A DNA stretch of 64,000 nucleotides from the NCBI GenBank assembly GCA_947044365.1, contig OX345643.1, positions 946,001 through 1,010,000 on the forward strand. The letters run 5' to 3'. The first letter of the stretch is position 1; every line of letters begins with the position of its first letter. The notes below the pieces were generated by a model. The model saw only the letters and a program-made list of their open reading frames with translations. It ran no database searches and was not told the DNA's origin. The position numbers and the translations under genes are program-made. This DNA is from Petrosia ficiformis. Taxonomy: Eukaryota > Porifera > Demospongiae > Haplosclerida > Petrosiidae. Shown here one piece after another: positions 1-64,000 of this stretch.

Positions 1-1722
1 GGATTGATATGTATTACACGTACATTAGTTATCCTCCATGTGGTATTTCACTGTGTAGCTCTTCTTTTCAACATTTAGAAGGAATTGAATTACAGCTAAA
101 AGCTACTTTAAATGGTATGTATATATATGTTAGTGATGTGTGACATAGGTGGCATAATACATAATAATATATTTTGTGACATAAATATATGTGTTAAAAT
201 ATGACCTTTGACTGTCTGTCACACATCACCAATACATGTTAGTGCTGAGTAATATAGAATAATTATTAATTATAATTATAATTAATTCCCATATATCTAG
301 TATCTGACAGTGAATCTATAATCGACCAAACACCAGATATATGCTCTGATGCAATGAATCTAGTAGTATGCCCTGATGTTACGCAGATCTCAGTAACTAC
401 TACAGTTTCTACATGTTACATTTTCTTTGATTCAGAAACTACCATGGCTTCAGAAACTACCATGAGTTCTACTATTGATGGTATCAGTTTTATAACAATT
501 TATACATATGCTATTATACATTTTATGTCTAGTATCATATCTGTAACATAGTTCAAACTATGAAGCAGTTATAGATATATAATCTTTTAGAAGGTTACTC
601 CATAAATTGATCAATTAGCTCTCAATTTGATTTGCTGAAAAACAAAAATAATTAGCTCACTATCATAAACACAGTTAAATAACTCTAAAAAGAATTTCCA
701 TTGGTTTAAATCTTGAATTTAGTATACCATAGCATAACATGTCTGTCTATCAAAACAAATGTTTATGCTTACTTGTCTACGTATATTAATCATAAATGTG
801 CAGACTTGATGATTCTAGTGGTTTATTTTGATGAAGTGATATTAATTAACAGAGTAACAGAAATAGTGTGGGATGTTTCATGTTAGTAATTACGTAAACA
901 AATTTGCATGCTGTATACATTCTTATCATAATACAGTATTTGGTCCTATAAGGTCATAAATATGCATAGTTGAAACAACTGACATTTATACCATAGCATA
1001 GAAAACAAAATAATGATGTAGAATATACTTTCTATATACAAATGCAATAGAGATGTATGTACATTCACATTCATAATATTATGTAATTAATTCTTATAAA
1101 GGATTTCCAGTACAGTTTGAATTAATAGCTGGAGTTGGAACAGGTCTTCTTCTGTTGTCTATTATTATATTTATTATTATAATGATAATAATATTAATAG
1201 TGAAACATAGGAAAAGAACAAAAAATATGAACTCCATTAAAGGTATATAATACATGCAAATAAAATAATTAATTACAGTTTCAAATAATAATGATCATTC
1301 TTATAACCACATAGATGTTACTTATGATTATCCATCCTGTGATATACATACAGTATCAGGTATATTATTAATATCATCAGCTTGAAAATGTAAAATGATC
1401 AATTTTTAACTTCACAGATGAACACATGACTACTAATGATAATCCATCTTATAACATACACAAAATATCAGGTATAGACAAGTTAATATACATATATATA
1501 ACTGAAATATAATTCCCATTAATCAGGGGAATATGTGACTACTGAGGAGAATCCATCATATAATATACACACAGTATCAGGTGAACACGAGATTATTCTA
1601 ATTACTGAAGTTACTTTGAAATTAATCATTATACTATTATAGGTGAACATTTGACTACTGATGATGATAATACATACTCATATGTACATGTTTTGGATGA
1701 ACCTATTGTTGAGAATGATTAA
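1..1722 (+). CDS. Gene A: 3' part of a cluster receptor (stalk, TM, NPxY tail)
   Basis: Partial gene; the 5' end lies outside the window. Exons: <1-114, 301-480, 1102-1242, 1315-1359, 1418-1471, 1527-1580, 1643-1722, all joined in phase 1. The first exon (frame 3) is the end of an extracellular domain with cysteines (YPPCGISLCSS) that I could not match to the other ectodomains here. Exon 301-480 is a Thr/Ser-rich stalk. Exon 1102-1242 encodes the family transmembrane segment (starts GFPVQFELIAGVGTG, ends in basic KHRKRTK). Three tail micro-exons follow: one with DYPSCDIHTVS (no NPxY) and two with NPSYN. The last exon has the shared YSYVHVLDEP block but ends early at END-stop, lacking the DYI terminus of its paralogues. 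The tail exons match the other cluster genes closely, so the 3' model is secure. Confidence 0.8.
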
Positions 1723-1751
1723 CATATAATGAGATTTTACTCATTCATCAA

Positions 1752-1840
1752 TGTATGTTGTATGTATGTATGTATGTATGTATGTATGTATGTATGTATG
1801 TATGTATGTATGTATGTATGTATGTATGTATGTATGTATG

Positions 1841-1871
<31 letters not shown>

Positions 1872-1950
1872 TGTATGTATGTATGTATATATGTATATAT
1901 ATACCGGTATGTATACATACATAAATACATACATACATTCATACATACAT
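1752..1950. repeat. (TATG)n microsatellite followed by inverted (CATA)n
   Basis: About 130 nt of nearly uninterrupted TATG repeats, then a short AT stretch with ACCGGT at its centre, then CATA repeats. The two halves are complementary, so the block could fold as a hairpin. It sits just after gene A. The open frames through it (CMYV or HTYI repeats) are artefacts of the tetranucleotide. Confidence 0.95.
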
Positions 1951-2226
1951 ATGTACATTCACATTACTCTTCAATCATATGTGTAGCATTTACATACACG
2001 TTGTATCATTATCAACTCACCACCATTAGCTTATAAGCTCTGGCTACTGATTAGGTTTTGTATCTGTCTCATTTGTGACATGGGAACTGATTATATGCAA
2101 ACATATATTAATTGTACAGCATTGTATAAATAATATACTATATAGTAAGTTAGTAACCAAACTATTTAAATTACTATTCTAATACAAGAATTTGTGAGTG
2201 GGAGTATCATTTTTAACTGATTAGTG
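1951..2226 (+). promoter_or_regulatory. 5' flank of gene B, duplicated upstream of gene C
   Basis: This stretch (blocks such as TTAGCTTATAAGCTCTGG, GTGACATGGGAACTGATT and AACCAAACTATTTAAATTA) recurs in the same order at about 7225-7487, directly upstream of gene C. It therefore belongs to the duplicated gene unit and probably holds the promoter. I see no unambiguous TATA box; the transcription start is unknown. Confidence 0.5.
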
Positions 2227-5200
2227 ATGAATGGTTTTGTATTGTTTGTCTTTTTTATTATCAGTGATCTGATTATATCAGGTTAGTACATTATAATGTA
2301 TGGTAATGACATTTTAATAGGATCATAATTATGTAGATACATATACATACATAATATCTTTCACTATTATAGGAGAATCATGTACTAAAGGATTCATGGA
2401 TTATGAATTACTGATACAAAAAACTGAACAAATAGGAATAAATGATGGTAGAAGTGATCTTCATGGTAATCGACTAGGAAGTGAAATACATTCAATTATG
2501 CCCAGTTTGGAGTTCAATTGTTCTGGAACTATTACTGGTTTTCTATTAGGTGTGGATGTTAGGATTAGAAATGAATATCCTACTATCTGGTTATGGAATA
2601 AGACTGATGAAACAACTTATACTCGTGTTGTTGATAGTTCAGTAGAAATTATACTTGGTCCATCTAATTTCAGTACTGATGGAGTTTATCAATTCAGTTT
2701 ATCAACTCCTCTTCAATTCACTGCTAATCAAGTGTTGGGAATATATCAACCAGTTAATGGAGACAGTGTGGTTAGAGTTTATTATCAGGAGTATAATGGT
2801 CAGAATATTTATGAAACTATTAATGAAAATGAGTATACACTTGATGATGGAAACATACGAAGTAATAGAAGACCTCTCATCTATCCAGAAACAAGTAAAA
2901 TATTAATATTAATTAAGATATTTATTATTTTATCATTTAAATCATGATATTTCTCTTAGATTCTCCTCAGTGTATCAGTGGATTCATATCTTCAGATGAA
3001 ATCAAAATACAAGCAAGAGAGATCACAAGAGTGAGTGGATATAATAACGATGAAAGATACTTTCCAGATATTGGTTTCACATGTAATGGTAATATCACAC
3101 ATATAATAATTGGAGCAGAAGACCAAAATGGAATAGAATTCTCACAAATTCGTTTCTGGAAACTGTCAGATGGAGGAGAATATGAACAGACAGGAACAAA
3201 CTATTCACTTGTATATAATGATGCTAATGATTCTTCAACTACTAACCTAAGGTGGTATAATCTCTCTCAACCAATACAAGTTGAAAATGGAGATGTATTA
3301 GGTATATTTCAGCCTAGTGAGATGGACAGTGACTTGATATTAAATTTTCAAGCGAACAGTGGACCACCAAATTATGATGCGAATGGAAATTTGAGCAATC
3401 AAAATCGCTATCCACTTGTGTCTGTTATATTTGGTAAGTATTTACATAACAAATTAACAATCATGTATAATGTATAATTTTTGGCTTTAGAAACAATATC
3501 TACAATCATTAGCTCTAGTACCATGAGTTCTAGTACCATGAGTTCTAGTACCATGAATTCTACTTCAAAGACATTTACTAGTAGTAGTATTAGATCTACT
3601 ATGAGTTCTAAATCTAAAACCACCAGTTCTCTCTTAAGTAATACAGCTGAAGCTACGAGTCATAATATTATCACAAGTTCTATAACTTTATCTGAAGTTA
3701 TGAGTTCAACCAGTATGAGTTCTACATTTGATGGTATGAATTCTATCACAAGTTATTATGTATGTAATAATAATAGAGATATAGTATTTTACAAATCATA
3801 CCGTATTTTTGGTTTAAAGCAACTTTAAACACTATATGAATTCTGTTTCATGTATTGAGGTGTCCATTGAAATCCTCTGACAGAGTAATGATTATAACAA
3901 CTCTGGGGCTTCATTTTTGGATAGGTATATAGGTGATTTAAATATGTTAAGCACCTCTGTCTTTATCAAACTACTTGTAAACTTGAGGCTTCGCCCTCTG
4001 TTTACAAATAGTGTGGAAACCTTCAATCAGTGTTTAACCTATATAGAATATTGCTGAATATTTCTCAAATTTAACAGATAAAAACAATTATTCAAAATGA
4101 ACTACTCTATAATTATACACTTACTTAAGTTCAAAGGAAAGAGTAACATACTCTACATTTGTTGGAGTGCAGCCACTACTATGCTGCAACTGGCTTTAGC
4201 TTCACCTTAGAGTACAGTTGACTGTACTCTAATATATACATAAGATTCTTCTTTCATAATTTATAATTTTATTATCTTTGCACACTCTGCTAGTTAGTAA
4301 TACTGCATGTATCTGAAAATATGAATCTTTCTATACCAAAAATCACAAATTGTAAATTAAGACAATCTATGGAAGGAATATTCCACTGGATTAGGTCTTG
4401 AGCCTAGTATGCCATACGTTCGAATATATGTATACATGGAGTAAGCAATAAACAGGTAATACAGTGTCCTAAGGACAATGAAACATGTATGGGTACTATA
4501 GCATGCATGGAAGCACAGAAAAGAACATGGACTCGTGTTTGTTGGATAACTATGATATTATAATATATTTCATATAAAGGACTTCCTGTACAGTTGGAAT
4601 TAATAGCTGGAGTTGGAACAGGTCTTCTTCTGTTGTCTATTATTATATTTATTATTATACTGATAATAATATTAATAGTGAAACATAGGAAAAGAACAAC
4701 ACTTATTAACATCAGTGAGAAAGGTATATAAGTATGCTGTATAACTTTTTGCATGGAGTATATATATAATAAACAGTACATAATATTCAACCATAATCTT
4801 ACACTATAGCTGTTTAAAAACACGTTGACCTGCTGAATGTTTTGAATACGACAATAAGCTGTAACTCTGTAACAGTTCAAGAATTACTATAACTCTTATA
4901 AAAGTGATTGATATGCTTTGTGTATGAAACAAATACAACATACATAATCAAATTATTACAACAACAATATAGACTATATACATGACATACAATTATACTT
5001 TCTTCCTCCTGCAAATATAATAATATTCCTACCTATAGAAGATGAAAATGTGATCATTGATGATAATCCAGCCTATCAGTTACACACAGTATCAAGTATG
5101 AATAGCACAAACACTATATATAGAAAATGTACATGTAACTATAACATATTGCAATTAGTATGTGATAATCCATCTTAGTATAAAAACATTGTAGTTTGCA

Positions 5201-5651
5201 TTGATATTAATGTAATGCAATGAGGATCATTTCTCAATCCCACAGATAAACATGTGATCACTGATGATAATCCATCTTATAACATGCACACAATATCAGG
5301 TATAAACAAATATTATCAGGGTTCGGACCAGTACAGGGTGGGAATCTTGTAGATAATTTAGGGCCTAGTGCACCCACACTTTCAGAACATATTTTTCTTC
5401 AACACTGAAGTTACATTTTAAAACCATTGCTAAATTAAACTATTGTTTTCATCTATAAGAAACATCTACCAGAAGCAATCCCACAGCACCTAAAATGCAA
5501 AGTATATAATAATTATAATATTATCTCTAACATTTCAAAAATTCCAATTGAAATTCATACTACAGGTGACCATTTGACTGCTGATGAGGATAATATATAC
5601 TCATATGTACATGTTTTGGATCAACCTATTTTTGAGAATGATTATATATAA
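2227..5651 (+). CDS. Gene B: two-domain type I receptor with NPxY tail
   Basis: Exons 2227-2281, 2373-2894, 2960-3433, 3491-3733, 4580-4723, 5039-5095, 5246-5299, 5566-5651; 544 residues, all introns phase 1. Residues 1-18 are a signal peptide (MNGFVLFVFFIISDLII). Residues 19-192 and 193-350 are two related ectodomains, each one exon, with an N-terminal Cys, an F-x-C-x-G-x-I-T block, an (L/F)W strand and VLGI-(Y/F)QP near the end. Residues 351-431 are a Ser/Thr stalk with repeated SSSTM. The transmembrane exon (432-479) reads LIAGVGTGLLLLSIII and ends in KHRKRTT. The tail has NPAYQ and NPSYN units and ends YSYVHV...NDYI. The donor after the first ectodomain is A|GTAAAA and an in-frame stop follows. 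No named domain family was recognised; a cell-surface recognition or adhesion role is inferred from architecture. I see nothing coding in the 850-nt intron before the TM exon. Confidence 0.85.
5159..5181 (+). pseudogene. Relic of an NPxY tail micro-exon in a gene B intron
   Basis: The intron between the two B tail exons contains GTGATAATCCATCTTAGTA, which matches the D-N-P-S core of a tail cassette but has a stop in place of the Tyr codon and no splice signals. A similar decayed remnant with TTACTGTATCAGGTAT lies at about 19740-19770 in gene E. Confidence 0.5.
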
Positions 5652-5909
5652 GGAGTTTGTTATTTTTTCGTCATTACTCGCTATTTCTGTTATAATACAG
5701 CAACTGTTTTAGCTTCATTTAATTATGTACTCTGTATATTGCTGCAATCATCTATCTTTTATACTTCATAACTAATATCTTTTCAATCTCAGTATTGAAA
5801 ATATTCTATTTATTAATCTTTGTTTTATTCTTCATTCATTTGTGTATATGTTCTATAGATATTATTGAATGGAATAATGTTGGTATTAATGCTAATGTAA
5901 AGAGCTATG

Positions 5910-5940
<31 letters not shown>

Positions 5941-6459
5941 TGTATGTATGTATGAATGTTCAGGTGCACTGCAAAAACAAAATAGTTTAAATAACTATTT
6001 TATTGGTTAGTACAGTTGCAAGGATTTAGCAATTAGTTGTATTGTTGTTTAGATTATAATGTATACATGCCTGCTAATGCTGTAACATTTGTATTAATTA
6101 TAAAGAATTAGTTTGAAGCAGTATAACTTTATGGTACTGTCTACTCATATTTCAACCAACAACCACATAAAAAAGGAAACCTGCAAACACATAATTTAAT
6201 TTATTCTAGTGTACATTTTTATACTTGGTGCACATAATGTCATAGTAACATCATGTATGTAGCCACAACAACCTGTATGACAAACTAAATTGAAATGTAA
6301 GCTATGCCTTGCAACTGTACTAACCAATAAATTGGTTATTGTAACTACTTAATTTTTGCAGTGTGTGTACATGTATGTTATGTATATGTATGTTATGTAC
6401 ATATACAATGATAAGTGATATTACTATAGTTACTTACTTCCACGAATGACAACTTTCAG

Positions 6460-6516
6460 GAAGTGAGTGCTTCTCCTGATTATAAAGGAATTTCAGAGGA
6501 AGCACTCACTTACATG
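6460..6516. repeat. Small foldback (inverted repeat)
   Basis: Arms AAGTGAGTGCTTC and GAAGCACTCACTT are perfect reverse complements separated by about 30 nt. It could be a short MITE or its remnant. No coding capacity. Confidence 0.7.
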
Positions 6517-6883
6517 TGTGTATGTATGTACTCTGTTAACGTTATTTTAACTACACAGTGGTTGCGTCAGTTGCTATAAGCAAATATTGGTATGTAGATT
6601 CAGGATGCATCACTAGTGATAACATTTGTTTTTACTATAACCAATAACAAATTGTTCCTTCCTATTCGTATTATATATCATATTTTGAAGTTAGCCTCTT
6701 TATGTGGTAGAATTGGGTACCGCATTTTGGTATGTACATTTATGACTATAGTCAACATTTTTAAAATATATTCCATTAGACAAAAGAAAAGAAATCAATA
6801 ATTGATTGATATAGTCTCATGAGCATATTAGTATTGAAACTCGTATAACTAAATGAGTGTTAAAATAACCAATTAATTTTAAA

Positions 6884-7054
6884 GTGGTGTATATATGTAC
6901 ATATGTGTTTATTTATGTATGTATGACTGTATGCATGTACGTATGTATACACATACATACATACATACATACATACAGTCATACATACATAAATGCATTC
7001 ATACATACATACAGACAGAATATACATACATACATACATACATACATACATACA

Positions 7055-7088
<34 letters not shown>

Positions 7089-7206
7089 CATACATACATA
7101 TATACATACATACATACATACATACATACATACATACATACATACATACATACATACATACATACATACATACATACATACATACTACATATATATATAC
7201 ATACAT
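6884..7206. repeat. (CATA)n / (TATG)n microsatellite
   Basis: A short TATG section (6900-6950) turns into a long CATA section with a few interruptions (CAGTCATA, ATATATACA). The change of direction makes an inverted repeat. It occupies the same position relative to gene C as the 1752-1950 block does to gene B, so the microsatellite was duplicated with the gene. Confidence 0.95.
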
Positions 7207-7487
7207 TCACATTACTCTTCAATCATAATGGCTTTTACACATACATATTGTGCACAAGTAAATATACTTAATGGTTTCAATATCACCTCTCTACCATTAG
7301 CTTATAAGCTCTGGTCTACTGATTAGTGATTGTAGTATCTGTCTTGTTTGTGACATGGGAACTGATTGTATAAATAAACACTACATAGTAACCAAACTAT
7401 TTAAATTAGTATTGGATTTGGGTGTGTATGCAGTATCATTTTAAACTGCCTCGACTGATTAGTGAGTTAACTGACTCTCTTTTAGTG

Positions 7488-10400
7488 ATGAATGGTTTTG
7501 TGTTATTTGTCTTGTTTATTATCAGTGATCTGATTATATCAGGTTAGTACATTATAATGTATGGTAATGACATTTTAATAGGATCATAATTATGTAGACA
7601 TATATACATACATAATAATTATCTTACACTACTATAGGAGAATCATGTACTAAAGGATTCATGGATTATGAATTACTGATACAAAAAACTGAACAAATAG
7701 GAATAAATGATGGTAGAAGTGAACTTCATGGTAATCGACTAGGAAGTGAAATACATTCAATTATGCCCAGTTTGGAGTTCAATTGTTCTGGAACTATTAC
7801 TGGTTTTCTCTTAGGTGTGAATGTTAGGACTGCAACAGATAGTAGAGATGAATATCCTACTACTATCTGGTTATGGAATAAGACTGATGAAACAACTTAT
7901 ACTCGTGTTATTGATAGTTCAGTAGAAATTATACTTGGTCCATCTAATTTCAGTACTAATGGAGTTTATCAATTCAGTTTATCAACTCCTCTTCAATTCA
8001 CTGATAATCAAGTGTTGGGAATATATCAACCAATTAGGCTAGACAGTGTGGTTAGATTTTATTATCAGGAGTATAATGATCAGGATATTTATGAAACTAT
8101 TAATGAAAATGAGTATACACTTGGTGATGGAAACATACGAAATAATAGAAGACCTCTTATCTATCCAGAAACAAGTATAATGATAATTAAGATATTTAAT
8201 ATGTTATCATATTAATCATGTTATATATTTTAGATTCTCCTCAGTGTATCAGTGGATTCATATCTTCAGATGAAATCAAAATACAAGCAAGAAAAATCAC
8301 AAAAGTGAGAGGATATAATGACGATGAAAGATTCTTTCCAGACATTGGTTTCACATGTGATGGTAATATAACACATATAATAATAGGAGCAGAAGACCAA
8401 AATGGAACACAATTTGGAATAGAATTCTCACAAATTCGTTTCTGGACACTATCAGATGGAGGAGAATATGAACAGGCAGAAACAAACTATTCACTTGTAT
8501 ATAATGATGCTAATGATCCTTCAACTACTAACCTAAGGTGGTATAATCTCTCTCAACCAATACAAGTTGAAAATGGAGATGTATTAGGTATACTTCAGCC
8601 TATAGAGCTGGACAGTGACTTGATATTGTATTATCAAATTAACAGTGGACCACCAAATTATAATTCAAATGGCAATATATTAAATAATGATAATGATTAT
8701 CCTCTTGTGTCTGTTATATTTGGTAAGTATTTACATAACACATTAACAATCATGTATAATATATAATTTTTTACTTTAGAAACAATATCTACAATCATTA
8801 GCTCTAGTACCATGAGTTCTAGTACCATGAGTTCTACTTCAAAGACATTTACTAGTACTATATAGTATTAGATCTACTATGAGTTCTAAATCTAAAACCA
8901 CCAGTTCTCTCTTAAGTATTATAGCTGAAGCTACGAGTCATAATATTATCACGAGTTCTATAACTGTACCTGAAGTTATGAGTTCTACCAGTATGAGTTC
9001 TACATTTGATGGTATGAATATATATGTATGTAATAATATAGAGATAGAGTATATTACCATAGTTACAAATCGTACTGTATTTTTGGTTTAACAAGTACAA
9101 GTACACACATCATCATAAAAACTAATGACAATGAGTGATACTGGTCTTAATTTCAATGTATAGTTTCAGCTTGAGTACTATGTATTACATGACAGAGAAT
9201 AATAGTAACTTCATTTCAGATTTTATAATAGCAATTTTGCATGTCGTGTACATAATAAGTATGTATCTGGAGTAAGCAACAGGTAATACAGTGTCCTAAG
9301 AACATTGAAACATGTATAGGTACTATAGTATGCATGGAAGCACAGAAAAGAACATGGACACTGTTTGTTGGATAACTATGATATTATATCAATTCTTATA
9401 AAGGACTTCCTGTACAGTTGGAATTAATAGCTGGAGTTGGAACTGGTCTTCTTCTGTTGTCTATTATTATATTTATTATTATAATGATAATAATATTAAT
9501 AGTGAAACATAGGAAGAGAACAACACATATGAACATCAGTGAGAAAGGTATATAAGTATGATGTATAACATTTTGCATGGAGAAAACAATATATATATAT
9601 ATAATAAACAGTACATAATATTCAACCATAATCTTACACTATAGCTGTTTAAAAAAGTGTTGACTTGATGAATGCATGATAATAAACTGTAACTCTGTAA
9701 CAGTTCAAGAATTACTATAACTCTTATAATAGTGATTGATATGCTTTGTGTATGAAACAAATACAACATACATAATCAAGTTATTATAACAACAATATAG
9801 ACTATATACATGACGTACAATTATACTATCTTCCTCCTGCAAATATAATAATATTCCTACCTATAGAAGATGAAGATGTGATCATTGATGATAATCCTGC
9901 CTATCAGTTACACACAGTATCAGGTATGAATACCGTAAACACTTCATATATAATCATATACAGCAAATGTACACAAACATCATCACTTTCATCAAAATGT
10001 AATCAAGATACAAAACAGTAATTATTGTAATTTGTAAAAATTCTTAGTTTCATGCGGCGAGGATCATTTTTTTAATCTCTCAGATAAACATGTGATTACT
10101 GACGACAATCCATCTTATAATATACATACAGTATCAGGTATAGATAATACATTGATAATTAGTCTCAGTGATGATCATTCTTGTAATTTCACAGATGGAC
10201 ATATGCTTACTTATGATTATGATATTATACACACAGTATCAGGTACAATATTGTATGCTTGAAAATGTAATGTAATCAATATTGATTTCACAGATGAACA
10301 TGTGATTACTGATGATAATCCATCTTATAATATACATACATCAACAGGTATAATAATATATCAGGGTTCTATATCAGGGTTCTATATCAGGGTTATATAT

Positions 10401-10579
10401 AATTATATATATAATAGATATAACATTATAATTATTATATACAATTATATAATATGTTATTTCTAAGTTCTAACATTTAAATTCATATTGCAGGTGACCA
10501 TTTGACTACTGATGATGATAATACATACTCATATGTACATGTTTTGGATGAACCTGTTGTTGAGAATGATTATATATAA
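7488..10579 (+). CDS. Gene C: paralogue of B with a frameshifted stalk exon
   Basis: Exons 7488-7542, 7638-8174, 8234-8722, 8780-9011 (frameshifted), 9404-9547, 9867-9923, 10084-10137, 10195-10242, 10294-10347, 10494-10579. Signal peptide (residues 1-18) and both ectodomains (19-197, 198-360) are intact and close to gene B. The stalk exon is 232 nt, not a multiple of three: compared with B it has 4 extra bases around 8856-8864 and reaches TAG at 8863-8865, giving a 388-residue product without a membrane anchor. The exon is flanked by phase 1 introns, so skipping it joins ectodomain to TM exon in frame and gives a 507-residue membrane protein. Tail units: NPAYQ, NPSYN, one without NPxY (YDYDIIHTVS), NPSYN, then YSYVHVLDEP...DYI. 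It is either a gene with a secreted form, one rescued by skipping, or a young pseudogene. Confidence 0.75.
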
Positions 10580-11803
10580 AGGGTTTTTATTTTTTTATCA
10601 TTATGTATTATTTCATTTTAATACAACAACTATTTTAATGGACAGTACTTCATTTTACATGTTGCTGCGATCAATTGTATGATTCACAGTTGATTGGATT
10701 GTTCTGAGTCAGTGCACTATATTAAACCAAAAATAATAAAAACATGTAATATAATGTAAGGCACAATGTTGTGATAATGTGAAGATGCAATATTATATAT
10801 ATGATTTTTTTTGTTTGGTTTTAATTTTGTAAGTGAATGTATTCTATTTACTAACTACTTCCATTTATGTACATGTTGTCAGTGTAAACATTACAACACA
10901 TTGTGTATAATATAATATATTTATGTTTCTTATCACTATCAGGTAAGTATTTCCACATTTTAAAAGCATTGTTTGTTCCAAGTGATAAATTAAAATAGTA
11001 GAGAAAGATCTACATACATTGAGTGAGTTCACACCAGAATGGTATTTTAATTATACATGCAATCAAAATGTGTGTGATCTCAGCTGCAATATTAGTTCAT
11101 ACTGTTTGTTTACTTATCATATAGTTCAAAGAACTAATACATATACACATATGTATGTATAACATTCCACTAAGGTCAACACTAACATTATTGTGTTTCA
11201 CTCTCACTGCTTCATTCCAAAGATGGCTATGTGGTAATGATATCAACTCTTTATAAATAGTTCACAATACAGTCAATATACTACGTATCAATGTCTATAC
11301 ATAATATTCTAACACAATTATGCAGATAAGCAACACTGAATCATAACTGTACTTTAATAGGTAGTTGTTATTAAACAAATCAACGAAGACACAATCATTA
11401 TGCAAGATATATAATTACTTTATAACTAATAAACTTTTCTTTTTATGTTAACTCTTCATCTACTGACTGATATATAATTATGTTGACCAGAACCACACCA
11501 CCCCCTTATACACCTTAACATCTATCATGAATATATATGTATTCTTTCTGGATTTATTAATTCATTAATGTATGTATGTATGTATGTATGTACATACGTA
11601 TGTATGTATGTACGTGTGTATGTATGTATGTATGTAATTATGTATGTGTATTATGTATATACATAATTATGTATGTACATTATACATAGGATGTATGACT
11701 TAATATTAATAGTACATGTGTAATTACTTCCTTTCTAGAATCTGATTAACTGACACAGCACACAATTATTAGTCTCACCTGCTATAGTAGTGTACCAGTA
11801 CTG
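10580..11803. other. Intergenic region between genes C and D
   Basis: AT-rich, no convincing coding frame. At 10850-10915 it contains the block TTCCATTTATGTACATGT that also follows genes E and F, so the 3' flanks of C, E and F share ancestry. A TATG microsatellite lies at 11568-11680. The last 100 nt, with ATTACTTCCTTTCTAG and TGACACAGCACACAATTAT, are nearly identical to the flank of gene E and probably hold the promoter of both type II genes. Confidence 0.65.
11568..11680. repeat. (TATG)n microsatellite
   Basis: Interrupted TATG/TACG repeats upstream of gene D; an equivalent and much longer array (16972-17250) stands upstream of gene E. Confidence 0.9.
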
Positions 11804-11917
11804 ATGATGGCTCCACATGTATGTTGTGTCTGGACCATACTTTGTATTGTGTGTTATACAGGTATAAGTGTATTATGAATACTAGATTATAGAAAAAAAG
11901 GACTACAACAGAGAGAC

Positions 11918-11948
<31 letters not shown>

Positions 11949-13011
11949 TAGAGCAGCTTCCATGTATTATCTATGGTCTCTCATTTCATTTCTCTATGTC
12001 CCACTCTTCTTCAACTTTTTAGTGCCTAATACAGTTTCTGGTCAATGTACTAGTGGATTTCCTGATGAAAATACTATTGAATCTCCTCCATCATCTGTAC
12101 CTATCTATGATAGACAGTTTGTATTTTATTCCATTAACTTCACATGTGAAATGAACATCTCCAGTTGGATATTTGCAGCTGAAATTAACACACAGCCAGT
12201 ACCACCTATCACTGAGAGATTAAACCCTGAACTCCAGATCTGGAGAGCAAGTACTTTTTCACCTGATTTACTCAATTTACAAAGTACAGTAGGTGTATCT
12301 GAGGATCCGGAACTTATTTCAGAATCATTATATAGATACACACCAAATGATTTAGTAACAATCATGCCTGGTGATGTATTGGGTATACGTATTGCACCTA
12401 TGTTTGGTAATCCAGTAACTACATACGCCCCTTTGTTCATTGATGTTGGTACTGGAAATACTTCTGAATATTTTGATGATCAGTTTCAATCAACTGGAAC
12501 TCCATTTATACCAACACTTGAAAATCCAGGCATTGCAGGCAGGATTGGTGATCAGTATGTTCCACTGGTCACTGTTGAATTTGGTATGATTAAATTTTTT
12601 TTTTGCACACTTATATCCATTTCTATCTGCCTCTGTTCATTCCTATTTATCTATCTAAGTATTTATGTACATTTACCTCTGTCTGTCCATTCCCTTACCT
12701 CCTCATTTTGTATATATCATATTTCTTACATTACTCTACAGGTTTTCCAAGCACAACATCATCTCTTGTTCTACTACCTATACCTACATCATTCTCTTTA
12801 TCAGAGACTAATACTATGACAAACACTACACTAATCATGTCCTCTACATCTCTTACATCTCTTGCTACCAGTAATACAGATATCGCATTGTCAACTCTTA
12901 CAACCACCTCCATACAATCTGTTCTAATGTCAACAACAATCACAGTTTCCTCTTTGTATGGTATGGCAAAAGTATTTAATACTACTTAAATTATGCCTAG
13001 TCATCATGATA

Positions 13012-13056
<45 letters not shown>

Positions 13057-16000
13057 CACCACTCATTAGAGTGTATAGTTAATACACTGAAAAATAATGC
13101 ATTATTTTGACCTTTAGGACGTTTTCATTGCAATTTTATTTCCTGAGACTTGCCAATTTGTTTTTTCTTTGGTAGGTAATATTTACAAGTATACTGTATA
13201 GTATCTATTATTATTGACTAGTAGATGAAGTACATGCCATGAAATAGCACAGTAACAAAATAATACAATGTATATAATTATAATTATAATTATAATTATA
13301 TGTATAACTATAATGTATACATAAATATAAATATATATATATGTATATAGCATAGTATTAGGTACAACCTGTGATGTGTTATTATCATTCTCCCAATCTA
13401 TCATCTATACTTCTATTATAAGTACATTCTAGAGTAATTAGTATGTACATGACTTTGTATAATACACCAGCTATACTCATTATATATCATTGTAAAAATG
13501 AATTACAATTGGTTATTTTAACAGAGCAGTATAGTTACCTCGTTTGCATGCTTACATACTGGCTCTTTTTAAAATATAAAGTTATGTCTAGTTATATAAT
13601 TATTGTTATATTTAAAGTAAAAAGGATCAGGTCATGCAATCATGAATATGCATAATCAGCAATACATTCACTGTAAAAAGTAATAGGTTATTTTAACATT
13701 CAGTTGGTTACAGGAGTTTCAATGCAACTTTATTTTCCTCCATGCTGATTTATTTTTCCTGCTAAGTATTATTTACAAGTCACAGTTCATTTGATCTTGA
13801 TCTGTATTGACTAGTACATGTCATAATAAGGCATATGGTAACAAACATATTATCACTGTAAAAATTAATTTGTTATTTAGTTGTTACCTCAGTTGCATGT
13901 ACATTCATACATAATATATAGTTAGAAACTTGAAATACGAGGATAATTAACATTTTGTCTGGTTATAAATAATATAGCTATATATATATATATATATAAT
14001 AAAAAGAAATGTTATGACTACAGTCATGATTGTACATTCTACATGCGGTAGTAGGGTGTATATTGGTACATACATTCTGATTGCATGACTATATAGTCAA
14101 TGTAGTTTTACTATAACAAATTGTTCCTCCTATGTATGATATCTCATTTGTTATCAATAACAGCCTCTTTATATGGTAGTAGGGTGTATATTGGTATGTA
14201 CATTCCTGACTGCATGATTAGTGATAACAATTTTTTTACTATAACCAATAATTTGAAACAAATCATTTCTTCCTATGCATAGTATCTCATTTTGAAGTTA
14301 TCAATAACAGCTTCTTATTATGGTAGTAGGGTGTATAATTATATATGCATTTATGACTGTAGTCATAACATTCCTTTTTACCCTACACCTATATTATAAC
14401 CAGATAAAATGTTAATTATCCTTGTATTTAATGTTTCTAACTATATATTGGAAATGTAAGTGGAACTGAGGTAACAACAGGTCTGAATGTAGCTATATAC
14501 GTAAGCATAGTATTATTGGTGCAACCTGTAGTTTATTATTAGAATTCAAATCATAACATCTGCAAAAACAACAGATATTACTAGCTCATTCCAGACTAAT
14601 TAAATTTGTACATGAATTTGTACTTATATATAGCAAATAACATATGATGTACTCCCACAAATATTTGAAAATTCAGCCACATTGTATTGTTTTTGTTACC
14701 ATTCTTTATTATGTACTTTATATACAAGTTATTATAGATCAAAATCAAAAGAAATAAATTACTACTTGTAAACATTACCTAGCTAGACAAAAAAAGCAGC
14801 ATTGATTTATTATATAGTCTCAGGAGAAATTGAAACTCATGTAACCAAATGAGGGTTAAAATAACCCATTCATTTTTACAGTGAACTTGTTATTATTACT
14901 TCCGCTATATAGCATCAATCTATTGCTGCTGTCCATTTACCTATAATCCTCTTATTCCCTTCAGTCTCATCAATGAGTTCAATTAACTCTACATCAGAAA
15001 CACAGGAAGGTACGGTCTTGTATTTTCTAAATATTTCCTCATGAAACGTAGTTACCTACTCGTCGACAAACATGTCATTGAAACTAAATGCGCAAAGAGT
15101 TACTACATATTAACATTACAATTAATATTTTGGACTAAATACAATTCAAGCATGTGTCATCATAATAATATGGAGAACTGATTGTAGTGCAAATTAATGT
15201 AACACTATAGTGATTGAAGTTATATAATAATCATTGCATTTTGATCAATTCTTACAAAGGATTTCCTGTACAGTTGGAATTAATAGCTGGAGTTGGAACA
15301 GGTCTTCTTCTGTTGTCTATTATTATATTTATTATTATACTGATAATAGTATTAATAGTGAAGCATAGGAAAAGGACAACACATAGGAACTCCAGTAAAG
15401 GTATATAATTATAATATAAAGTAATGTCACTACTAGAATAGCACATACACACATGCAAACACATATAATTAATGATTTTTGTGTTTGTATATAAATGTCA
15501 GTATACTATAATTTAAACAGTATACAGTAAAAAAATACACATTTACTAACATTGTAATCATTAGGTAATTTTCTGATGATGAACAGTTTTTTACTGACAC
15601 TAGTAGTTTTGTGCTATATCATGTCATAGAAATTACTATTATTATAACTATTTCTAACTTCCCACAGATGAACATGTGATCACTGAAGATAATCCATCTT
15701 ATAATATACACACAGTATCAGGTATAGAAACATACATAATGTATTGATAATCAGTGTCAAAGATGATCAATTTTTATACACTTACAGATGAGCATATGCT
15801 CACTTATGATTATCCATCATATGATATTATACACACGGTATCAGGTACATTATTGTATGACACATCAGGTTGAAAATGTTACATAATCTGTCTTAAATCC
15901 CACAGATGAACATGTGACCACTGATGACAATCCATCTTATAATATACACACAGTATCAGGTATAGATAATATATTGATAATTAGTCTCAATGATGATCAA

Positions 16001-16411
16001 TTTTTAACTTCATAGATGAACATGTGATCACTAATGACAATCCATCCTATAATATACACACAACAACAGGTATATACAAATACATATATATCAGGTTTAA
16101 TTCTATGTATGGGATGGGAATCTTCCCTCTAAGCATTGTATCAATTATGTAGATAATTCATTGCCTGGTACACTCACATTCACAAGTATATTGATAATTC
16201 AACTGTTATTTTCATGTAACAGAAGCAATCTCATAGCACCTAATATTCAAAGTATAATTATATTATATTCATGTTATTTCTAAGTTCTAACAGTTTTAAT
16301 ATTCAATTTGAAATTCATATTGCAGGTGAACATTTGGCTACTGATGATGATAATACATACTCATATGTACATGTTTTGGATGAACCTGATGTTGAGGATG
16401 ATTATATATAA
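11804..16411 (+). CDS. Gene D: chimeric receptor, type II ectodomain on type I TM/tail
   Basis: Exons 11804-11861, 12023-12583, 12742-12960, 14965-15009, 15260-15400, 15668-15721, 15788-15844, 15906-15959, 16016-16069, 16326-16411; 442 residues. Residues 1-19 form a signal peptide (MMAPHVCCVWTILCIVCYTG). Residues 20-206 are the single type II ectodomain: QCTSGF, then NFTCEMNISSWIFAAE, ELQIWRAS, MPGDVLGIRIAP and a C-terminal YVPLVTVEFG, an arrangement parallel to the type I domains. A Thr/Ser stalk (207-279) is like those of E and G, but after a 2 kb repeat-filled intron the gene continues with the SETQEG mini-stalk and VQLELIAGVGTG TM exon of type I genes. The tail has NPSY, YPSY, NPSY, NPSY and ends VEDDYI. 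An in-frame ATG at 11962 (MYYLWSLISFLYVPLFFNFL) could give an alternative signal peptide without the first exon, but it is not conserved in E. Confidence 0.8.
12961..14964. repeat. Repeat-filled 2 kb intron of gene D
   Basis: No exon found. It holds a (TA)n run (13009-13052) and several copies of repeat ends of the form CACTGTAAAAATGAATT...GGTTATTTTAAC (near 13490, 13670, 13856, and reversed near 14850-14880). Internal motifs such as GGTAGTAGGGTGTATATTGG are repeated three times at 14050-14330. The same pieces occur in the long intron of gene F (24950-25620), partly in the opposite orientation. Confidence 0.65.
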
Positions 16412-17529
16412 CAAGATTTTATTCTTTCATCATTACTCATTTCTTCCATTATAATATAGCAACTGTTTTAGTAAACAATACCATTCATTTTTATTATAAT
16501 TATGCACTCCATATGTTGTTGCTACCAACTATCTATTTTAGTGCACATATAAATATGATAAAGTATTAGTTAATGGCACCAAACGAAATCATAACACATA
16601 CATAATGTTATATAATATTATGCAAATGTACAATGAACCAGAGGCTTGCAACAGAACTATACTTCAGTAGTGATTTTTCTTTGATTTCTATTTCGTTGAT
16701 TAATTCTTGTCCATCCACTGTTCAACAGAACCACCCTGAACACCCCTCCTCCCCTTTGCCAGCTTGCTAACAAGGATTAGCAGTTACATAGCTACAGACC
16801 ACTAAACAATACACTGACAATGTTTGTGAAGAAACTTTTAATGAGATTATTTATAACCTTATGACAGCATGTACCTTAAACAAATGCAATAAGTAAACAG
16901 ATTAATGAGGAAATATGGAAATTTATAATGCATTGTGTATAATTCAATCATGATCAGTTTATTTACTATTTATGTATGTATGTATGTATGTATGTATGTA
17001 TGTATGTATGTATGTATGTATGTATGTATGTATGTGTGTATGTATGTATGTATGTATGTATGTATGTATGTATGTATGTGTGTATGTATGTATGTATGTA
17101 TGCATGTGTGTATGTATGTATGTATGTATGTGTGTATGTATGTATGTATGTATGTATGTATGTATGTATGTATGTATGTATGTATGTATGTATGTATGTA
17201 TGTATGTATGTATATATGTATGCATGTATGTGTATAATGTATATACATATATATGTATTTACATTATACATAGACATGTATAATTATGTATGCATTTATG
17301 TGAGTATGGAAACTCCATTAATATTCTTGCACGCTGACAGACGAGACCAGTATATAATTATGTCGAACAATTTATGAAAATCTAGTTGTAGTACTCCAAG
17401 ACCATTGTCGGTAAATATTTAAGTAGGTAAATACATGTGTAAGTACTTCCTTTCTAGGATCTAATTATAAATTCACTGACACAGTACACAATTATCTGTC
17501 TCACCTACTATAGTGGTGTACCAGTACTG
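16412..17529. other. Intergenic region between genes D and E
   Basis: No coding frame supported. Contains a polymorphism-prone (TATG)n array (16972-17250) and the presumed promoter of gene E (17430-17529), almost identical to that of gene D: TACTTCCTTTCTAG, CACTGACACAGTACACAAT and CTATAGTGGTGTACCAGTA just before the ATG. Confidence 0.65.
16972..17250. repeat. (TATG)n microsatellite
   Basis: About 260 nt of TATG units with occasional TGTG and GCATG interruptions. All open frames across it, on both strands, are repeat artefacts. Confidence 0.95.
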
Positions 17530-20290
17530 ATGATGGCTCCACATGTATGTTGTGTCTGGACCATACTTTGTATTGTGTGCTTTACAGGTATAAGTGTAAT
17601 ATGAATACTAAAATAAAGAGAGAGACAGAGACAGACAGAGAGACAGACAGAGCAGAGTATTTATTCCAATAATTTTTATTATCTTTAGTCTCTCATTTTA
17701 TTTCTCTATGTCCCACTCTTCTTCAACTTTGTAGTGCCTAATACAGTTTCTGGTCAATATACTACTGGATTTCCTGAGAAAAATACTATCAAATCTCCTC
17801 CATCATCAGTACCTATCTATGATAGACAGTTTGTATTTTATTCCATTAACTTCACATGTGAAATGAACATCTCCAGTTGGATATTTGCAGCTGAAATTAA
17901 CACACAGCCAGCACCACCTACGACCGAGAGAATAAACCTTGAACTCCAGATCTGGAGAGCAAGTCCTTTTTTTCGTGATTTACAACTTATTAGACAAAGT
18001 ACAGTAGGCATATCTGAAGATCCAGAACCTATTTCAGGATCATTATATAGATACACACCAAATGATTCAGTAACAGTCATGCCTGGTGATGTATTGGGTA
18101 TACGTATTGCACCTACATTCGGTGATCCAGTAACTACATACGCCCCTTTGTTCATTGATGTTGGTACTGGAAATACTGCTGAATATTATGTTGAGGAGTT
18201 TCAAACAACTGAACGTATACTTATACCAACACTTGAAAATCCAAGCATTGCAGGCAGGATTGGTGATCAGTATATTCCACTGGTCACAGTTGAATTTGGT
18301 ATGCTAAATATTTGTCACTTATCTCCATTTATCCAGTCATACCTATTGTCTATTTACCTATATCTATCCACCTGTCTGTCCATTCACTTATCATTAAATT
18401 ATTCCACAGGATTTCCAAACTTAACATCATTTCTTGTTCTGCCGCTCACAAATACCCGATCACCCTCACCCTCACCCTCCTCCCCTCCTGCCTCTCGTCC
18501 CTCTTTCTCTCCTTTCTTCTCTCCCTCCTTCTCTCCCTCCTTCTCTCTCTCCTTCTCTCCCTTCTTCTCTCCCTCCTTCTCTCCTTTCTTCTATCTCTCC
18601 TCTTCTATTCCTCCTATGTCCATCTCATTAATAACTACACAAATGACAACTGAATCATCAGAAACTAATACTATGATAGACACTACACTAATCCCGTCCT
18701 CTACGTCCCTTACATCTCTTGCTACCAGTAATACAGATACATTGTCAACTCTTACAACCACCTTCATACAATCTGTTGCAATGTCAACAAAGATTGCAAC
18801 TGTATTCACTTCACATGGTATTGAAAATTATCAAATTATGTCTAGTCAGAGTAATCATTATTTTTCTGTCTCACTGCAGTGTGCATTATATTACTATATT
18901 TCTTTAACTCTCTAATAATACAGGCACTTTAAACCCTACATCTTCAATTGTTCTATCAACTTCAAACACTTCATCTCTTTCAGTGATTGAGTTTGTGGGT
19001 ATAGCAAGCCTTGTATTGATAATGGTTATCATAATTAGTTTAGTGATCGTATTGCTTCTGTTTGCTCTTAGAACAAGAAGGAACACAATTATGAATGTGA
19101 CACCAAATGTAATAAATGATAGAGATTCAGGTCAGTGCATATATAATATTAAAATTATAAAATATATTAATGGAAACCTACACAGTGAATTCAAACTAGT
19201 TTAACCTATACCTATATTTGATTAGTTATAGCACGCCTTGTTTTATAACGTATTTAGATTTCTAATAAGAATATGCTTGCACTTTAATTCTGTAGAATAT
19301 GAACAAAGAATCTTGATATGGTGTGTGTAATAGCTATCACTCCTATGTACATCTAATATATATATAACCTCATTACCCTCGCCGCGAAGCGTAAGGCGGA
19401 AGGGTATGGTATAATTACACATACACTCAATATAGTTTCAACAATAATAATCGAGTCTCATCTTTACTTCATCTCCTCTTGACTAGTTTTCTCCTGATGT
19501 TCGTAAAGTTGTTTTGTTCATTCTCAATTTGCATACAAATTGTGATGGACTGATAAACATTGACTATATACACAGTCACAACAACAATATTTGTCACAAG
19601 TGGTAAAGTAAAATATTCATATATTTACAGATGATGATGAGATCCTTGATGATAATCCAGCCTATCAGTTACACACAATATCAAGTATGAATACCACAAA
19701 CGCAAATGTACACTTGTAACTATAGCAATTAGTATGTCATAATTAAATCATCTTACTGTATCAGGTATAAAGAAACATTGTAATGCTATTAACACTTCAT
19801 CATTTCTTAATCTCACAGATGAAAATATAATTTTTGATGATAATCCATCATATAATACACACACAGTATCAGGTATAGACAATAATTATTATACATAACA
19901 TATTGATAATTAGTCTCAGTGATAATCAATTTTTAATCTCATAGATGAAAATGTGACCACTAATGGTAATCCATCCTATAATATACACACATCAACAGGT
20001 ATAGACAATATATATATATCAGGGTTCTATCTGTGGGCCGGTATGGAATAGGAATCTTCTCTCAGGGCCTGGTGCATCCACATTCAGAACATTGTTTTTT
20101 ATGCAATTTCACTATATTTTTCATCTACAATTTGTAGCTAGGACAACTATGATGATACTAGTTCTAACATTTTAAAAATTTAAATTGAATACACTACTTT
20201 ACAGGTGAACATTTGACTACTGATGATGATAATACATACTCATATGTACATGTTTTGGATCAACCTGATGTTGAGTATGATTATATATAA
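17530..20290 (+). CDS. Gene E: type II receptor with NPxY tail
   Basis: Exons 17530-17587, 17735-18298, 18410-18817, 18924-19130, 19631-19684, 19819-19872, 19945-19998, 20205-20290; 494 residues, introns phase 1. Signal peptide 1-19 is almost the same as in D. Ectodomain 20-207 has the two family cysteines (QYTTGF replaces the first one by Tyr; FTCEM keeps the second), ELQIWRAS, VMPGDVLGIRIAP and YIPLVTVEFG. The loss of the first Cys would break the expected disulfide. Stalk 208-343 is enlarged by a CT-rich repeat encoding FSPSFSPFF units. The TM exon (344-412) is the type II version: SVIEFVGIASLVLIMVIII, ending LRTRRN. The tail has NPAYQ, NPSYN and NPSYN units and ends YSYVHVLDQP...YDYI. Confidence 0.85.
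18465..18605 (+). repeat. Coding CT-rich microsatellite in the stalk of gene E
   Basis: Imperfect TCTCCCTCCTTC units translate as repeated SFSPSFSPFF and lengthen the stalk by roughly 45 residues compared with D and G. All three frames are open over most of it, and the length is in frame in this copy. Confidence 0.85.
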
Positions 20291-22345
20291 CAAGATTTTA
20301 CTCTTTTATCGTTACTATTATGATATAACAATTGTTTTAGTAAACAATTATATATACTTCATTTTAATAATATAACATTTCAAACAAATGAAAGAACATA
20401 CATATACACACAAACAAGAGATTTCAACTCATGTTCATCACTTGTAATCCCTACATAGAGAGTACTATTGTACTCTCTGTTACTAAGTATAGATTTTTAT
20501 ACAATCAGATTCCAAGGATAATGCAGACTACTGTAGCGTGCACTGCAATAAACCATAATAATATTTAATATAAGAAAGATGAGTGTAATATGATATACGT
20601 ATCTACATGTATATCATTTATGATTATTCTATTTATTAACTACTTCCATTTATGTACATGTGGTCACATTACAATTATGATGGCTCAATTTGGAAATGTT
20701 GGAACTTTCGAAAGTAGCAGAAAAGACTGGATGGACACTATACATAGAGACAGGATTACTTCTTTCTCAGGCTAATGGAATAACTGGTGCTTACAGGAAG
20801 TGAGCTATATTCCCGACTACCTTAGCTCCAGGGACTCTAAGGGTCTAATTACTCCAGGCAAAGACAGGAGATTTGTCATACGGAGCTAGTTGCATCAATG
20901 CAGTTGTAGTTCTGTACTACTGGGATCCTCTTCCCCATATGTTTCTGCATCTAATTCCTCCATTTGCCTTTCGTACAGTACTGCATTTGGCTTCAATGCA
21001 TCTATACAACGACTTTAGTATTTGTTGGTCGAAGTGCACTACTCCTATTTGCGTCCTTTCATACAGTGCTTAAAAACTTGTAAACTCTCCTTTTTCACAT
21101 ATGTATGTTTCTGCATTTAATTTATACATCGACTTTACAACATGACTTTCCATTAGCCTTGATTTTGAGTACATAACTCCAATTGGAGATACATTCAACT
21201 CTTAAGCATTTTTTTTACGACATCTAGTTTCCAGTTGTAAGCTTCCATATGTGCCTACATTTAAGGTTATACACCCATCGATAGATGACTGGGACTGCAA
21301 CTGTATATAAATACAAGAAACCAATATATGAAATGATGATACAATGCTAGTGAGATCAAGTGTATACATAATCATTTTTAATAATAACCTCACAGGCATC
21401 CAGAGACATCATCTCGTTCTACATTCATTGATCTGGTCTGTGATCTTTCTCAACCTGCTTTTAGACTACTCCATACAGAGACATACAGTTGTCTTGGAGC
21501 ACAACTTGATACAGCTCATAACCTGTACTCTGAATTACAAAGACAGTATATGGCATGAACACAAATTTTTAAATTGTTCTTTCATGTTATATATATTATG
21601 ACAAAAGTACTTTAACGAATGCACTCATAGTGCAGAACTATACTGACAAGAAAATAATTGCAGACAATACTTGACTGTATTATAATTATAATATAAATTA
21701 TATAATTATACAATTATACACACACACACACACATATATATACGTGTGTTGCAACTTACACTCCAGTCCTAGAGTAGTCTACATAATTAACAATCATGTG
21801 CGCGCACGAAATGACGTGGGTGGAGCTAGAAAGTGGTTAGATATATCTCTTTATAACAGCAAGGTTTTTTAAAAAGCCTATCTTTTATTTTTATTTTTGT
21901 ATTCAGGTCGGTTGCTCGATTGAAGTGTGTGTGTGTGTGTGTGTTGTTAGTTGTCCAGATATTTTGGGAATACACAGACAGACATATTACAGTAACACTC
22001 ACCTCCGCCTAGGGTTAAGGTTGTAGTCTTTTCCGTGGGCGGATGCTACTCCAGCTTCTTGCTGCATACAATCTGGTTCCATTCTGTATTTTTTGGAAGC
22101 CACACCCATCCGTTTTGTACTTATTGTGATTACAAAAATGGACATTTTATATATGTTTTATCAATTCCAGGACCCTATAAAGGTGATTAGAAGATATGAA
22201 GGTTGCCATTACACCAGGTTAGAGTCATATTATATAATATTCTATTTTGAAACTGATTGGAGTCGCATCCGCCCACTCCCTAGTACCACCTTAATTATAT
22301 ATATACATAGTCTAGTATCCACGCAAAGATAGTTAGCAAGCTACC
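20291..22345. other. Intergenic region between genes E and F
   Basis: The first 380 nt (20291-20677) are nearly identical to the 3' flank of gene F (27546-27930). Then comes a decayed retroelement fragment (20680-20895) and repeat-like sequence with GTACTGCATTTGGCTTC blocks. Near 21150-21235 the minus strand resembles the stretch upstream of the minus-strand frame at 29427-29783. A CA/TA microsatellite lies at 21719-21745. No host gene is supported; short frames at 20873, 21344 and 22093 have no paralogue. Confidence 0.6.
20680..20895 (+). pseudogene. Decayed gag-like retrotransposon fragment
   Basis: The start MAQFGNVGTFESSRKDWMD resembles the first residues of gag-like proteins of gypsy-type LTR retrotransposons (pattern M-A-x-F/Y-G-x-V-G-x-F...DW). 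The frame is lost after about 30 residues, and further matching pieces (LTPGTLR-like, KTGDLSYGA) appear in other frames, so several indels have accumulated. It interrupts a 3'-flank sequence that continues unbroken after gene F. No LTRs or pol region were seen. Confidence 0.45.
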
Positions 22346-24355
22346 ATGAAATTGTTTTTCCTTCTTTCTACGTATTTAGTTATCAGTGACTGGATTCTAT
22401 CAGGTCAGTAATGTGTCACTTGAAACGTAGGTAATATACCTGACTCGATGTTTTTTTTTTCATTGTACAGGAGAATCATGTACTAAAGGATTTATGGATT
22501 ATGATTTCCTGGTACAAAAAGCTAATCAGATTGCTACTGAGTTTTTAGATATATTTGGCGAGGGTGATCTTTCTGATAATCGACTCGGAAGTGACACAGA
22601 TTGGATTATGCCTAGTCTGGAGTTCACTTGTTCTGGAACTATTACTGGTTTTCTCTTAGGTGTGGATGTTAGGACTGAAACTGCCGATAGAGTTGAATAT
22701 CCTACTATCTGGTTGTGGAATAAGACTAATGGAACATCTTACACTCGAGTTGCTGATAGTTCAGTAAAAATTATACTTGGTCCATCTAATTTTAGTACCG
22801 ATGGAGTTTATCAATTCAGTTTAACAACTCCTCTTCAATTCACTGCTAATCAAGTGTTAGGAATATATCAGCCTCATGAAGATGATAGTGTAGTTAGATT
22901 TTATTATCAAAATTATAATGGTCAGGATATTTATGAAACGGGAGAGGATGATGAGTATACACTTGATAATGGAAACATACAAACAAACAGGAGACCTATT
23001 ATTTATCCTGAAACAAGTAAGCAAATTGATAACCATTCAGTCAATTTTATTATTGTCATAAGTACTTGTCCTATTATGTTGTATTAAATTTCAAACATAT
23101 CACTTCTCAGGTGCCGTTCAATGTATTAATGGATTTATAGAGTCTTCAGATGAAACCAAATCACTAGCAAAAGAGATCACAATTGTGATAGGATATAGTG
23201 AAATAGAAAGATTCTTTCCGGATATTGGTTTCACATGTGATGGTAATATCACGCAGATAATAATAGGAGCACGAGACTACTCACAATCACAATTACCACA
23301 AATCCGTTTCTGGAGACTATCAGATGGAGGAGAATATGAACAGACAGGATCATCCTATTCATTTGTATATAATGATGCTAATGATCCTTCAACTACTAAC
23401 CTAAGGTGGTATAATCTCTCTCAACCAATACAAGTTCAAAATGGAGATGTGTTAGGAATATATCAACCTGTAAGGTGGGATAGCGACTTCTTCCTACATT
23501 ATCAGTTGTATAGTGGACCATCTAATAATAATGAGAATGGAAATGTGGATGATGATAATAACTATCCACTAGTGTCTGTTATTATCCGTGAGTATAATGA
23601 GATACTATACTGTTTTAGATAATTCTATTTCTATTATTAGATCCTGCAGTGACCACAATAGAGGAGACCACAAGTTTTACATTGGGTTCAACATCAAAGT
23701 CCATTAGTACCACATCAGTACTAATTAGTTCTACATCAAAGTCCAATGATGGTAATAACTATCCACTAGTGTCTGTATTATTTGGTAAGTACTCTGTAAA
23801 AAGTAATGATTATTTTGATCTTCAGTTGGTTACAGGAATTTCAAAGCAATTCTTCTGTTTTTAGCAATGCTGATTTACAAGTACAAATTTCATCTATATT
23901 GACTAGTATAACAAGTGTATATAGAGAAAAAAAATATCCCTATATTTGCTTTGTGATGACTATGTATTAAGCATTGCTGATGGCACTAGTGTCTCTACCT
24001 TTCTGCCAGGTGTACTCCTGGGCATAAGTGTAAGCCTAATTGCAGTCTAAATACACAGATGTCTGATGAACTGACTGAGGTACTCCTTCAAGGTTCTAAA
24101 TGATGACTTCCTCGTGTCTGAAACTCAACAACGTATCATACTTACTTGTTAAAGATTCTTGCATAATATCTATACTGTTTCTCTGCTATATACAACAGTT
24201 ATTAGCAGTTTTACATCCTTTCTGAATCTTCCTGGCTGGTCTGTAGCTCAAACGCACGTTCTTTTACGCTCCACGCCCATTAATTGACCGAGCCCCCGGG
24301 AATGACGCAACTTCCTTAACTACGTATACAATGCATAGTCGCGCAAGTGACACAA

Positions 24356-24401
<46 letters not shown>

Positions 24402-27400
24402 TAAACCCCGTGGAAAGCAATTATAGGGATGGCCCTACGGGCCATAAAAAGTACATATTGACTAGTATATGAAGTACATGTCATAATAAAGCACACAGTA
24501 ACAAAATCAGTATTTATAAAAATATAGTATTATGGGTGTGACCTGTGGAGTAGTATTATCAGCATAATTATACGCCATATATTAATTACACTGTGTTATA
24601 ATTAAATGAATATCAAGAGTACAAATACTTACAGAGTTATATACTCTAGGTAACATAGCTCACCAACAAAATTTGCCTTGTATTACAGTATTAGCCATTC
24701 ATATTTAGCAACAATTGGAACACTGAAAATGTTAATGAAACCTATATAACCAATGAAAAATAACAAATCAATTTTAAGAGTATAGTATAGTTATGTATGA
24801 ATTTGTACTTTTAGTAAAATAACATCCCATGTACTCCACATACAAGTATTTGAGAAGTTAGCACATAATTATAAGTGTAAATACCATTACTATGGCATAA
24901 TTATATACTAGTCCATATGGTATTGAAACTTAATGACATGTAACCAAATGAGGGTTAAAATAACCGATTCATTTTACAGTAAGTGACCCATTATCATTTC
25001 ACACTAGCTATACATTATATAGTTTCATTTGATAATTTTTAGTGTATAGAGTGCATGCCATGATAAAGCTAAAAAATATATTAGTATATTATAGTATTGG
25101 ATACAACCTGTCAATAAACACAATAAAGAGGCTGTTATTGATAACTTCAAAATGAAATAATATGCATATGAAGAAACGATTTGTTTCAGTTATAGCAAAA
25201 ACAATTGTTATCACTAATCATGCAATCAGGAATGTACATACCAATATACACCCTACTACTATATAAAGAGGCTGTTGATAACTTCAAAATGCATAGGAAG
25301 ATAATATGCATAGGAAGAAACAATTTGTTATAATACATTGACTATATAGTCCATGTAGTTTTACTATAACAAGTATATTTGCAATCATGAATGTACGTAC
25401 CAATATACACCCTACTCCCACGTGTAGAATGTACATTCATGACTGTAGTGAGTTGTAACATTCCTTTTTATTATATATATAACTATATTATAACCAGACA
25501 AAATGTCAATTATTCTTGTATTTCATCTTTCTAACTATGTATTATAAATGTACATGCAACTGAGGTAACAACTGGTCTGTTAAAATAACAAATTCATTTT
25601 TACAGTGTAGCTATGAGTTCCATCATTCATAGAAATATAGCCAGTAATTTGGGAAGTAAATATATAGTATAGTGAATTTGCTTGTTCATTATTTGTGTTC
25701 AAATTAGTAATAATGAATTTATCCCTTCCATGTACCCAAATTATTAGATAAAATACCTATGAGTTCTAATACTATGACTATTTCTGAAGATAAGAGTCCT
25801 ATCATGAGTTCTACATCTGAATATACTATCGTGAGTCCTACATCTGAATATACTATCATGAGTCCTACATCTGAATATACTATCATGAGTTCAGAGTCTA
25901 CATTTGAATATACTATCATGAGTTCTGAATATACTAGTTTTATCATGAGCCCCACAGTTGAAGGTAAGCTCCCTATCTATTATATATTTATATTTAAAAC
26001 CTTATAATACAACATCTAATATAGATCTATATTTATTTTTATAACGTTAACCTTATAATACAACAGACATCAATTAAGGGTTTTGTCTTTCGGGTAATAT
26101 ATTAATTATAACATGCCTACTCGTGCTATATCAGATTTAAAATCAACTATTGTATAGCTAGATGCAACCTCTGGTGTATATAGTAATATAAATATGTATA
26201 TTATTATAAACCATAGTATGAGTTGTATACTTGTTATTATAGTACATTCCCTTGTAGTTACTAAGTACATGAATCTGTACAATTGTAGTATACACTATTT
26301 CAGTGGTATGCTATGCCTAATTACTATTATTCATATATAGGATTTCCTGTACAGTTGGAATTAATAGCTGGAGTTGGAACAGGTCTTCTTCTGTTGTCTA
26401 TTATTATATTTATTATTATACTGATAATAATATTAATAGTGAAACATAGGAAGAGAACCACACATAGGAACTCTAGTAAAGGTATAAAATGTATGATAGA
26501 TTATGTCACCACAAGACAGGTAATCTTATTTTCTTCTCATTGAATATTCATACCTACAGATGAACATGTTCTCATTGATGCCAATCCATCTTATCAGTTC
26601 CAAGCAGTATTAAGTATGAATAACACACATACACATGTATGCACACAAACACATAATTAATAATCTTTAGTGTATGCATATATACTGAATTCACTATACT
26701 ATATTGAATGCCAATCCAGCATATCAATTAACAATTAGTAAAATGTACACATTACTAACATTATAATCAACAGCTAATGTTCTGATGATGAACAGTTTTC
26801 TGCTGCTATAATCACGCTGTAGAATGTTATCATTATCCTTCATAGTGAAGGTTTATTGAGCTAAAGGTCTATTGAGGGCCTTCTTTAGCTAAATGGTTCT
26901 TTTTAAGAATAATTTATTCTGTTACCTAGTTCAAGAAACCTCCATTATCAATAATGAAAACACAATATGGAACGTTTATAGAATACTATATCTATTTCTA
27001 ACTTCCCACAGATGACCATGTGAATACTGACGATAATCCATCTTACAATATGCACACAGTGTCAGGTATAGAGGACAATTTATAATTAATCTCAGTGATA
27101 ATCAAATTATTAATCTCACAGATAAACATGTGATTATTTATGATACTCCATTTAATAATATACACACAGTATCAGGTATAGACAATATACATTAGTCTCA
27201 ATGATGATCAATTTTTAACTTTACAGATGAACATGTGATCACTGACGATAATCCATCTTATAATATATATACAGTATCAGGTATAGAGAACAATGTATGA
27301 TTAGTCTCAGTGGTAATCAATTATTTATCTTACAGATGAACATGTGATTACTAATGACAATCCATCATATAATATACACACAGTATCAGGTAAACACAAG

Positions 27401-27545
27401 ATTATTCTAATTACTAAAGTACTTTAATTTAATTTGAAATTCATCATGATTTACTACAGGTGAACATTTGACTACTGATGATGATAATACATACTCATAT
27501 GTACATGTTTTGGATGAACCTGTTGTTGAGGATGATTATATATAA
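22346..27545 (+). CDS. Gene F: two-domain type I receptor, repeated stalk, five tail units
   Basis: Exons 22346-22403, 22471-23016, 23111-23587, 23641-23784, 25748-25963, 26341-26481, 26560-26613, 27012-27065, 27122-27175, 27227-27280, 27336-27389, 27460-27545; 645 residues. Signal peptide MKLFFLLSTYLVISDWILS. Ectodomains at 20-201 and 202-360. Exon 23641-23784 (residues 361-408) is a Ser/Thr stalk that ends in NNYPLVSVLFG, a copy of the last strand of ectodomain 2. The next stalk exon (409-480) is built of repeats of the form SPTSEYTIM. TM exon 481-527. Tail units: NPSYQ, NPSYN, one degenerate (TPFNN instead of NPSYN), NPSYN, NPSYN, then YSYVHVLDEPVVEDDYI. The ectodomains diverge more from B/C than those two from each other. 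The start codon was chosen because it opens a signal peptide ending in a phase 1 donor, as in the paralogues. Confidence 0.85.
23785..25747. repeat. Repeat-filled intron of gene F
   Basis: No exon recognised. It contains a (TA)n run (24359-24399), a GC-richer patch with the palindrome GGCCCTACGGGCC near 24430, and pieces shared with the long intron of gene D, several inverted: for example CCCTACTACTATATAAAGAG here against GGTAGTAGGGTG there. Confidence 0.65.
26702..26735 (+). pseudogene. Relic NPxY cassette in a gene F intron
   Basis: GAATGCCAATCCAGCATATC reads N-A-N-P-A-Y-Q but has neither an acceptor in front nor a donor behind. It matches the first tail cassette of other genes (NPAYQL) and looks like a dead exon. 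Confidence 0.55.
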
Positions 27546-28323
27546 TGAGATTTTACTTGTTCATCATTACCTATTATGATACAGCAATTGTTTTAGTAAA
27601 CAATTATATATACTTCATTTTAATAATAAAACATTTCAAACAAATGAAAGAACATACACACAAACAAGAGATTTCAACTCATGTTCATTACTTGTAATCC
27701 GTACATTGAGAGTACTATCGTACTCTCTGTTACTAAGTATAGATGTTTATACAATCAGATTCCAAGGATAATGCAGACTACTGTAGCGTGCACTGCAATA
27801 AACCATAATAATATTTAATATAAGAAAGATGAGTGTAATATGATATACGTATCTACATGTATATCATTTATGAATATTCTATTTATTAACTACTTCCATT
27901 TATGTACATGTGGTCAGTGTTAACATTACAATTACATTGTGTATAATTATACAAGTGGCTTATGCTTATGGAAGGATAGTGTGCCTCACATTGATCACGC
28001 AATCTCTCAAGCACCTAATGTCTCCCCAATCCACAATTCAGATGACCTGGATTACTTTCAGTCAAATCTATCGTCCAAACAGCCTTAACCCTCTCCTAAT
28101 CACAAAGCACTTTTTTTCCAGCTCAAGGAATCCACTAGTATTGTAAACCACCTGATAGGTATGAACTTTCATGTTGAGGGAGGAATACATGTGATATCCC
28201 AAGACTTATGGCTGTGTTCCTAACTCCTCATTGTCTGTTATATAATGTATATTGTATTGTAGTTAATTATTCTTATGTCAATTGTCAATTGTTGTTATCT
28301 TGTTTATTTGCTGGACAGGATAT

Positions 28324-28327
28324 GTAC

Positions 28328-28358
<31 letters not shown>

Positions 28359-28510
28359 TGTATGTATGTATGTATGTAGGTATGTATGTAAGTATGTATG
28401 TATGTATGTATGTATGTATGTATGTATGTATAGTTATGTGAATATATGTGTATGCATGTATGTATGTATGTATGTATGTATGTATGTATGTATGTATGTA
28501 TGTATGTATA
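28324..28510. repeat. (TATG)n microsatellite
   Basis: Two TATG arrays separated by TATAGTTATGTGAATATATG. Non-coding. Confidence 0.95.
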
Positions 28511-28911
28511 TAACTATACTGCCATGAATAATTGAGACTGTGTAGATTGTTGATGCCCAAGCGATTACACAAGTAATATAACCAATTAATATAACAAGTG
28601 ATAAGTAATAATAATGATTAATATAACAAGTAATAAGTAAAAAAATTAATATGCAACTATACTATGGGTCCACTTACATATATGTTAATTAATATACATA
28701 TAATAATATATGTTAATAGTTTATATATACAACATACATACATGAAACCACACAAACATTAATCATTAGAGAGTTGACAGTGTGGCCGTACAGTATATTA
28801 TATGCACAATGTTGTAATGATTTTTATGTGTGTAAAGCCATAATTATGATGATGGAAAGCATGATTTCAGAGATTAGCTGAAATTCTATCACACAAATGG
28901 AAACTGAACAC

Positions 28912-29066
28912 AAACAAGATTGGGATGGTACCTAATTAGCAACAATATTAAAATAACCACTTCTATATACCTCTATAGCTGTACATATGTAGGGTTGTTA
29001 TATGGGAGTGGTTCCTTTAATATTGTTAATCAAGTACCATCCCAATCTTCGTTTGCGTGCTATTTT
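28912..29066. repeat. Foldback element (MITE-like)
   Basis: Left arm from AAGATTGGGATGGTAC and right arm ending GTACCATCCCAATCTTCG are reverse complements over about 55 nt with a few mismatches and a short loop. A diverged copy of the right arm (GGTTATATGGAAGTAGTTTG, GGGTCCCACCTAACC) occurs at 29860-29925, so 28912-29930 could be one larger element carrying the minus-strand frame. Confidence 0.65.
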
Positions 29067-29194
29067 GGACTATATACTTTCTTTTAATAACAAATAAAAA
29101 GTATTAGCAATAATAGGATAAATAATAATTAATAAGAATATGAATAATAATTAACATAATAACGAATAATAATTATAACAAGTAACACGTAAAG

Positions 29195-29225
<31 letters not shown>

Positions 29226-29426
29226 TATAATAAATAATTAATAAGTAATATAAGCATGTATGTATGTATGTATGTATTGTAAGTAATATAATAAATAATA
29301 ATAAATAATAATGTATAACTAAATAAAACAGCGTACAGTCTATTCTTTCTTCTTCTTTTGGGTAACGGCTCTATCTCTTCTGTACTGTCTTCTTTGACAT
29401 ATGTCTGTGGATCTAGTTTATAGTGT

Positions 29427-29783
29427 TCACAACAAGACTGTTATTATTTTTTCCAAGTCCAACATTCCATTTTCATTCAAAGCCTGGTGATGGACTTGAA
29501 ATGTTCTTGTACGGTACGTGATGTGGCCACTAAACCGGCTTTGGTGAAGACCACTTGCTTCAATATCCATCCATCTTATAATCCCTTTCATCATGGTCCC
29601 ATTTAATAAAGTTAATGGGGCAGGCAAAGGTCCAAGCATTACACCTGATTTATAACTGTAGTCCTCTCCATTCAACCACTCTGGGCTTTGAAGTATTTCT
29701 TCCTTGTGTCTTTCTATTACATTAGTGATCCTAGGATCACTACATTTCTTAATGAAATAGACGACTCCGATTGGTACATCCAA
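29427..29783 (-). CDS. Unrecognised 118-codon frame, probably from a repeated element
   Basis: Minus-strand frame of 118 codons with normal-looking composition (MDVPIGVVYFIKKCSDPR at the start, then EWLNGEDYSYKSG and GIIRWMDIEASGL). The codons upstream continue as CIDLSELDVP, so the true start may be further 5' beyond a 10-A run that shifts the frame. A shorter and more broken relative lies on the minus strand at about 21150-21235. I do not recognise the protein. The repeated occurrence and the neighbouring foldback arms point to a transposable element rather than a host gene. Confidence 0.4.
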   Translation of the reverse strand: MDVPIGVVYFIKKCSDPRITNVIERHKEEILQSPEWLNGEDYSYKSGVMLGPLPAPLTLLNGTMMKGIIRWMDIEASGLHQSRFSGHITYRTRTFQVHHQALNENGMLDLEKIITVLL

Positions 29784-29969
29784 CTCACTTAGGTCAATGC
29801 ATTTTTTTTTTCGATAACTTCCAATTTCTTTTTATATCTCTTATGTAGGGTTATATGGAAGTAGTTTGTTTAATTATGGGTCCCACCTAACCTTGTTCAC
29901 ATGCTTTTTGTTTTTTTGACATCCCTTCTTTCATTTTTATTGGAAATGTTTTTTTATTATTCTTGTATA

Positions 29970-30322
29970 TATTAGTGTTGCACCTATACAGCAATATGCC
30001 TATATTCATAATTCATATTATAGTTGTATTTATCTAGTTTACAACTGTTCACACATAGTACAGTGTTAACTATTCTATCGTTCGTGTGCTATACAGTCAG
30101 CCCAAAGTACATTGTACATGTAGTTACAGGTATATTCAGCCTTGGTTGCACACATCTTTAGATTGTACTTGTGCAGTTTGACAAACGTAATCTGTAAAGC
30201 CTGAAAAATATTGTGCGAGCTGTATAGGCAATGCAGTTGCCTATACCGATACTCTGCTATATCTTCAATGTAGACACCTTATCTATTCAGATCCCTATAC
30301 TAGTATAGGTGCAACCCTAATA
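29970..30322. repeat. Terminal-inverted-repeat element (MITE-like)
   Basis: Starts near AGTGTTGCACCTATACAGC and ends with the reverse complement of AGGGTTGCACCTATACTAG. A second copy lies in the opposite orientation at about 41562-41880, sharing TATTCAGATCCCTATACTAG, AATATTTTTCAGGCTTT and GCCTATAC blocks. No coding capacity. Confidence 0.65.
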
Positions 30323-30375
30323 ATATATATATATAATGTATTATATATACATACATACATACACATACATATACC

Positions 30376-30436
30376 TAGTCTGAGTTCATTTGTTTCGGAA
30401 CTTATTACTCGTTTCCTTAGGTGTGGATGTTAGGAA
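30376..30436 (+). pseudogene. Relic of a type I ectodomain exon
   Basis: GAGTTCATTTGTTTCGGAAC followed by TTAGGTGTGGATGTTAGG matches the EFTCSGTITGFLLGVDVR stretch of ectodomain 1 in genes B, C, F, H and I, but with several substitutions, a short deletion and a stop. It is a fossil of a former type I gene in front of gene G. Confidence 0.6.
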
Positions 30437-30946
30437 TTGATGATATCAAACCTCCAGATATATACTTTATATAATAACAGTAGTTTGTGAACATTGTCAA
30501 ATATTTTTGAGTAGCTAATATTAATATTGCTCATAAATATTAAGAAATACAACATATATGTACGTATGTTCCAATTTTGACAATGTGTCATTTCTGTCTT
30601 GTACTATACTCACAACATACTAGACAGTATATACATCAGCAAGGATTATGTGAGAGCATATATATTATTTGTATTGCTATGGTCAATGGATATAGTCCAT
30701 AGCACAACATGTGAAAACATTAAGATGTATACACAATGAGATACACACCCTAATGTTAATTCACTATTATTTCATTATGCTGTTTATTAGTGCTTTAATT
30801 ATCCTCTGTTTATGTATACGTGGGTAGTAAAATGAATTAGGTAGTCGAATAATTCAAAGTGGCATCATGCATACACTCAGCTCTGTTGTATAATCTACTA
30901 AGAGTATTACCTGGTCTGCAATCAGAGCAGTATAGTGAGTATACAG

Positions 30947-33435
30947 ATGGCTCAACTGGTGTGTTATATGTGGACGATAATTTGGACTATATATTACACA
31001 GGTATATATATATAAGTATATATAGAAAGATGGCTGTATTAATTAATCCTATAGATTTATTTATGCTTCTTCCTATTTATAGCACCTAATGCAGTATTGG
31101 GTGAATGTACTAATGGATTGGCTAGTAAACATACTATTAAATCTCCTCCATCATCTATACCTGTCTATGGTAGACAGTTTTTATTTTACTCCATTAATTT
31201 CACATGTGAAATGCAAATCTACAGTTGGATATTTGCAGCTAAAATGAACCCATATCCAGGAGGTCTTGGAGATAGTGTAGAGAATATAAACCCTGAACTC
31301 CAGATCTGGAGAGCAAGTACCTTTCTTCCTGATTTACAACTTAGTAGACAAAGTACAGTAGGTGTATCTGAGGATCCGGAACTTATTTCAGGATCATTAT
31401 ATAGATACACACCAAATGATTTAGTAACAATCATGCCTGGTGATGTATTGGGTATACGTATTGCACCTATGTTTGGTAATCCAGTAACTACATACGCCCC
31501 TTTGTTTATTGATGTTGGTACTGGAAATACTGCTGAATATTATAACATTGATTTTGAACTAAGTAATGAATTTATACCAACTCTTGAAATTGCTCATCCT
31601 GCTGTTATTGGTAATCAATATGTTCCACTGGTCACTGTTGAATTTGGTACGACTTAACTATATATCCATGTCTTCACAACTATTTCCTAGCTGTCTACAC
31701 ACCCATGTATGTTTGCTTATCTGTCTATTCTGTACAACCAATATGTTTAAGACCATCTCTGGTGAAACAGTTTAGTCGAAGTGGGAATCTTTTTTCTTTC
31801 CATGACAAGTCTGTAACTACCTTTTTTTATATCTCTCTTTATTCCACAGGTTCTCCAAGTCCGACATCATCTCTTGTTCTACCACCTATAGCTAACAGTA
31901 AAAAAGATACATTGTCAACTCTTACAACCACATCCCTACAATCTGTTTCAACGTCAGCAAAGATCACACTACTATCCTTTTCATATGGTATGGCAAAGTA
32001 TTTGATACTGCTCAGTCCATCAAATTATGTCTAGTCACAGCATGTGCATTATATTACTATATTTGTTTAACTCTCTAATAATACAGGTACTTTAAACCCT
32101 ACATCTTCAAGTGTTCTATCAACTTCAAACACTTCAGATTCAGAATCTCTTTCAGTGATTGAATTTGTGGGTGTAGCAAGCCTTGTGTTGATAATGGTTA
32201 TCATAATTAGTTTAGTGATCATATTGATTCTGTTTGCTATTAGAATGAGAACAAATGCAATTATTAATGTGAGACCAAATGTAATAAATGATAGAAATTC
32301 AGGTCAGTGTACGTATATATAATAATTGTAATTATAATGGAAACCCGACAGCTATGAAACATAATTATGTGTTGTCATAATATGAATTGTTACCAAACAT
32401 AGTCATTATAATGATTAGTAGACTAAAAGAATTATAATTATAAGTTCGATTAGTACACCAAACATAATTATAATGTTTTCACATTATTAATTAAACCAAA
32501 TTTAGTTATCATAATTAATAGACCAAAAATAATTCTCTGATTAGTACACCAAACATATTTATAATTGGCCGGGTTCAAATTAAAATTGAATGAACAATTA
32601 ATTTTCTATTAGTTAGCAAATGGGAATTATATGGAACTCAAATAGCCACTTTCACAGTTTCATAATTATGTAATAACCTAGCTCGTATTGAAATGTATTG
32701 ATCCATGAATTGTTTAATAATTCTAAAAAAAGTTGTAGTATGATTTACAATGAGCTCTCCTCATAATATTATAAATGTAGGAGCTTCAAAAGAGAGAATT
32801 ACACATTTACAAATCATAGACAATTAGATTCAACCATTTACTAATGGTTTTCACAGCCATATAGAGTTCAGTGTTGTTACACAATCAATAAACACAATAT
32901 TACATAATTATACATAACATAAACTTGTGAAGGCACTAATCCTGATATATTAATTATTCTTACCTTCAGATGAACATGTGAATGATGATAATCCGGCCTA
33001 TGAGTTACACACAGTATCAGGTACAAATAGCACAAACACTCTATATAAACAGTATAAAACAGTATATTTACATATTATTATAATAATCATTATTATTGTA
33101 AATTAATAATAATTTACTGATTATATCAACTGCATGGTAGTATATTAATGCAAGAGAACCAAACAGTTTCATGATAGTGATAAAAATAATAATTAAATAG
33201 ACTATTTCTAATTCACAGATGAACATATAACTACTGATGATAATCCATCTTATAATATACACACAATATCAGGTATAGACAATGTGTGCATTATTGTACT
33301 TCTACATCTTAACTACATTTTGCTATCATGATTAATACTACAGGTGAACACTTGGCTACAGATGATGATAATACATACTCATATGTACATGTTTTAGATG
33401 AACCTGATATCGAAGAAGAATATGATTATGTATAA
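30947..33435 (+). CDS. Gene G: type II receptor with short tail
   Basis: Exons 30947-31001, 31083-31646, 31850-31987, 32087-32302, 32970-33020, 33219-33272, 33344-33435; 389 residues, introns phase 1. The signal-peptide exon (MAQLVCYMWTIIWTIYYTG) was placed by alignment with D and E (MAPHVCCVWTILCIVCYTG), not by the longest frame. Ectodomain 19-206 has both cysteines (GECTNG, FTCEM), ELQIWRAS, MPGDVLGIRIAP and YVPLVTVEFG. The stalk is short (207-252). The TM exon (253-324) is the type II form (SVIEFVGVASLVLIMVIII). The tail has NPAYE and NPSYN units and ends YSYVHVLDEPDIEEEYDYV. A long run of codons in the middle of the ectodomain is nearly identical to gene D (see findings). Confidence 0.85.
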
Positions 33436-34461
33436 AACATTGAATAACACTTCAATGATTACTTGCACTTTGTTTTGTTATAATGTATATATATACTAGC
33501 TATTGTTTTATTTCCTTTACCTGTTTTATCATGGCCTGGATATTTGTAACAGTATATAACAGGAGATAACTGTCTGCTGAAAAATGTGGTGTATACTAAA
33601 TAATAACAAATTTTAAAGTGTCAATTAAAAGATGTTCTGGTATACAAGTTGATTAGGTGTAATATTATGTTTAATTAGCCTATTAATGGTAATAAATTTT
33701 GTTGTATTATGTAACCAAATTTAATATGATACATAAACAAACAATATAATTAATTTTATTCACATACATAATTATGCACATATGTAGATACACTCTACAG
33801 TGTGGTCAATGCTGAAAATATATTGTCCATTCTCACTCCCTACCTTAATGCCAAAGATGGTCATGGGCTTATGTCAACCCTTCCTCCTATAAAGTCAAGT
33901 ATTGATGGGTGTACATCAGAGTATAGTAATTACTATAAACTTGAATATACTAAAGTGCTTCATAGATGTTTTTACTGACTCTTGTCTATATAATATTATA
34001 TACATATGTATGTCATATCTAGTACACTGATGATATCAGTAATATAATTAATGAAGTTCATAAATAATCAGTAAGTCGTCTGCCAACAAACATGTTTACT
34101 AAACATTTAAAAAGTGGCAAACAAAAGATGTTCCAGTAAATAAATTGCTTAGGTAATTAACCAATTAGAGGTAGCTGGATTATGTAGTGTTTTGATACAT
34201 AAACAAACATACCACATAGTCACATATACAATATTACAAATAATTATATAGTTCCATAATGTGGTTAATTATAATGTTAACAATATTGTGTCCACTCTCA
34301 CTTTTATGCCAAAGATGGAAATGGGGTATTATAAATTATGTTAACCTTTCCTCTTATAAAGTCAAGTATTGATGGCTGTACATCAGAGTATAGTAATTAC
34401 TATAACCACATTGTGTGTATATGCTAAAAGGCTTCTCACTGACTCTTCTTTTAGTCCAGCG
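33436..34461 (+). promoter_or_regulatory. Gene H 5' flank with duplicated promoter block and TATA box
   Basis: Block CTTATAAAGTCAAGTATTGA plus GTACATCAGAGTATAGTAAT occurs at about 34352-34415, with TATAAAG 107 nt before the ATG of H, and at 38509-38570 with the same 107-nt spacing before gene I. A third copy at 33885-33945 has no signal exon behind it and may be a relic. The preceding 200 nt (CCAAAGATGG, GTGTCCACTCTCAC) are also shared. The rest of the interval is AT-rich and non-coding. Confidence 0.6.
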
Positions 34462-37400
34462 ATGAATGGTCATGTATTGTTTGTCTGGGTTTGTATCAGT
34501 GATCTGATTGTATTAGGTTAGTTTGTATAGTATATGAATACATTGTGTAATTCCAAAGACATATCACAATCCAATATAATTAGTTTTTAATGTTATGTAG
34601 TATATATATAAATTCATTATTCTAGGAGAATCATGTACTAAAGGATTCATGGATTACGATTTACTGGTACAAAAAGCTGAACAAATAGGAGATGGTCATC
34701 ATTATCAATTAAGACTAGATGACAACAATTGGATTATGCCTAGTCTGGAGTTCACTTGTTCTGGAACTATTACTGGTTTTCTTTTAGGTGTTGATGTTAG
34801 GACTGCAACTAATCACAGAAATGAATACCCTACTATCTGCTTGTGGAATAAAACTAATAAAACAGATACTTATATACCTGATAAGTCAGTACAAGTTTTA
34901 CTTGGTCCATCTAATTTCAGTACTGAAGGAGTTTTTCAATTCAGTTTATCAACTCCTCTTCGATTCACTGCTAATCAAGTGTTAGGAATATATCAGCCAG
35001 ATGATGATGATAGTGTGGTTAGATTTTATAATCAGGAATATAATGGTCAAGATATTTATGAAACTGATTCCAATAGCTATGGGTATACACTTGATGATCA
35101 AGAAAGTGATATGAGAACTCTCATTCATCCAGAATCAAGTATATATAGATAATGTATGATTCACATGTTTATAAACTATATACTCTTCCATATAGATTCT
35201 CCTCAGTGTATCAGTGGATTCATATCTTCAAATGAAATCAAAATACAAGCAAGAGAAATTACAGAGGTGGAAGGGTATAGTAATGATGAAACATACTTTC
35301 CAGACATTGGTTTCACATGTGATGGTAATATCACACATATAATAATAGGAGCAGAAGATGATGATGGAACAGAATTATCACAAATTCGTTTCTGGAGACT
35401 ATCAGATGGAGGAGAATATGAACAGACAGGATCATCCTATTCACTTGTATATAATGATGGTAATGATCCTTCAACTACTAACCTAAGGTGGTATAATCTC
35501 TCTCAACCAATACAAGTTCAAAATGGAGATGTATTAGGTATATATCAACCACATCAGCACGACAATGATATGAGATTATACTACCAGGAGAACAGTGGAC
35601 CACCAAATTATAACAGCAATGGGAATGTCAATACTGAAAACAATTATCCACTTGTCTCTGTAATATTTAGTAAGTATTTATATGAAACATTAACAATCAT
35701 GTAATTTTTGCATAATATCCAGAAGCAATCGCTATCAGTTTGAGTTCTACAACTGAACCTACTAGTTCTATCATGAGTTCTATATTTGATTCTACAAGCA
35801 CCATTATCAGTTCTACATATACTATCACAAATTTGATATCTAGTGTCTCTGTAAACTCTTCTACTTTTGCTGTAGATATCTCTTCAACTGGAACTAGTAA
35901 GTATCCACTTCCTGAGACAGAATATATGTTCTACATCTAATTTCACTATAATTAAATTACTACATGTACGTACTAAAATAGACCCTAATGATTGCCTTCA
36001 AACTTGAGTTAAGTACGCCATAGCATAATTTACAGTATCAATTGTGTTTAATACAGTTTCAATTCTTCGTTGTTGTCTATTGTAGGCAAAGTGCTGAAAA
36101 TAATTTCACAAAAATCATTGTTATTTCATCGCTGTGTTTACCTATAATTCTCTTACTCCCTTCAGTGTCATCCATGAGTTCAATGACCTCTATATCAGAA
36201 ACACAGGAAGGTACGATCTTGTATTATACAAATGTTTCTTTATGAAACACACCTGCCATACTGATCGACAAACATGTCGTTGAAATTATAACAAAACAGC
36301 GTTTTTTTTACATAACAACATTACAATATTTTGAACTAAATACAATTCAAGCATGTGTCATTGTAAATAGGAATATGGACAAACTGAAATTAATATAATG
36401 ATTATAATTTATTTCTATATTTGATCAATTCTTATAAAGGATTTCCTGTACAGTTGAAATTAATAACTGGAGTTGGAACCGGTCTTCTTCTGTTGTCTAG
36501 TAATATATTTATTATTATACTGATAATAATATTAATAGCGAAGCATAGGAAAAGAACCACACTAGTACTTATGAATTCCAGTAAAGGTATAAAATATTGA
36601 TGTATAAAACTATGCATGCAGTAGATTATACATATGACAACTGATAAGCTGGATTGGCATCAATGAGAACATGTTCATCTGTAGTTATGAAAATTCAATG
36701 AGAAGAAAATAAGGCAGTATTAAGTATGAATAGCATATAGCCACATTCACGCACACATACACATAATTAATAATTTTACATGTATATGTATATACATTTG
36801 AGTATACTATAATTATTGAATATAATGATACGCCATCTTATAATATACATACAGCATCAGGTATAGCACATAATGTAGGATAATTTGTCTCGGTGATGAT
36901 CAATTGTTAATCTCACAGATGAACATGTGACTGCTAATGATAATCGATATGCACACAAAAAATATAGATTACACACATAATTATTGTGGTTTTATCAATT
37001 ATTAACTTCTCACAAATGAACACGTAATTACTAATGTTACTCCATCTTATAATATACACACAGTATCAGGTATAGAAACATGTATTGATAATTAGTTTCA
37101 ATGATAATCAATTTTATATTCCCACAGATGAACATGAGAATAATCCATCTTATAATATATACACAGTATCAGGTATAGAAACATGCATAATAAGTTTCGA
37201 TGATAATCAATTTTATATTCCCACAGATGAACATGTAATTACTGAGAATAATCCATCTTATAATATATACACAGTATCAGGTATAGAAACATGTATTGAT
37301 AATTAGTTTCAATGATAATCAATTTTTACATTCCCACAGATGAACATGTAATTACTGAGAATAATCCATCTTATAATATATACACAGTATCAGGTATAGA

Positions 37401-38023
37401 AACATGCATAATGTATTGATAATAGGTTTCGATGATAATCAATTTTATATTCCCACAGATGAACATGTAATTACTGAGAATAATCCATCTTATAATATAT
37501 TCAAAGTATCAGGTATAGAAACATGCATAATGTATTGATAATAAGTTTCGATGATAATCAATTTTATATTCCCACAGATGAACATGTAATTACTGAGAAT
37601 AATCCATCTTATAATATATACACAGTATCAGGTATAGAAACATGCATAATAAGTTTCGATGATAATCAATTTTACATTCCCACAGATGAACATGTAATTA
37701 CTGAGAATAATCCATCTTATAATATATTCAAAGTATCAGGTATAGAAACATGCATAATGTATTGATAATTAGTTTCAATGATAATCAATTTTTATATTCC
37801 CACAGATGAACATATAACTACTGATGATAACCCATCTTATAATATACACACAATATCAGGTATGCGTGCATTATTGTACTTCTAAGTTTAAACTATTTCA
37901 ATTCATTTTGCTATCATGATTAATACTACAGGTGAACATTTGGCTACTGATGATGATAATACATACACATATATACATGTTTCGGATGAACCTGATATCG
38001 AAGAAGAATATGATTATGTATAA
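34462..38023 (+). CDS. Gene H: two-domain type I receptor with seven NPSY tail units
   Basis: Exons 34462-34516, 34626-35138, 35196-35669, 35723-35896, 36166-36210, 36440-36586, 37128-37172, 37227-37280, 37340-37393, 37459-37512, 37578-37631, 37686-37739, 37806-37859, 37932-38023; 622 residues. Signal MNGHVLFVWVCISDLIVL; ectodomains 19-189 and 190-347; stalk 348-405 (TTEPTSSIMSS) and 406-420 (SETQEG); TM exon 421-469 with a less hydrophobic SSN inside the usual segment. The tail has seven NPSYN cassettes, four ending IYTVSG, two IFKVSG and the last IHTISG, then YTYIHVSDEP and a C-terminal EYDYV. The region 36590-37127 holds dead cassettes (one inverted, one without an acceptor, two with stops) that I excluded. 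Confidence 0.85.
36641..36707 (-). pseudogene. Inverted NPAY tail cassette in gene H
   Basis: The minus strand reads CTACAGATGAACATG, then GATGCCAATCCAGCTTATCA, matching the first tail exon of gene F (26531-26597) including its polypyrimidine tract and acceptor. The flanks outside this 67 nt (GGCAGTATTAAGTATGAATA) remain in normal orientation. A small inversion has removed the exon from the H transcript. Confidence 0.75.
36833..37070 (+). pseudogene. Three decayed tail cassettes in gene H
   Basis: At 36833-36860 the second half of a cassette (CCATCTTATAATATACAT) remains without an acceptor. At 36919-36980 an intact acceptor leads into DEHVTANDN but then loses the NPSY core and meets a stop. 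At 37018-37070 a full NVTPSYNIHTVSG unit keeps its donor, but the acceptor CACAG has become CACAA. Confidence 0.65.
37085..37800 (+). repeat. Tandem exon-intron array in the H tail
   Basis: Six to seven copies of a 99-120 nt unit made of one intron (with TTTCGATGATAATCAATTTT) and one NPSYN exon. Units ending YTVSG and FKVSG alternate at the 3' side (37340-37512 and 37578-37739), so the last expansion was of a two-exon block of about 230 nt. Confidence 0.85.
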
Positions 38024-38618
38024 AACATTGAATAACACTTCCATGATTACTGTACCTACACTTTGTTTCATTATAATGTATATATATACTAGCTATCATT
38101 TTATTTCCTTATATGCATGTTTTGCCAGAGCCTGGGTATTTGTAACAGTATATAATAGGAGAATGCTGTCTGTCAACAAATGTAGTGTTTAATAAATAAT
38201 AATAAATTTTAAAGTGTCAACTAAAAGATGTTCCGGTTATAAATTGATTAAGCCATAATTATGTGTAATTAACCAATTAGTGGTAGTAGATTTTAGTTGT
38301 ATTATATAGTATTATATAACTAAATGTGTTATGATACATAAACAAACAAACCACACAGTCACATACACAGTATTACATAATTATACACATAATTATATAG
38401 CAATATAGTTCCATAATGTGGTTAATTATATTGTTAACAATATTGTGTCCACTCTCACCTTTATGCCAAAGATGGAAATGGGGTATTATAACTTATGTTA
38501 ACCTTTCCTCTTATAAAGTCAAGTATTGATGGCTGTACATCAGAGTATAGTAATTACTATAACTGCATCGTGTGTATATGCTAAAAGGCTTCTCACTGAC
38601 TCTTCTTTTAGTCCAGCG
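38024..38618 (+). promoter_or_regulatory. Gene I 5' flank, copy of the gene H promoter
   Basis: From about 38220 onward it follows 34080-34461 almost base for base, including TGGTTAATTATATTGTTAAC, the CTTATAAAGTCAAGTATTGA block (TATA at 38512) and TCTCACTGACTCTTCTTTTA just before the start codon. Nothing coding seen. Confidence 0.6.
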
Positions 38619-41600
38619 ATGAATGGTCATGTATTGTTTGTCTGGGTTTGTATCAGTGATCTGATTGTATCAGGTTAGTTTGTATAGTATATAAATACAT
38701 TGTGTAATTCCAAAGACATATCACAATCCAATATAATTATTTTTTAATATTATGTAGTATATAATTATATAAATTCATTATTCTAGGAGAATCATGTACT
38801 AAAGGATTCATGGATTATGATTTACTGGTACAAAAAGCTGAACAAATAGATGGAGATGGTAATCTTCATGATCAGTTAGGAGGTGGCAGGATTTGGATAA
38901 TGCCTAGTCTGGAGTTCAATTGTTCTGGAACTATTACTGGTTTTCTCTTAGGTGTGGATGTTAGGACTGCAACTAATCAGAGACACAAATATCCTACTAT
39001 CTGGTTGTGGAATAAAACTAATAAAACAGATACTTATATACCTGATAAGTCAGTACAAGTTTTACTTGGTCCATCTAATTTCAGCACTGAAGGAGTTTTT
39101 CAATTCACTTTATCAACTCCTCTTCAATTCACTGGTAATCAAGTGTTAGGAATATATCAGCCAGATGATGATGATAGTGTAGTTAGACTTTATAATCAGG
39201 AATATAATGGTCAAGATATTTATGAAACTGATTCCAATAGCTATGGGTATACACTTGATGATCAAGAAAGTAATAGGAGAACTCTCATTCATCCAGAATC
39301 AAGTGCGTTATATTATATATAGATAATTATTTATGATTGATTTGTTTAATATAAATTATATACTCTTCCATTTAGATTCTCCTCAGTGTATCAGTGGATT
39401 CATATCTTCAAATGAAATCAAAATACAAGCAAGAGAAATTACATGTGTGATAGATTACTACCTCGAAAGATACTTTCCAGATATTGGTTTCACGTGTAAT
39501 GGTAATATCACACATATAATAATTGGAGCGGAAGAAGATGGTGGAAATGAATTATCACAAATTTTTCTCTGGAGATTATCAGATGGAGGAGAATATGAAC
39601 AGACAGGATCATCCTATTCACTTGTATATAATGATGCTAATGATCCTTCAACTACTAACCTAAGGTGGTATAATCTGTCTCAACCAATACAAGTTCAAAA
39701 TGGAGATGTATTAGGTATATATCAACCACGTCAGGATGACAATGATATGAGATTATACTACCAGGAGAACAGTGGACCACCGAATTATAACAGGAATGGG
39801 AATGTCAATAATCAAAACAATTATCCTCTTGTCTCTGTAATATTTAGTAAGTATTTATGTGAAACATTAAACAATCATGTAATTTTTTGAACAATATCCA
39901 GAAGCAACCGCTATCAGTTTCAGTACAATGAGTTCTACAACTGAACCTACTAGTTCTATCATGAGTTCTACATTTGATTCTACAAGCACCATTATCAGTT
40001 CTACATATACTATCACAAACTTGATATCTAGTGTCTCTGTAAACTCTTCTACTTTTGCTGTATACATCTCTTCAACTGGAGCTAGTAAGTATCCACTTCC
40101 TGAGACTGATTATGTATTCTACATCACTATAATTAAATCACTACATGTACGTACTAAAAGAAGCTTGAGTTAAGTATGCCATAGCATGATTTGCAGCTAC
40201 ATAATCTAGGCATATGTATTTGTATACTATCAGTTGTATTGAGTACAGTTTGAATTGAAACAAGTATTTTCTGTTGTCTATTATTACTTTCATTAAAGTG
40301 CTGAAAATAATTTCACAAAAATCTTTATTATTATTTCATCATTGACATAATCTCAATCGTATACATATATATGCAATATTACAAATATCATTGCTTCACC
40401 TACACATAGATCAGGAATAATATTCTAAGTCATCTGCATGCATTTATTACTATTCTTTTATATACATAATTATTATATAGATCTATATAATATTTATTTC
40501 CTCAGTTTCATCCACTAGTCTTCCTTTAAGTTCTAAACTTGACAGTGTGCATTTGATGACGAGTTCTACTTCCTATACTGTGAACTCTACTTCTGAAACA
40601 CTTGATGGTATGGCCTTTGTGTTTTGATGAATTACATTCTCACTTGCCTATGAGTATCATTCAGTTATCTTGTAATCATGATCTTGCTATCTTATAAACC
40701 AACTATACTATGGTTTATGCAGGATTGTCATGCATACACACACATAGCAATGAAGTTAGTGTGTATCATTTCTTGATACTTATTAATAGGGGTTAGTAGT
40801 GGCTGAGTAAGGTTAGGCACTCAGATTACTACTGAGGTTATTCAACACTGAGCAGGGACATTAAGCTCATATCCCAAAATTGGCCTATATATACACATAT
40901 ATCAGTGTTGATTGAGGACTCCCAGGTGGACCAGCAAAAGCTGAAAATTGAAAAAAAGAAATCATTTACACAGAATACGCTAAGCACAAAACAGTGCTTC
41001 TAGTACATTGGTACATGAAAATTTTCCACAATAAACTATAGTTTTTTTTGTAGGATATATTTTTCACACTTGATGCAATATTAATGTATGGATGTACATT
41101 CATATAATCATATTTGATTAATCATTATAAAGGATTTCCAGTACAGTTGAAATTAATAGTTGGATTAGTTGGATCTGTTCTTCTCCTGGTGTCCATTATT
41201 ATTGTACTGATGATAATAATACTAGCGAAGCATAGAAAGAAAACCATACATATGAGCTCCATCAATGAAGGTATATATTATGCATGTATATAAAATTGCA
41301 CATGGAGAAACATTAATTTGTATAATAAACAGTAGCATTTTAGAATATGCAGGAACATACATATATATATATATATATAATTATTATGTAAGTTCAGACA
41401 CAAGTAATGAATTAATATGCTTAATTGAATATCATGAATATGGCATGAGTTGATGGACGTAGACATAGTAAGAATATAAAGCCATGCAACCACTTATCAT
41501 CCTACATAGAAACCTTAATAATCACTGCATCCACAATGACCTGATGAATTGATTAGGGTTGCACTTATACTAGAATAGGGATCTGAATAGGCACCTATAT

Positions 41601-43832
41601 TGAAGATATAGTCAGGGTATTAGTATTGCCTATACATTGCCTATACAGCTTACACAATATTTTTCAGGCTTTGCAGATTACATTATTGTGTAACTTCATA
41701 TACTTTCGGCTGAATGTAAAGCACACGAACATTACAATAATTAACACAGTACCATGTGTAATAAGTAGATAGATAAATACAACTATATATTTCACGCAGA
41801 CAGTATCAGATTGGATTTGCATTTAGGCCATTTGGGTTATGAAATATAGGCATATAGGCAAATTGCTTTATAGTGTTATATCATTCTATTTAATTTATCA
41901 GACCCAATCCTTTGATGTTTCTACATGTATACCAGCCCTCTTGGGGTACTATGCAACTAGAAACATCTTCAACCTCTTGGCAGGCCTGATATATCAAATT
42001 GAGATCTGCCAACCAACCTTACTATAAATATTCAATATATTATAATATATATATATTTATATAATATATTATAATAATAATTTTCAACTATAGCTCTATT
42101 ATGTAATTTAACAAGTCACTGGAAAGCTAAAAGGAAATAGATTCATGTTATAATTACCCCGTTAACAATGATTATATAATTTCTCACAGATGAGTATTAA
42201 TGATACTTCATCATTATAACTATGTTAAGATATAATATAGTATACACACAGTATCAAGTATATAGACATTATTCATATTTAGTTTCATTGTGATCATTTC
42301 TTAATATAACAGATGAAGTTGATGAACATACAGTACAGGTCAGATGCAACTTAAGCCACACTCGCGTGCTACTCGTACTGCACACCCGAGCGCGATCAAG
42401 AGTACACGTGAGTGCACAAAATGTAGCAACTCGCGAGTGTGGCTTAAGTTGCATCTGACTTGTACTGTACATATAATTATGATTATTCATTCAACATTGC
42501 ATCAGGTATAGACAAGATATAGATATCATTATAATTTGACACATCAACTCGAAAATATATAACAATATCAACTATTAACCTCGCAGATAAACATGTTACT
42601 ATAGCTGTTACTCCTTCATACAATGTCCATACAGTGTCAGGTATAGACAATGTGTAATTATAATTACTAATATTTATGTAACCATTGAACAAAATTTAAT
42701 CTCACAGATGAACATATCACTACTGCTGTTAATCTTTCCTACAATATGCATATAGTATCAGGTATAGACAATGTATGATTGTAGCTAATAACAATTATGC
42801 AATTCCAATGTTAATTTCACAGGGGATAATGTAACTACAGTTGATAATCCATCCTATAATATGGACATTCTATCAGGTATATACAAGATATAAATATCAT
42901 TATAATTTGACACATCACCATGATATATTACAAGATCATTCATTAACTTCACAGATGACCATGTTACTACTGGAGATAATCCTTCGTACAATATACACAC
43001 AGTATCAGGTATAGACAATGTACAATTGTAACTACTAACAATTATGTAACTCTCACAGATGAACATATTACTACTGCTGTTAATCCTTCGTACAATATAC
43101 ATACAGTATCAGGTATAGACAATGTACAATTGTAACTACTAACAATTATGTAACTCTCACAGATGAACATATTACTACTGCTGTTAATCCTTCGTACAAT
43201 ATACATACAGTATCAGGTATAGACAATGTACAATTGTAACTACTAACAATTATGTAACTCTCACAGATGAACATATTACTACTGCTGTTAATCCTTCATA
43301 CAATATACATACAGTATCAGGTATAGACAATGTACAATTGTAACTACTAACAATTATGTAACTCTCACAGATGAACATATTACTACTGCTGTTAATCTTT
43401 CTTACAATATGCATACAGTATCAGGTATAGACAATGTATAGACATAGTTTAATTTGTATTCCTATGTTATGCATACTGTGTCAAGATATAAATATTAATT
43501 CTTAATCTCATAGATGAACATGTGATCATTTATGACAATCCTTCCTATAATATACACACAGTATCAGGTATGAACAATGTATATATTACTAACAATTATG
43601 TAACTGAAATTTCATTCTCACAGGAGGACATGTGACTACTGATGCTAATCCAGCCTATAATATATCAGGTATAGAATATTGTAATTATAAGTTCTATTGA
43701 TGTTTGATTCAACTTAAATTATACATCATGATTATTACAGGTGAACAATTGACTGATGATGATAATACAATCTCATATGTATTTGGTTTGAATGAACTTG
43801 TTGTTGAAGAAGAGTATGATTATGTATACTGA
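38619..43832 (+). CDS. Gene I: two-domain type I receptor with ten tail units
   Basis: Exons 38619-38673, 38787-39302, 39376-39846, 39902-40084, 40506-40607, 41133-41270, 42587-42640, 42708-42761, 42823-42876, 42955-43008, 43059-43112, 43163-43216, 43267-43320, 43371-43424, 43514-43567, 43624-43668, 43741-43832; 695 residues. Signal and ectodomains (19-190, 191-347) are closest to H. Two stalk exons (348-442). The TM exon (443-488) is more diverged (KLIVGLVGSVLLLVSIII). Ten tail cassettes follow, seven with NPxY and three altered (TPSY, NLSY, NLSY). The final exon is also diverged (ISYVFGLNEL instead of YSYVHVLDEP) and ends EYDYVY. Two further cassettes at 42190 and 42313 are dead, the second split by a foldback element. 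Confidence 0.85.
41562..41880. repeat. Second copy of the 29970-30322 TIR element, inverted
   Basis: Begins AGGGTTGCACTTATACTAG and carries GGGATCTGAATAGGCACC, TACAGCTTACACAATATTTT and a decayed far end (GGCATATAGGCAAATTGC, TATAGTGTT). It lies in the intron after the TM exon of gene I. Confidence 0.6.
42313..42508 (+). pseudogene. Tail cassette of gene I disrupted by a foldback insertion
   Basis: A normal acceptor (TATAACAG) leads into D-E-V-D-E-H, then a foldback element (42331-42468) intervenes, and the end of the cassette (DYSFNIASG with a normal donor) resumes behind it. Reading through hits a TGA inside the element, so the exon must be skipped, which phase 1 borders allow. The exon at 42190 (DEY-stop) just upstream is also dead. 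Confidence 0.65.
42331..42468. repeat. 138-nt foldback MITE
   Basis: Arms GTCAGATGCAACTTAAGCC and GGCTTAAGTTGCATCTGAC are reverse complements extending about 35 nt, with a GC-rich loop containing CGCG, CCGAGCGCG and GTACACGTG. Its composition is unlike the surrounding DNA. Confidence 0.8.
43009..43424 (+). repeat. Four-copy 104-nt exon-intron tandem array in the I tail
   Basis: Four units, each a 50-nt intron (with ATTGTAACTACTAACAATTA) plus a 54-nt exon, follow one another with almost no differences. The first three encode VNPSYNIHTVSG, the last VNLSYNMHTVSG. Confidence 0.9.
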
Positions 43833-44469
43833 ATAAGACTTTAGTTTTCCATCATTACTCTACTTACACTTTGTTTCATTGTAGTGCAGTAACTATCATC
43901 TTATTTATTTTGTTAATGTGATTTGTACATCAATTGTTATATTCATGTTTGTCTCTGTATGTATGTATGACATGTAGTTATAATGACCTTATAATTATGT
44001 AATGTTGAATGTTTCAAGGTAGTTTATATGGCATGCACGTGCATAGTAGTTATGATTATTTGTGACCTTTATTGTACACAATTCACATTTCCCTCAGAAG
44101 AAAAAAACCAATAAAAGATTTTGTCCAATGCATGAAAAATAACAAGCAAACTATGTATTTGTATGGTTATTATATAGCACTCTCCCTGAATAAACTTACA
44201 AACTTAATCCAAACATAAACAAACATAAAATATGTTATAGTACACTAATAATATAATGTATTGATATAATGCATTGGAATGTTCTAAATAAGCTAGAAAA
44301 ATACTTAATGGTGGTCTGATCTTCATAGACAATGGTCTGATATGATCAACCACTCCTATCTGCTACAGTATAGCATCATACAAAGCTGGCATCATGTGAT
44401 ATGATACGTCAGTCACATATATTCACAGACCACCTGTGATCAGCTTTTTGTACGACTGATTCGTACACA
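43833..44469. other. Intergenic region between genes I and J
   Basis: AT-rich, no coding signal. A sequence just before gene J (GATACGTCAGTCACATATAT) resembles a CRE-type half site (ACGTCA), but this is weak evidence. No TATA box at a convincing distance. Confidence 0.5.
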
Positions 44470-46323
44470 ATGTTTTATGTGAAGCAATGGATTCAACACG
44501 GACTGTTATCAGTGGTCATATTGCTAACTCTACTACTGAATCTCATCACTGCATACTCAACATGTAATGTTAGACCCGATCCCTTCAATCAAACAACCAG
44601 TGGGAAAGCTCTTGGCATTACCTTCTATATTGATCTCAATAATCCGTTTACTTGTTATGGTATCATTAAGCAATGGAGATTATGTTATAAGAGTAGTCCA
44701 GGTGCAATATCAGACACCATAAACATAGGCGTCTATCAAGCTGATGGAAATAGTTACGTCAAAAAGGGCTCCAATTCCATTAGTTTACAGTTACAAGACA
44801 AGGATTGTCTTTATATAAATGCCGATCCAGAATTAGTGGTACAAGAAGGATATGTAGTTGCATTCTATGCGACTTTAGTTTACATTAAGTTTTTTGATGA
44901 CGAAGAAAATGGTTATCTATATAAATCTGTAGCATTTCCAAAGTCAATCTCTCAAGGGGTTCTGATTAAGACAACACATCCTTATGCACCAAAATTACAA
45001 GCATATATTGAGACAGTAAGCACCACCACAACTACCTCAACTTCTTCAACTACTACCAGCAACACTTTAATAGTGAATACTATCAGCTCAATAACAATTC
45101 AATCTTCCCCACAATCATTCTCACCAACGCCCTTCACAACAATTTCACCATCACCTACACCATTTCCATCATCAAATAGCAACTCTGGAATACCTCCACC
45201 AGATCTTGAACCCAACCAATGCTTCCTTGGAGTGAACGAAGCTTTTGTATCCTTTTTCAAGCAAAACTCCTCGTTGTTTCTGAATCATCTCCAACCAGCT
45301 CAATGTGATGGTAGGCTAGTTAGATGGGAATTTTGTCACAAGTACATAGAAACCTTGTCTCAGATACGATTAGGGGTATGGCGTCCATTAATTGAAAGTG
45401 AATCATTTTTACCTATAGGAGAAAATGAAATATTTATTGGACCAAGAAACATAACACACTCTAAAGAGCTTCTGGTGTGTAGAGTAATTGATGCTAACAT
45501 TACAAACCCAGTGAGGGTAGGAGATCTCATTGGATTTATTACTTCTGAAATTTTCATGGCATTCGCTGATGAGAAAAACAATGTGGTAAAAGGAGATGTA
45601 GATGAAACACCAGAGGTAGGCAATGCTCAAACATTTCCATTACTAAGAGGGATTATTGGTAAGTTTTTATAAGCATGCAATAAAATTCACAGTTTATTGA
45701 ACAATTGTCGGCATAAGCTTTGTTTTTTTTTTCGTACAGACCTGAGTCTGGAAGTAAATAACAAATTATTAGAATTACATATCTCTTTTTAGATGTGTCA
45801 CCTTCTATTAGCCAGTCACCTTTGCCTTCTCCAAATCCTTCTGTCACATTACAATTCTTCTCTCCCTCTCCAACAATCACTTCTAATTCTCGTGGAGATA
45901 ATAGCACAGTCATAACAGTAGTAGGCAGTATAGTTGGTGTGTTGGCAATTGCACTAATTGTAATACTGCTTACTGTAAGTTTCATAGCAGTAAGACTACA
46001 CTGTAGCTATAGATTTAGGACTCCTCGATTACATCAAAGAAGTGAGTATAATGAATTTTTAGATTTTAAAAAATAATTAATCTCCTTTTGATATTGTAGA
46101 TGATATGATTTATAATGTGAATTACACTCCAACAAATATTAATGAAGGTAAAACCTAATTTTGTAATTAATAACACAATCACAGTGCTATTTTATTCTCA
46201 GTTATTATCGGTAACCAGAAAGAATCACTGGGATTAAAGAATAATCCATCATATGCCACAAATGACTTGGGCAAACCTCCAGACGTGGGAGACATAAGTG
46301 ACCATACCTATGAAAGCATCTAA
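44470..46323 (+). CDS. Gene J: divergent two-domain receptor with HTYESI tail
   Basis: Exons 44470-45658, 45793-46041, 46100-46147, 46202-46323; 535 residues. One large exon encodes the signal peptide (LLSVVILLTLLLNLITAYS), a first Cys-containing domain (to about residue 180), a Thr/Ser/Pro linker and a second domain (about 255-396). Both domains show a pattern like the cluster ectodomains: C-Y/D-G-x-I/L-x-x-W (FTCYGIIKQWRLC, AQCDGRLVRWEFC), then IGVYQ or LGVWRP, then a V-x-x-G-(Y/D) strand. Exon 2 has a Pro/Ser stalk and a TM segment (VVGSIVGVLAIALIVILL) of its own type. The tail contains MIYNVNY, NNPSYA and the C-terminus DHTYESI. An alternative acceptor at 45740 leads to a stop, so 45793 was chosen. 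Codon use and GC are higher than in the tandem cluster. Confidence 0.85.
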
Positions 46324-46653
46324 CTATTTGTTGTATTCACTAAAATTAATATTATTAATACATTTAAAAATCCCTAGCATGGTTGCTATGTTGCTTAATA
46401 CTTATACTCAGTTTACTGTATAATACTGTTTATTGCATATGCGTTCAGATAATACTTGATCGTTTGATTGTAATGTTGACTTTTTACTATATATACTGAA
46501 AGAATGATAAATTTGCGTTTTTGATTTCATAGATGTATTAAGATGACAATCATTACTTTCTGAAAGTAACTGATATTTGTATATGTGCATGTATGTATGG
46601 ATAACATTAGTGATGAAGAAGGCAATTATTTATAACCATAATTATATATCAGT
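46324..46653. other. Tail-to-tail spacer between genes J and L
   Basis: 330 nt of AT-rich DNA between the stop codons of two convergent genes; it should hold both poly(A) sites. No other structure noticed. Confidence 0.6.
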
Positions 46654-48244
46654 TTACAGATTGTTCTGAACATAGGTATATGCATTATCATTATCCTCAG
46701 CAGTCGTATGTTCACCTGTGAGATAAAAAAACTCAATCATTTTTTAGATATTTCGTATATATACATTATATCACGTGGACCTGATGTGAATATATTATAA
46801 GATGGATTGTCATGAAAACTCATGTGTTTGTCTGTGAGAAGTTATAATATTATTTTTCAAACAATAGTTTTCTGATTATCTCATATATAGGCCAAACTGA
46901 AAATAAATGTTATAGGTATTTCTTTGTCTGTTCCACACATAGTCTCAATACAAGTTACACAGACTACTTTTATCAATACCTGTTACTGAATGTAATTGAT
47001 AGGCTGGATTAGCAGTGGTGATCACATGATCACTTTTGAAATTAGATTGCTGTTTCAGCGATACTAAAAATGATAGTATTAATTCATTCTTTGTAGTTTG
47101 TAATAATTAGTACCTGTAGTTGTAGAATTCATATTTGTGGTTCTCCTCCTATTTTTTATCAGTAGTAGTATTATGAGTATAGTAGTAAATAAAAGAATAA
47201 AAAAGACAAGAAGACCGGCTCCAACTGCTATGAATTCCAATTGTACTGGATCTGGAGATATATATATATGTATTAGTTAAAGCACCGGTGCGAGTGTTGT
47301 ATGGAAAATATAGCACGAGGGGTGGGGTCGAGAAGCTCATAAAGCACGAGGCGCTAGGCGTAGCCGAGTGCTTTAATTTATGAGGCTTCGAGACCCCACC
47401 CCCAGTGCTATATTTTCCAAGACAACACGAGCGAAACCGGTGCTTTAACTGGTTTATAGTACAGTATTAGTACTTCGGATTAATACAATGGAGAAGAAGA
47501 ATGACGTACTTAGCGTTCTTGCACTAAACCCGAGGTAAGCGCGTTGTTTTCTAGTGTTATAAACAACATCCGGAAAATATGGAACAGGATGTGGTCAAAA
47601 AAGTGTGCTATATGGAAAATATAGAACAGTCGGTACCTTTGATGTTAGGCGTCAAAGTGCTATAAATATATAATATAATTATATATATATATAATTATAT
47701 ATATATAATATATATATATATAGTATGCTACCATGGCAACCGTTTGATGTGGTTAGGTCTTATATTTTGTATATAGACCCGGGTGTGAATCTTTAATCCA
47801 CCAGCATACTATATATTGTATATAGTACACTTACAATTCTTATATACCACAATATAAACCCTTGGTTTAGTGCCTTCGGATGTGATATAGCCCTCGCAAG
47901 CTCGGGCTATATCACATCCTCAGACACTAAACCTCGGGTCTATATTTTAACTGTAAGTGTACTATATAATATACATATATACATTGGTATATTTACAAAT
48001 TAGGAAGTCACAAAAGAAATATACCGCATGTAAGATCATATAATTGAACTTATAAGTACATAATTATATTATATTGCACTTGCTTTGATATACATGTTAA
48101 ATGCTGTGAACAATATTATACCTTCTCTTGTTTCAATTGTAGAACTAATGGTGATGTTTAGAGAACTTACCAAATCAACTTAACTGTGTAGTCAACGCAT
48201 AATTATATTGCATGTGGGGTATAATGTGATTTCCTCATTTGTAA

Positions 48245-48279
<35 letters not shown>

Positions 48280-49754
48280 TATATGGGTATATTTAAATTA
48301 TACAGGAAGTCACAAAAGAAATATACCCACCTGCAATATTGAACTTATAATTCCATAATTATATTATATTGCACTTGCTTTTATATAAATATGACAGCAT
48401 GTTAAATGATCTAAGACAGCACAATTTAAGTGAAAAATTAGCAATATTATACCTTCTGTTGTTTCAACTGTGGAACTAATGGTGATCCATAGAGAACTCA
48501 TCATCAGATTCGTAGAAAGAAAGCTACTAGTAGTGTGTACTAGAGTCATTGGAAATAATTCCTGTTCTGTGTTGAGCACTAAATAAAATATAGTTATTAT
48601 TATAATATTATAATATTTCTGTGTATGATGGATAGCTAGTTTTTGTAGAATTCTACGACACTTCAATAGCAATTAAAGGTCCACTAGATTTAACTGTGTA
48701 GGTGGCACATAATTGTATTACAGGTGTGGATATTTCTTTTGTGACTTCTTAATTTGTAAATATAGCCATATATATACATGTATATGTATATAATTATTAT
48801 ACATAATATATATATGAATGGATGGATAATAAATATACTCACATGTAGTGCAGTTAGTGTCCTCTCCTGTGTATCCTTCAAGGCATACCATGTTACCTTG
48901 GTTGTCACATGTATAATGACCTCTTTTTCCATCAGTTGATTCACAAAACACACTACATTGTGAACCATAATAGCTATCAGCACAATACAAACGAAAATCA
49001 ATTTGAAGCATATTGAAGAGTCCATAGACCTCATGGATACTGGAAACATTATCACTTACAGTAAACATACCATCAAATATCATTGTACTGACAAGATCAT
49101 CATTTTCATCATCATCAGGTGTGACATCACTAGGATCACTGTCGTTATCGTAAACTCGGGTTCTAAACTGTAATTGACCCTATTGTTATAGATAACATAT
49201 AATTAAATATAATAGCATAGGCATTGGTACTAATAATAATACATTGAACAGCACTACTTGCGTGTGAAACTGAATGCAGATACCAATAATATTAACATTA
49301 GCATCACAGAATTATGATTACTGCTTGCATTACATTTTCAGGCCATTGTTGCCCATGGAACACTAGTGGATTAGGTACTCCAGGACTTAGGTCCTCTCCT
49401 ATTTCAAATACCAAATCATCTCCTCCAAGAACATCTGTCTCATACTCCCCATATGGGCATGAGTCTGCATCAGTCTCGCCAAGATCTTGCAAGCAGATTA
49501 AAAAGTAGTTGTCACATTGTTTACTGCATATTCCATCTTTTAGACTGTCACTATCACAGCATAGTATGGTATTAATATTATCTACTGAAATGCTATTCTG
49601 ATTTACATATCTGTGTACTCCAACTTCCAGAGTCCATTCAGAATTGACCTGATGAGAAGATAGAGACCAAAAGGACTAAAATTAAAATGTGAAATTATTT
49701 AAAACTCACTTCTGAAAGTAAAAGCATAAAATGGAATAAAAGTACTGACCCCAT
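46654..49754 (-). CDS. Gene L: Delta-like (MNNL + DSL) protein with cluster-type TM and NPxY tail
   Basis: Minus-strand exons 49754-49710, 49648-49322, 49179-48843, 48578-48453, 47251-47114, 47063-46980, 46831-46781, 46715-46654; 389 residues. Signal peptide MGSVLLFHFMLLLS. Residues 16-130 look like the N-terminal domain of Notch ligands: WTLEVGVHRYVNQ, then CDNYFLICLQDLG, CPYGEYETDVLGGDDLVFE and VFHGQQWPENV. The DSL domain at about 190-234 has six cysteines spaced C-x8-C-x3-C-x11-C-x7-C-x10-C with YYGSQCSVFC, GHYTCDNQGNMVCLEGYTG. No EGF repeats follow. Instead come a Ser/Thr stalk (STVETTEG), the TM exon (PVQLEFIAVGAGLLVFFIL), NPAYQ and NPSYN cassettes and YTYVQNNL. All of these match the receptor cluster. 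The first two introns are phase 0, the rest phase 1. Known DSL proteins activate Notch on a neighbouring cell; here that is an inference. Confidence 0.8.
47275..47449. repeat. Foldback element in gene L intron
   Basis: Arms GTTAAAGCACCGGT... and ...ACCGGTGCTTTAAC are complementary over about 80 nt with mismatches (shared blocks GGAAAATATAGCAC and GGGGTGGGGTC). GC-rich compared with its surroundings. Non-coding. Confidence 0.8.
47717..47970. repeat. Repeat family R2, copy 1
   Basis: Contains CATGGCAACCGTTTGATGTG, then a hairpin built from GATGTGATATAGCCCTCGCA and its complement around GCTCG, then GTAAGTGTACTATA. Copy 2 lies at 50274-50545 with about 90 percent identity by eye. Non-autonomous element, no frame. 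Confidence 0.8.
47971..48452. repeat. Duplicated segment in gene L intron with dead stalk exon
   Basis: 47990-48150 and 48285-48480 are copies of one another (GGAAGTCACAAAAGAAATAT, ATTATATTATATTGCACTTG). Each ends in a stalk-exon sequence. The copy at 48445-48578 is the functional exon; on the minus strand the copy ending near 48123 reads ...TTGATTTGGTAA from its acceptor and stops at once. A third fragment (TTTCTTTTGTGACTTCTT) is at 48735. Confidence 0.6.
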
Positions 49755-49828
49755 ATAGAAAGTTACACACTTCCATGCGACTAATATAAATGCAGAGATT
49801 TGTGCTCCGAAATTCGTATTCTCGCAAA

Positions 49829-50268
49829 TAAACCCCCACCCCTTTCCAGATCTCAAAAAAAAAAAAAAGGGTGGAGTCTGTTCGCGAGACTATATATGCT
49901 TCCTGGAGGCAATCATCAGTAAAAATTGTACTGGCCTGACAGAGACTTGGTCAATCAATATCCACCATCGTAGCAGTCATAGAGTTGTTTGTATTGGCTG
50001 CAAGTTATATATATATATATATATATAACTTGCAGCCAATACAAACAACTATATATAACTTGCAGCCAATACAAACAACTCTATGACTGCTACGATGGTG
50101 GATATTGATTGACCAAGTCTCTGTCAGGCCAGTACAATTTTTACTGATAATTGCCTCCAGGAAGCATATATAGTCTCGCGAACAGACTCCACCCTTTTTT
50201 TTTTTTTTTTTTTGAGATCTTGAAAGGGTTTTTTTTTTTTTTTGAGATCTTGAAAGGGGTGGGGTTTT
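49829..50268. repeat. Large near-perfect foldback element
   Basis: Arms of about 165 nt (49870-50017 and 50028-50190, outer blocks GGAGTCTGTTCGCGAGACTA and TAGTCTCGCGAACAGACTCC) are close to perfect reverse complements around a (TA)n centre. The ends carry poly(A)/poly(T) and CCACCCCTTTCCAGATCTC / GAGATCTTGAAAGGGGTGG. The inner block TTGCAGCCAATACAAACAAC is partly repeated at 50055 and 50550. It starts 75 nt upstream of the start codon of gene L. Confidence 0.9.
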
Positions 50269-50273
50269 ATTTA

Positions 50274-50545
50274 TATATATATAGCATGCTACCATGGCAA
50301 CCGTTTGATGTGGTTAGGTCTTATATTTTTGTATATAGACCTGTGAATCTTTAATCTATCAGCATACAATATATTGTATATAGTACACTTACAGTTCTTA
50401 TATAAAACAATATAAAACCTTGGTTTAGTGTCCTCGGATGTGATATAGCCCTCGCAGGCTCGGGCTATATCACATCCTTGGACACTAAACCTCGGGTCTA
50501 TATTTTTGTATATAAGACCTGTAAGTGTACTATATATATTACATA
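50274..50545. repeat. Repeat family R2, copy 2
   Basis: Second copy of the 47717-47970 element in the same orientation, with the same internal hairpin (GATGTGATATAGCCCTCGCA) and GTAAGTGTACTATA end. Confidence 0.8.
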
Positions 50546-51250
50546 TATAACTTGCAGCCAATACAAACAACTCTATGTCTATAGCTAATATGAAATTACT
50601 CTCGAATCAACTTGAAATTTGAAATTTAAAAACTTCCTATGAGCTTTGCCAGCCCTCCAGTGGATTGTGCACTATAGTAAGGACCATCATATGCATATGA
50701 TTAGAGTTAGTTTTGGCTGACACATATACATGTATTCTTACGTACTTGCATATATAATATTATATATTAGTGTTGTTTTAATTAACTATAACTCAACTAA
50801 AACCATTTTTTAAAGACATTGTGACTTTTAGTTAAATAAACTATAACTACATTACAAGTCTAAGTAAGCCTAAAATTGATTAACTATAACTATAGCTAAA
50901 AGTGGTCATTATTAATTGTCATACTAAAACAACAATAAAATTATGTACATAAATGTTTTTATGCAAATTGTGACCTCATGTGGATGTCAATAGTTGTACC
51001 ATTAAATGTACAAGAAAGAACCATTAGGTATGCTGTAAAAACAGTGTACAGGTATTGGTTATGATAACCACAATATCATTCATATGCAGTGGCTATATAC
51101 ATTGATATTGTAAACCCGATATCATATACATCAGTGTAATTTTGATAGGAACATAATTCCTAATTGATACTGTAATGTGAAGGCAGCACCATCTACTTTC
51201 AGTTGTAGCTTATATTGTATTTGCAAGTGAGGTGATAGCTTCACTCAAAT
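50546..51250. other. Spacer upstream of gene K
   Basis: Contains repeat sequence of the TTAGTTAACTATAACTAAAA type (50770-50910), also found at 52850-53245 and 56170-56420, and otherwise AT-rich DNA. No ectodomain exon for gene K was found here on the + strand. Confidence 0.6.
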
Positions 51251-51802
51251 ATGGCTGGAATTATTTATCCTACAAATTCAGTACCGCCTCAGTTAGTAAA
51301 ACCAACTAACTATTACACTAGTGATGGCTCCAATGACTTTCATAAACACTCTAGTTCACTGGTTCTTATTACTGTTTGTGTGGTATGTAGTGGTCTGCTG
51401 CTTATTCTTACTGCTCTATTCATCATCGCAGTCATATGTGGCTATAACAAGTGGAGGAGGCAGAGAACAAATATACTAGATGTCTCTCTGGCTCACAGAC
51501 CTAGAGGTATTTCATTCATATACTGCTTTCCTACAATGTACATAGAGCTTCTTCAAATTGGTGAAGCAGAGCATAGTATGATATACAATGAAATTTACAA
51601 CAAGAAGCATGTTAGTATTGGTACATACGTATGTAATTATGCATGTATCATAACTATTATATAATTATGTGAACATCACATTCTATTTTCATTAGTAATT
51701 GTTGATGGTCGGAAGTATAAATTGACCATGCAACAAAACAAAGCATACAAGAAACTGGAGTTTGATACTGAAAGTCTTGAGCACACCTATGAGAGCATTT
51801 AA
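51251..51802 (+). CDS. Gene K: short membrane protein with ITAM-like tail
   Basis: Exons 51251-51506, 51570-51620, 51696-51802; 137 residues, introns phase 1. About 36 extracellular residues (no signal peptide seen), a TM segment at about 37-63 (LVLITVCVVCSGLLLILTAL), then a basic stop (KWRRQR). The tail has MIYNEIYN, then YKKL and, after ten residues, YESI at the C-terminus. YxxL-x10-YxxI falls within the usual spacing range of ITAM motifs (6-12). MIYNEIY and HTYESI match the tail of gene J (MIYNVNY, HTYESI), so K is probably a J-type gene reduced to TM and tail, or its ectodomain exons were missed. The acceptor of exon 2 (GTGAAGCAG) is weak. There is no charged residue in the TM such as adaptor proteins like DAP12 have. 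Confidence 0.65.
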
Positions 51803-52236
51803 TTCACATGTCTCGTGATCAAGAATCTTTAGAAATCAAGATCATCTTTAAGAGAGCAAAACAGTGACTCAAATGCAAATGTAATTAATTATTTGTTAGC
51901 TGTAAAGGCAAACCCAAATTCATTGTAATGCATGTGTCACACCTAAAGAGGCCTGATCTCAAGGCTGAGAGGTTGGATCTCTGCATAGTATATATTACGT
52001 ATGTCAACATTATTGTTTAAATTTCACTCAATATTCATAATAATGTTTATTGAAATAGAAATAAATTCTATTTCACTGTATTCAATTATTTTTTAACATC
52101 AAAAATTGTGATTATATTTAAGGGGAAATATACATCACACCCTATAATTATAACACTAATTAGCTCTAATTATTACCCAATGTTTGGGGGTGGGGCAGAC
52201 AGTGTGTATTATTAAATTTTGTTATGAAGTTTTGCA
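51803..52236. other. Spacer between genes K and M
   Basis: Non-coding AT-rich DNA holding the K 3' end and presumably the M promoter. No TATA box or known element stands out. Confidence 0.5.
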
Positions 52237-52354
52237 ATGTGTTGGAGCATCTTTCTGGTTCTGTTCTGTACTTACTGTGTAAGGAGAACTGTTTGTGGTA
52301 CCATTTTGTATTACTGTCGTATTATTTCATCCATCTATCTGTCTATTCCAAATA

Positions 52355-52398
<44 letters not shown>

Positions 52399-53248
52399 AT
52401 CTATTTATCCATTGGGATGAACCCAATAGATGAATGGATGGGTGAATAGATAGATGGATGGGTATATAAAATATGTAAATGTTTGAATATGACTTATGTA
52501 TAATATTCTACTCATTTATTAGGTAAACACAGGAGTCACCTCTTCATTAATTCCATATCATGAAGCAAAATCTGTTAACTTGAGTACATGTGCTCAATAC
52601 AATGTATTCTATCCTCGATCGTGTATTGGGAACGAGTGTCACCTGGCTGTGAAGTGGGAGGAGGAAGATGAAGATTGGGTCAGATTTACTTTAATGGCCA
52701 AAACGCAAGGAAGTGCTGTGTGGGCTGGTGTGGGGTTTTCAGAAAATGGGAGAATGGTAAACAGCCTTAAGTAACATATATAAATATAATTATGTATCAT
52801 ATATATATTTATATTTATGTATAATATATATATATATATATATATTGTGTTGTTTTAGTTTGATAAAAATGAGTTATAGTTATAGTATGCCTGGACTTTC
52901 AAATGTTTAGTTTAGTTATAGTTTAATTAACTAAAGTAATATTAGGCTTACTAAAAGGGTTTTAGTTTTAGTTAACTAACTAAAAATGCCAATTTTCATT
53001 TTAGTTAGTTAACTAAACTACTAAAAGGGGTTTTAGTGATAGTTATAGTCAGGGGTGCCAACAGGGGGGAGGCAGGTGGGGCATTTTGCCCTGGGCCCCA
53101 CACTATAAGATGGCCCCAACTAAGCCAAATTTTTACAGTTATTAAAACCAGTTTGCAAAATAAATTGAATGGGGCCCCATTTTGAAAGTTTGCCCCAGGC
53201 CCTACAAGTCCTGTTGGCTGGCTTGGTTATAGTTAACTAAAGCAACAC

Positions 53249-53284
<36 letters not shown>

Positions 53285-54067
53285 CAGTATATAATATCAT
53301 AATTATAGTACATAATTATAATTATAATTTGCATAATTATTATAATAATCCTATGTATATATATATTATATACGTAATTATGTACATGTAATCATACATG
53401 GTTTTTTATTCCAGGCGGACAGTGATGTTGTTACATGCTTTTATAATAATGATAGATACAAGGTATACAATGCTTGGAATACAGATACCTTACATAACTG
53501 TGAAATTGATAAAAACCAGGTAAGTTGAAGGAACTGAAACTATAGTGTATGACAGTAAAGGGCTCATTAAGATTTGCAGTGTCATGACAACAAAAAAAGG
53601 GAATATCTCAAATGACATAGCCACAACTCCCTAGGGTAAAGCATAATGCATGGACAGTAAAGGGCTCATTAGACTTCCAAGTTCCAACAAAAAAGAAACT
53701 GACGTAGCCACTACTCCTCAGTGGTCTTGTGCTTACAGTGCCCTCATATAGTAAAAAGGAGTGAAGTAATTGTTAAAATACGAATACAGTTAGTGTCTGT
53801 AAACCAATTATCCTTTTTTTTTGTCTGCTTGATAGCATAAGTATTTGGAGAATGCAATCGGAAATAGTAAATATAATTATAATACATAATTATATATATA
53901 TATAGTATATATAATTATATATATAGTGTGTGTTTGTCTAAAGGTTTCTCTAACTATATATAAGGCTTTAATATTAATGGAAGGCTTCAAATGATTTAGC
54001 ACATTGCAAAGAATGGAAATTTACTTAACTACATATGTAACTTGTAGGTGTATGAGATAAAGGTATG

Positions 54068-54105
<38 letters not shown>

Positions 54106-54111
54106 TATATA

Positions 54112-54147
<36 letters not shown>

Positions 54148-56929
54148 TATAATAATTATAATATGATAAAATAACTTACAATAAAAAAAACAAACAAAAA
54201 AAAACAATAGATACATACATGTATATATATATATACATGTATACAAAATAAATAAATAAATAAATAAATAAAATTTAATAATAATAATAATAATAATATA
54301 TATATATAGTATAGTACAATACAGTGAAGTACATTACAGTACAGTATAGTACATTACAGTACAGTACAGTACAGTACAGTACAGTACACATTACAGTATA
54401 GTACAGTACAGTACACTACAGTACAGTACAGTACAGTACAGTACACATTACAGTATAGTACAGTACAGTACAATACAGTACATTACAGTACTATTACAGT
54501 ACAATACTGTATAGTACAGTATAGTACAGTACAGTACACTACAGTACAGTGTAGTATAGTACAGTACAGTACAGTATAGTACAGTACAATACAGTATAGT
54601 ATAGTACAGTATAGTACAGTACAGTACACTACAGTACAGTGTAGTATAGTACAATACAGTACAGTATAGTACAGTACAATACAGTATAATATAGCACAGT
54701 ATAGTATAGTACGGTATAATACAGTATAATATAGTATAGTACAGTACACATTACAGTACAGTACAGTACAGTATACGTAGTACAGTACAGTATAGTACAG
54801 TATAATACAGTACACAGTACAGTACAGTATACGTAGTACAGTACAGTATAGTACAGTATAGTACAGTATAATACAGTATAGTACAGTACACATTACAGTA
54901 CAGTACAGATACTATAGTATAATGTTACATTTACATTACATTGTGTATACCATATGTTGTACTATGCTATTGTTACTCTTTGTTTGTTTTATAGTCAGAT
55001 TTTATAGCCCTTTTGGAGATAAAATTTCACTTCATATGATAATAAGAAAAAGAATAATTACTAATTGCTACACTATTGTGTATTTACTTGTATCTAAGTA
55101 CTTAAGTATGCATTTAGACTAAAGTCTGTTTCCCCCAAAGGGTGGTACCATGGCGCTCCCACACCCTTTAGTCTCGCTCACCTACACTTATTTGCAAAAC
55201 TAATTGAACAATGTTTAGTCAAACATTATGTACTATGGCGATGATGCACTCCTCCACCCTTAATATTTATCTTGAGGGAAACACTACATTCACCGTGACC
55301 ACATTTTTCTGAGGTCAAGGTGAACTCGAACAATCTTTCGTTTGATTGATTCTATCTATTTCATTTATAATATAGGATATCGTGAAGTTTCATTATGGGA
55401 ATTACAGTGATGGTTTACTAACATGCAAGTATGTATCAACAAATTTCAATAGTACATTGTAGTTTACTATAGTATACTAATAATTTACTGGCAATATACT
55501 ATGTCATACACTGATTGTTTTTTGTTAGTTTTAGTCGTCAAAAGTTGACTAATGACACTAAATATGATAAATCGCTACTGAAAACATGGCATGTGTTACT
55601 GGCTTGGGGAGAGTTAGGAACATCAAGTAAAATAGGATTAGATGTTTGTGCTCATATATTCACATAATTCATTTATCAATCAATCCAGTCTATTTACATG
55701 TATCCATCCATCAATTCATTTATCGTTTCATTAATCCATCCATCCATCTATCCATCCATCAACCCATCCATTGAGTAATCCATTTATCCATTCATCGGTC
55801 AATCCATCCATTGATTTATCCATCCATCCACCCATATATTCATCCACCCATATATATCCATCCATCCATCCATTCATCCATCCATCCATCCATCCATCCA
55901 TCCATCTACCCATTCATCCATCCATCCATCATCCATTTTTTATTCAACTACTTATATTTTCAATATATAAGTCATAAGCCATTCCCGATTTCATTCATCC
56001 CTTCATATTTACCACACAGATGGTGTAACTGAATCCAAAATGTCTCAACATGCTGAACAGTACAGTACAGAATGTACATGTAATGTAACAAACTGTACTG
56101 AGCTCTGTCTGTGTATTGATCAGTTCAAACATCTTTTACTAAAGTTACATGGTTAGTTAAAATATGTAATTATAATATAATGTTATTTTAGTTAACTATA
56201 TCTACATGTATAACTAAAACCCCCTTTAGTAAGGCATTGGGACTTTTAGTTAACTATATCTATAACTAAAACCCCTTTTAGCAAGGCATTGGGACTTTTA
56301 GTTAACTATAACTATAACTAAAACCCCTTTTAGTAAGGCATTGGGACTTTTAGTTAACTATAACTATAACTAAAACCCCTTTAGTAAGGCATTGTGACTT
56401 TTAGTTAACTATAACTAATATTAACCATTGTTACTATTAATAGTAACTAATATTAACCATTGTTACTATTAATAGTAACTAATATTAACCATTGTTACTA
56501 TTAATAGTAACTAATATTAACCATTGTTACTAATTAATAGTAACTAATATTAACCATTGTTACTATTAATAGTAACTAATATTAACCATTGTTACTATTA
56601 ATAGCAAATGATATTAACCATACTGTTATATGTAACTTGTACTACTGCTATTTATAGTAACTACATATATTCAGACATATTACTATTAATAGTAACATGT
56701 GCCATTGCTATTAATAGTAACATATCATTACATCATTCCTCAGGTACTATTTTGAGTATTGTATTCATACTTATTCTTCCCACTGCTACTTTAATTGGTA
56801 GATACTATCGACTTGTTCTTCCTAATAACTGGTTCCAGGTATTAGTATTGTTTGATCTATCTGTTTATCACATGTAGCTATTAGCTAGTTGTATTGTCTG
56901 TCTGTCTATCTATCTATCTATATATCTAT

Positions 56930-56997
<68 letters not shown>

Positions 56998-57145
56998 ACA
57001 TCTATCCATTCATAGCTATCAGCCAGTTGTCTTGTCTGTCTGTCTGCATGTCTATCTATCTATTCATCTATCCATCCATCCACCCATCCATCCATAGCTA
57101 TCAGCTAGTTGTCTTGTCTGTCTATCTATTTATCTATATATCTAT

Positions 57146-57176
<31 letters not shown>

Positions 57177-60100
57177 GCTATCTATCTATCTATTTATCTA
57201 TCCATCTATCAATCCATATATCCATCCACCCATCCATCCATAGCTATCAGCCAGTTGTCTTGTCTGTCTGTCTATCTATTTATCTATCCATCCATCTATC
57301 CATCCACACATCCATCCATAGCTATCAGCTAGTCGTCTTCTCTATGTATGTATGTATGTATCTATCCATCCATCCACCCATACATCCATAACTATCAGCC
57401 AATTTTCTTGTCTGTCTGTCTATCTATCTGTCTATCTATTTATTTTTCTTTTAATTCTTCACAACCTACATTGCCATGTATTATGTGAGAATGCAAAATA
57501 CATTATTTGATTAGATGTAATTTCTTTCTATATAATATCATAATAATTTGTTGTTTATTACTTCATCTTTCCCTTTAAGTCTTTTAAATTTATCTTTCCT
57601 CTTTCAATGTCCTCTCAAGACACATATGATCATGATGATAATTGGAGCCATAGGAATGCTCTCTGGTTTGGGTTTTATCTTGGGACACACTGGTGGAAAT
57701 TTCTCTGTCGTAAGTACCCACTGCTAACATTATAATAATTTTATAGTACTTCAAAAATATGATATTATTTTCTCATACTGCAGGGACCTCATCAAATTAT
57801 TGGTATTATTACGATAGGTCTGGCAATGACTCAGGTACTTATACTGTCATACTACTATTGATAATACTGTTGTGTTACAATACAATACAGTATAGTACAG
57901 TACAGCACAGTACAGTATAGTACAGTACAGTACAGTACAGTACAGTACAGTACAGCACAGTACAGTATAGTACAGTACAGTATAGTACAGTACAGTACAG
58001 TACAGTACAGTACAGTACAGTACAGTACAGCACAGCACAGTACAGTATAGTACAGTACAGTACAGTACAGTACAGTACAGTACAGCACAGTACAGTATAG
58101 TACAGTACAGTACAGTACAGTACAGCACAGTACAGTACAGTACAGTATTGAACAAGTACTGTATTGTGTATTGTATTGTCTACTCCATGTACATGTAGTA
58201 TTACTAGTGTTCACTGCATTAAATGGTTGTAAAGGAACAATGTTTAACACAGACAGTGTGCTTTGTCTGTAGCAATGCTTTATATAATAATGACTGTTTT
58301 GATACGGTGTTGAAGCATGGGCCAATTGATTCAACAATATTTAGTGTGTGTACAATTAGCAAAACATCTTGAGCCAATTAACAAAGCATCAGTACTGCTA
58401 GTAACAATTGTTTTTCCTTCAATGTAACTATAGTACCAACGAAGAAATGCTTAAGGCTTGTAGTATGCCATGAGATGTACATGTGTGTATCCTTCGTTAG
58501 TACAGTATATTCAATGAGAATTCAATTAATATTTACAGGTATAATTATATTCATTGTGTAGGTAGTTATTGCTGCTTTTAGGCCTCATAAAGGACCTTCG
58601 TTACAGTGAGTGTGTTATTAAAAACGATTTTTGAAAATAATTAATTCTTTGAAACATTTTAGGCGGAGATTATTTGAAATATTTCATCGATTGAATGCCA
58701 CTGCAATCCTTACCCTTGGAAGTAAGACATCTCCTTTTCTTCAAATATTGATATAATATTGTGTTTATCTAATTCTTTTAGCTGTAGCGATGATGTTAGG
58801 GGCGTGGTTACTTCATTCAGACCATAGAACTCTCTTAATATGGATGGAAGTGATTATTTCTATGTCTGTATTGTGTTCAGTTACACTAGGAATAGTGAAT
58901 CAGTTCTTGAGTAGATTTAAATATTGTAAAGGTATGTTTGTTTAATAGTGAATGGTAGATCAACTGAAACTCATTCATGTTTACCTCAAGCTGAAAACCA
59001 TTAGTTTGGAATGACCAACAATCTTTAATACTTCACCATTTTCATATAATTATTCTTCACATGTCAAATTTCAGCATCGTTATTGAGTTATAGTATAATC
59101 ATGTATTAACCTTATGACATTAAACTATACACTACATTACATATGAATTATTAAGTTATAGTATAATCATGTATTAACCTTATGATATTAAACTATACAC
59201 TACATTACATATAAGTTATTGAGTTCTAGTATAATCATGTATTAACCTTATGATATTAAACTATACACTACATTACATATAAGTTATTGAGTTCTAGTAT
59301 AATCATGTATTAACCTTATGACATTAAACTATACACTACATTACATATAAGTTATTGAGTTCTAGTATAATCATGTATTAACCTTATGATATTAAACTAT
59401 ACACTACATTACATATAAGTTATTGAGTTCTAGTATAATCATGTATTAACCTTATGACATTAAACTATACACTACATTACATATAAGTTATTGAGTTCTA
59501 GTATAATCATGTATTAACCTTATGACATTAAACTATACACTACATTACATATAAGTTATTGAGTTCTAGTATAATCATGTATTAACCTTATGACATTAAA
59601 CTATACACTACATTACATATAAGTTATTGAGTTCTAGTATAATCATGTATTAACCTTATGACATTAAACTATACACTACATTACATATAAGTTATTGAGT
59701 TACAGTATAATCATGTATTAACCTTATGACATTAAACTATACACTACATTACATATAAGTTATTGAGTTCTAGTATAATCATGTATTAACCTTATGACAT
59801 TAAACTATACACTACATTACATATAAGTTATTGAGTTCTAGTATAATCATGTATTAACCTTATGACATTAAACTATACACTACATTACATATAAGTTATT
59901 GAGTTCTAGTATAATCATGTATTAACCTTATGACATTAAACTATACACTACATTACATATAAGTTATTGAGTTCTAGTATAATCATGTATTAACCTTATG
60001 ACATTAAACTATACACTATATTACATATAAAGTCATAACTTCTAATTTTGAGAATGTGAATATACAGACTTTAGTATAAACAGAGTAAACCACATTTAGG

Positions 60101-61218
60101 CATAACTGGATTTACCTGTAAAACAATTTTAATTATCCCATTTCTCATACACTTGGAATGTTATTTTATTCACCAGATTCATATTAATTATTCTTACTGA
60201 CTAGTTATTTTCACGCCACTAGCTGGATCTGTCTGTATATTTGTAGTACAATAGTACATGTACATGTGCACATATTGTACAGTACATGTACAAATGTTAT
60301 AGTACAGCAGTACATGTACACATAAACAACATTAGTTGTACTACAGCAGTACATATACTTGTACAAATATTATATATAGTACATGTACTGGTACAAATAT
60401 TATATTACAGTAGTACATGTCATGTAATACTGTACTACAAGCACTTTTGTATATACAACTACATGTTCTACTACATGTTCTACTACATGTATGTGTAGTC
60501 CAGACATGGGGTCAATTACATCTAAATTTGATAAACATAAGATTGATTTTCAAAGACTGTATCAGTCAAACGACATCTTCTGGACGAAATATCTTTCCAG
60601 TGATGCTAAACAGTCGTTCGACGGGCCAGAGGATGCTGGAACTGATAAATATCGCTTAGCCAACTTGCTCATAGCTGGTGGGTACATGGATGTGTTTTCT
60701 TTCCAAAATTGTAGAGGATTTGCTTTTGATTCTTTAGTCTTGTCTCTAGTGTATTACTTTTGAATACCATTACACTACATTCACAATCTTCTATTACTAT
60801 TACTATTACTGTAAAAAAAGTAATCATTACTATTACTATTACTATTACATATTACCCCATGTCTGATGTGTACACTTGTAAATTGTAGATTAACATAATG
60901 TAATAAGTAATGATTTTTTAATCTTCTCTCTCTGATGATTTCCACAGTGACAAGCCCTCCTGTTCATTATCACAAAGTCTCTCCTGAAGACTCTAATTCT
61001 GATAAAGAAGTAGATCTTAAAGATATTGAAAATGACAATACATCAGTATATTCAAAAGAAAGGGTATGTGATATTACCATATATATGCATGTTATTCTAA
61101 TAATCAGTACATTTTTTTCCTCTTACAGACTCTATTATTAATATTCATATTGCAGTCATTCACCTTCTCTGGACTAGTCACTGCATTTACTTTCTATGAC
61201 ACAACACATAAAACATAA
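52237..61218 (+). CDS. Gene M: DOMON / cytochrome b561 membrane reductase (FRRS1-like)
   Basis: Exons 52237-52278, 52523-52756, 53415-53519, 55376-55428, 55529-55626, 56020-56151, 56744-56838, 57620-57709, 57784-57834, 58562-58605, 58663-58721, 58782-58931, 60948-61063, 61129-61218; 452 residues. Signal peptide [19 protein letters not shown] domain about 30-178 ([50 protein letters not shown]). Then a Cys-rich linker ([14 protein letters not shown]) and a b561 core whose four heme-ligand-type His are visible in LHGTILS, WFQTHMIMM, GPHQIIG and FHRLNA. A hydrophilic loop follows ([16 protein letters not shown]), then a last TM helix ([19 protein letters not shown]). Proteins of this build transfer electrons across membranes, typically reducing ferric iron or ascorbate radicals. 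Internal phases and total length fit. The intron after exon 3 is almost 1.9 kb of simple repeats, so a missed short exon there cannot be excluded. Confidence 0.85.
52362..52396. repeat. (TA)n microsatellite
   Basis: Pure TA repeat in the first intron of gene M, followed by a short ATCC/ATCT palindrome (CCATCTATTTATCC against GGATGGGTGAATAG). Confidence 0.9.
52846..53255. repeat. Foldback element with a nested GC-rich insert, in gene M intron
   Basis: The ends GTGTTGTTTTAGTTTGATAA and TATAGTTAACTAAAGCAACAC are inverted copies, and the body is made of TTTTAGTTAACTA blocks. Inside (about 53050-53225) is a G/C-rich piece (GGGGTGCCAACAGG... and CCTGTTGGCTGG) with its own inverted ends, presumably a second element inserted into the first. 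Confidence 0.65.
54067..54912. repeat. Simple-sequence block: (TA)n, (TAAA)n and (ACAGT)n
   Basis: A (TA)n/(TAAA)n/(TAA)n stretch to about 54300, then about 600 nt of the pentamer ACAGT (with ATAGT variants). Frames on the minus strand reading YCTVL are artefacts. Confidence 0.95.
55677..55935. repeat. (CCAT)n tetranucleotide array
   Basis: Imperfect ATCC/CCAT repeats in an intron of gene M; apparent frames (PSIH or DGWM repeats) are not genes. Confidence 0.95.
56170..56625. repeat. Two minisatellites in gene M intron
   Basis: First about four copies of a 52-nt unit (ACTTTTAGTTAACTATAACT, AAAACCCCTTTTAG), then seven copies of a 32-nt unit (AACCATTGTTACTATTAATA). The first unit is made from the same TTAGTTAACTA sequence as the foldback at 52846. 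Confidence 0.9.
56898..57440. repeat. (ATCT)n array with higher-order unit
   Basis: ATCT/CCAT repeats interrupted four times by ATAGCTATCAGCCAGTTGTC followed by TTGTCTGTCTGTC, giving a higher-order unit of 80-130 nt. The same unit recurs at 63500-63545 inside an intron of the exportin-6 gene. Confidence 0.9.
57880..58147. repeat. (ACAGT)n array
   Basis: Second pentamer ACAGT array (with ACAGC variants) in a later intron of gene M. Confidence 0.95.
59085..60030. repeat. 68-nt tandem repeat, about 14 copies
   Basis: Unit GTTATTGAGTTCTAGTATAA + TCATGTATTAACCTTATGAC + ATTAAACTATACACTACATT + ACATATAA, highly uniform, in the intron before the cytoplasmic exon of gene M. Confidence 0.95.
60240..60490. 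repeat. Palindromic GTACATGTAC repeats
   Basis: Repeated CAGTACATGTAC units spaced 35-50 nt apart (ACAAATATTATA between them). Short self-complementary blocks; no coding role seen. Confidence 0.7.
60508..60678 (+). CDS. Candidate first exon of an unidentified protein nested in gene M intron
   Basis: ATG-led frame [20 protein letters not shown], then [14 protein letters not shown] and [12 protein letters not shown], followed by a possible phase 1 donor (AGCTG|GTGGGTAC). The composition is protein-like and higher in GC than its surroundings, and M-G-S-x-x-S fits an N-myristoylation signal. The pattern (MGSxxSK... FW) recalls the N-termini of HID1 or dymeclin-like proteins, but the match is too weak to name it. 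No following exon was found before exportin-6. It may be an alternative start, a gene fragment or a nested gene. Confidence 0.35.
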
Positions 61219-61865
61219 ATACCAATCATAATGTGTTAATAATTATTATTCATTAATATTAATTAATTAATAAAAGTTTAATTAACCTTTTGCGCACCAT
61301 AATTTTTAACCCTTACACAACCATATTAAAGAACATGTATTTCTGATTTCATTTTGTGGTTGCTATGAACACTGAATATTAAAGCAGACATTATATTTCA
61401 GAGTCATTTCTGACGAATTTGGATTAGAAGTTTAATATGGTAGGTTTTGGGAAGTCCTCGTGTTCAGTATGTAGTCTTATTGTGAGTGGTTTTATGGTAT
61501 GTTGGGTATACTAATTCATTACATGTTCTACAAGATTGATAATCTCAGGCTGGTATGTGGGATGCTAGGAAACCAGGTTAATGTAATCTCTGTCGTGACT
61601 AGATACAAATTTTAACTACCGTCATGTGACAATGCACATTGACTACACCAAGTTTATAATACTATAATATAAATTTGTGACTTACTTTCGAAAAGAGACC
61701 TTGTCCCGCCAAATTTCAATTGCTTGTCATTCTGCGATTTTGTACAGAAATTTGGTATCCAGCAAGCTCTGCATGGATGTTACAAGATGGTTAAATTATC
61801 AAATGAAGAGTATATATATAATTATATAATTTCTTTATGTTTCATACTTGTATATATATATGCAG
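61219..61865. promoter_or_regulatory. Spacer and probable promoter of exportin-6
   Basis: At 61704-61713 the plus strand reads TCCCGCCAAA, the complement of the E2F-type site TTTGGCGGGA, in an otherwise AT-rich spacer. A possible first exon ends at AAGATG|GTTAAA (about 61782-61784): joined to 61866 it would give M-A-D-I-Q, like the M-A-S-E start of vertebrate exportin-6. Both readings are tentative. Confidence 0.35.
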
Positions 61866-62765
61866 GCTGATATTCAGGTAATGACTGAACTAGAGGATCT
61901 CTTAACACGTCTTTATTCACCTGATAGTACTAACATAGACAGATTACAAATCAGTGAGTTCCAAGTGAGGGCACAATGAAAGTACAAGTGTAATGATTAT
62001 GAAGTGATGACTTTATATGTACTATAGTGTATAGTTTAATGTCATAAGGTTAATACATGATTATACTGTAACTCAATGACTTATATGTACTATAGTGTAT
62101 AGTTTAATGTCATAAGGTTAATACATGATTATACTGTAACTTAATAATGAAGCAATGGATTGAAATTTGACATACACAAAAAAGAACAGGAAGGATAATT
62201 ATATGAAAATGGTGCAGGTAAAAGATCGTCGGTCATTCCAAACTAAAGTTATGAACATTTTTCTGAGGTCGTTAACAATCTTTAATATATTAATCCATGT
62301 TGGAGCATGCTACACTCGTGTAGTAAAAAGGAAATAATGTTGTTAATAAGTAATGTAGTTTTATAATTAGTTTATAATTAAATACTTACTCCACCCTATT
62401 ATCAAATGACTGTTCTTCATAGACAAACTTCTGGATACTTTTAGTCATCAAGAAGGTGTATGGAAACATTGTATATATATTTTACAACACTCTTCAAATG
62501 AGTATACAGTGCTGTATGCGCTACATGTTATTGAGGTAGATCCATCCATCTATTCACCCATCAATCTATCCATTCATCCATCTATCTATTTATCCATTCA
62601 TCCATCTATCTATTTATCCATTCATCCATCTATCTATTTATCCATTCATTCATTCATCTATCAATTGATCCATATATCATCTATTTAGTATCTACCCATC
62701 CATCCATTTATCTATCCTTCCATTCATTTATCCATCTATTTATGTATTGATCCATCCATTAAATC

Positions 62766-62797
<32 letters not shown>

Positions 62798-63274
62798 ATC
62801 TATCTATCTATATATCTATCTATTTATCCATCTATCTATCTATTCATCCATCTATCTATCTATCTATCTATCCATCAATCTATCTATCTATCTATCTATC
62901 TTTCTATCTATCTACTTGCTCATTACAGACTCTCATTGTTCAAACATGGCAAGCAATTCCTCCAGATGAAAGACTTAAGCTTCGTCAATTCTTAATGGAA
63001 TACTTAATCACAAAATATTCAAACTTGCCGTCATATTTTCGTAACAAGCTAGTCCACGTAGTCGTTCTGATTGGACGCTCAGACTGGCCTCACTTTTATC
63101 CAGACTTCATGGATCATGTTATCCAGGTAATTGCTATAGAAAACTACAATATGAGTTACCCATGCTTTCAATCATTATAAATCTATCTAGTATCTATTAT
63201 CCACCCATCTATCTACTTGTACCTATACATCCATCCATTTATCTATTAAGCCATCTATCTATCTATCTATCTAG

Positions 63275-63318
<44 letters not shown>

Positions 63319-63410
63319 CATCCATCCATCCATCCATCCATCCATCTATATCTATCTATCTATCTATCTATCTATCCATCCATCTATCCATCCATCCATC
63401 CATCCATCTA

Positions 63411-63449
<39 letters not shown>

Positions 63450-63614
63450 TTATCTATTTATCTATCCATCTATCCATCCATATATCCATCCACCCATCCA
63501 TCTATAGCTATCAGCCAGTTGTCTTGTCTGTCTGTCTATCTATTTATCTATCCATCCATCTATCCATCCACACATCCATCCATCCATCCATCCATCCATC
63601 CATCCATCCATCTA

Positions 63615-63676
<62 letters not shown>

Positions 63677-64000
63677 ATATATGTATGTATGTATGTATGT
63701 ATCTATCTATCTATCTACTTATCTATCTATCTACTTATCTATCCACCTATCTATCTATCCACCTATCTACACATCTATTCATACATCTTGTCCATCCATC
63801 AATGTTTTAAATACATTTCCAGATAGTGAAACAAAAAGAGACAACAATACTAGGGTTATCACTACTTCAAACAACATCCGAAGAGTTAGCCACACCAAAA
63901 ATGGATCTCATATCATCCACAAGATGTCGAGAGCTTCATTCATTAATGATTCAACAACTACCGAGAATACTTGATACTTTAGTTCAGCTATTAAACTCCG
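61866..64000 (+). CDS. XPO6: Gene N: exportin-6, N-terminal part
   Basis: Exons 61866-61953, 62423-62535, 62929-63126, 63823->64000; continues beyond the window. Exportin-6 is the importin-beta-family receptor that exports actin-profilin complexes from the nucleus with RanGTP. The translation follows its N-terminus: [13 protein letters not shown] (LESLMTEFF in vertebrates), [54 protein letters not shown] + [14 protein letters not shown] (family: PYFIRNKLCKVIVDIGRQDW), and [19 protein letters not shown] (family: LKTTSEELACPREDL). Phases 1, 0, 0 fit between exons. The coding start may be ATG 61881 or an ATG in an upstream exon spliced to 61866. Introns are filled with ATCT/CCAT repeats. Confidence 0.9.
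62010..62145. repeat. Two inverted copies of the 68-nt repeat
   Basis: Minus-strand match to the 59085-60030 unit (here TAATGTCATAAGGTTAATAC, CATGATTATACTGTAACT). Flanking sequences (GGTCATTCCAAACTAAAG at 62232; GGAATGACCAAC near 59010) are also inverted copies, so the whole element is duplicated in opposite orientation. Confidence 0.85.
62540..62925. repeat. (ATCT)n / (CCAT)n array in exportin-6 intron
   Basis: Imperfect tetranucleotide array ending just before the acceptor of the third exon; frames across it (LSIY) are artefacts. Confidence 0.95.
63180..63790. repeat. (ATCT)n / (CCAT)n array in exportin-6 intron
   Basis: Long array with the ATAGCTATCAGCCAGTTGTC insert also found in gene M, plus a short TATG run at 63680-63700. 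The 270-codon frame running through it is only real in its last part, where in another frame the next exportin-6 exon starts. Confidence 0.95.

Follow-up and report, generated by a model that had tools for sequence, protein, structure and literature searches.

A predicted sponge gene joining the head of an EGF-less Delta to the transmembrane and tail exons of a clustered receptor family

We describe a minus-strand gene of the sponge Petrosia ficiformis, located at 49754-46654 of the window (the whole stretch of 64,000 nucleotides analysed here, C8:946001-1010000), which, as read from its sequence, is probably a chimeric DSL-ligand gene, in which the head of an EGF-less Delta sits on the transmembrane (TM) segment and tail of a receptor family and whose product would be taken up via NPxY/PTB sorting. 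At the gene level a natural chimera is well supported, and the NPxY/PTB mechanism is plausible. The spliced model comprises eight exons and 385 amino acids in a frame open to one stop (Table 1), with GT-AG borders at all seven introns. Their phases run 0,0,1,1,1,1,1, phase 0 being that of the two introns within the head and phase 1 that of all introns after the DSL exon. The product would read, in order, as a signal peptide, MNNL, a six-cysteine DSL domain, a short Ser/Thr stalk, a TM segment, an NPAY cassette, an NPSY cassette and the last exon. Signal peptide and TM segment were recognized by eye as hydrophobic stretches of the translation, as well as by homology, and four lysines were counted in the translation beyond the TM core. 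Genome scans covered the 191-Mb assembly (29 contigs).

Table 1. Exons of the DSL gene and neighbouring repeat features, in window coordinates.
Feature	Position	Strand	Evidence or remark
Exon 1: bears the start codon and encodes the signal peptide (MGSVLLFHFMLLLSE), with its end in phase 0	49710..49754	-	Aligns with exon 1 of C4b
Exon 2: N-terminal part of MNNL, phase 0/0	49334..49648	-	Pfam MNNL; 74/105 aa identical to C4b
Exon 3: C-terminal part of MNNL and six-cysteine DSL, phase 0 to 1	48843..49179	-	Pfam DSL; 76/110 aa identical to C4b; PDB matches
Exon 4: Ser/Thr-rich stalk, phase 1/1	48453..48578	-	Open, AG/GT borders; assignable to neither parent
Exon 5: receptor-family transmembrane exon, phase 1/1	47114..47251	-	Protein and DNA similarity to cluster TM exons
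Exon 6: first cytoplasmic cassette, NPAY, phase 1/1	46980..47063	-	DNA 81% identical to the cluster cassettes at 5048 and 9876 (52 nt aligned)
Exon 7: second cassette, NPSY, phase 1/1	46781..46831	-	Matches cluster cassettes
Exon 8: last exon, ending ...DNDNAYTYVQNNL and stop	46654..46715	-	Resembles cluster last exons of type GEHLTTDDDNTYSYV
High-copy repeat element in the stalk-TM intron	47784..47948	.	Second copy at 50342-50506; context, no working part
Degraded duplicate, within the stalk-TM intron, of the stalk-exon end together with the adjoining start of that intron	48111..48172	.	62-nt direct repeat, 87%

The domains of the head are those of a Notch ligand. A preliminary description of this DNA had proposed a textbook six-cysteine DSL domain and an MNNL-like N-terminus encoded by phase 0 exons, and both were recovered by Pfam above cut-off, MNNL with 51.6 bits (cut-off 22.5) and DSL with 47.7 bits (cut-off 24.2), these scores deriving from an earlier model in which nine residues of the upstream frame stood in for exon 1; the genome scan placed both domains at the same positions with 46.5 and 54.1 bits, respectively. 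The DSL cysteines occupy residues 66, 75, 79, 91, 99 and 110 of exon 3 and are invariant in all eight aligned exons. Searched against the PDB, the head matched 12 distinct sequences belonging to DLL4, DLL1, Jagged-1, Jagged-2, delta and serrate (best E 2e-20), DLL4 (PDB 4xl1) aligning with its MNNL-DSL region at 76 bits over head residues 40-211. This likeness covers the heads, not the tails, and bilaterian ligands of the Delta/Jagged type such as DLL4 differ by carrying EGF repeats beside the DSL domain. In the alignment, the head reads KRGHY where DLL4 has HFGHY, with Arg in place of a Phe whose position we take to be that of the Notch-contact Phe of Jagged-1. The absence of EGF repeats and this Arg are points against a simple ligand role of the chimera. 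According to the consulted parts of the study by Richards and Degnan (PMC3482393), binding sites essential in bilaterian DSL domains are not conserved in Amphimedon ligands, and the Arg is therefore no special mark against the present gene.

Searches of both strands of the window for two EGF-like patterns returned nothing, and the gene is for this reason not filed as a canonical Delta but grouped with the EGF-less ones known from sponges. The lack of EGF repeats, correctly stated in the preliminary description, is not special to the gene, as AmqDelta4 is, in the consulted part of PMC3482393, an already published EGF-less sponge Delta and six of the ten DSL loci of the present genome (C4b, C4d, C8, C1a, C1b and C1c) likewise showed no EGF-like pattern downstream of DSL in the stretches fetched, one far and weak match at L027:7396 being set aside in this count. 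Furthermore, the portion of PMC2770060 consulted gives EGF repeat numbers in Amphimedon that start from 0. Among the ten DSL matches of the Pfam genome scan, the only one on contig C8 is that of the gene itself, and no second MNNL or DSL was found on this contig by Pfam scans.

The closest head is that of an EGF-less Delta at C4:4489498-4486593, hereafter C4b. The head DNA (49757-48810) aligns with C4:4489501-4488611 over 961 nt at 72% identity (E 2e-146). The alignment begins 3 bases ahead of the start codon, takes in the first three exons with both introns between them, and stops 33 nt beyond the DSL exon. Since this homology includes introns 1 and 2, the head was evidently copied as genomic DNA, and a retroposed origin was rejected. 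Exon 1 of C4b (MESVNIYQFILLLLFTE) aligns with that of the DSL gene (MGSVLLFHFMLLLSE), DNA homology beginning at 49757, and thereby supports the upstream limit of 49754 given in the preliminary description. At the protein level, 147 of 217 head residues are identical, and the values for the MNNL and DSL exons are listed in Table 1. The DSL phylogeny that had earlier been suggested as a check joined the gene and C4b as sisters at 97/96, within a tree of 12 rows in which five of nine inner branches are open. Compared with seven other Delta loci, the gene showed no match in its head exons at E <= 1e-6, and only repeat-element and AT-rich stretches (L022, L027) matched. A search with the full model returned one protein, P0001, in which MNNL is combined with DSL repeats and the family tail is lacking. 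A profile of the DSL exon found eight proteins, including the exon of the window itself (P0125) and P0123, which is closely related to C4b.

Despite the homologous signal-peptide, MNNL and DSL exons and the two shared introns, C4b differs in its posterior half, which consists of a TM exon of its own and a single last exon of 491 nt with NPNY and NPLY motifs. The tails of the EGF-bearing Deltas C4a and C4c end in NPxY followed by NPLY and resemble that of C4b (judged by eye, unscored). As for the remaining loci, which speak against a general rule, the DNA fetched for C17a, C17b and C1c lacked NPxY on the strand of the gene, and one NPxY each was present in C4d, C1a (downstream) and C1b. On the simplest reading, NPxY...NPLY would represent the older Delta tail, which was swapped out in the DSL gene.

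The replacement tail matches the neighbourhood of the gene. In the row of genes on the + strand of the window, beta-rich modules are followed by a stalk and a TM exon, after which come repeated EHVITDDNPSYNIHTVS-type exons in phase 1/1, most of them 54 bp long, and a GEHLTTDDDNTYSYV-type last exon. In the DSL gene, the TM exon shares 59.1% of its amino acids with its cluster counterpart at 15265 and 59.5% with the two at 4585 and 9409 (E 8e-11 to 5e-10), and reaches 79% identity in DNA (E 4e-26), with the same 1-1 phases in gene and cluster. Against one cluster TM exon it scored 123 (shuffled 44 +- 8, z 9.7) and against a second 71 (z 5.6), compared with z values of at most 3.1 against the TM segments of seven other genes, five of them Deltas and two further TM genes from the window, so that the comparison with the cluster proposed in the preliminary description came out in its favour. 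The cassettes and the last exon also match those of the cluster at the DNA level. Short phase 1/1 NPxY exon sites number 33 on the + strand of the window and two on the - strand, both of the latter in the DSL gene, and the same kind of scan over 15 other loci of this genome (141 kb) yielded four. Genome-wide, the family TM exon has at least 49 matches at E <= 0.001, with 48 on C8 (0.93-2.09 Mb, including that of the DSL gene) and one on C1; 54 candidates were scored, and counts of such large families are lower bounds. All five family loci fetched from outside the window and its flanks bear the module type of the family (by eye), as do the neighbours in the window, and none of these ectodomains is of the MNNL-DSL type. 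The DSL gene thus shares TM exon, cassettes and last exon with the receptor family and is not a member of it, its ectodomain being MNNL-DSL. The link between Notch-type signalling and this receptor family within one locus, put forward in the preliminary description, holds at the level of gene structure.

How might such a protein work? As the sequence shows, the 5' part of an EGF-less Delta (signal peptide, MNNL and DSL) was duplicated as genomic DNA and joined, between the DSL and TM exons, to the TM, NPxY-cassette and last exons of the receptor family filling this part of the contig. The product would be a single-pass membrane protein showing its MNNL-DSL head on a short stalk, and through this head it may engage Notch on adjacent cells, or some other protein that the C4 Delta binds. 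A Notch-type locus is present at C4:4085159, with two LNR matches, an open frame of EGF repeats and a TM segment seen by eye, the TM-bearing frame having no Pfam match and the union of these exons into one gene being our reading; NOD had no Pfam match in the genome, in a search that gave none in the controls either. In addition, the genome holds nine MIB_HERC2 and ten PTB/PID matches, counted as domains. To pull on Notch, a DSL ligand has to be endocytosed by the sending cell, and NPxY cargo is bound by PTB adaptors, as described in the consulted parts of PMC6912373 and PMC5675594, the latter of which also names a recycling model. In the chimera, the family cassettes would replace the older Delta tail, with internalisation probably proceeding through PTB-domain adaptors and clathrin, and this uptake may supply the pull that DSL ligands require; alternatively, the chimeric ligand might be routed in the manner of the receptors. 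Both PTB-driven and ubiquitin-driven uptake are open to it, given its two NPxY motifs and four tail lysines. Moreover, as C4b and two EGF-bearing Deltas end in NPxY...NPLY tails, the swap would have retained NPxY motifs.

A rather unlikely alternative, although the one that survives best, is that the chimera acts as a receptor and not as a sender, with an ectodomain, the DSL head, that serves for recognition and a cassette tail that signals or drives uptake in the same cell. The same low probability applies jointly to its variants, in which Notch on the opposite cell would be at most a ligand, or the chimera would only sequester Notch in cis. The complete cytoplasmic layout of the receptors (NPAY, NPSY and last exon) and the position of the gene inside the receptor cluster speak for a receptor. 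However, NPxY tails also occur in the C4b Delta and in two EGF-bearing Deltas and are thus not restricted to receptors, and the role of the tails in the cluster receptors themselves is presumed.

Likewise, one might suspect that the two halves are separate genes, or that their join is an artefact of prediction, as the chimeric transcript is that of a gene model, the joining intron is 1.2 kb long with repeats, and the donor after exon 2 (AAT/GTAATG) is weak. We regard this as quite improbable. The donor of C4b lies at the identical place, the phases of the two halves match, the frame is open throughout, and strand and order are shared. The only two minus-strand NPxY cassette sites found in the window are in this gene, and separation would leave a headless TM half and a head without an anchor. 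An alternative 3' end with EGF repeats, named in the preliminary description as the case that would refute the chimera, is unlikely, as the window contains no EGF-like pattern and a convergent open frame ending at 46323, about 330 bp downstream of the stop, leaves scant space for it.

Taking the chimera as one gene, sequence comparison places the join after the DSL exon and before the TM exon. In both the DSL gene and C4b the intervening stalk exon begins with LLN, but beyond LLN that of the DSL gene showed no clear similarity to the stalk of C4b (z 0.7 as protein, z 1.6 as DNA) or to any of four stalks from the cluster (protein z -0.6 to 0.4), so that the join may lie on either side of it. 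A search of the stalk DNA along the whole + strand from 1 to 44000 gave a best score of 83 at 37006-37140, against a mean of 73.8 and a maximum of 82 in 20 shuffles, and this stretch consists of cassettes, not of a stalk. Hence the earlier claim that a Delta-type head switches to the stalk, TM and cassette exons of the cluster stands for the TM exon and the cassettes, but not for the stalk. The joining intron, between the stalk and TM exons, holds the degraded copy of the stalk end and the repeat element (Table 1), whose two copies flank the head and are 93% alike. About 38 copies elsewhere, among the matches listed, are 96-99% alike to the intron copy (40 of 1371 first-look candidates being scored). 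Transport of the head by this element was considered and dismissed, as its high copy number and the closely alike copies make the insertion look younger than the join.

The repeat insertions and the degraded stalk-exon copy could also be taken as signs of a decaying, functionless duplicate, which is very improbable in view of eight exons without stop or frameshift and of the substitution pattern. In the MNNL and DSL exons (215 codons, DSL gene versus C4b), dN/dS was 0.275 (bootstrap 0.18-0.42; dN 0.17, dS 0.62), so that the head is, by this estimate, under constraint, the measure being one between two copies that does not tell apart on which branch it acted. The shorter parts gave 0.50 for the signal peptide and 0.69, on a doubtful alignment, for the stalk. 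The TM exon, compared with four cluster copies, had dN of 0.22-0.26 and dS of 0.38-0.68 (43 codons, rough). An excess of changes on the side of the DSL gene is not seen, as Tajima counts were 9 for it and 10 for C4b with C4a as outgroup, and 6 and 13, respectively, with DLL4. Thus, the separation of head and tail from their respective relatives was of roughly similar depth.

The preliminary description had left two directions of transfer, and the arrival of a head at the family tail is the favoured and most likely one, since the TM exon of C4b is its own, its NPNY/NPLY tail is similar to the tails of two EGF-bearing Deltas, and the TM exon of the DSL gene is one of at least 49 family matches. 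The reverse, in which a gene of the present kind gave the receptor family its TM exon and tail, is the least probable of the readings despite the location of the gene in the territory of the family, as the family TM exon has at least 49 matches, 48 of them on C8 and many 0.2 to 1.1 Mb away, several distant copies match the cluster TM exon of the window used as query better than the copy of the DSL gene does, and the sister Delta head has a different TM segment and tail.

AmqDelta4 of Amphimedon queenslandica is similar in having an MNNL-DSL head, no EGF repeats, a TM segment and predicted PTB-binding sites in the tail; the comparison is by description, and the parts of PMC3482393 consulted, which give predicted PTB sites in the tails of AmqDelta2 to 5, make no link between the AmqDelta4 tail and a receptor family. 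Genes of Nematostella (PMC2770060, as far as consulted) and the metagenome protein P0001 also have EGF-less DSL domains, accompanied by MNNL in one of these cases, but differ by several DSL repeats and, in P0001, by the lack of a visible TM/cassette tail. Among the titles and abstracts of the literature searched, in which most subscription papers are not included, no report was found of a Notch ligand with TM segment and tail from the cluster of another receptor family. Thus, what is new here is the exchanged, cluster-derived TM segment and tail, whereas an EGF-less sponge Delta is already known.

How head and tail pull share in the activity of Notch ligands is a question usually put with engineered chimeras, and those of Delta with the LDL-receptor tail reportedly provide a precedent. 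Here a natural chimera is apparent, with donor, recipient and region of the join visible within one sponge genome, and C4b and the DSL gene form a matched pair of related heads on different tails for tests of tail function. It also offers an example of exon shuffling, in which a Delta and a growing cluster of receptors would have supplied the parts of a signalling protein. More tentatively, and as a possibility that we would not favour, the exchange could be a natural and selectively maintained one, in which the TM and NPxY cassette module serves as a plug-in endocytic tail and ligand activity is kept while NPxY/PTB uptake replaces the older tail. If so, selection in sponges would keep the endocytic route of Delta, and not the identity of its tail.

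Pfam TMEM154 gave 15.7 bits for the TM part of the DSL gene and 26 bits for that of C4b, both below the cut-off of 30.3, and was set aside. The receptor ectodomain, predicted to be beta-rich (mean pLDDT 65.8), had no PDB match at E <= 0.001, with weak matches to several beta folds, including CBM32/discoidin-like ones. A relative of the receptor modules is a protein of Amphimedon queenslandica (P0106).

The TM exon of the receptor family has at least 49 matches in the genome, lying at C8:0.93-2.09 Mb and C1:27.73 Mb, and within this family the exons encoding NPxY cassettes stand in tandem. These cassette exons seem to have been multiplied one exon at a time, as at window positions 37128-37859 and 43059-43320. 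None of the ectodomain modules that we tried scored above the Pfam cut-off, and structure prediction returned a beta-rich model of low confidence.

The chimeric DSL gene, with its Delta-type head and receptor-family tail, is flanked on both sides by TM genes, which share the C-terminal end HTYESI. In the one at 44440-46323, the N-terminal open frame of 410 aa has no Pfam match, and comparison of the TMs showed that its own differs from that of the cluster. Near the start of the DSL gene, two long inverted repeats were found, with arms of 170 nt (96%) and 83 nt (86%).

Features around the DSL gene and MNNL clusters elsewhere in the genome
Feature	Position	Strand	Remarks
TM gene, one side of DSL gene	window 44440-46323	+	open frame ending SDHTYESI
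TM gene, other side of DSL gene	window 51239-51802	+	open frame ending LEHTYESI
Long inverted repeat	window 49855-50208		directly upstream of DSL gene start codon
Long inverted repeat	window 50369-50544		directly upstream of DSL gene start codon
MNNL cluster, 3 matches	C15, about 2.17-2.18 Mb (L029, L030)		Pfam MNNL scan of genome
MNNL cluster, 3 matches	C7, about 5.02-5.03 Mb (L031-L033)		Pfam MNNL scan of genome

TM-exon duplication may also occur in Delta genes. In C4b, the EGF-less Delta closest to the DSL gene's head, a second copy of much of the TM exon was seen by eye directly upstream of that exon (L019, about 9520-9670), seemingly lacking a matching donor ahead of its stop.

The MNNL clusters on C15 and C7 possibly represent a derived MNNL family with a degenerate DSL domain. 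Only the first half of a DSL-like region is present (ITCFTGYCGTDCE... and similar); NPAY motifs occur in nearby open frames in stretches L029-L032. Of the ten DSL loci, four (C4:4.48-4.82 Mb) share contig C4 with the Notch-type locus (C4:4085159), and all five lie within about 0.73 Mb of each other.
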